Shown here: piece by piece, positions 1 through 30,766 of the stretch
Layout of the letters: every line of letters begins with the position of its first letter
How positions within the stretch are numbered: position 1 is the stretch's first letter
The notes under the pieces: generated by a model
Database searches by the model: none
What the model saw: the letters and a program-made list of their open reading frames with translations, nothing else
What the model was told of the DNA's origin: nothing
Virus record (IMG/VR): IMGVR_UViG_3300025135_000016
Coordinates: 1 to 30,766 of that record
Direction: 5' to 3' (one strand)
From: a virus
DNA length: 30,766 nt
Position numbers and translations under genes: made by a program

Positions 1-9
1 ATCATCACA

Positions 10-100
10 TAGGCTAGGTAGTTACACTTATACATCATTGTTAGTAGCTGAATAGCCTAGTACGATACACTTGAACAACAATGCTAGTAGCTGATTTAGT
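10..100. repeat. Imperfect tandem pair, about 43-bp period
   Basis: Two related stretches begin with ACACTT at 24 and 67 and both run into a TAGTAGCTGA core (42-51 and 85-94). The period is 43 bases with several mismatches. An inverted pair TAGGCTA (10-16) and TAGCCTA (53-59) overlaps the first unit. The stretch lies beyond the stop of the last leftward gene and codes for nothing obvious. It could be part of a longer repeat array outside the window or a remnant of duplication; with two copies the function cannot be told. Confidence 0.45.
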
Positions 101-120
101 TGTTGGGTTGGAGATATTAA

Positions 121-144
121 AGGGATGGCTGTTACACCATCCCT
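121..144 (-). terminator. Hairpin after the last leftward gene
   Basis: AGGGATGG (121-128) pairs perfectly with CCATCCCT (137-144) across an 8-base loop. It lies 8 bases past the stop of the leftward gene ending at 153. The downstream tail read leftward (TTAATATC) is only weakly T-rich, so it may be a weak terminator or an RNA-stabilising hairpin. Confidence 0.45.
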
Positions 145-152
145 ATTAGTTA

Positions 153-482
153 CTACAAATAAAGAGTTACCTGTTCAAACTTACAAACTTGGTTAGGTAT
201 ACAACTTAGGCTTACATCAAAAGAACAATGAGCATAAGATAAAGAATTTTCAAAACCATTCTTATCAACACGTTTGTATGTACCGCGTAGCTTACCATCT
301 TTTGTTGATGCAATAGGTAACATATACGCATATACAGCGTACTGATCTTCAGGATGCGTTACTTCAACCGTACCGACAAAGTATGATGCACCAATGCCTC
401 CCTTAAGAGAAATTGTATCTTTCTGTAAGTCTAATGACTCTAGTATTGCTTGCTCTAAAGCAGCATATTTATATATTTTCAT
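153..482 (-). CDS. Small hypothetical protein, 109 aa
   Basis: I do not recognise this protein. I chose the start at 482 (MKIYKYAALEQAI...) over a longer reading from 578. The longer form would overlap the neighbouring leftward gene at 524-688, and 482 has the same context as the sister genes: a hairpin about 15 bases upstream and an A-rich stretch before ATG. The N-terminus looks like an amphipathic helix (about residues 1-20). The rest looks beta-rich, with a Gly-rich turn (KGGIGASYFVGTVEV) and two cysteines near the C-terminus. No signal peptide or membrane segment is visible. It is the last gene of the leftward array of small proteins, the usual place for early phage proteins that alter the host, but this role is only inferred from position. 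Confidence 0.6.
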   Translation of the reverse strand: MKIYKYAALEQAILESLDLQKDTISLKGGIGASYFVGTVEVTHPEDQYAVYAYMLPIASTKDGKLRGTYKRVDKNGFENSLSYAHCSFDVSLSCIPNQVCKFEQVTLYL

Positions 483-497
483 AATGTTTTGAATTAT

Positions 498-517
498 GGG
501 AGAGCCTAGACCCTCCC
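498..517 (-). promoter_or_regulatory. Leader hairpin before the 109-aa gene
   Basis: Read leftward the sequence is GGGAGGGTCTAGGCTCTCCC: a 7-base-pair stem with one G-U pair and a 6-base loop, ending 15 bases before the ATG at 482. The same stem with a different loop precedes the 54-aa gene. It lies just past the stop of the 54-aa gene (524), so it could end or stabilise that transcript as well as lead the next gene. Confidence 0.5.
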
Positions 518-523
518 TGTTAA

Positions 524-688
524 TTAGTTTGTTGTACTGCAACTTGGTAACATCATACCAAATACTACGGTGCAACATAAGAAGAATCCTCCTAGACTAC
601 CGTGATCTAAGACGAATGCCATTGTAGATAACCCTATAAATAGAGTTAATACTACTAGGCAAGCTGTAAATGCTGAATTTGTTTTCAT
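524..688 (-). CDS. Small membrane protein, 54 aa
   Basis: The reading frame starts at ATG 688 (MKTNSAFTACLVVLTLFIG...) and ends with TAA at 524-526. Two hydrophobic stretches (about residues 7-25 and 33-47) separated by a short polar turn (LDHGSLGG) suggest a two-span inner-membrane hairpin. An N-terminal signal-like segment is an alternative. There are four cysteines, two adjacent in the second hydrophobic stretch. The start context (hairpin, then AATATG followed by AAAAC) matches the other leftward genes, which supports the gene despite its size. The function is unknown; small two-span proteins in early phage regions often act on the host envelope, but nothing here specifies that. Confidence 0.5.
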   Translation of the reverse strand: MKTNSAFTACLVVLTLFIGLSTMAFVLDHGSLGGFFLCCTVVFGMMLPSCSTTN

Positions 689-702
689 ATTGTTTTTATT
701 AT

Positions 703-722
703 GGGAGAGCCTTAGCCCTCCC
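703..722 (-). promoter_or_regulatory. Leader hairpin before the 54-aa gene
   Basis: Read leftward the sequence is GGGAGGGCTAAGGCTCTCCC. The stem is identical to that at 498-517 with a different loop, and it ends 14 bases before the ATG at 688. In the leftward RNA the sixth pair is G-U; on the other strand it would be an A-C mismatch, so the fold favours leftward transcripts. Confidence 0.5.
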
Positions 723-729
723 TAGTTAA

Positions 730-885
730 TTAATTGTGCAAAGCCGTTAAGCGAGCAAACTCTTTCTTTTGTATATGTGTCTGAAGTTCTAACGACACAC
801 ATGCCGACTTAATATACTTATGTACTTTGCTGTACTTAGCTTCACCATATCTGTATGGTGCAACTATCTTGTGAAATGTTTTCAT
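730..885 (-). CDS. Small basic hypothetical protein, 51 aa
   Basis: The frame runs from ATG 885 (MKTFHKIVAPYRYGEAKYSK...) to TAA at 730-732. The product is rich in Lys, His and Tyr, with a predicted helical C-terminal half (about residues 18-50) and a single cysteine. Its start shares the stretch ATATTATGAAAACATTT with the start of the neighbouring 22-aa frame, which suggests a duplicated initiation region. It lies between hairpins in the leftward array. No family is recognised. The net positive charge would fit nucleic-acid or membrane contact, but this is guesswork. Confidence 0.5.
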   Translation of the reverse strand: MKTFHKIVAPYRYGEAKYSKVHKYIKSACVSLELQTHIQKKEFARLTALHN

Positions 886-905
886 AATATTAGTTTTAAA
901 ATAAA

Positions 906-938
906 GAGTGTGCTTTCACTAGGCTATTGTGCACACTC
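906..938 (-). terminator. Hairpin with T-rich tail, leftward
   Basis: GAGTGTGC (906-913) pairs perfectly with GCACACTC (931-938), loop 17 bases. Read leftward it is followed by TTTATTTT, the form of an intrinsic terminator. It sits between the 22-aa frame and the 51-aa gene, ending 20 bases before the latter's ATG, so it may also act as an attenuator or leader hairpin like the others in this array. Confidence 0.55.
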
Positions 939-963
939 ACTCCCTTACAGCTCAGGGTTAAGA

Positions 964-1032
964 CTATGAATTTGGATTCAACATGTCTTCTATGGACGTC
1001 AAGCATCCGTTGATAATGATAAATGTTTTCAT
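964..1032 (-). CDS. Possible 22-aa peptide or leader frame
   Basis: ATG 1032 opens a 22-codon frame (MKTFIIINGCLTSIEDMLNP...) ending in TAG at 964-966. It follows a 70-base leader shared with the 92-aa gene and its initiation context is identical to that of the 51-aa gene. It could be a real micro-protein, a leader peptide for the genes downstream of the hairpin at 906-938, or a decayed gene. The hydrophobic start (FIII) is too short for a membrane span. Confidence 0.3.
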   Translation of the reverse strand: MKTFIIINGCLTSIEDMLNPNS

Positions 1033-1098
1033 AATATAAAGTTTAAGATTCGAATTATTTAGATTTATTTGTTTAGTAATCGTAACGTAGTGAAGATT
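1030..1098 (-). repeat. Duplicated leader, copy 1
   Basis: This stretch resembles 1422-1494. Both begin (plus strand) with CATAATATA, contain GATTCGAA and a T/A-rich middle, and end with CGTAACG-AGTGAAGA. Both lie immediately upstream of a leftward ATG. The conserved distal block (read leftward TCTTCACT-CGTTACG) may be a protein-binding site or promoter part; no clear TTG/TAnnTTTG pair is visible. Confidence 0.5.
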
Positions 1099-1112
1099 AT
1101 AATTCTAAAGAT

Positions 1113-1139
1113 AGAGGTGCAGCACTAAGCCACACCTCT
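1113..1139 (-). terminator. Hairpin after the SSB-tail-like gene
   Basis: AGAGGTG (1113-1119) pairs with CACCTCT (1133-1139), loop 13 bases, 6 bases past the stop at 1146. The tail read leftward is ATCTTTAG, so termination would be partial at best. Confidence 0.4.
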
Positions 1140-1145
1140 TTAGTT

Positions 1146-1424
1146 TTAGAATGGAAGATCATCTTCTTCTTCCATCTCAGCATACACATACCCTACTGCA
1201 ACCTTTGTTGAGAAGTACATTTCCAACTCGTGAGGCTTAAAGTGAAACCCCGAAGCATGTGCTATCGATTGAGCCTTACTACGAAGAATGCTGTCTATTG
1301 AAGGCATATCGTCTTCTGGACCACACTCCATTCTAATCTGTGCTAAGTCGTTATAGACATCACACAAGTAATCGTTTGTTCGCAGGTCCATAGCTATTTG
1401 AGCTAATACATTTTCTCTGTTCAT
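1146..1424 (-). CDS. 92-aa protein with an SSB-like acidic tail (EEEDDLPF)
   Basis: The body of this small protein is not recognised. The N-terminal two thirds look alpha-helical (about residues 3-30 and 42-60) and show no sign of the OB fold of single-strand binding proteins; at 92 residues it is also shorter than a usual SSB of about 110-180 residues. Its last residues are EMEEEDDLPF. That closely matches the acidic tip of bacterial SSB (DDDIPF in E. coli; DDLPF-like in many Bacteroidota), the docking peptide for RecQ, ExoI, PriA, RecO and the clamp loader. I infer that it recruits or blocks SSB-binding host or phage proteins. It could instead be a minimal phage SSB-like accessory protein, or the match could be chance in an acidic tail. 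It is the first gene of the leftward array and follows a duplicated leader. Confidence 0.65.
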   Translation of the reverse strand: MNRENVLAQIAMDLRTNDYLCDVYNDLAQIRMECGPEDDMPSIDSILRSKAQSIAHASGFHFKPHELEMYFSTKVAVGYVYAEMEEEDDLPF

Positions 1425-1494
1425 AATATATGTTTTAATGATTCGAAAGATTTAAATTTATTAGTTGATTAATTCGTAACGAAGTGAAGAATCT
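1422..1494 (-). repeat. Duplicated leader, copy 2
   Basis: Second copy of the leader described at 1030-1098, directly upstream of the ATG at 1424. The best-kept part is CGTAACGAAGTGAAGAAT (1475-1492) against CGTAACGTAGTGAAGATT in copy 1. As the first leader of the leftward array, this is where an early promoter would be expected. Confidence 0.5.
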
Positions 1495-1499
1495 TGAGC

Positions 1500-1680
1500 A
1501 TGATCATCCTCCTTTCCCCCACCGAAAACAAATCCAAATTTTTCCAAGAACTTTTTTCCCGCAATGGGTTTGCCCGGGGGTACCACCAAACTTACTTAGT
1601 AGTGGGGGGTTAATTATATAGTACCAACTCCTTACTGTTATGCATTCGGGCCCAAAAACTCCATGGGGGGGGTTGGGGAA
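1500..1680. other. Divergent non-coding spacer with G/C runs and many palindromes
   Basis: This stretch separates the leftward and rightward genes and codes for nothing visible. Unlike the AT-rich surroundings it holds homopolymer runs: C5 at 1516-1520, G5 at 1576-1580, G6 at 1604-1609, G8 at 1665-1672 and G4 at 1675-1678. It also holds many palindromes: ATGATCAT (1500-1507), CCCGGG (1573-1578), GGTACC (1579-1584), TATATA (1615-1620), ATGCAT (1640-1645), GGGCCC (1648-1653) and CCATGG (1661-1666). It may be a replication origin, a packaging or terminus-related site, or a two-way regulatory region. Nothing in the sequence decides between these. Confidence 0.5.
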
Positions 1681-1705
1681 TGAGGTACAGAATATAGCTA
1701 AAAGA

Positions 1706-1736
1706 TTTGTTCGTATAAATATTTTGATTATGTTTG
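1706..1736 (+). promoter_or_regulatory. Bacteroidota-type promoter
   Basis: TTTG at 1706-1709, a 19-base spacer and TATGTTTG at 1729-1736 fit the primary-sigma consensus known for Bacteroidota (TTTG, about 19-20 bases, TAnnTTTG). It ends 24 bases before the ATG at 1760. The spacer holds AAATATTT (1717-1724) followed by TGATTAT, shared with the region upstream of 6875. Confidence 0.6.
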
Positions 1737-1759
1737 TGGGGAATACTTATTAAAAGTTT

Positions 1760-2455
1760 ATGGGAGGGGATTTAAAATTTCAGAGAGAATTGGTTAAAAA
1801 GTTACGTAGTGGTAAGAAGGGTTGTTATGAGGATGCTGCTATATATACTATTCTATTGGACCTTGTTATGACTAATGACACTGAGGATATTGTTGAAGCC
1901 TTGAATAGTGTTATTAGTGATTTGGGTATTAGTATGCCTAAGCCTATGAATCGTGGTGGTCTTATTGATGGGGAGATTGCAGAATACAATAGGATTGAAG
2001 CTGCTGATATGGCTAGAGTTAAGGAAGGGAATTTTGTTCAAGCAGAGATGTCTAAAAAACGTAGGGATGATTTATTCTTTGAGGTTCCTATTTTACCATC
2101 GGAGTGGGTGTTGGATGTATACGTTGGGTTAAACGAGAATATTCCAGGTGAGTTTATTCATAGGTATGGAGGTTCAGCATGTGAGTATTCTGATTTAGCT
2201 GTTGGATCAAAGATGTTTGTTACGGATGTTCGAAGCACTATTGATTCGGTAATTGGTGGTGATACTCGTATTGTTTTGTGCATTGAGGGAGATTCGTATT
2301 CGGATAAGATATTAGTTCATGAGTTGCTCCATGTGTTGTGGCGTTATGGGAAATTGTCTGGATGTTCTGTAACTGATGAAACGCAGGAATGGCAGAGTGT
2401 ATTGTTAGAGTATTTATTTGAAAAGGTAAAAGCTGTATATGAAATTAAAGAGTAG
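1760..2455 (+). CDS. Putative HExxH metallopeptidase-like protein
   Basis: This 231-aa protein has a C-terminal HELLH motif (residues 187-191, in LVHELLHVLWRYG), the zinc-binding signature of many metallopeptidases. Glu207 or Glu210 in the following DETQEW segment could be the third zinc ligand. The N-terminal half is helical and charged, and the middle (about 100-180) looks like mixed alpha/beta. There is no signal peptide, so it should act in the cytoplasm or the virion. It is the first gene after the promoter at 1706-1736 and overlaps the next frame by 17 bases, so the two are probably translated together. Possible roles are processing a virion precursor or cutting a host protein. The fold outside the motif is not recognised, so the peptidase call is moderate. 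Confidence 0.65.
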   Translation: MGGDLKFQRELVKKLRSGKKGCYEDAAIYTILLDLVMTNDTEDIVEALNSVISDLGISMPKPMNRGGLIDGEIAEYNRIEAADMARVKEGNFVQAEMSKKRRDDLFFEVPILPSEWVLDVYVGLNENIPGEFIHRYGGSACEYSDLAVGSKMFVTDVRSTIDSVIGGDTRIVLCIEGDSYSDKILVHELLHVLWRYGKLSGCSVTDETQEWQSVLLEYLFEKVKAVYEIKE

Positions 2456-2879
2456 TGAAACTGGTAAGAAATTTGTGGATGGGGGAGTTTATGTAAACGG
2501 ACGTGATGGTGAGCAGTATGTGTGTAAAGGTAACACGCTTATGCTTATTACTGATGATGGTTCTAGGGTAGGAGAATCAATTCCTATTACCGGCGGAAGT
2601 TCATCAGATGGTTTTTATGAACTATATTCTCTTGGGAACTCGGTTAAATTTGGTGATAAAGTTCAGAAAAAGAACGATAAGCATTTGAGAGTTTTAAAAT
2701 CGGAATTTCTTAGGAGTTATTTTGAGTCTGAGGGGGTGAACATAAAAGACGTATTAAAGTTAGAAGAGCTTAATGATACTAGGCAAGCGGATAATGTTAC
2801 GATGGTTGAAAAGATTATTGAGAATAAATATGGCGAAGTTCTTAAGTACGTAGAAGAGCAATTGAAACTATTGAAATAA
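2439..2879 (+). CDS. Hypothetical protein, 146 aa
   Basis: No family is recognised. The N-terminal part (about residues 12-65) alternates Gly/Asp turns with short hydrophobic strands (GGVYVNGRDGEQYVCKG, then a Gly-Ser-rich stretch), suggesting a small beta barrel or SH3-like fold. The C-terminal half (about 80-146) is charged and helical, ending in a likely coiled coil (VEKIIENKYGEVLKYVEEQ). It overlaps the metallopeptidase-like gene at its start and ends 6 bases before the resolvase gene, so it belongs to the same transcript. It may partner one of these neighbours. Confidence 0.7.
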   Translation: MKLKSSETGKKFVDGGVYVNGRDGEQYVCKGNTLMLITDDGSRVGESIPITGGSSSDGFYELYSLGNSVKFGDKVQKKNDKHLRVLKSEFLRSYFESEGVNIKDVLKLEELNDTRQADNVTMVEKIIENKYGEVLKYVEEQLKLLK

Positions 2880-2885
2880 AAGTTT

Positions 2886-3371
2886 ATGAAGAAGTATGTA
2901 GGGATTGACGTTGGGTTGCTTGGGGCTATAGTATCGATAGATTCGCAGGGTGTTGTCGTTAAGTATAAGATGCCATTGATCGGAAAGGTTATCGATGTAC
3001 GAAAGCTGAAAGATATATTGGAGCTTGAGCAGGGCACTGTTATTATTGAGAACATAGGGATAATCCTTGGGAGCAGTAAAAAGGCTGCATTCTCTATGGG
3101 TTATCAGTCTGGTCTTTTGGAAGCTATGTGTGTAGCTTTAAATTTACCGTATACAAAGGTTCATGCAAAGTTGTGGCAGAAGGAGATGTTCCAGGGGATT
3201 CCGGAAATAAAGAAAGGAACTAAGCGCGATACAAAAGCTATGGCATTGGTTTCATGTCAGAGGTTATATCCTAATATGGATCTTACCTTTACAGAAAGGG
3301 CGCAGAAGCCTCATGATGGATTGGTGGATGCTTTGCTTATTGCTGAGTATGCCAAGCGCCGGAGTTTATAA
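2886..3371 (+). CDS. RuvC-like Holliday junction resolvase
   Basis: The 161-aa protein carries the RuvC/RNase H-fold layout. An N-terminal strand has the first acidic residue and glycines (GIDVGLLGAI, Asp8), a second acidic residue lies in VIIENIG (Glu55), and a C-terminal HDGLVDALLIAEYA supplies Asp144 and Asp148. These match the four metal-binding acids of RuvC-type resolvases, which cut four-way DNA junctions; 161 residues is a normal length. In phages such enzymes remove branches from replicated DNA before packaging. It lies in the operon from 1760 to 4179, with no transfer signs or missing catalytic residues. A related RNase H-fold nuclease with another branched substrate is the main alternative. 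Confidence 0.85.
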   Translation: MKKYVGIDVGLLGAIVSIDSQGVVVKYKMPLIGKVIDVRKLKDILELEQGTVIIENIGIILGSSKKAAFSMGYQSGLLEAMCVALNLPYTKVHAKLWQKEMFQGIPEIKKGTKRDTKAMALVSCQRLYPNMDLTFTERAQKPHDGLVDALLIAEYAKRRSL

Positions 3372-3397
3372 ATTGAAACAAGTAAAATAAATACATA

Positions 3398-3868
3398 ATG
3401 ACAAACACATGGTTTAACGTAAAGGTTAAGTATACAAAGCAGTTTGATGATGGTCGAATTGGACGTGTATCGGAACAAATTTTAGTAGATGCTTTATCAT
3501 TTACTGAGGCTGAGAGTAGAAGCTACAAAGAGATGCTTGAAAATTTAGCTGGAGAATCATCAATTGAAGCCATTCAGAAAAAAAACATTTCTGATATATT
3601 TGGTTATGATGATGGTGATCAATGGTATTCTGCAATTTTAGAGTTCGTATCTTCGGATGCTGATTCAGGGCGTGAGAAAAAGGTTAAGCATGAGATGTAT
3701 CTAAATGCTGATAATTTAGAACAAGCTCATTTGAGGTTGCAGGATTCGGTAAAAGATATGATTGTATCTTATCAGATCAAGTCGATTAAAGAAACGAAGG
3801 TTGTAGAAGTGTTTCCTTACGTTCCAGAAAAGGTGGAAGAAGAAAATGCTAACGAAGAAGAAAATTAA
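3398..3868 (+). CDS. DUF4494-like protein
   Basis: The start (WFNVKVKYTKQFDDGR, then LVDALSFTEAESR) matches what I recall of DUF4494, small proteins common in Bacteroidota and their phages with no established function. The 156-aa product looks like an alpha/beta domain of about 135 residues plus an acidic tail (VEEENANEEEN) typical of a disordered end. There are no cysteines and no membrane segment. It sits between the resolvase and co-chaperonin genes with short gaps, so it is co-transcribed with them. An A-rich stretch ending in TACATAATG precedes the start. Confidence 0.7.
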   Translation: MTNTWFNVKVKYTKQFDDGRIGRVSEQILVDALSFTEAESRSYKEMLENLAGESSIEAIQKKNISDIFGYDDGDQWYSAILEFVSSDADSGREKKVKHEMYLNADNLEQAHLRLQDSVKDMIVSYQIKSIKETKVVEVFPYVPEKVEEENANEEEN

Positions 3869-3873
3869 AAAGT

Positions 3874-4179
3874 ATGAATAGTCCATTTAAAAAAATGTTG
3901 GGTAAGAGAATATTAATTCCTTTTCCAACGGAAGATGAAAAGAAAAAAAGTACGATCATCTTAGATGATAAAATTCAAGCTGATATGTCAGATGAGTTAA
4001 TCAAAAAGTATTTACGCATTCCTGTAATACAAGTTGGGGATGAAGTAGAAAGAGTATCTCCTGGGGATGAAATTTATATTCCTGCGCGAATGCTTGCACC
4101 GGGTAGGGCCGAATCGTTAGAAATTAATGGTATAAGATATTTCATTATAGGTGAAAACGATATAGCTGCCGTATATTAA
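3874..4179 (+). CDS. GroES-like co-chaperonin
   Basis: The 101-aa protein follows the Cpn10 pattern: an N-terminal strand (LGKRILIPFP), a stretch of about 25 residues in the place of the mobile loop, a central VIQVGDEVERVSPGDEIYIP segment, and the C-terminal YFIIGENDIAAVY, which matches the usual I-x-x-E-x-D-I-x-A-V ending. Cpn10 rings cap the GroEL barrel. Phage examples are T4 gp31 and RB49 CocO, which let host GroEL fold phage capsid proteins. No GroEL gene is in the window, so host GroEL is the likely partner, with the capsid or portal protein as a plausible client. It is the last gene of its operon and is followed by a strong terminator. Confidence 0.85.
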   Translation: MNSPFKKMLGKRILIPFPTEDEKKKSTIILDDKIQADMSDELIKKYLRIPVIQVGDEVERVSPGDEIYIPARMLAPGRAESLEINGIRYFIIGENDIAAVY

Positions 4180-4207
4180 AATCTCGGCTGTTATTTAAAC
4201 CAACCAA

Positions 4208-4242
4208 AAAAAAACCCTTGGATTTTATCTGAGGGTTTTTTT
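4208..4242 (+). terminator. Strong intrinsic terminator after the co-chaperonin gene
   Basis: An A7-CCCT arm (4208-4218) pairs with AGGG-T7 (4232-4242) over 11 bases with a 13-base loop. The symmetric A and T tracts would allow it to work in both directions. It closes the 1760-4179 operon and insulates the tail-fibre genes. Confidence 0.8.
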
Positions 4243-4248
4243 ATTGGA

Positions 4249-4266
4249 AAATATTTAGTATCTTAT
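4249..4266 (+). promoter_or_regulatory. Candidate promoter before the tailspike gene
   Basis: AAATATTT (4249-4256) is followed by TATCTTAT (4259-4266), the same -7-like element as upstream of 6875. The only TTG (4244-4246) is too close (12 bases) for a normal -33 box, so this may be a phage-specific variant. A promoter is expected here because a terminator lies just upstream. Confidence 0.3.
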
Positions 4267-4279
4267 TTAAAACAATAGC

Positions 4280-5779
4280 ATGGCAGGAATTAACATAAAT
4301 AATATTTGGAACTTGTTATCAAGACCAGGTAATTTAGCAAAAAAGATTGAAAAGGAAGATCTTATTTCTTTTGGTAAACTATCTAGTATAGGATATAACG
4401 GGTGGTTGGGTAAATCTATTCGTTATAAAGATTTCGAAAGTGATTTAAAAAAATCAGTTTTGAGTTCTATTCCTCCACCACCTATTGTAAATACAGATAT
4501 TAATTATTCTACTGTAGCATGGGTAGATAGAACGTTTGGAAATAATAGCACAGGAGTATTAGGGAGATTTGATAAACCCTTTGCTAGTTACCAAGGAGCT
4601 TTAGCTGCAATAAATGTAAATTATAATACGCTCACTGCTACCAATAGAGCTTTAATTTATATGCGTTCAGGGAATTACGGAAACCATTCTACTATGTGGT
4701 TACGTTCTCATATAGATACCTATTGTGAACCTGGAGTTTCTTTTGGTGTATTTTCAAGAATAAGAGATTCTTTTTATAGCGCTCTTGATGGTGTAGTAAA
4801 TTGTAATTGGTACGGGCATGCTAGTTATTTTAATGCAGGTAGTTCAACAGCTACATTTTTTGAATTAAATGGAAATTCTAATATCCATGCAGAGTTTGAT
4901 ACTATAGATTCTCATAGCGGTCCTATGTTTATAGGAGCTTCGGGAACGGCTTATTTTAAATGTACCAAAATAAAAAGTAAAGGGTTTTTTCAAAGTGGTA
5001 GCCTTCAAATATCAGGAAATCGAAATACAGTAATAGATATTACTGATGAAATAAGATGTGACGCTACTCCTTTTAAGCTACGTGCTTTTACAGGAAAGCT
5101 AGTTGTTAATTGTCCTAAAATGATTATCAGTAACATAAGTTCTTTAGGAGGAAATTTTAAACAAGTTGTATTAGTAGAAACATCTACTACAGGAACTTCC
5201 ATATTTAATGGAGATATGATCCAAGAAGATACCGAAACATATTTTGGTGGAATAGGAGGGGTTTTTACAACATGGTCTGGAGGTGGTGGAGACCATACAA
5301 TCAACGGAAACATATATGCTAATAATTCTAGGGCTGGTATTTATCGAGGTAGTGCTAATGCTATTGTTAAGCATAATGGAAGTATAAGCTCTAAAAGAAG
5401 GATTGGTGAACTGAATGTAGGCACAACAGTTTTTAACAACGGAGGATTAGTAAATTATAATACTTATGCTTTGCTAAATGCAGGAATTCTTTTGCAGGGA
5501 GCTGCTAGATGTTATATTAACAATTGCTTATTATATACTGATGTTGATGAAGTAAATGCTGTAACTATTACTAATGCTTCTTCGCGTCTTTATATGTATA
5601 ATTCTTTGTATTCAGGAAACGGGCTAGTAGGAGATTTAATTTTTAGTACTGTTGCTGGGGCAATTGTTCAGCTACACAATATTAGAAGTACCAAAGGCGT
5701 TGGAGTAAATGTAACTGATGAATTAACACCCACAGGATTAATAGTTGATCCTGTATTAGTAACCCCAAACTTTATCTAA
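4280..5779 (+). CDS. Tailspike/receptor-binding protein, probable beta-helix
   Basis: The 499-aa protein starts with a short helical region that could attach to the tail (about residues 1-60), then a Pro-rich linker (SSIPPPPIV). From about 70 it has the pattern typical of phage tailspikes: WVDRTFGNNSTGVLGRFDKP (a parallel beta-helix entry motif) followed by many short strands separated by Gly/Asn turns, with abundant Ser, Thr, Asn and Gly to the C-terminus. Pectate-lyase-like helices of this kind bind or cut surface polysaccharide. No catalytic triad could be assigned, so binding rather than depolymerase activity is the safer call. It is the first gene after a terminator and leads a run of fibre-like genes. 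Confidence 0.7.
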   Translation: MAGININNIWNLLSRPGNLAKKIEKEDLISFGKLSSIGYNGWLGKSIRYKDFESDLKKSVLSSIPPPPIVNTDINYSTVAWVDRTFGNNSTGVLGRFDKPFASYQGALAAINVNYNTLTATNRALIYMRSGNYGNHSTMWLRSHIDTYCEPGVSFGVFSRIRDSFYSALDGVVNCNWYGHASYFNAGSSTATFFELNGNSNIHAEFDTIDSHSGPMFIGASGTAYFKCTKIKSKGFFQSGSLQISGNRNTVIDITDEIRCDATPFKLRAFTGKLVVNCPKMIISNISSLGGNFKQVVLVETSTTGTSIFNGDMIQEDTETYFGGIGGVFTTWSGGGGDHTINGNIYANNSRAGIYRGSANAIVKHNGSISSKRRIGELNVGTTVFNNGGLVNYNTYALLNAGILLQGAARCYINNCLLYTDVDEVNAVTITNASSRLYMYNSLYSGNGLVGDLIFSTVAGAIVQLHNIRSTKGVGVNVTDELTPTGLIVDPVLVTPNFI

Positions 5780-5780
5780 A

Positions 5781-6104
5781 ATGATTGATATTTTAAATAC
5801 AAACCCTGGAGTAGAAGAAATGCATTGTATTTGTGGAAGTACTGTACAAGGACCTTTTGAAATACACGTAGCTTCGTTAAATTCAGAAGACTTAGCAGTG
5901 GTAACAAATTTTTTTGAAAGCATGCCTAAAAATGTAGGCGTAGTAATAAATAACATCGATTCAGATATTGAAATTAAATATTTTAGTTCTAATATTACAT
6001 TTATCGAAGAAATTGAAGAGGTAGATTATTTAACTACAGAACATAAAGATGTTATTGATAGCTTTGTAACTACGATTATTGCACTAGCAGCAATTAACGA
6101 ATAA
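5781..6104 (+). CDS. Small acidic hypothetical protein, 107 aa
   Basis: No family is recognised. The protein is acidic, with alternating strands and one helix (SEDLAVVTNFFESMP) and a C-terminal helix rich in Ile and Ala. Two cysteines lie close together (HCICGS, residues 14 and 16). It begins two bases after the tailspike stop, which suggests translational coupling and a role as a tailspike chaperone, cap or attachment protein. That role is inferred only from position. Confidence 0.65.
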   Translation: MIDILNTNPGVEEMHCICGSTVQGPFEIHVASLNSEDLAVVTNFFESMPKNVGVVINNIDSDIEIKYFSSNITFIEEIEEVDYLTTEHKDVIDSFVTTIIALAAINE

Positions 6105-6113
6105 AGAAATTAT

Positions 6114-6818
6114 ATGTCGATGTTTGGTACACAGCTGAGCCCAGCACATTTAATAAAAAAACAACAGATCGCTAAAGAATTTTTAGCAACTGATTTATTT
6201 TTTATTGGTCGTAAAGATGATGATTGGCAAGAAGGGTATAAACCTCACGTCATGGAAGCTCAAACATTAAGAGATGTTTTGCTTGGGCAGATTTCCATTC
6301 TTGATTTAATCGATACACCTAATGTACTTGGTAACCCTGGGGATATCTTACAAGTAAATCCTGCAGGAACTAGATTAATTTTCGTAGAACCTCTTGATGA
6401 ATTTATCGAACTTATCGATACACCTGCTGACTATGTAGGATTTGCGGGAGCTCGAGTTGTTGTAAATTCTACAGAAGATGGTTTAGAGTTTCAAATACTT
6501 CCTCCAACGGAAACACGTTTTGAAGCAAGAGTAACTTTCGATTTAGTTGATGATCCTGTTGTTGCAATACTTCATGAGTCTAGTATCTCGGTTGTTGTAA
6601 GTTTCGTGAGAATGGCTAATGGGGTATATCGAGCTGAGTTTAGTCAACCTGTTGTTGCCAACAATTTAATTATGTGGATTGGTAACACTACAGAAGGGAT
6701 CTTTGTTCCTACGTTTTATGCAACAACGTATATAGAATTCGAACATCACACATTCCTATCTGGAATATCAGATGCTAATATGGCTGATGTATCGGTAGAA
6801 ATAAAATTATACCCTTAG
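6114..6818 (+). CDS. Tail fibre protein with two LIDTP repeats
   Basis: Two copies of a motif found in many phage tail fibres are visible: LIDTPNVLGNPGDILQVNPAGTRLIFV (residues about 62-90) and LIDTPADYVGFAGARVVVNS followed by EDGLEF (about 101-126). They form short beta modules on fibre shafts. The N-terminal 55 residues are helical, probably for attachment, and the C-terminal 105 residues look like a beta sandwich that could bind a receptor. At 234 aa it is short for a whole fibre, so it may be one part of a composite fibre built with the neighbouring gene products. Confidence 0.65.
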   Translation: MSMFGTQLSPAHLIKKQQIAKEFLATDLFFIGRKDDDWQEGYKPHVMEAQTLRDVLLGQISILDLIDTPNVLGNPGDILQVNPAGTRLIFVEPLDEFIELIDTPADYVGFAGARVVVNSTEDGLEFQILPPTETRFEARVTFDLVDDPVVAILHESSISVVVSFVRMANGVYRAEFSQPVVANNLIMWIGNTTEGIFVPTFYATTYIEFEHHTFLSGISDANMADVSVEIKLYP

Positions 6819-6825
6819 TAAAATA

Positions 6826-6856
6826 TTGGTTAAATTAAATATTTTGATTATCTTAT
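6826..6856 (+). promoter_or_regulatory. Candidate promoter before the 207-aa gene
   Basis: TTG (6826-6828), a 20-base spacer and TATCTTAT (6849-6856) partly fit the Bacteroidota consensus. The spacer contains AAATATTTTGATTAT, the 15-base block also found at 1717-1731. It ends 18 bases before the ATG at 6875. Confidence 0.45.
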
Positions 6857-6874
6857 TACATAAATAAATGCATT

Positions 6875-7498
6875 ATGGGTATTGGTAATAAAAACAGCGA
6901 CGGTAAGAATATTGATTTTTCTTACAGACTTAAGCTATTAAAAGGATTAGATTCTATTTCTAATAATACATCTGACTTAGGTAATGCTAATAGTTTGTTA
7001 GCTCAAATTAGAGATGCCGTAATGGCACATCAAGAATTTGAACTTAAATTAGTTCGCGATACAGGAAATGGAAACATTGTTGTTCAACGTAATGAATACG
7101 ATGAGCAAACCCAAACCTGGGTGTTGTCTTACGTTGATGTAAACGGAGCAGCCTATGTTCCCGTGGGTCCTTTGGAATATTTAGATGGTTCGGCAAGCTT
7201 AAATTTAATTTTGGCTGAATTGCTCGATCAAGGTTTGACATTAGATAACATTGATCTTAAGCTTACGCCAGCAATTAGAACTCACAATACAATATCTTCT
7301 ACAGGAGTAGGTAGCGTTCCAGCAGGTTCTTTAAGGGGATCTGTAATAAATTTAGGAAATCAACCAGGTATTTGGAATGGTGTAAGTTTGCCAGCAGGAA
7401 TGACAATACCTTGGGGTGATGCAGGCAGTAGAGACACTTACAATGCTATTGAATACGATGCCACAGACACTAATTTTATTATTGAATATACTACATAG
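6875..7498 (+). CDS. Tail-associated structural protein, 207 aa
   Basis: The N-terminal 70 residues are polar and helical (LKLLKGLDSISNNTSDLGNAN, then a likely coiled coil). A WVLSYVDVNGAAYVPVGPLEYLD segment follows (about 90-112), and the last 70 residues form a beta-rich domain with many Gly, Asn and Thr (AGSLRGSVINLGNQPGIW). The architecture, an N-terminal oligomerisation helix followed by a beta-domain head, is typical of small phage fibre or adaptor proteins. It sits among tail-fibre genes and two bases before the next, with its own upstream promoter-like element. The exact role is unknown. Confidence 0.6.
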   Translation: MGIGNKNSDGKNIDFSYRLKLLKGLDSISNNTSDLGNANSLLAQIRDAVMAHQEFELKLVRDTGNGNIVVQRNEYDEQTQTWVLSYVDVNGAAYVPVGPLEYLDGSASLNLILAELLDQGLTLDNIDLKLTPAIRTHNTISSTGVGSVPAGSLRGSVINLGNQPGIWNGVSLPAGMTIPWGDAGSRDTYNAIEYDATDTNFIIEYTT

Positions 7499-7500
7499 TT

Positions 7501-7980
7501 ATGACTAAGATATCTAGAAACATTCCCGATGCTAAGTATCAAGCATTAATAAATGCTAATAATCCAAGTCCTGCAAATCCTTTTGCTACAGTTCTTGATT
7601 TATTACTTTCGTCAGGTGTAGGAGTAACTATTATTGAAGCTAACAATCGAGTAAGTCAAGCAGGATTAGGAACGCCACCTGTACCTAATATGTTAATAAC
7701 TCCTGATGCTGGAACTTATTTAGTTCAAACTTTTGTAGTCCATAGCAGTACAGAAAATGAAAGAATAAACACATTTCAATTAGCCATTGATGGAATTTTT
7801 GTGGGTATTTCAAATTCGCAAGAAGTACAGAATAACATACGAGTTACAAATACTTTAAGTAATATAGTTACTGTAGATGGAACTCAGCAAGTTGAATTAC
7901 GCTGGACAGAAGATACTGCTATAGGAGGTGTTCAAAGAATAGCCTGGGCAAGACAAATGGTTTTAATTAAGATAGCATAA
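7501..7980 (+). CDS. Beta-sandwich tail protein, 159 aa
   Basis: After about 50 residues of N-terminal linker, the protein shows strands in a pattern like the TNF/C1q-type jelly roll found at phage fibre tips: ITPDAGTYLVQTFVVHSS, FQLAIDGIFVGIS, QQVELRWTEDTA and ARQMVLIKIA. No cysteine or membrane segment is seen. The surrounding fibre genes and its small size suggest a fibre tip or decoration protein; the fold call rests on strand pattern only. Confidence 0.6.
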   Translation: MTKISRNIPDAKYQALINANNPSPANPFATVLDLLLSSGVGVTIIEANNRVSQAGLGTPPVPNMLITPDAGTYLVQTFVVHSSTENERINTFQLAIDGIFVGISNSQEVQNNIRVTNTLSNIVTVDGTQQVELRWTEDTAIGGVQRIAWARQMVLIKIA

Positions 7981-7981
7981 G

Positions 7982-8521
7982 ATGGTTACTACAAAAGAAT
8001 TAAATATTGCATTGCTTTATAACGCTATTCAAGATTTAGCGTTTAGTCATAAAATAACATCTATTCGCACAGAAGTTATTGATGGTGTTACAACTACATT
8101 TATTGATGCTGACGGTTTAACAGAGTTAGAAGAAGCTGAATTAGAAGCAGTAGTTGATATAATTGAAATAAAAAGCTTAAAAGAAAAAAGATTTATAGAA
8201 ATAGATACAAAGACTAGAAGTTTAATTGCTTTGGGTTATTTTTTTGATGGGTATAACTTTTCGTTATCAATTCCTGCTCAATCAAATCTAACTAACATAC
8301 ATTCAAGCAAAGAACTGTTTAATCAGCTAGAAATGTTTCCACTTCAAATGACTACAAAAAACAATGAAAGTTATTTTTTGAGCTATGAGAATGTTACTCC
8401 AATGTACATGGCAGGTTTATCAGTAGTTTCTTCTGCATATACAGGTGGATCAACTTTAAAGCAGGAAATCGTGAATGCAGAAACTATTGAAGCTATTAAC
8501 GCTATAATTGATAACCGATGA
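7982..8521 (+). CDS. DUF4376-like tail fibre assembly protein
   Basis: The C-terminal 120 residues resemble DUF4376, a domain in tail-fibre-associated phage proteins: a helix with KEKRFIEIDTKTRSLIALGYFFDG, then YNFSLSIPAQSNLTNI and a Met/Leu-rich stretch. The N-terminal 60 residues are helical with an acidic segment (ELEEAELEAVVDII). Such proteins usually lie at the end of fibre modules, as here, and may help attach or assemble fibres. The stop overlaps the next start as ATGA, so it is coupled to the lysis genes. Confidence 0.6.
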   Translation: MVTTKELNIALLYNAIQDLAFSHKITSIRTEVIDGVTTTFIDADGLTELEEAELEAVVDIIEIKSLKEKRFIEIDTKTRSLIALGYFFDGYNFSLSIPAQSNLTNIHSSKELFNQLEMFPLQMTTKNNESYFLSYENVTPMYMAGLSVVSSAYTGGSTLKQEIVNAETIEAINAIIDNR

Positions 8522-9027
8522 ATACAGGAGATATTTTAGTTTGTAAAAGGCAAAGCTGGCTTTCAAAATTAATTAAGAAAGCAACAAGATCTGATTGGTC
8601 GCATACGGCAACAGTAGTTGAAATATGGGATCAGGTTTATGTAATTGAAATGCAGTCTAAGGGAGTTGAGTTAATTTCTTTTGATGAATGGATTGAAAAG
8701 TGGGGGTATGAATTTTTATTGTTTAGAAATCCTGCTAACTTTGATCAAAAAGAATTTGCTAAAAAAGCGTTATCTGTTGTAGGCAAAAAGACTAAGTACG
8801 ATTACTTTACTTTTATGTTCCGGATTCCTTACAAATTAGTAACAAAAAAATACAAGTACCGAGGGGAAGAAATAGAAACTAAAAGAATGATCTGTTCACA
8901 ATTAACGGCATGGCTTCATGACTTAGAAGGTTGGCACAAATCAACACCAGCAACTCAATATGAGTTTCTTAATAATAATTGGATTAAACATACAGTAGAA
9001 AGATGGAATCTAGATTTAAAGATATGA
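8518..9027 (+). CDS. Permuted NlpC/P60-like (YebB/YiiX-type) hydrolase
   Basis: The 169-aa protein has the circularly permuted papain-like layout: GDILVCK near the N-terminus, a catalytic-type His in WSHTATVVE (His29), an acidic residue after the next strand (Glu44), and a late nucleophile-type Cys in RMICSQL (Cys126). Family members act on peptidoglycan peptides or lipid amides. In a phage lysis cassette, cutting the wall peptide is the natural role; a virion-borne hydrolase is also possible. No signal peptide is visible, so export would rely on the holin. It overlaps the previous gene by ATGA and probably the next one too. Confidence 0.75.
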   Translation: MNTGDILVCKRQSWLSKLIKKATRSDWSHTATVVEIWDQVYVIEMQSKGVELISFDEWIEKWGYEFLLFRNPANFDQKEFAKKALSVVGKKTKYDYFTFMFRIPYKLVTKKYKYRGEEIETKRMICSQLTAWLHDLEGWHKSTPATQYEFLNNNWIKHTVERWNLDLKI

Positions 9028-9410
9028 CCTTTGGCAAAAAGCTTTTAGTAGTCAGCAGTATTTGCGGGGCTTTAATGGTAATAGCTTCTTTTGGAACATT
9101 TGTATATTCTAAGTATTCCGATCATAAATTAGCTACAGAAACAGAATTAAAAAAACAAATTGCAAAAGTTCTACACGAAGAAGCTTATGATTTAATATTA
9201 CAACTAGAGTCATTAAAAAAAGAAGTTTCTGATATTAATAGTAAAATAGCAGAAGGTTCTAGATACTTTGCTATTGGTTTACGTGGAGATGGTACGGGTG
9301 CTAAGTGGTACAGAGATGAATTTGGAAATGTACATAGAGCGTTTTATGACAGAGTTTACAGTCTCCATTATTACTTAGATAACACTGGAGAATTTATTTA
9401 CGTGCATTAA
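9024..9410 (+). CDS. Membrane-anchored coiled-coil protein, spanin-like candidate
   Basis: I prefer the start at 9024, because its ATG overlaps the previous stop as ATGA, the arrangement seen one gene upstream; an upstream ATG at 9003 would add seven residues. The 128-aa product opens with a membrane segment (about residues 6-28), then a charged coiled coil (TELKKQIAKVLHEEAYDLI through LESLKKEVSDINSK) and a C-terminal domain rich in Tyr and Gly. One N-terminal span plus a periplasmic coiled coil recalls inner-membrane spanins, but no partner lipoprotein was found. Function is inferred from lysis context only. Confidence 0.55.
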   Translation: MTFGKKLLVVSSICGALMVIASFGTFVYSKYSDHKLATETELKKQIAKVLHEEAYDLILQLESLKKEVSDINSKIAEGSRYFAIGLRGDGTGAKWYRDEFGNVHRAFYDRVYSLHYYLDNTGEFIYVH

Positions 9411-9421
9411 AAATTAAAGTT

Positions 9422-9958
9422 GTGGAAATTATATCAAAAATATTAGGTTACGATAATTATAATCAGTTCCTTAATAGCACATTTCATCCAGATTCATCAA
9501 TAGCTACTATAGGATTGACAGCAGGTTTAACTGGGGCAGCTGTTGTTATAGAAAATACTTTAGGTCTAAACCTGCCTACTATTACTGTTTTAATTATTCT
9601 TTTTACATTAGAGTTGATTACTGGAATAAAAGCGTCTAAAAAAGAAGGAGCTGATTTTAATACTAATACATTTACAAGAGGTTGGGTAAAACTCTTTATA
9701 TATGTCATTATGATTGGTTGTACTAATATATTAGCTTTATATGGGCCGGCACAAGGACGTGCAAATCCTTATGTTATTGTACACTATATTTTTACAAACT
9801 ATGTCCTTATAAATTTAATTATAAGTAATTTAGAAAATTTCATAAGATTGGGTTGGGAAGATAAGTATGGAATAACCAAAAAAGTTGCAGAATTTTTAAA
9901 CCTAAAAGTTCTTAAAATTGATAAAATAAAAAAAGATGAAGGAGAGATTTCAGAATAA
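9422..9958 (+). CDS. Holin (phage_holin_4_1-like)
   Basis: The 178-aa protein starts at GTG 9422 and has about four hydrophobic segments (roughly 28-45, 50-68, 88-108 and 118-135). The segment FTLELITGIKASKKEG and the following FTRGWVKLFIYVIMIG match the conserved region of the holin_4_1 family, small proteins that form inner-membrane lesions so lysins can reach the wall. The C-terminus is cytoplasmic and charged (KVLKIDKIKKDEGEISE). It lies between the two candidate cell-wall enzymes. Its end overlaps the next gene by 23 bases. Confidence 0.8.
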   Translation: MEIISKILGYDNYNQFLNSTFHPDSSIATIGLTAGLTGAAVVIENTLGLNLPTITVLIILFTLELITGIKASKKEGADFNTNTFTRGWVKLFIYVIMIGCTNILALYGPAQGRANPYVIVHYIFTNYVLINLIISNLENFIRLGWEDKYGITKKVAEFLNLKVLKIDKIKKDEGEISE

Positions 9959-10160
9959 AATTACTACGGGGATTGGCATAACATTAATGCTTGCAGCAGT
10001 AGGTTTGTACGTAGGAAGTAAGTTTGCTAATTATGAGGTAACTGTCCTAGAACTTGGGGGAGTATCTACACTTGGTTGGGTATTCTTAACAGCTAAAGAC
10101 TCTCTTATTGAAGGAGTTTTGCTCACTATGTTTAAAGTAAAAAAAGAAGACGTTAAATAA
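9936..10160 (+). CDS. Two-span small membrane protein
   Basis: The 74-aa protein has two hydrophobic segments (about residues 11-29 and 38-66) and charged ends (MKERFQNK, FKVKKEDVK). It overlaps the holin frame by 23 bases, and the next in-frame Met is residue 18, inside the first span, so the start at 9936 is the reasonable one. Its size and place fit a second holin, an antiholin or a pinholin-type partner. There is no family match I can name. Confidence 0.6.
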   Translation: MKERFQNKITTGIGITLMLAAVGLYVGSKFANYEVTVLELGGVSTLGWVFLTAKDSLIEGVLLTMFKVKKEDVK

Positions 10161-10166
10161 GATATA

Positions 10167-11084
10167 ATGAAGTTAATAGAAATATTTAAGTTTTTTATGG
10201 GTATGTTTAATAAACATAACGTATCTACACAGTCTTCGTCACCAAAGAATGTACTTGTAGAAGAACCTATAGTTATTATGGAAGATCCATTAGCCACAAC
10301 AGATTGTCAAGAGCTTCCTGAAGTTCAAGAAATAGTTGTAAAGGTTATACCTTCTAATGATGAAGCTTATAAGTCAGAAGAACATTTTTTACCTAAAGGA
10401 GAATACTTTGAAGGACCTACTGAAAAAGAGTGGGCTTTTTGGCATCACACGGCAGGTTGGGAAAATCCTTATAAAACTATTGATGATTGGGGAAAAGATT
10501 CTAGAGGTGCTGTAGCTACAGAATATGTGCTTGGAGGACAGAAAATTACTGATGGTAATAATAAGTTTGACGGGGTACTAGTAAAAGCTTTTCCTAAAGG
10601 TGGTTGGGGTTGGCACCTAGGTACAGGTCGTGGTAAACTACATTCTAATTCTGTAGGTATAGAACTTAATAACTTTGGTTATTTAACTAAAGGAGGTTTT
10701 CATAAAACAGTAGATGGTAAAAAAACTTGGATTAGAAAAACTCCTAATAAGTTTTATACTTATGTAGGTACAGAAGCACATGCTGACCAAGTAATAGAAT
10801 TAGAAAAAGAATTTAGAGGGTATAAGTATTGGCATAATTATTCTGACGCTCAAATAGAAGCTTTAAGAAAGTGGTCTAGATACATAGCCTTAAGAGATGG
10901 TATAGATATTTCTAAAGGACTTCCTGAACTTGTTAGAACAATGGGAGCATTTGAAGCATTTGATTTTTGTGATGTAAAATATGTTACAGCTAATCCTGGA
11001 CTATGGTGCCACACCAATGTACAAAAAGGTAAAACTGATTTATACCCTCATCCTAAATTAATAGAATTACTACTAAGCTTTTAA
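10167..11084 (+). CDS. N-acetylmuramoyl-L-alanine amidase (Amidase_2-like endolysin)
   Basis: The 305-aa protein carries an Amidase_2/PGRP-type domain from about residue 85: FWHHTAGW with the zinc-type His93, GGWGWHLGTG, SVGIELNNFG, and a C-terminal CHTNVQKGKTDLYPHP supplying His282 and Asp291 as further zinc ligands. These enzymes cut the bond between muramic acid and the stem peptide. The first 80 residues are an acidic, low-complexity region with a short hydrophobic start (IFKFFMGMF) that could be a weak membrane anchor; no wall-binding repeats are seen. It lies in the holin cassette and is the likely main endolysin. Confidence 0.85.
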   Translation: MKLIEIFKFFMGMFNKHNVSTQSSSPKNVLVEEPIVIMEDPLATTDCQELPEVQEIVVKVIPSNDEAYKSEEHFLPKGEYFEGPTEKEWAFWHHTAGWENPYKTIDDWGKDSRGAVATEYVLGGQKITDGNNKFDGVLVKAFPKGGWGWHLGTGRGKLHSNSVGIELNNFGYLTKGGFHKTVDGKKTWIRKTPNKFYTYVGTEAHADQVIELEKEFRGYKYWHNYSDAQIEALRKWSRYIALRDGIDISKGLPELVRTMGAFEAFDFCDVKYVTANPGLWCHTNVQKGKTDLYPHPKLIELLLSF

Positions 11085-11086
11085 TT

Positions 11087-11731
11087 ATGAAATCTAGAAC
11101 TCTAAATATAATTCTTACTGTAGGGTTATTAGCATTACTTGTTTTTAATATAAGAACTTGTAATGGATCTAGACAATCTTTAAGTTCTATATCTGACATC
11201 ATTAATTATAAGGATTCAGCAAAGGTTTATAAATCTAAATTAGGAAAAGCTGTTTACTATAATCAAAGTTTGGAAGTTACAGAAAAGGAGCTAAGAATAG
11301 CTAAAGATTCTTTAATGAAAGAGTTGGAAGATCTAAGAATTAAAAAACCTAAAACCATAACTAAAATTGTTACAGAAATTGTTTTTAAAGATGTACTTGT
11401 ATATTATACAGATACCTTACCGTGCGATACCTTCAATGTCCCTTTCTCCTACGTTGACAAATGGATTAGCCTAAATGGCCGTAGTCATAATAAAGGATTA
11501 GATTTTGCTTCTATAAACATAACCAATGATATGCTTATAGTTGTGGGAGAAAAAAAGAATGGATTATTTAAACGTAATGAGCAAGTAGTAACAGTTACTT
11601 CTAAGAATCCTTATCACTCAGTAACCTCTTTAACAAACTATGCCATAAAACCTAAAGTAGCTTTCCATGATAAGTTATGGTTTAAAATGGTTATTTTTGG
11701 AGGAGGAATTTTTGTAGGAACTAAATTATAA
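11087..11731 (+). CDS. Membrane protein with coiled coil, possible spanin
   Basis: A single N-terminal membrane span (about residues 7-22, with Cys25 just after it) is followed by a long helical region, a likely coiled coil near residues 60-90 (NQSLEVTEKELRIAKDSLMK), then a beta-rich domain (about 95-190) and a hydrophobic glycine-rich C-terminus (MVIFGGGIFVGTKL). It starts two bases after the amidase stop. The layout fits an inner-membrane spanin or a lysis regulator of the kind found beside endolysin genes. No outer-membrane lipoprotein partner is visible, and the protein is not a lipoprotein because no lipobox precedes Cys25. Confidence 0.55.
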   Translation: MKSRTLNIILTVGLLALLVFNIRTCNGSRQSLSSISDIINYKDSAKVYKSKLGKAVYYNQSLEVTEKELRIAKDSLMKELEDLRIKKPKTITKIVTEIVFKDVLVYYTDTLPCDTFNVPFSYVDKWISLNGRSHNKGLDFASINITNDMLIVVGEKKNGLFKRNEQVVTVTSKNPYHSVTSLTNYAIKPKVAFHDKLWFKMVIFGGGIFVGTKL

Positions 11732-11736
11732 GACAT

Positions 11737-12030
11737 ATGGCACGTAATAAATTAGCAGGAACTAAAAAGGGAACTTCGGAATCAGCAGCTTATTTTCAAA
11801 ATAATCCTAAAGCTAAAGCCAAAAAAGATGCGTATAATAAAGAATATCATGCAACCGAGAAACGAAAAAAATATAGAGCTGGCTTAAATAAGGCAAATCG
11901 TGATGATAATACTTACGGCAACGGTGATGGTAAAGATAAGAGTCATGGTAAAGGGGGCTTAAAAAACGAAGCTCAGTCTAAAAATCGTGCAAGAAATGGC
12001 AAAGGTTCTAAATCTTCCAAACGTAAATAA
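11737..12030 (+). CDS. Small basic protein, conserved in phages, function unknown
   Basis: The 97-aa product is strongly basic and low in hydrophobics (MARNKLAGTKKGTSES, a NPKAKAKKDAYNKEYHATEK stretch and a C-terminal Gly/Lys/Ser-rich tail). I have seen similar proteins, with KAKKDAYNKEYH followed by a KANR segment, in many tailed-phage genomes near packaging genes, always without known function. The charge suggests binding to DNA or RNA. It ends the transcript segment after the lysis genes, and an AT-rich palindromic spacer follows. No zinc-binding or nuclease motif is visible. Confidence 0.65.
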   Translation: MARNKLAGTKKGTSESAAYFQNNPKAKAKKDAYNKEYHATEKRKKYRAGLNKANRDDNTYGNGDGKDKSHGKGGLKNEAQSKNRARNGKGSKSSKRK

Positions 12031-12034
12031 ATAA

Positions 12035-12071
12035 TAAATATTTATTGTTTAGTAATAATTTTGTAATTTAG
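12035..12071 (+). promoter_or_regulatory. Candidate promoter before the 74-aa gene
   Basis: TAAATATTTATTGTTTA (12035-12051) is identical to 19751-19767, upstream of the scaffold gene. It contains a 14-base palindrome AATAAATATTTATT (12033-12046). The best -7-like match is TAATTTAG (12064-12071) with TTG at 12045-12047, spacing 16, shorter than normal. Confidence 0.3.
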
Positions 12072-12094
12072 TAGAGAATTATAAAATTTATGTC

Positions 12095-12319
12095 ATGCCA
12101 AAAGAAACCAAAAAAGAATATTCCGAAGAAGAACTTCAGCAATTAAAAGAGCAAAGAATTCATTACATGAAAAATGAATTAACAGCTTTACGTATTGAAA
12201 AAGAATATTCAGAATTAAGAGCATCAATATCCAAAAGTCGTTTTGAAGAAAACGCTTATCAGCGAAAGCTTATTGAATTACTAGCTCCTGTCGAAGAAGT
12301 TCCCGAAAAAGAAAAATAG
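12095..12319 (+). CDS. Small helical protein, 74 aa
   Basis: The whole protein is charged and helical (EEELQQLKEQRIHYMKNE, ALRIEKEYSELRASISKSRF), very likely a coiled coil, ending in a Pro/Glu-rich tail (APVEEVPEKEK). There is no cysteine and no hydrophobic core of its own, so it probably works as an oligomer or as part of a complex. It begins a tight gene run toward the terminase and is separated from the previous gene by a promoter-like spacer. I do not recognise a family. Confidence 0.65.
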   Translation: MPKETKKEYSEEELQQLKEQRIHYMKNELTALRIEKEYSELRASISKSRFEENAYQRKLIELLAPVEEVPEKEK

Positions 12320-12324
12320 AATTT

Positions 12325-12690
12325 ATGAAAGTAGTAGTAGTCGATAAGAAATTACCGATGAGCTTATACGACATTATTCGATTTCAAATTAACACTTATT
12401 GTTTTTTAAACAATGTTCGAATTAGTCCTGCTCAAATGGATACACTGGCATACTTAGGTATGTGGGGAGAAATGAATATTTCAGATTTTTGTGAGCAAAT
12501 TGTTCACACCGAAGAAGTTTTTGGCAATCCTCAAACTGTTAGAAATTTTATTATCAAATGTGTTAAAGATAAGTTAGTTATTAGAAAAGGCTTAGGTAAT
12601 AAAGTAATTATTCTTTCTGAGGATTTTGAATTACTAAAAGAAAATAATTTTTTAATAAACCTTAAAGTGTACCATGTATCGGAAAGCTAA
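12325..12690 (+). CDS. Possible winged-helix DNA-binding protein
   Basis: The 121-aa protein appears all-helical with two short C-terminal strands: helices around residues 10-30, 36-47, 52-61 and 72-84 (GNPQTVRNFIIKCVKDKLV), then IRKGLGNKVIILSE as a beta hairpin, the order expected for a winged helix with recognition helix 72-84. This would fit a regulator or a terminase-associated DNA-binding protein. No exact family is recognised. It overlaps the IHF-like gene by 17 bases, so the two are translated together. Confidence 0.55.
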   Translation: MKVVVVDKKLPMSLYDIIRFQINTYCFLNNVRISPAQMDTLAYLGMWGEMNISDFCEQIVHTEEVFGNPQTVRNFIIKCVKDKLVIRKGLGNKVIILSEDFELLKENNFLINLKVYHVSES

Positions 12691-13030
12691 AGATTTAATT
12701 CCTGATGTAGCAAAAGAGTTAGGGAAAAATGCTGAAGAAGTTAACGACGTTGTAGATTTTTATTATAAAGAATTACGTAATAAATTGGAAAGTTTAAAAC
12801 ACCCTAGAGTTTTTGTAAGAGAGCTTGGAGTATTTTATCTAAGTAAAAAAAAGCTAGAAGAGTCAATTGAAAAACTTTCAGTGATTGTTGAAAAAGCTAC
12901 TCCGGAAACTTTTAAAGAAGTATCGATTGTTGAAACCAAGAAAGCTTTGATCGTTCAACAAAAAGAAATATTAAGTATTATCAATGTAAACCGTAAGGAA
13001 TATGAACGTAAAAAAAATATGGAAAAGTAG
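12674..13030 (+). CDS. HU/IHF-like DNA-binding protein
   Basis: The 118-aa protein shows the HU/IHF order: an N-terminal helical pair (LIPDVAKELGKNAEEVNDVVDFYYKEL) followed by PRVFVRELGVFYLS, which matches the beta-turn before the DNA-binding arms (usually GFGxF). The arm region is shortened and replaced by a long charged helix to the C-terminus, so DNA bending may differ from true IHF. crAss-like phages carry IHF-type genes close to the packaging genes, and this one lies in the same place. It may bend DNA during packaging or regulate late genes. It overlaps both neighbouring frames. Confidence 0.7.
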   Translation: MYRKAKDLIPDVAKELGKNAEEVNDVVDFYYKELRNKLESLKHPRVFVRELGVFYLSKKKLEESIEKLSVIVEKATPETFKEVSIVETKKALIVQQKEILSIINVNRKEYERKKNMEK

Positions 13031-13310
13031 AAACGAAATTCTCAATGGCCTAAAAAATAACATTTTTAAAACTGAGGCTGTTGAGTTGATTGCTTCCGAA
13101 AGAATGAATGTTTGCAAAGAGTGTCCGGAATTTGATTTAAAGGGGGATAAATGTTATGTAAAAGGTACTCAACCTTGTTGTGGAAATTGTGGATGTGCTT
13201 TAGACTTAAAGACAAGGAGTTTGTCAAGCAGTTGCCCTTTGGGGAAATGGGAACCAGTACTAACTGAATCTGAAGAGGATCAGTTAGATTTACTAAACGA
13301 AAAAAAATAA
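13002..13310 (+). CDS. Cysteine-rich zinc-ribbon protein
   Basis: Eight cysteines in 41 residues (Cys38, 41, 51, 59, 60, 63, 65 and 78) make paired knuckles: CKEC near the start, CCGNCGC in the middle and a late SCPLGKW. This is enough for one or two zinc sites. The N-terminal 35 residues form a basic helix (MNVKKIWKSRNEILNGLKNN) and the C-terminus is acidic. Small zinc proteins of this kind lie next to packaging genes in crAss-like phages; a role in the packaging machine or as a late regulator is inferred. Its start overlaps the IHF-like gene by 29 bases. Confidence 0.7.
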   Translation: MNVKKIWKSRNEILNGLKNNIFKTEAVELIASERMNVCKECPEFDLKGDKCYVKGTQPCCGNCGCALDLKTRSLSSSCPLGKWEPVLTESEEDQLDLLNEKK

Positions 13311-13314
13311 AACC

Positions 13315-14148
13315 ATGCTTAAATTTAAAGAAGAAGGGCATAAATATTTTTCTGATGATTCTTTTGATTGGGTCAGTGTTACTAAATTAGTTCATCAATT
13401 TAAAGAACCTTTCGATGCTAAAACTGTAGCAGACCGATGCTCTAAAGGAAAGAATCCTAAATATGCAGGAAAGGATCCTTTAAAAATAATAGAATCTTGG
13501 GAACGAGAAAATAAAAGAGCTATTGATTTAGGAAGTTGGTACCATAACCAAAGAGAAAAAGATGTTCTTGATTTAAATAGCATTACCAGGGATGGTATAG
13601 AGCTTCCTATAATAAGTCCTCATTTCGAGGAAAATGGAAACATTAAAATATCATCTTCTCAAACTTTAGTTTCTGGAGTATATCCGGAACACATGGTTTA
13701 TTTAAAATCTGCTAGCATCTGCGGTCAAGCTGATAGAGTAGAAGTAGTAGGAGATAGATTAGATATTTACGATTATAAAACCAATAAAGAAATCAAAACT
13801 GAAGGGTATCAATTTTATGATGGGACCAAAAAGAAAATGTTGGCGCCATTACATCATTTAGATGATTGTGAATTTAATGATTACGCTTTACAACTTAGTA
13901 TTTACATGTATGTAATACTAAAACATAATTATAATTTAACACCTGGAGTTTTAGAAATTCATCATATAAAATTTGAAGTAGAAGACTTGGATGAGTTTGG
14001 TTATCCTATAATTGCATTAGATCCTTTAGGAGAACCTATTATTAAAGAGGTTACTCCATACCGACTACCTTATTTAAAAAAAGAAGTTGTTTCTATGCTT
14101 AAGTGGTTAAAAGAACATAAACAAATAGTATTGAACAATGAACATTAG
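13315..14148 (+). CDS. PD-(D/E)XK superfamily nuclease
   Basis: The 277-aa protein carries RecB/Cas4-like nuclease elements: GSWYHNQRE (His77) in an N-terminal helix, GQADRVEVV (Asp140), and IYDYKTNKE with Asp153 and Lys155 as the D-x-K pair. A helical segment with YALQLSIYMYVI (about residues 192-203) matches the conserved QxxxY motif region of RecB-type nucleases. This family cuts or trims DNA in recombination and repair. The gene follows the zinc-ribbon gene after 4 bases and overlaps the next one by 11, so it is made together with the packaging proteins and may process DNA ends before or during packaging. All main catalytic residues are present. Confidence 0.75.
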   Translation: MLKFKEEGHKYFSDDSFDWVSVTKLVHQFKEPFDAKTVADRCSKGKNPKYAGKDPLKIIESWERENKRAIDLGSWYHNQREKDVLDLNSITRDGIELPIISPHFEENGNIKISSSQTLVSGVYPEHMVYLKSASICGQADRVEVVGDRLDIYDYKTNKEIKTEGYQFYDGTKKKMLAPLHHLDDCEFNDYALQLSIYMYVILKHNYNLTPGVLEIHHIKFEVEDLDEFGYPIIALDPLGEPIIKEVTPYRLPYLKKEVVSMLKWLKEHKQIVLNNEH

Positions 14149-14662
14149 ATTATTTGAAGTTGATGGGAGAGGTGTAAAAGTAACGGAGCATTGTTATATG
14201 ATCTCTTGGTTAAAATCTATTATTGATGAATTTCCAGAAGAACATTTAAAAATATTCGCTTACATTTATTACATAAGTTATACGGGTCCGGAAAATCCAT
14301 ATTTTAATATTTCTGAATTAGATAGAGAAGAAAAAATACTAAGAGATTTACAGCCAGAGTTTGATATTGAAGATCCTTTAATATTAAGAGCTGTTGACGA
14401 ATGTAAAAAATTGTATGAAACTCCTACTAAGAAATCGTATATTGCAATAAAGACTATGTTAGAAAGATTGAATACATACCTTGAAACTACTGAAATTACT
14501 GATGGTAGAGATGGTAATATTGGATCAATGCTTCGAATAGCTAAAGAGTTTAAAACTGTTCGCGAATCATTTCAAGGTGTTATGGAAGCTGTTAAAGAAG
14601 AAGAAAAAGTAATGGCTCGCGGTAAGTCTTCCATTCCCTACGACCTAAGACCTAACTCATGA
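14138..14662 (+). CDS. Hypothetical protein, possible small terminase subunit
   Basis: The 174-aa protein is predominantly helical with an acidic character (VTEHCYMISWLKSIIDEF, ILRAVDECKKLYETPTKKSY, AMKTM-like helices) and a basic, Pro-containing C-terminus (MARGKSSIPYDLRPNS). It sits directly upstream of the large terminase gene with an ATGA stop-start overlap, the normal place for a small terminase subunit. No helix-turn-helix could be read with confidence, so the terminase role rests on position and size. Confidence 0.45.
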   Translation: MNIRLFEVDGRGVKVTEHCYMISWLKSIIDEFPEEHLKIFAYIYYISYTGPENPYFNISELDREEKILRDLQPEFDIEDPLILRAVDECKKLYETPTKKSYIAIKTMLERLNTYLETTEITDGRDGNIGSMLRIAKEFKTVRESFQGVMEAVKEEEKVMARGKSSIPYDLRPNS

Positions 14663-16893
14663 TAATTTACGACAAAAAAGATATTGGGGAAATATATGAA
14701 AATATTCCTTGTTGGGATAATGGAGATTGGAAATTAATATCTTTTTCTAGTAGAGATGAGTTTGCAGAAGTTTTAGAAACAGATTATTTTAAAGAACCTG
14801 GAGAGTATGAATTAGATAATATAGTTGATGAGTTTAAAACAGAAGCTATAAAGTTTAAAAGGGATGGTTTCTATTGTGATTTTTTAGAAGGAACTATTGA
14901 CTTTGAAGATTACTGGGATTTTGAAAAACTTAAAAGTAGAAAAGGTTGTTTCTTTTATAGAGGAGATAAAAAATATTATCTAACTCGGTATTATTATTTT
15001 TGGATTAACTTTTTAGAAATTATAGATAAGGTTAAAAAGAAACGTAGGTTTAATGATATTTGGGATACTCAAATATGGATGGATCTATATGAGTTTATTG
15101 CTGAATTAAAATATCAACATGCCGTAGTTTTAAAGAAGCGTCAGTTTGGATCATCGTTATATCATGTAGCAAAGCTTATTAACATTATGTGGTTTGAAGA
15201 CTCTCCTGTATTAAAAATGGGAGCATCCTTAGAAACATATCTTACTGGAGTAAACGGTTCTTGGAAATTTGCTCAAATGTATAGGACTTTCTTAAATAAG
15301 AATACGGCATGGACAAGAGAAATGAATCCTGGTGTTGTAGGTGAGTGGAATCAAAAGCAACAAGTAACTGAGGCAGGTAAAACTTTTGATATAGGTCTTA
15401 TGGGTACGATGCAATCTATATCTTTTCACCAATCTGATACAGCAGGTGTAGGTGGTTTAACTACTATGTTCTTTTATGAAGAAGCTGGTATTGCTCCATC
15501 AATGGATAAAACATTGGAGTTTTTATTACCTGCAATGGAAGCAGGAGATATAACAACTGGATTTTTTGTAGCTGCGGGAACTGTTGGAGACTTAGCCCAA
15601 TGTAAACCTTTAAAAAATTATATCTATAAAGCTAAAACTAATAACTTTTATACAATAAAAAATAAACATGTTAACTTTAAAGGAACTGTTCAAGAAACGG
15701 GAATGTTTATTCCTGAACAATATTCAATGCCTCCGTTTATTGACGAGTATGGAAATAGCTTAGTTAAAGAAGCAACCAAACGATTAGAAGAATTGTATGC
15801 TGAATGGGAAAGAGATTTAGAACCCGAAACTTGTCAGATTCGTAAATCTCAAAGACCTATAAATATGCAAGTGGCTTTTGCTTCTAGATCTGAATCGAGA
15901 TTTCCATTAGCCTTAATTGAAAGTTATAAATTAGAACTTCAAGATGGCAAATGTCCTTCGGAATTTGTAGACTTAGAAGAAGAAATTAATGGTGATATTA
16001 AAATTATCCCTAGCAAAAAAGCACCTATTAGGGAATTTCCTGTAGATAAAAAAAGGGTAGATAAGACTGGAATTATTGAAATGTGGGAACGTCCTGATCC
16101 AAATGCTCCATGGGGAACTTATTATGGATCTATTGACCCTGTTGCCGAAGGTAAAACAACATCTACCGATTCCTTATGTACAATTTTTATTTACAAGAAC
16201 CCTTTAGAAGTAACCAAAAATGTAAATGGTAAACCTAGTACGTATGTTGAGGGAGATAGAGTTGTTTGTTCCTGGGCAGGAAGGTTTGATGATATAAATG
16301 ATACTCACAAAAGATTAGAATTAATTATTAGAATCTATAACGCTTGGACTTTAATTGAGGCTAACGTTTCATTGTTTGTGTTGTATATGATAATGAAAAG
16401 ATATCAAAGGTATTTGGTTCCAAAAGATCAAATGGTTTTTCTTAAAGAGTTGGGCTCTAACAAACAATCGCATCAAGAATTTGGTTGGAAAAATACAGGA
16501 ACTATATTTACTACTAACCTGCTTCCTTATTTGATAGCGTTCATTAAAGAAAAAATTTATCAAGAAACAGATGATGTTGGAGAAGTAACAAGTACCACAT
16601 TTGGAATTGAAAGAATTCCAGATTATATGGCCTTAGAAGAAATGACTCAGTATGAGCATGGCATGAACGTCGATAGATTAATTGCTTTAGCAGCTTTAAT
16701 TGCATTTGTAAAACTACAGAATGCAAATCGAGGTATGATGAAAAGATTTGATTTAGAATCAGATGAACACTTGGATATGTCAGATAAAATTTATAAATTA
16801 GATAAACGTAGTGCTTTTAAAACTATAGGTACGGGTAGTAAATCGGGAAGTTATCAAAAGCCTAACCGAAACCCATTTAGACGAATTAATTAA
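14659..16893 (+). CDS. terL: Large terminase subunit (ATPase and nuclease)
   Basis: The 744-aa protein carries both terminase motors. The ATPase has a Walker A-like KKRQFGSS (residues 159-166, the terminase-type deviant P-loop), a Walker B of FFYEEAG (271-277) and a coupling segment near AAGTVGD (305-311). The RNase H-like nuclease domain begins with YYGSIDPVAEG (Asp493), and later acids lie in WAGRFDD and in MNVDRLIALAALIAF near the C-terminus. It cuts concatemeric DNA and pumps it into the prohead through the portal. It is larger than the usual 450-650 residues, as in crAss-like phages. Genes upstream and downstream overlap or lie two bases away. Confidence 0.9.
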   Translation: MIIYDKKDIGEIYENIPCWDNGDWKLISFSSRDEFAEVLETDYFKEPGEYELDNIVDEFKTEAIKFKRDGFYCDFLEGTIDFEDYWDFEKLKSRKGCFFYRGDKKYYLTRYYYFWINFLEIIDKVKKKRRFNDIWDTQIWMDLYEFIAELKYQHAVVLKKRQFGSSLYHVAKLINIMWFEDSPVLKMGASLETYLTGVNGSWKFAQMYRTFLNKNTAWTREMNPGVVGEWNQKQQVTEAGKTFDIGLMGTMQSISFHQSDTAGVGGLTTMFFYEEAGIAPSMDKTLEFLLPAMEAGDITTGFFVAAGTVGDLAQCKPLKNYIYKAKTNNFYTIKNKHVNFKGTVQETGMFIPEQYSMPPFIDEYGNSLVKEATKRLEELYAEWERDLEPETCQIRKSQRPINMQVAFASRSESRFPLALIESYKLELQDGKCPSEFVDLEEEINGDIKIIPSKKAPIREFPVDKKRVDKTGIIEMWERPDPNAPWGTYYGSIDPVAEGKTTSTDSLCTIFIYKNPLEVTKNVNGKPSTYVEGDRVVCSWAGRFDDINDTHKRLELIIRIYNAWTLIEANVSLFVLYMIMKRYQRYLVPKDQMVFLKELGSNKQSHQEFGWKNTGTIFTTNLLPYLIAFIKEKIYQETDDVGEVTSTTFGIERIPDYMALEEMTQYEHGMNVDRLIALAALIAFVKLQNANRGMMKRFDLESDEHLDMSDKIYKLDKRSAFKTIGTGSKSGSYQKPNRNPFRRIN

Positions 16894-16895
16894 TT

Positions 16896-19676
16896 ATGCA
16901 AGTACAAAACGCAATTCAGATTAAAAACAACGGTTCTAGAAAAGGAGTCCGTGACGGATTTAATTCATTTACGCAACCTATTCAATTTTTACCATTAGAT
17001 CAAAAAGATGGTGACTGGGCAATTCATAATTTGGATTGGTTAGAATGGCAAGGTGTAAAACAAATTTCTCAAAATGCTCGCAGGTTAATGAAAAATTATA
17101 AACTTGCTGTTGGTACCATCGACAGAGAAGATTATATTCCTAACCAAGAAATTAATGAAAATTCAGAACTCCTTGATATTTTAGACAGTGATTATGTAGG
17201 TGAGCAAAATAACGATAGTGCTTTTGATTTAAAATTCTATCCTATTATACCCAATGTAATAAACGTACTTACTTCTGAGTTTGCTAAACGAAATACTAAA
17301 ATTGATTATAGGGCTATTGATGAACATTCTTATAGTGAGATTTTTGAAAAAAAGAAATCCGATATCGAAGCTGTTTTGTTAGAAGATGCTCAAGTAAAGT
17401 TAATTGAAAGAATGGTTGAGATGGGTATGGACCCAAATGATCCTGAAGCACAAGAACAGTTAGATCCAGAAGCTTTAAAAAGACTTCCCGAAATTGAAGA
17501 TTTTTATTCTAAAGAATATCAAACTCTTGGTGAGCAGTGGGCTGTTAAACAGCATGCTATTGACATGGAACGTTTTAAAATGGAAGAGCTTGAAGAAATA
17601 GCATTTAGAGATATGCTTATTACTGATAGAGAGTTTTGGCATTTTTTAATGTATGAAGATGATTATGAGGTCGAGTTATGGAATCCGGTTCTTACGTTTT
17701 ATCACAAATCTCCAAGTGTTCGATACATATCTCAAGCAAGCTGGGTTGGTAAAATTGACATGTTAACAATATCTGACGTTATTGATATTTATGGGCCAAG
17801 ATTAACTCAAAGTCAGTTAGAATCTTTAGAGGGTATGCATCCAGTTAGAGCAGGAAGATATTTATTAGATGGAGTTCAAAACGACGGTTCTTATTATAAT
17901 CCAGCAATAAGTCATAATGATAACTTAGATCCGTCATTGCAGATGAAGCAATGGCAGTCATTTAATACTAACGGTTATAATGCTGACGATGTTATATCTT
18001 GGATTATAGGGCAGGGTGAGCATGGCTCATCTATGTTTAACGATCAGATGCTTCGTGTAACTACAGCGTATTGGAAAACTCAACGTAAGATTGGATATCT
18101 TACAAGTATCGATGAAGGAGGGCAAAAGCATATAGCGGTAATTGATGAAAATTATGTTATTGCAAATAATCCAATTTATCATACAAAATTTACAAAGGAA
18201 AGGAATGCAGAAACTTTAGTTTTTGGAGATCATATAGAATGGCTTTGGATTAATCAAACCTATGGAGGTGTTAAAATTGGACCAAACAGAATGTCGTTTC
18301 AAGGAACTACAGATAGAGATGAGTTTACTCCATTATACATAGGAATAGATAAAAATGAAATTGGTCCTTTACGTTTTCAGTTTAAAGGTGACGATTCAAT
18401 ATATGGATCAAAAGTTCCAGTAGAAGGTAAAATTTTTACAGAACGTAATTCAAAATCTACAGCTCCTGTTGATTTAATGAAGTCGGCACAAGTTGGCTTT
18501 AATATGGTTAATAATCAAATAGCCGATATATTAATTGATGAAATTGGAACTGTCGTTGCATTAGATCAGAATGCTTTACCTCAAAAATCTTTAGGTGAAG
18601 ATTGGGGTAAGGGTAACTATGCAAAAGCATATGTTGCAATGAAAGACTTTAGCATACTTCCATTAGATACATCTTTGATGAATACTGAAAATGCTTTAAA
18701 CTTTCAGCATTATCAGACTTTAAATTTGGAACAGAGTAATAGATTAATGACTAGAATTCAACTAGCCAATTATTTTAAAACTCAAGCTTTGGAAGTTATT
18801 GGAATGACGCCTCAACGTATGGGTCAACAGATGGGACAAACCTCAACAGCTACGGAAGTAGAACAATCTGTTGCGGGTTCCTATGCACAAACCGAGATGT
18901 ATTTTATTCAGCATTCAGATTATTTAATGCCTAGAGTGCACCAGATGAGAACTGACTTAGCTCAGTTTTATCATTCTAATAAATCTTCTGTTCGTTTACA
19001 AGGGTTAGTTTCTCCTGATGAAAGAAAGTTTTTTGAAATTAACGGAACTGATTTATTGTTAATCGACATTAATGTTTTTGCAAGAACAAGTGCAAATCAC
19101 AGAAGTATAATTGAAAGAATTCAAAATATTGTTGCTACTAACAATACAATGGGAGCTTCTATTTATGACTTATCTCAAGTAATGGAAGTCGATTCTTTAG
19201 GAACTCTTAATTCTAAACTTAAAGCTGTTGAAGAAAAACAAGCAAGACAAGCAGAAGAAGAGCATGCTAGAGCTAAAGAGTTAGCCGATATGGAAATAAA
19301 AGCTAAAGAGCAAGAACTTAAATTAGCAAACGATCATGAAAAGTTATTACTTGAAATGAAAAATCGTAAAGACTTAATGGTTGCTGAAATTAGAGCTGCT
19401 GGATTTGGAGCAATGCAAGATATCAATGAAAATAAACAATCTGATTTTATAGATGCTATGGAATCAATTCGCTCTAGAGATGAGTATTCCGAAACAATGA
19501 CTTTTAAAAAAGAGCAGGAAAGTAATAAAATGGATTTATCAAAAAGAAAGCTTGATTTAGAAGAACGTAAAATTGAACAAGCTAGAGAAAAATCAGATAC
19601 CGATTTAAAAATTGCAAGAGAGAATCAAACTAAAGCCGAAATAGATAGCAGAAAAAATAAAAAGTTTAGAGAATAA
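16896..19676 (+). CDS. Portal protein
   Basis: The 926-aa protein directly follows the terminase gene. Its position, size and composition fit the large portals of crAss-like phages (about 800-900 residues): an acidic N-terminal region, a long mixed alpha/beta body with many aromatic residues, and MTPQRMGQQMGQTSTATEVEQ (about residue 640), the kind of loop-helix stretch found near portal crowns. The last 140 residues are a strong coiled coil (EEKQARQAEEEHARAKELAD, then KEQELKLANDHEKLL), a barrel-like extension. The portal ring forms the DNA channel at one head vertex, nucleates the capsid and docks the terminase. The call rests on context and length more than a single motif. Confidence 0.8.
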   Translation: MQVQNAIQIKNNGSRKGVRDGFNSFTQPIQFLPLDQKDGDWAIHNLDWLEWQGVKQISQNARRLMKNYKLAVGTIDREDYIPNQEINENSELLDILDSDYVGEQNNDSAFDLKFYPIIPNVINVLTSEFAKRNTKIDYRAIDEHSYSEIFEKKKSDIEAVLLEDAQVKLIERMVEMGMDPNDPEAQEQLDPEALKRLPEIEDFYSKEYQTLGEQWAVKQHAIDMERFKMEELEEIAFRDMLITDREFWHFLMYEDDYEVELWNPVLTFYHKSPSVRYISQASWVGKIDMLTISDVIDIYGPRLTQSQLESLEGMHPVRAGRYLLDGVQNDGSYYNPAISHNDNLDPSLQMKQWQSFNTNGYNADDVISWIIGQGEHGSSMFNDQMLRVTTAYWKTQRKIGYLTSIDEGGQKHIAVIDENYVIANNPIYHTKFTKERNAETLVFGDHIEWLWINQTYGGVKIGPNRMSFQGTTDRDEFTPLYIGIDKNEIGPLRFQFKGDDSIYGSKVPVEGKIFTERNSKSTAPVDLMKSAQVGFNMVNNQIADILIDEIGTVVALDQNALPQKSLGEDWGKGNYAKAYVAMKDFSILPLDTSLMNTENALNFQHYQTLNLEQSNRLMTRIQLANYFKTQALEVIGMTPQRMGQQMGQTSTATEVEQSVAGSYAQTEMYFIQHSDYLMPRVHQMRTDLAQFYHSNKSSVRLQGLVSPDERKFFEINGTDLLLIDINVFARTSANHRSIIERIQNIVATNNTMGASIYDLSQVMEVDSLGTLNSKLKAVEEKQARQAEEEHARAKELADMEIKAKEQELKLANDHEKLLLEMKNRKDLMVAEIRAAGFGAMQDINENKQSDFIDAMESIRSRDEYSETMTFKKEQESNKMDLSKRKLDLEERKIEQAREKSDTDLKIARENQTKAEIDSRKNKKFRE

Positions 19677-19750
19677 AAACCTTTAAGTTTTCCAATTATT
19701 TTATTTTAGCTATATACTGCTCAGAAAATAAAAATCAACTATTAAAAGTT

Positions 19751-19791
19751 TAAATATTTATTGTTTATAGAATTTTAATTAAGTAAATTAG
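19751..19791 (+). promoter_or_regulatory. Candidate promoter before the scaffold gene
   Basis: TTG (19761-19763), 20 bases, TAAATTAG (19784-19791) partly fits the host consensus. The palindrome TAAATATTTA (19751-19760) precedes it, and TAAATATTTATTGTTTA is identical to 12035-12051. The 146-base spacer between portal and scaffold genes holds only this and the leader at 19793-19818. Confidence 0.4.
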
Positions 19792-19792
19792 A

Positions 19793-19818
19793 TAAAGTCA
19801 GTTACATAAAAAACCAAC
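19793..19818 (+). promoter_or_regulatory. Shared leader box, copy 1
   Basis: TAAAGTCA, two variable bases, then TACATAAAAAACCAACA ends a few bases before the ATG at 19823. A near-identical box ends before the ATG at 22781. It may be a translation-enhancing leader or part of a phage-specific promoter. Confidence 0.45.
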
Positions 19819-19822
19819 AAAT

Positions 19823-21055
19823 ATGAGTGATAAAAAAAATGTTAACGTTGTTGAAGTTAACGATATGGATGAGTTACTAGGAACAAAAGCTGCAACAGTT
19901 ATAACTCCAGATGATTCAAAAAAATCAGTTTTTTCACAACGGGAAGACAGTTTAGCGTTCCTTGACAATGAACCCAAAGATGGGTCAGATGATGATGATG
20001 ATGATGATTCACCTCCTCCGAAACCTGGGGATTTAAAAACTATTTTAGATTCGGACTTGGATGAAGAAGAGGATGAAGAAGGTTCTGAAGTTCAAAACAA
20101 AAACAAGGGTGGTCGTAAACCTGCTTTAATTGAGGCTATGAGAAAGCTTGAAGAAAAAGGTTTGATTACTCCATTCGAAGATGCTCCTGATTTAAGTGAG
20201 TATACGGCAGATGATTTTGTAGAGCTTATTGAAGCTAACATTGCTACGCATGTAGATGAGATTGCCAGAAAAGCTCCAATGGATGTTTTTAGCAAATTAG
20301 ATCCCAAGATTCAAGAGGTTGTTGCTTACAATTTAAATGGAGGAAAGGATATAACTTCTATTTTAAAAACGGTTGCTCAATCGCAAGAAGTTTCAAATCT
20401 TTCTTTAGATAAAGAAGAAGACCAGGAACGTATTGTAAGAGAGTGGTTAAGAGAAACTAAGTTTGGAACAGATGAAGAAATCGAAGATGAGATTACAGCT
20501 TATTTAGATCGTAATGAGTTAGACAAAAAAGCTTCTCAGTTTAAACCAAAGCTTGATAAAAAACAAGCCGAGATAATGCAAAACAAGCTGAATGAACAAG
20601 AGGAACGTAGAAAAAAAGCAGAAGAAGTTAAAGCTACATATGCTGAAAAAATTTACAAGACCTTAAACGTTACTCATCTTAACGGATTACCATTAGATAA
20701 TAAAATTCAAACAGCATTATTCTATGGTATGACTGATACATCGACTTATCAAGACAGAGAAGGTAACCCAACAAGCGAGTTAGGTTACTTGATTGAGCAA
20801 TATCAAATTGGTGATAATGCCAATCCGTCAATACTTCTCGAAGCATTATGGTTACTAAAAGACCCTAATAGTTATCGAGAAAGTGTAAAAACCCTTGGGA
20901 AAAAAGCTGCAACGGCTGATACTTACAGAGCTCTTAAATCTGCTTCTGATAAAAGGCAGCCTGCATCTTCAACACAAGAAAACCGAGAGGTACCTCAAAA
21001 TCGTGAGAATGTTAAAAGACGTTCTTCGAGCAGAAGTATTTTTTCTCGGAGTTAG
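19823..21055 (+). CDS. Probable capsid scaffold or head protein
   Basis: The 410-aa protein lies directly upstream of the major capsid gene and has the charge pattern of scaffolding proteins: a very acidic N-terminal third with a run of seven Asp (about residues 57-63), Glu/Asp-rich segments, then helical stretches (NKLNEQEERRKKAEEVKATY), and a basic Ser/Arg-rich C-terminus (VKRRSSSRSIFSRS) able to bind capsid subunits or DNA. No protease motif is seen. Its leader is shared with the gene at 22781. It is probably co-transcribed with the capsid gene 28 bases downstream. A minor virion role is an alternative. Confidence 0.65.
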   Translation: MSDKKNVNVVEVNDMDELLGTKAATVITPDDSKKSVFSQREDSLAFLDNEPKDGSDDDDDDDSPPPKPGDLKTILDSDLDEEEDEEGSEVQNKNKGGRKPALIEAMRKLEEKGLITPFEDAPDLSEYTADDFVELIEANIATHVDEIARKAPMDVFSKLDPKIQEVVAYNLNGGKDITSILKTVAQSQEVSNLSLDKEEDQERIVREWLRETKFGTDEEIEDEITAYLDRNELDKKASQFKPKLDKKQAEIMQNKLNEQEERRKKAEEVKATYAEKIYKTLNVTHLNGLPLDNKIQTALFYGMTDTSTYQDREGNPTSELGYLIEQYQIGDNANPSILLEALWLLKDPNSYRESVKTLGKKAATADTYRALKSASDKRQPASSTQENREVPQNRENVKRRSSSRSIFSRS

Positions 21056-21083
21056 TAAATTGGAAATTTTAAAACAAACATAA

Positions 21084-22700
21084 ATGACACCAAGTTTAAA
21101 CAATGGCTTATTCCTTAGAGATAACGCTTACGTAGCATCATCACATGTTGATAGCTACCACTTGATGAATTTGATGAAGGATGCAAAACCTGATGATATG
21201 GGACCTATCGATATGTGGGCTCAACTTCAAAAGGTTGAAATGCCTTTGTATCAAATGTCATCATTTAATGGAAAAAATGTAATAGATGTAGAAAACCCTA
21301 AAGGGGAATTTACATGGAGAACTCCTATTTCTGAGGAGCTTCCTTACATTACTGAAAACATTGAAACAAATCCACAACCTGGAATTGATGGAACAAGTTT
21401 TCAAATTAAAATGAATCGTAGAGTATTTGGTCATGGTGATATTATTACTTATGACAAATACAACGGAGCAGAATTGTATATCACAAATGATGATATATTG
21501 GATATGGGTGATGGTGTAATTTACACTGTGGAGCTTGTAAACAATGACTCATTTAAGTTTATCGATCCTGCGTACTTAGAATGTAATACTGAGTATTTCC
21601 GAGTTTCGTCTGCTAGAGGTGAGTATGGAGAACGTTTCTCTGATATGACTACTCAAGCATCTTCTCGTGAGTTTTATAACTACGTTGGTAATGCTGAAGC
21701 TCATGTTCACTATTCTGTATCATCTCGAGTTAAGTTGATGGAGAAAGGTGGTCTTACTCTTGATGGTAAGGTTCCGGTAACAGAAATTTGGAAAAATCAC
21801 GATACAACTTTAGATCCGTCAATCAATACTCTTGAGGGTATGATTACTGCTAAAGGTTCTGATTATGTAAAAAAAGCTGTTGAGAACGGAGATTTAGTTA
21901 AGACTTTCTTGACTAAAATGGAAGCTGCGCATCTTTCAAAAATTGCTTACGATATTGAAACTTACCTTATGTGGGGTAAAGGTGGTCGTATTAAGCAAGA
22001 TGGTCCAGATGATTTACGTCTTTCTGTCGGTCTTTGGAAACAGTTGGATAATGCATTCAAGCATGTTTACAATAAATCTGATTTCCGTTTAGATATGTTC
22101 CGTGCTGAATTACTTAACTTCTTTAGAGGTAAAGTTGAATTCGAAGGTCCTGATTCAAAACGTGAGTTAATTGTTCAAACAGGTATGGCCGGTATGAAAA
22201 TGATTAACGAAGCTGTATTGCGTGAAGCTGTTGCATCTGGTTTAACAATCAATGGTGATAAGAGTGGGGTTGATGCAATTTCTGGTAAAGCCATGGATTT
22301 ACATTATGGATTCTCATTTACGTCTTTCCATATTCCTTTCTTAGCAAATGTTAAGTTTGTGCTTAACCCTGCTTTTGATAATGTTCATCAGAACAAAATT
22401 GAAAACCCTGTGATTGATGGATATCCATTATCATCTTATTCTTTCATCATCTTTGATGTTACAGATACTGGTTCAGACAACATTAAATTGCTTCGCAAGA
22501 AATGGGATTCTGAATTAAAATGGTGGTACCAAAATGGTACAATGGATTACATGGGACGTACTCAAGGATTCCAATCGTCAGGTCAGTTTAACGGGTATAG
22601 AGTTTATATGACTCAAGCGATGCCTGCTATTTGGGTTGAAGATCCAACAAAAGTATTAAAGATTGTTATGCGTAATCCTATTACTGGATTTAGTTTGTAA
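21084..22700 (+). CDS. Major capsid protein (HK97-fold candidate)
   Basis: The 538-aa protein follows the probable scaffold gene and is followed by a strong terminator, the expected place for the abundant capsid protein. The layout suits an HK97 fold: an N-terminal arm (residues 1-70), an E-loop-like region with FTWRTPISEELPYITENIE, helices near 210-330 that could be the spine helix, and an A-domain-like C-terminal part with LKWWYQNGTMDYMGRTQG. It carries few cysteines. The sequence does not match a canonical motif, so the fold is inferred from position, length and composition. It is the likely client of the phage co-chaperonin. Confidence 0.75.
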   Translation: MTPSLNNGLFLRDNAYVASSHVDSYHLMNLMKDAKPDDMGPIDMWAQLQKVEMPLYQMSSFNGKNVIDVENPKGEFTWRTPISEELPYITENIETNPQPGIDGTSFQIKMNRRVFGHGDIITYDKYNGAELYITNDDILDMGDGVIYTVELVNNDSFKFIDPAYLECNTEYFRVSSARGEYGERFSDMTTQASSREFYNYVGNAEAHVHYSVSSRVKLMEKGGLTLDGKVPVTEIWKNHDTTLDPSINTLEGMITAKGSDYVKKAVENGDLVKTFLTKMEAAHLSKIAYDIETYLMWGKGGRIKQDGPDDLRLSVGLWKQLDNAFKHVYNKSDFRLDMFRAELLNFFRGKVEFEGPDSKRELIVQTGMAGMKMINEAVLREAVASGLTINGDKSGVDAISGKAMDLHYGFSFTSFHIPFLANVKFVLNPAFDNVHQNKIENPVIDGYPLSSYSFIIFDVTDTGSDNIKLLRKKWDSELKWWYQNGTMDYMGRTQGFQSSGQFNGYRVYMTQAMPAIWVEDPTKVLKIVMRNPITGFSL

Positions 22701-22720
22701 TCAAATACTAAATATAAACG

Positions 22721-22748
22721 CCCCTCGATTAACCGTCGAGGGGTTTTT
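22721..22748 (+). terminator. Intrinsic terminator after the capsid gene
   Basis: CCCCTCGA (22721-22728) pairs perfectly with TCGAGGGG (22736-22743), loop 7 bases, followed by TTTTT (22744-22748). It is a textbook rho-independent terminator that ends or thins the capsid transcript. Confidence 0.9.
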
Positions 22749-22751
22749 AGG

Positions 22752-22776
22752 TAAAGTCAAATACATAAAAACCAAC
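22752..22776 (+). promoter_or_regulatory. Shared leader box, copy 2
   Basis: TAAAGTCA, two bases, then TACATAAAAACCAACA, differing from the box at 19793-19818 by the variable pair and one A. It begins 4 bases after the terminator U-tract and ends just before ATG 22781. No TTG lies at the right distance upstream, so if this is a promoter it is not of the host type. Confidence 0.45.
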
Positions 22777-22780
22777 AGTT

Positions 22781-23791
22781 ATGAATGAAGTAGTTGAAAA
22801 AAAGTTTTTAAAAGCAGGTAAAATTTCTATTAAACCTTACGTTGACAACAACGTTAAAAATATGGGATTAGAAAGTTATAATATGGTTGTTTTCCCAGGA
22901 ACAGTTCAGCGTGAACCTTTAGCTTGCTTAGAGCAAAATGGTAGAGTTCGTTATTTAAATGGATTGGATGAAGCCGCGCCAGAAGTTCAAAACATTTCAG
23001 ATCCTCAAAAAAAAGCAGCTCGTATAAAAGAGATTCGAGGCATTGTTGCAGATTTGGAATTTAAAAAAAATTATATTCACATAGACGTTAACGATCCTGA
23101 GTTTTGGAACAAGGTTGAAACATACAAACCAAACAATAGAGAAATTTGGTCACAGTTGGCACTTGAAATGAGTAATGCCACAATAGTTCTAGATCCTATT
23201 AATAAAGTAGACGATTTGTTAAAAGTGATTGCTATTGAAGCTGGGGGATTTCCGATGATTGCTAAAAGTTTAGAAGATTGTAAGTCTGGACTTAAAAATC
23301 GAAAATGGTATTTAGATAGACAAATAGATACTGTTACAACTCAAGCTAGTACAACGAAAATTAAAAACAAAGCCCTTTCGTTGTTAGATAGCATTTTAGA
23401 AACAGAGCCTAGAAAGTTATTCTACGTTATCAAACTAATCGAACCTTCAAGCTTTCAATATAAAAATTCAACACTTACAGATTCTATTTATGAAGATTTA
23501 GATGCTTACATTAACGGTAGGTCTTCTGAAAGTGTTATCAAAAAGGCAGCAACTCATTTTATTGAAATCTGTGAATTATCAATGCAAGAATTAAAAATTC
23601 GTGCAATGATTAAAGATTCAACAATGTTGAAGTTGGTTATTTTAAAAGGAGATGGATTGCTTTATTGGAAACAAAGTAATGTAATGCTAGGAAGGAATCC
23701 TTCTGAAGTTTATGAGTATTTAGTAAATCCAGTAAACGAAGATGTTTTAGGTTCTGTAATGGAAGCTATTGAAGCCCGTTGGTCAAATTAA
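22781..23791 (+). CDS. Structural protein, unknown (336 aa)
   Basis: No family is recognised. The N-terminal 60 residues look beta-rich with a conserved-looking segment (NMVVFPGTVQREPLACLEQNGRVRY). The rest is alternating helices with a likely helical bundle at 180-300 (KNKALSLLDSILE, ESVIKKAATHFIEICEL). It follows the capsid terminator and has the shared leader box, which suggests its own expression. Position between capsid and connector-type genes points to a head-completion, portal-adjacent or internal virion protein. Confidence 0.65.
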   Translation: MNEVVEKKFLKAGKISIKPYVDNNVKNMGLESYNMVVFPGTVQREPLACLEQNGRVRYLNGLDEAAPEVQNISDPQKKAARIKEIRGIVADLEFKKNYIHIDVNDPEFWNKVETYKPNNREIWSQLALEMSNATIVLDPINKVDDLLKVIAIEAGGFPMIAKSLEDCKSGLKNRKWYLDRQIDTVTTQASTTKIKNKALSLLDSILETEPRKLFYVIKLIEPSSFQYKNSTLTDSIYEDLDAYINGRSSESVIKKAATHFIEICELSMQELKIRAMIKDSTMLKLVILKGDGLLYWKQSNVMLGRNPSEVYEYLVNPVNEDVLGSVMEAIEARWSN

Positions 23792-23799
23792 TATAAGTT

Positions 23800-24501
23800 A
23801 TGGATAATTTAACAATACGTTTGAAAGTCATGCAACGCTTAAATAAGTTAAGCAGTAACGATTTTGATAATTTAGAACGATGGCATATTGTTGAAGCTTT
23901 TAATAAAGCAACTGTAGATTGGTGCCGTAGACAACTTCATGGCACCAATTTATCCAAAACAGGTGATGAGCAAACTAAACGTAGGATAGATGATTTACAA
24001 ATCCTATTAAGAGAACACTCTCTTTCTTTAAAGAAAGAAGATTGTTATTTTGGTTCTATTAATTTTCCTGTAAATTACTTTGAGTATAAACGTGTTAGTT
24101 TTAAAGCTAAAACTGACTGTTGTGAAAAAAGCAAATTCGTTATTTATTTGGCAGAAGAAACAAATGTTGATGTGTTATTAAAAGATCCTTTAAGAAATCC
24201 TAATTTTGAATGGGGGGAAACTTTTATAACAATGGCAGATAACGTGGTTAAAATTTGGACCAACAATAACTTTGATGTTGAAGAAGCCGTATTGCATTAT
24301 TATAAGCAACCGCGTAGAATAGAAATGCAAGGAGTTTCTAATCCATATACGGGCGCTGTTTCAACTCAAGAGATTATATCCGAATTTAAAGATGATATTG
24401 TCGAAGTTCTAATTGAAGAAGCTGTAAAAATATTAGCTGGTGATATTGAAAGCATGGGGTCTTTTCAAATTGCCGATAAATCTGTTGAATCAAATAATTA
24501 A
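23800..24501 (+). CDS. Head-tail connector or ring protein candidate
   Basis: The 233-aa protein has a helical N-terminal half (LTIRLKVMQRLNKL, WHIVEAFNKATVDWCRRQL), a central beta-rich part (CYFGSINFPVNYFEYKRVSFK, then FEWGETFITMADNVVKIW), and a helical C-terminus (EFKDDIVEVLIEEAVKILAG). This helix-sheet-helix architecture and its place after the capsid gene fit the small connector or ring proteins that sit below the portal in crAss-like and other podovirus-type tails. No exact family is recognised. Confidence 0.55.
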   Translation: MDNLTIRLKVMQRLNKLSSNDFDNLERWHIVEAFNKATVDWCRRQLHGTNLSKTGDEQTKRRIDDLQILLREHSLSLKKEDCYFGSINFPVNYFEYKRVSFKAKTDCCEKSKFVIYLAEETNVDVLLKDPLRNPNFEWGETFITMADNVVKIWTNNNFDVEEAVLHYYKQPRRIEMQGVSNPYTGAVSTQEIISEFKDDIVEVLIEEAVKILAGDIESMGSFQIADKSVESNN

Positions 24502-24503
24502 TT

Positions 24504-24677
24504 ATGAAAAATTATAAAAAGAAAGATGGAGGAACTGTAGGTTCAAAAAATAAAATGAATCTTCCTCAAATGAAAACCGGTGGGATGGTTAATCCTAATG
24601 CAAAAGTTATGGAGGATATTTGTACTAAAGCTTATTCTGAACATAGCAAAAGTAAAAAGATTATGAAAGGATATTAA
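24504..24677 (+). CDS. 57-aa small protein with KTGGMVNPNA motif
   Basis: The frame runs from ATG 24504 to TAA 24675-24677. It begins two bases after the previous stop. The protein is very basic and Gly/Lys/Asn-rich (MKNYKKKDGGTVGSKNK), with KTGGMVNPNAKV in the middle and a Lys-rich end. Short phage proteins with a GG-x-x-NPNA stretch occur in other phage genomes I have seen, without a known role. It may be a minor virion or DNA-contact peptide. Confidence 0.6.
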   Translation: MKNYKKKDGGTVGSKNKMNLPQMKTGGMVNPNAKVMEDICTKAYSEHSKSKKIMKGY

Positions 24678-24692
24678 ATTTTTATTTAATTC

Positions 24693-24723
24693 TTGCACAA
24701 TCAATAAATTATCGTTACATTAT
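24693..24723 (+). promoter_or_regulatory. Candidate promoter before the 534-aa structural gene
   Basis: TTG (24693-24695), 20 bases, TACATTAT (24716-24723) is close to the form seen before 6875 (TTG, 20 bases, TATCTTAT). The 78-base gap before ATG 24756 holds nothing else. Confidence 0.45.
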
Positions 24724-24755
24724 AAGTAATTGTATATAAATTTTAAATTAGAACT

Positions 24756-26360
24756 ATGAGTTATTTTAACAATGCCTTTCCAAAGGCTTTCCCTTCAAGC
24801 ATAGGAACGGGAGTTTTCGCAGGTGTCAACGTAGACGGAGGTTTCGTTACAGATTCAGGCGTTACAACATCTCAGTTACGTGCAATTGCCGATGCGGGTG
24901 CTCCTGTATCTCCGGCATTTGGTCTTTTTACAAAAGACACTTTTACATCAGTTGATGCTGCATCTGCTGAAATTATAAACGGTGCACCTTTGATTCTTGC
25001 AGGTTCGTCTATCATGCCTAATGATAAGATTGGACCTTTTCATGGTGGGTATGCTGAATCGAATAAATCGAAGTATATCAATCCTCGTTATGTAAACAAT
25101 GTGTATAAATTTGCAGCTGCTCCGGCAGAGCAATCTATTTGGCATGTTGGTAATACTAACGCTCAACCAGCAACAACTTTATTGTTTGTGGCTCCTTGTG
25201 GTTCGGGATATACTCCTGGCGTTTATGTTAACGTGCCTACAACAACTTCGGGTGTTGGAACTGGTTTAACTGTTAATGTAGAAGTTAATGCCGCAGGTGA
25301 AATTGTTTCTATGGTTGAAAACTTAGTAGGAACAGGTTATGCTGTTTCCGATACAATTACTCCAGATGCTACTGTGTTAGGTCATGATGGTGTAGGTGCA
25401 ATTTGTAACACTACCGAAATTTTATCCGTAGGCGTTCAGTCTTGTGAATTTGAGTTTTTGTGTAACGAAACTTACAATTTGTACATCAACCTTTATGGTT
25501 CTCCTGTGCTACGTGTGTTAAATCATGATGCGTATCGTAATCTTGCTGCATATACTGGATGTTGTCCAAAAGATAGCATTGTTCCTGTAGCTGTTGATTC
25601 AACTTTGGTGTTTATCGATTGGGCTAAACAAATTATTGAGTCTCCATATTTAAAGGATTTCATTCGTCCGATTGTATTTGATGAAACAGGACTTCCTTGG
25701 TTTGCTACTGCTGATGAAGCTGTTGCAGAAGGATGGCCAGCAACACAAGTATGGACTAACTATGTATCAACAGGACACATTGATGGTGCTGTAGGAGGTA
25801 TTCGAATTATCGGTGCTTACATCGATACTCAGTTCGGTACATGTAGCTACCAAGTTTCAGATTTCTTCCAAAAAGAAATTGTTCAAATGGACATTTCTTT
25901 AGCTGATGAAAATGGAGATCCTTGTACTTTCAGCGGATTGTGTACATTTAATGAATGTTGTGGTTTTGGTGGACAAGGTTTTGGAGATACATACTTAAAA
26001 GAAATTTTAATGTGTGAGTCTTATTTGCAAAATCACATGTCAACAGATCCTCGTATTCGTGAGATTACTCAAGGTAATGCATTAAGAGATGTTGTTGATC
26101 GTTTTGCTTTGTATGACAAATATGTTATTCAGCACACAGTTCCTAGAATAAACAACCCAACATCTGTATTTGATAACGATCAGTACAACTTGTGCATTTA
26201 TGTTCCTGCTGGAACGGATTTGTCTACTTTCGAATTGTTGGTTGGAACTTGGTTGACAAACTCAGGAAATCACTTAGGAGCTGAAGTAACAGCTAATGGA
26301 GGATTTACTGAATATGGTGAGCATACTACTTGTACTGTAGAGCCATTGCCATTACCTTAA
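24756..26360 (+). CDS. Abundant structural protein, tail or head surface (534 aa)
   Basis: The gene has its own promoter-like element and terminator, as the capsid gene does, suggesting high expression. Residues about 145-205 hold a beta module of the form GSGYTPGVYVNVP and VGTGYAVSDTITPD, a Gly-Tyr-rich repeat seen in other phage structural proteins, inserted in a longer beta-rich body. The C-terminal 200 residues are Cys-rich (DPCTFSGLCTFNECCGFGG and others), suggesting disulfides or metal sites. A tail tube, head fibre or decoration protein would all fit. It is not the capsid protein, which lies upstream with the scaffold gene. Confidence 0.6.
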   Translation: MSYFNNAFPKAFPSSIGTGVFAGVNVDGGFVTDSGVTTSQLRAIADAGAPVSPAFGLFTKDTFTSVDAASAEIINGAPLILAGSSIMPNDKIGPFHGGYAESNKSKYINPRYVNNVYKFAAAPAEQSIWHVGNTNAQPATTLLFVAPCGSGYTPGVYVNVPTTTSGVGTGLTVNVEVNAAGEIVSMVENLVGTGYAVSDTITPDATVLGHDGVGAICNTTEILSVGVQSCEFEFLCNETYNLYINLYGSPVLRVLNHDAYRNLAAYTGCCPKDSIVPVAVDSTLVFIDWAKQIIESPYLKDFIRPIVFDETGLPWFATADEAVAEGWPATQVWTNYVSTGHIDGAVGGIRIIGAYIDTQFGTCSYQVSDFFQKEIVQMDISLADENGDPCTFSGLCTFNECCGFGGQGFGDTYLKEILMCESYLQNHMSTDPRIREITQGNALRDVVDRFALYDKYVIQHTVPRINNPTSVFDNDQYNLCIYVPAGTDLSTFELLVGTWLTNSGNHLGAEVTANGGFTEYGEHTTCTVEPLPLP

Positions 26361-26384
26361 TAATTAGTAATTAATACTCTTATA

Positions 26385-26421
26385 AGAGGGAATAGGGATA
26401 CTCTCTATTTCCTCTTTTTTT
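26385..26421 (+). terminator. Intrinsic terminator after the 534-aa gene
   Basis: AGAGGGAATAG (26385-26395) pairs with CTATTTCCTCT (26405-26415) over 11 positions with one G-U pair, loop 9 bases, then a T tract to 26421. Confidence 0.85.
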
Positions 26422-26438
26422 GTATAAACCTTTTCAAG

Positions 26439-26999
26439 ATGAAACACAAGCTTAGTTTACATATTCCCGATACTACAAATGACTGGTCGTTGACTATTCA
26501 AGATACAAGTATTTACGCTACACTTATTCCAATAGCGTGTCCTACTTTGCAGATATTAATGCCTGGATTTATTAGAGCTATTACCTTTAATGATCAATCA
26601 ATGCCTGCTCCTTTGCAGCCTAACTTCATTAGACATTTTACAGCTTGTGATTTAGAAGTACAACGTGAAAATTGTGGTACTAGGTTTGATTGCTTACCCG
26701 ATGGCATTTATGTTATTAAGTATAGCGTTTCTCCAAACGATTACGTTTATGTTGAATATAATCATTTAAGAATAGTTCAAGCTTTAAAAAAGTGGAATGA
26801 AAAACTTTGTGATTTAAACGTTGCTGCTTGCGATCCAAGTTTAGAAAAAAAGATTAAATTAGACGAATTAGTTCAGATTAAAAATTATTTGGAAGCTGCT
26901 AAAAATATGGTAGAGTTTTGCCATAAGCCCGAAGAAGGAATGGATCTGTATAATTATGCTAAAAAAAGATTAGATAAATTAGATTGTAAAACTTGCTAA
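26439..26999 (+). CDS. Structural protein with helical C-terminus (186 aa)
   Basis: The first 105 residues look like a beta sandwich (SLHIPDTTNDWSLTIQD, YVIKYSVSPNDYVYVEYNHL). The last 80 residues are helical and charged (ALKKWNEKLCDLNVAACD, EAAKNMVEFCHKPEEGMD), ending DCKTC. Nine cysteines are spread along it. It begins the block of Cys-rich proteins that runs to the end of the window and is followed by a 48-aa Cys-rich protein. A head-fibre or tail-attachment component is inferred. Confidence 0.55.
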   Translation: MKHKLSLHIPDTTNDWSLTIQDTSIYATLIPIACPTLQILMPGFIRAITFNDQSMPAPLQPNFIRHFTACDLEVQRENCGTRFDCLPDGIYVIKYSVSPNDYVYVEYNHLRIVQALKKWNEKLCDLNVAACDPSLEKKIKLDELVQIKNYLEAAKNMVEFCHKPEEGMDLYNYAKKRLDKLDCKTC

Positions 27000-27011
27000 A
27001 ATTAAATTGTT

Positions 27012-27158
27012 ATGCCTTCTGCAAAAATTAGTTGTCCTAACTGTAAAACGACATTAACCTGTGGATGTAAAAATAGAACGGCATCCGATGGGAAAAAATG
27101 CTGCGCTTATTGTGTTAATAGTTACGAAAAAGCATTAAAGCTTTATCATTCAAAATAA
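27012..27158 (+). CDS. 48-aa cysteine-rich zinc-knuckle protein
   Basis: The frame ATG 27012 to TAA 27156-27158 encodes seven cysteines in 48 residues: CPNC (8, 11), CGC (17, 19) and CCAYC (30, 31, 34). Four of these can bind one zinc ion in a treble-clef or ribbon-like knot. The C-terminus is a basic helix. It lies between two structural genes with gaps of 12 and 5 bases, so it is co-transcribed. It may be a virion-stabilising peptide or a chaperone for the Cys-rich proteins. Confidence 0.6.
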   Translation: MPSAKISCPNCKTTLTCGCKNRTASDGKKCCAYCVNSYEKALKLYHSK

Positions 27159-27163
27159 TCAAA

Positions 27164-28870
27164 ATGGCTGATTGTATATGCATATTAGTAAACTTAATTG
27201 TTGAAGGTGAACCGATACAAGTTCAAGTAATTCCAAACGGAAGTATTATTGGTGGTGCACCTCAGTTTGAAGGCGATATAGGGGAAACCCAACTTTATAT
27301 TGAATATGACTTAGACAACCAACAATGGATAATGTATGTCGGGGATGATCCTTTCTTTGCTTTCTTTGTTGGAAACAATGAAGTATGTCCTTTTGGAAAT
27401 TGGGTGATTATCCCTGTATTTGCAAATACAGGAACTGCAACATTTGTAGAAACGATTGAATGTATAAATCCTACTTCTATAGCTGTAGTAAACTGCTTTG
27501 ATGAAGAATTAAGTTTTGACTTTGTACCCACGGAGGGCGCAGAATTAAACTTAGGCAATGTAGTTAGTTTAGACTTAAATGTTGGAGATCCAATAGTTAT
27601 AGCTGATAATAATTTATGTATAAATGATTTTACAATAACACATCCTGAAGTTAATAACGGTAATCCTATTACTATTATTAATGTTATTGCTTTTGAGCAA
27701 GTAGATCTTTGGAACGGAAGACCTTATTATTTACTTACTCTTACTGAAACAGAACATGGAGTTCCGTTTTTAATTTTAAATTATTATTTTTTATGGAGCA
27801 TTTCTGATAACAGATGGGAGATGTGGCCTGAATTTAATTTAATTGACGGACCTTCTAATTCTAATCCAGGTTGTGAAAATGTACCTTATATGGTATTGGG
27901 GCCTGGTAGTTTAGCACCTCCAAGTACTGAATGTATTGGAGATCCAATTGCTAGTGATTTTTGTAGTTGGGGTACTGTAGCAGATTGTGAGATTAAAGTT
28001 GCAGGAACAAGAGAACAAAGATTTTGCCAAGATGAGATAATTATTGGTGATTTTGTAAACTGTTGGCAGGTTGTTGGTTTTGTAGAAACTAATCTTACAC
28101 AACCTACGTTAAGTGTTACTGACGAACATAATAACTGTGAAGATTGTTTACCTAGATGTTTAGAATTTATAAATTGTGAAACACAAGAAAGTATTTTTTA
28201 TTTACAAACAGAAATATTACTTCCTTATATAAATCAAGTTATACAAATTGAAATTGATGGAGTTATAGTTTGTTATAGAATACGCTGCGCTGAAGATTGC
28301 TTGTCTGGACTTCCCGAATTTACGCAAGAAATTTTAAATTCATTTGTCGAATGCGTTGACTGCTTACCTGTTGTTGTTGATTTAACTCCTAGAGCAAGAG
28401 CTGTTTTACCAGGGTATTCTACAGGAGAATGTGATCCAGAATTAGTTGAAAAAGCTTTTTGCGCTCACGCTGATTATTTACACCAAGAGGTTATGTCTAA
28501 ACGATTTAAAATAAAAACTTGTTGTGCTAAAGATGAATCGGAAGTTCTTATAAATTACAATTTGATAAAGTATAAGCTGTTGCAATCTGCTTCTCCTACG
28601 CCTAATGAATGTGAGCCTTTATGTGTATCGTATGTAGCAACTATTCAATTAGGGTTTACTGCTACAATAAGTTATGTTGATTGTTTAGGGGTTGAAACGG
28701 TTATCGAAATTGATGCTACTCAAAGTGTTCAAGTTTCATCATTTTGTGGTTTAGATAACGCGCCTCCAATACTAAACGTTTTTCAAGACGGAAGTTTAGT
28801 AAATACGTATACAATACCTTTTGGTGAGGAGTGTGTTTTAGAATCTGAAGAATTGCCGGAGATAGGTTAA
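27164..28870 (+). CDS. Large cysteine-rich appendage protein (568 aa)
   Basis: About 30 cysteines are spread through the protein, most in short pairs (CEDC, CCAKD, ECVDC). The body is beta-rich, with modules such as NLCINDFTITHPEVNNG and a YYLLTLTETEHGVPFLILNYYF strand pair, and a helical segment near 425-460 (ELVEKAFCAHADYLHQEVMS). No signal peptide or catalytic motif is visible. The cysteine richness suggests disulfides formed outside the cell, or metal sites, and a stiff extended fibre or baseplate arm. It is the largest gene in the Cys-rich block. Confidence 0.6.
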   Translation: MADCICILVNLIVEGEPIQVQVIPNGSIIGGAPQFEGDIGETQLYIEYDLDNQQWIMYVGDDPFFAFFVGNNEVCPFGNWVIIPVFANTGTATFVETIECINPTSIAVVNCFDEELSFDFVPTEGAELNLGNVVSLDLNVGDPIVIADNNLCINDFTITHPEVNNGNPITIINVIAFEQVDLWNGRPYYLLTLTETEHGVPFLILNYYFLWSISDNRWEMWPEFNLIDGPSNSNPGCENVPYMVLGPGSLAPPSTECIGDPIASDFCSWGTVADCEIKVAGTREQRFCQDEIIIGDFVNCWQVVGFVETNLTQPTLSVTDEHNNCEDCLPRCLEFINCETQESIFYLQTEILLPYINQVIQIEIDGVIVCYRIRCAEDCLSGLPEFTQEILNSFVECVDCLPVVVDLTPRARAVLPGYSTGECDPELVEKAFCAHADYLHQEVMSKRFKIKTCCAKDESEVLINYNLIKYKLLQSASPTPNECEPLCVSYVATIQLGFTATISYVDCLGVETVIEIDATQSVQVSSFCGLDNAPPILNVFQDGSLVNTYTIPFGEECVLESEELPEIG

Positions 28871-28894
28871 TTTTAAAACGCACAAAGCATTATA

Positions 28895-28925
28895 TAGAAT
28901 AGTTAATAAAATTTTAGTATATTAT
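28895..28925 (+). promoter_or_regulatory. Weak candidate promoter before the 166-aa gene
   Basis: TATATTAT (28918-28925) matches the -7-like form, but the -33 position carries TAG (28895-28897) instead of TTG. The 70-base spacer is otherwise AT-rich and featureless. Confidence 0.2.
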
Positions 28926-28940
28926 TATAAAGAGTTTGTT

Positions 28941-29441
28941 ATGGGAGGAAGTTATAAAAAACCGATTAATTATAAAACTGATGGTTGTACACCAACATCT
29001 AGTAATTGTATTATTTGGCAAGGTCCAGATATTGAATGTATAGATTTGTGTCATGGAGATACCGTCACAGATGTAATTTTTAAATTAGCTTGTTTGTTAT
29101 GCCAGCTTAAGTCTGATTTAAGTGTTGAAAGTTACGATTTAACATGTTTAGATTTAGACGTTTGCGATGTTCCAACTTCTTATAAAGAACTTCTTCAATT
29201 AATAATTGAAAAGCTTTGCGAGTTTCAGTCTTTAGTAGGTACTCCTGATGAACAACTTCCTATAGCTGAACAAATAGTTACGGTGGCTATTTGTTTTTCA
29301 GCAGAACTGGGGCCTACTAGCACTATAAATAATTATCTTTCTGCCATTGGTCAAAAAATTTGTCAGCAAGAAATTACTATACAAAATCAACAATTAGCTA
29401 TTCAGCAACTAATCGCAAGAGTAGATGCTTTAGAAGCTTAA
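28941..29441 (+). CDS. Cys-capped repeat protein with coiled-coil tail (166 aa)
   Basis: Three repeat units of a short strand pair and a helix ending in Cys can be read: residues 23-54 (CIIWQGPDIEC, helix, LLC), 69-93 (CLDLDVC, helix, KLC) and 118-141 (CFSAELG, helix, KIC). A likely coiled coil (QEITIQNQQLAIQQLIARVD) ends the protein. The WQGPDI-x-C segment followed by GDTVTDVIFKLA resembles proteins I recall from Bacteroidota phages, function unknown. The next gene contains two more such units. A trimeric fibre stalk or attachment collar is the best guess. Confidence 0.6.
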   Translation: MGGSYKKPINYKTDGCTPTSSNCIIWQGPDIECIDLCHGDTVTDVIFKLACLLCQLKSDLSVESYDLTCLDLDVCDVPTSYKELLQLIIEKLCEFQSLVGTPDEQLPIAEQIVTVAICFSAELGPTSTINNYLSAIGQKICQQEITIQNQQLAIQQLIARVDALEA

Positions 29442-29457
29442 TTTTAATATTAAAAAA

Positions 29458-30504
29458 ATGGGTTGTAATAAATGTAAAAAGGGAGATTGTGGTTGTAATA
29501 AAAAAGCGTTAAGTATTAACGACATTTGCAATCCAATTGTTTGTGAAACAAATTCTTGTCCAGAAGCTTTTGATGCGGGGTGTATAATATACACAGATGA
29601 ATCAATTACTTGTAATGGTGTAGAGATTGTTGCTACTAATACAACGTCTGTAGCCCAAGCTTTAGCTAACATATCTGCATATTTTTGCGCTCAAACAACA
29701 ATACAAGATGATGTGTTGTGTGGAGAGGATATACTTGTTAGCGCGGGATCAACTATTGCAGAAGCTATTAATTTAATAACATCATATTTTTGTCAAAGTT
29801 TCGAAAGTATTACCATTCAATCTGTTTCGTCAGAACTTGAAAATACTCCAAATGGAAATTGTAACGATGTGGTTATTACTCTAAGCTTTTGGTCAGACTT
29901 AGCACAAACTCAACTGATAGCTACAACGTCGTATGGTTATACATATTGTAATGGTGTAGATGGTGAGGATGGCACAAACGGAGTAGATGGAGCTGATGCC
30001 GTTGTTGGAAAGTTTTCTCAAATAGATGATTCAGTTGAGGTATTAGATCCTAGTACAAACACTCTTATTGGTCTAGGTGTAGGAGATTTAATTTTTCCAG
30101 CAGATAGTTTATCTGTGGGAGATTCTTACAGAGGTAAGATGAGTGGTGTTATGACTGCTACAAATACTCAAGAGTTGTTTGTTTTTTTAGATATGAATGG
30201 TAATTCTTTTTCTTCTGGATTAATCGATTTGGAAACAGTTAGTTCTAATAAATGGGAAATTGATTTTGATTTTACAATTCGTAGTTTGGGTGTAGCAGCA
30301 GAAATGTTTGTGGTATTTACTTTTAAATACGTTCCTGATTCAGCATCTCCATTTATTGCATCAGAAGGTATAACCGTAAATGGAATACTTACCTTTGATA
30401 GCTCTGTATTAAACACATTAAATCTTAGAGGTAGTTGGAACTTAGATCAAGCAGGTGTAAATTCTATTTATAGTCAGCTTTTTGTTTTAAATAAAACTTA
30501 CTAA
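29458..30504 (+). CDS. Fibre protein with Cys repeats, collagen-like linker and beta head (348 aa)
   Basis: The N-terminus has four close cysteines (MGCNKCKKGDCGC). Two Cys-capped units follow (residues 42-77 and 88-112) like those of the previous gene. Then comes a beta stretch, a short collagen-like linker (NGVDGEDGTNGVDGADA, about 165-181), and a C-terminal beta domain of about 160 residues that looks like a jelly roll. This is the layout of a phage fibre: anchor, stalk, linker and receptor-binding head. It precedes a longer collagen-like gene. Confidence 0.65.
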   Translation: MGCNKCKKGDCGCNKKALSINDICNPIVCETNSCPEAFDAGCIIYTDESITCNGVEIVATNTTSVAQALANISAYFCAQTTIQDDVLCGEDILVSAGSTIAEAINLITSYFCQSFESITIQSVSSELENTPNGNCNDVVITLSFWSDLAQTQLIATTSYGYTYCNGVDGEDGTNGVDGADAVVGKFSQIDDSVEVLDPSTNTLIGLGVGDLIFPADSLSVGDSYRGKMSGVMTATNTQELFVFLDMNGNSFSSGLIDLETVSSNKWEIDFDFTIRSLGVAAEMFVVFTFKYVPDSASPFIASEGITVNGILTFDSSVLNTLNLRGSWNLDQAGVNSIYSQLFVLNKTY

Positions 30505-30505
30505 A

Positions 30506-30766
30506 ATGGCAGAATGTTGTAAAGAAGGACCTAGAGGACCAAGAGGTTTACAAGGAGAAAGAGGAATCCAAGGGGTACAAGGGGTACAAGGTATTCAAGG
30601 AGAACCGGGTCTTACAGGGCCAACAGGGGCTAACGGAATTCAAGGAGTTCAAGGAGAACAAGGTATTCAAGGAGAACCAGGTCCTGCTGGTCTTAACGGA
30701 ACAAATGGTGCACCTGGAACTCCGGGAGTAAATGGTTCTAATGGTACCGATGGGGAACCTGGACCT
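30506..30766 (+). CDS. Collagen-like fibre protein, truncated by the window end
   Basis: From ATG 30506 the frame opens MAECCKEGPRGPRGLQ and continues as near-unbroken Gly-x-y triplets (GIQGVQGVQGIQGEPG, GANGIQGVQGEQGIQG, then GTPGVNGSNGTDG) up to the last base, 87 codons, with no stop. Such repeats form a collagen triple helix and are common in phage fibre shafts. The two cysteines at the N-terminus may clamp the trimer. The C-terminal head lies outside the window. It starts one base after the previous stop. Confidence 0.8.
   Translation, partial: MAECCKEGPRGPRGLQGERGIQGVQGVQGIQGEPGLTGPTGANGIQGVQGEQGIQGEPGPAGLNGTNGAPGTPGVNGSNGTDGEPGP

Follow-up and report, generated by a model that had tools for sequence, protein, structure and literature searches.

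The locus described here raises the question of why a small phage protein should end in the docking peptide of bacterial single-stranded DNA-binding proteins (SSBs) when the rest of it does not resemble an SSB. The SSB tip, DDDIPF in Escherichia coli, serves bacterial enzymes of DNA repair and replication as their main address label, and the docking peptide itself is well known. We have analyzed a virus record of 30,766 bases (the window), in which a 92-aa ORF is located at 1146–1424 on the minus strand, with the ATG at 1424 and the stop at 1146–1148. Its last ten codons (1149–1178, minus strand) read EMEEEDDLPF, and the final seven residues, EEDDLPF (1149–1169), are identical to the docking tip of Bacteroidota SSBs. 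The C-terminus is ...YVYAEMEEEDDLPF, with Pro-Phe as the final two residues and the stop directly after them. A previous sequence-only reading had described this ending at the exact C-terminus, and the ORF and its translation, on the minus strand, bear it out.

The ORF, its phage and the likely host

The codon score of this frame was +0.155 bits per codon, the best of the six (the others went from -0.41 to -0.89), and the chance of a stop-free frame of 91 codons is 0.0004 at the base composition of the window. Among the window ORFs of at least 40 aa, only this one ends in PF. The structural genes of the window are on the plus strand and the 92-aa ORF is opposite to them, being the first clear minus-strand gene past the divergent junction. 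From this position we infer that the ORF is expressed early, and its strand is referred to here as the early one. The stretch directly before the start (1425–1490, minus strand), read from the sequence, holds CTTCACTTCGTTACGA and TATATTATG and is a possible early promoter or leader. The same leader, CTTCACT(T/A)CGTTACGA ... TATATTATGAA, is found again in a similar second copy (about 1036–1095, minus strand) before the next small minus-strand ORF; the motif occurs twice in the window, and 19 related records lack it.

The capsid protein of the window matches the Pfam crAss capsid family PF23898 (E 1e-29), the terminase and the portal match PHROG families, and relatives of the capsid were found too. 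These three genes assign the window to a crAss-like phage (Crassvirales), of which it is a fragment. A Bacteroidota host is inferred from the tip, the crAss-like kinship and a DUF4494 protein encoded at 3398–3868 on the plus strand (E 5e-43). Among 14 control genomes this family was matched only in Bacteroides. The protein had no match in 40 related records, and its gene may have been acquired from a host element. Next to it, at 3874–4179 (plus strand), there is a small protein that we named GroES-like by eye, with relatives of about 33–38% identity in five related loci; the late block of crAss001 has one gene annotated as a 10-kDa chaperonin. The final ORF (30506–30766, plus strand), cut by the end of the window, starts a collagen-like GxxGxxG repeat.

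A G-rich non-coding element was also detected between the early and late genes, at 1576–1609 in the late-strand orientation (plus strand), with the form GGGGTA[CG].., about 22 bases and GGGG. Further copies are located at L103:19232-19376, L108:10313-10457, L116:503-647, L119:9355-9499, L126:16572-16716, L127:9519-9663, L137:3314-3458, L149:4599-4743, L150:5053-5197, L395:5988-6132, L401:12182-12326 and L414:84-228. In the alignment of 14 sequences the distance between the two G runs is nearly constant, with little conservation inside, and in most of them the element sits at the divergent junction; one copy is present in crAss001 as well. Rfam gave no match. The element may act as an origin of replication, as a promoter of the phage or as a site for protein binding.

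The body of the 92-aa protein and the families that share its tip

The 92-aa protein had no homologue among 50,697 phage records, 72,556 plasmids and 2.9 million viral contigs, nor in the GTDB genome contigs, where the pattern searches reach close relatives only and some collections may omit records very close to the window. Neither was there any in 40 related records or in 62,348 stop-to-stop frames. No credible family match was obtained in Pfam, PHROG or PADLOC; a RelA_SpoT match in Pfam was rejected (E 0.23, far below the cut-off), and the PADLOC-DB defence profiles gave no family for this protein or for six other tip carriers described below. The body is acidic (pI 4.9, net charge -5), and the AlphaFold2 model, made from the single sequence, has four helices, no strand and a low-confidence tail, at a pLDDT of 60 that is too low for fold assignment. 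When this model was used in fold searches, nothing credible was matched (the best PDB Z was 5.2). The body is described here as probably helical, a prediction of low confidence.

Comparison with the SSB families locates the likeness in the tip. The Pfam SSB family (PF00436) does not match the 92-aa protein and, when aligned by hhalign to a profile of 42 Bacteroidota SSBs, it covers 11 tip columns only, at 82% identity, so that its SSB likeness is limited to the docking peptide. With bacterial SSBs it shares the last seven residues, their position at the exact C-terminus and a disordered end; unlike them, it has no detected OB fold, SSB body or long linker. DUF3127 (PF11325) was without match in the window or in 20 related records. 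The DUF3127-like, SSB-related proteins of Bacteroidota (a cluster named by eye) have the same EEDDLPF tip, but on OB-type bodies of about 120 aa, and the hhalign alignment with them (25 columns, 20% identity) is restricted to the end of the 92-aa protein. The gp32-type SSBs (PF08804) had no match in the window or in 14 related records. We considered, and dropped, the possibility that these phages encode an OB protein without the tip in addition to the tip carrier; the candidates in relatives lacked an SSB signal. In the sequence-only reading, the frame was judged to be shorter, and seemingly more helical, than a normal SSB allows, and it was proposed to look for an OB-fold body and to compare the tail with the SSB of the predicted host. 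As far as the profiles and the model reach, this judgement holds: no SSB family matched, the model is helical (though only at the pLDDT given above), none of the tests run shows an OB-fold SSB body, and the tail is that of the SSBs of the inferred host phylum.

We have scanned two collections, prokaryote genomes and IMG/VR, with a DNA pattern for EEDDLPF followed by a stop; the counts are samples. Of the 80 loci listed for the prokaryote genomes, nearly all belonged to Bacteroidota and, among the matches listed, 70 of the 77 carriers of at least 60 aa fell in a single body-based cluster made of canonical SSBs and DUF3127-like proteins (the latter recognized by eye). The matches listed in IMG/VR included one phage protein cluster ending in KDPFEEDDLPF (L159, L174, L184, L186, L199 and L235). 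L159 matches Phg_2220_C, and its cluster appears to consist of replication proteins of other phages with an SSB-type tip. Like the 92-aa protein, these DnaD-like proteins are non-SSB phage proteins with EEDDLPF at the exact C-terminus; they differ in belonging to a known replication-protein family, to other phages and probably to another host phylum. Also among the matches listed in IMG/VR were small proteins with this ending, of 45 aa (L189 and L237), 75 aa (L198 and L230), 70 aa (L218) and 81 aa (L228), with no Pfam match above the cut-off where tested, and these may mimic the tip in the same way.

Tip carriers in related crAss-like phages

Since the 92-aa protein has no homologue, selection on the tip was examined in related phages, found by means of the capsid protein and the terminase. 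In 20 crAss-like records, with 1,688 gene calls (obtained by greedy ORF calling, not with a gene finder), we found eight proteins ending in a hydrophobic residue followed by Pro-Phe with at least two acidic residues in the seven before, versus 0.54 expected from the frequencies of the end residues. The excess has a Poisson p of about 1e-7, uncorrected for relatedness; the eight proteins represent six independent bodies of 92, 116, 151, 253, 265/276 and 471 aa, mutually unrelated. In the 17 records with known late strand (1,601 gene calls), hydrophobic-Pro-Phe ends were found in 10 of the 646 early-strand genes and in none of the 955 late-strand genes, which were free of Pro-Phe ends of any kind. 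One of these ten, the NNYPF end of a 120-aa protein, is probably due to chance, since its apparent relatives end differently, and the tips of two carriers are weakly acidic (NNELPF and MNDFPF).

The carriers of the related phages (116, 151/156, 253, 265/276 and 471 aa) resemble the 92-aa protein in their strand, in the acidic-hydrophobic-Pro-Phe end and in matching no SSB family, but their bodies are unrelated to it. A similar tip is present in related phages, where the sequence-only reading had suggested looking, albeit on unrelated early-strand proteins and not on homologues of the 92-aa protein. The carriers of 265 and 471 aa are basic (body pI about 9.4), and some carriers have a linker before the tip. 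The 471-aa family (L394:16358-17773, minus strand, and its homologue in G042, both on the early strand with an SSB-type tip) matches the PcfJ-like Pfam family PF14284, which conjugative elements are known to carry. For the 265-aa carrier, AlphaFold2 with five sequences gave a mixed alpha/beta body with a disordered tail (pLDDT 62); the best PDB matches of this model were to phosphohistidine phosphatase (Z 8.2 over 88 residues). Searching for three other carriers in phages by tblastn gave no matches.

Each of the four carrier pairs that we compared retains Pro-Phe. In three carrier families, three to four of the last four residues were identical versus only 2–4 of the 15 columns before them. 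Thus, in the 471-aa family (91% identity) the last four residues are identical and 4 of the 15 preceding columns are kept; the 116-aa family (76% identity over the aligned positions) has an identical DDGLPF end despite an insertion of eight residues in the linker; and the 156/151-aa pair, only 26% identical overall, keeps Pro-Phe. In the 265/276-aa pair Pro-Phe is kept while the residues before it vary (two of the last four identical), and the linker is fairly conserved (9/15). The tail can also be absent: in the 265-aa family, two members stop after LLSSAV, and three of the 156-aa family end in DEYPLDQ. Two phages with DEYPLDQ ends (G041 and G042) have the tip instead on the 471-aa protein, and no carrier was found in the near-complete relatives G010 and G032 or in the first 97 kb of the cultured crAss001. 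These family members without tail and phages without carrier indicate that the function of the tip is dispensable or otherwise done. From these comparisons, the tip is common but not universal in these phages and appears to change carriers. Being found on the early strand only, on unrelated bodies and with Pro-Phe retained within families, it looks to be under selection and mobile between carriers.

Possible roles of the tip

Proteins reading the SSB tip in E. coli include DnaG, PriA, RecO, ExoI and Pol III chi, although this list comes from E. coli and may not be that of the host. Through the tip, the SSB of E. coli recruits 17 proteins or more (PMC10018359). The pocket that receives the SSB tip accommodates the terminal Phe and its carboxylate, and the acidic residues face a basic rim (PMC5872125). 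As the 92-aa protein has the tip of its likely host at the exact C-terminus, it should fit the same pockets; by analogy, its Pro-Phe end and the preceding acidic residues would enter the basic pocket of the host proteins that read the SSB tip. The tip most likely docks there, in host DNA enzymes, as a competitor or as an adaptor. For the 92-aa protein, small and acidic, competition for host SSB partners or their sequestration early in infection would be the more likely action, while the basic carriers, which are larger (265 and 471 aa), would be as likely to act as adaptors that deliver a host partner to the replication machinery of the phage. Some retrons sense phage SSB (PMC12887533), which by analogy hints at one possible use of the tip.

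Other explanations have to be weighed. The tip could be read by a partner encoded by the phage itself, the carriers being parts of the phage replication apparatus that the tip would connect with a primase, helicase or recombinase of the phage having an SSB-tip pocket. No carrier is found off the early strand, the one that encodes the primase, helicase and polymerase in crAss001, and the Phg_2220_C replication proteins also end in EEDDLPF; however, a tip identical to that of the host's own SSB is necessarily already read by host partners, and a fixed replisome component would not be expected to vary from phage to phage as the carriers do. We regard this explanation as unlikely. The carriers could also be functional phage ssDNA-binding proteins of a non-OB or unrecognized fold with the usual tip. 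The phage SSB is indeed not accounted for, as no PF00436, DUF3127 or gp32 match was found in the related records searched, and the basic 265- and 471-aa carriers with a linker before the tip would fit such a role. But the body in the window is acidic, short and predicted helical, the 92-aa protein gives no SSB signal outside the tip, and the carrier bodies are mutually unrelated, one family being PcfJ-like, all of which makes this quite improbable.

The C-terminus could otherwise have a different meaning, such as an acidic tail of another role or a C-terminal protease signal, or resemble the SSB tip by chance. Acidic C-termini (at least two acidic residues in seven) are common in these phages, with 340 of the 1,688 gene calls, and the 92-aa protein is known from one sequence only. 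Yet it is the combination of acidic residues and Pro-Phe that exceeds expectation, hydrophobic-PF ends are confined to the early strand, and Pro-Phe was kept in every pair compared. We consider this explanation very unlikely.

We therefore favor, as reasonably probable, that the 92-aa protein is an early phage protein that displays the SSB docking peptide of the host on a non-SSB body. The suggestion of the sequence-only reading, that the protein may compete with SSB partners or redirect them, is thereby supported in part. The similar tip on unrelated early proteins suggests, on the sequence comparisons, a borrowed docking signal that would capture or redirect host DNA enzymes. A wider proposal is that this crAss-like group commonly keeps one early protein with the host SSB tip, and that the tip has moved between unrelated carriers as a selected, portable mimicry by which the phage would seize host enzymes of DNA repair and replication; we put it forward tentatively, as plausible rather than probable.

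In the open-access papers searched, among which most subscription journals are missing, we came across no phage protein other than SSB described as mimicking the SSB tip, nor a description of the tip on several unrelated non-SSB early-strand proteins of crAss-like phages. A phage that labels non-SSB proteins with the SSB tip could hold several host enzymes by means of one short peptide. Acidic residues combined with Pro-Phe, placed at the very C-terminus of an early protein, provide a simple sequence rule to search for more examples and, if the proposal is true, a function would be available for part of the numerous early proteins that are still without a name in crAss-like phages.
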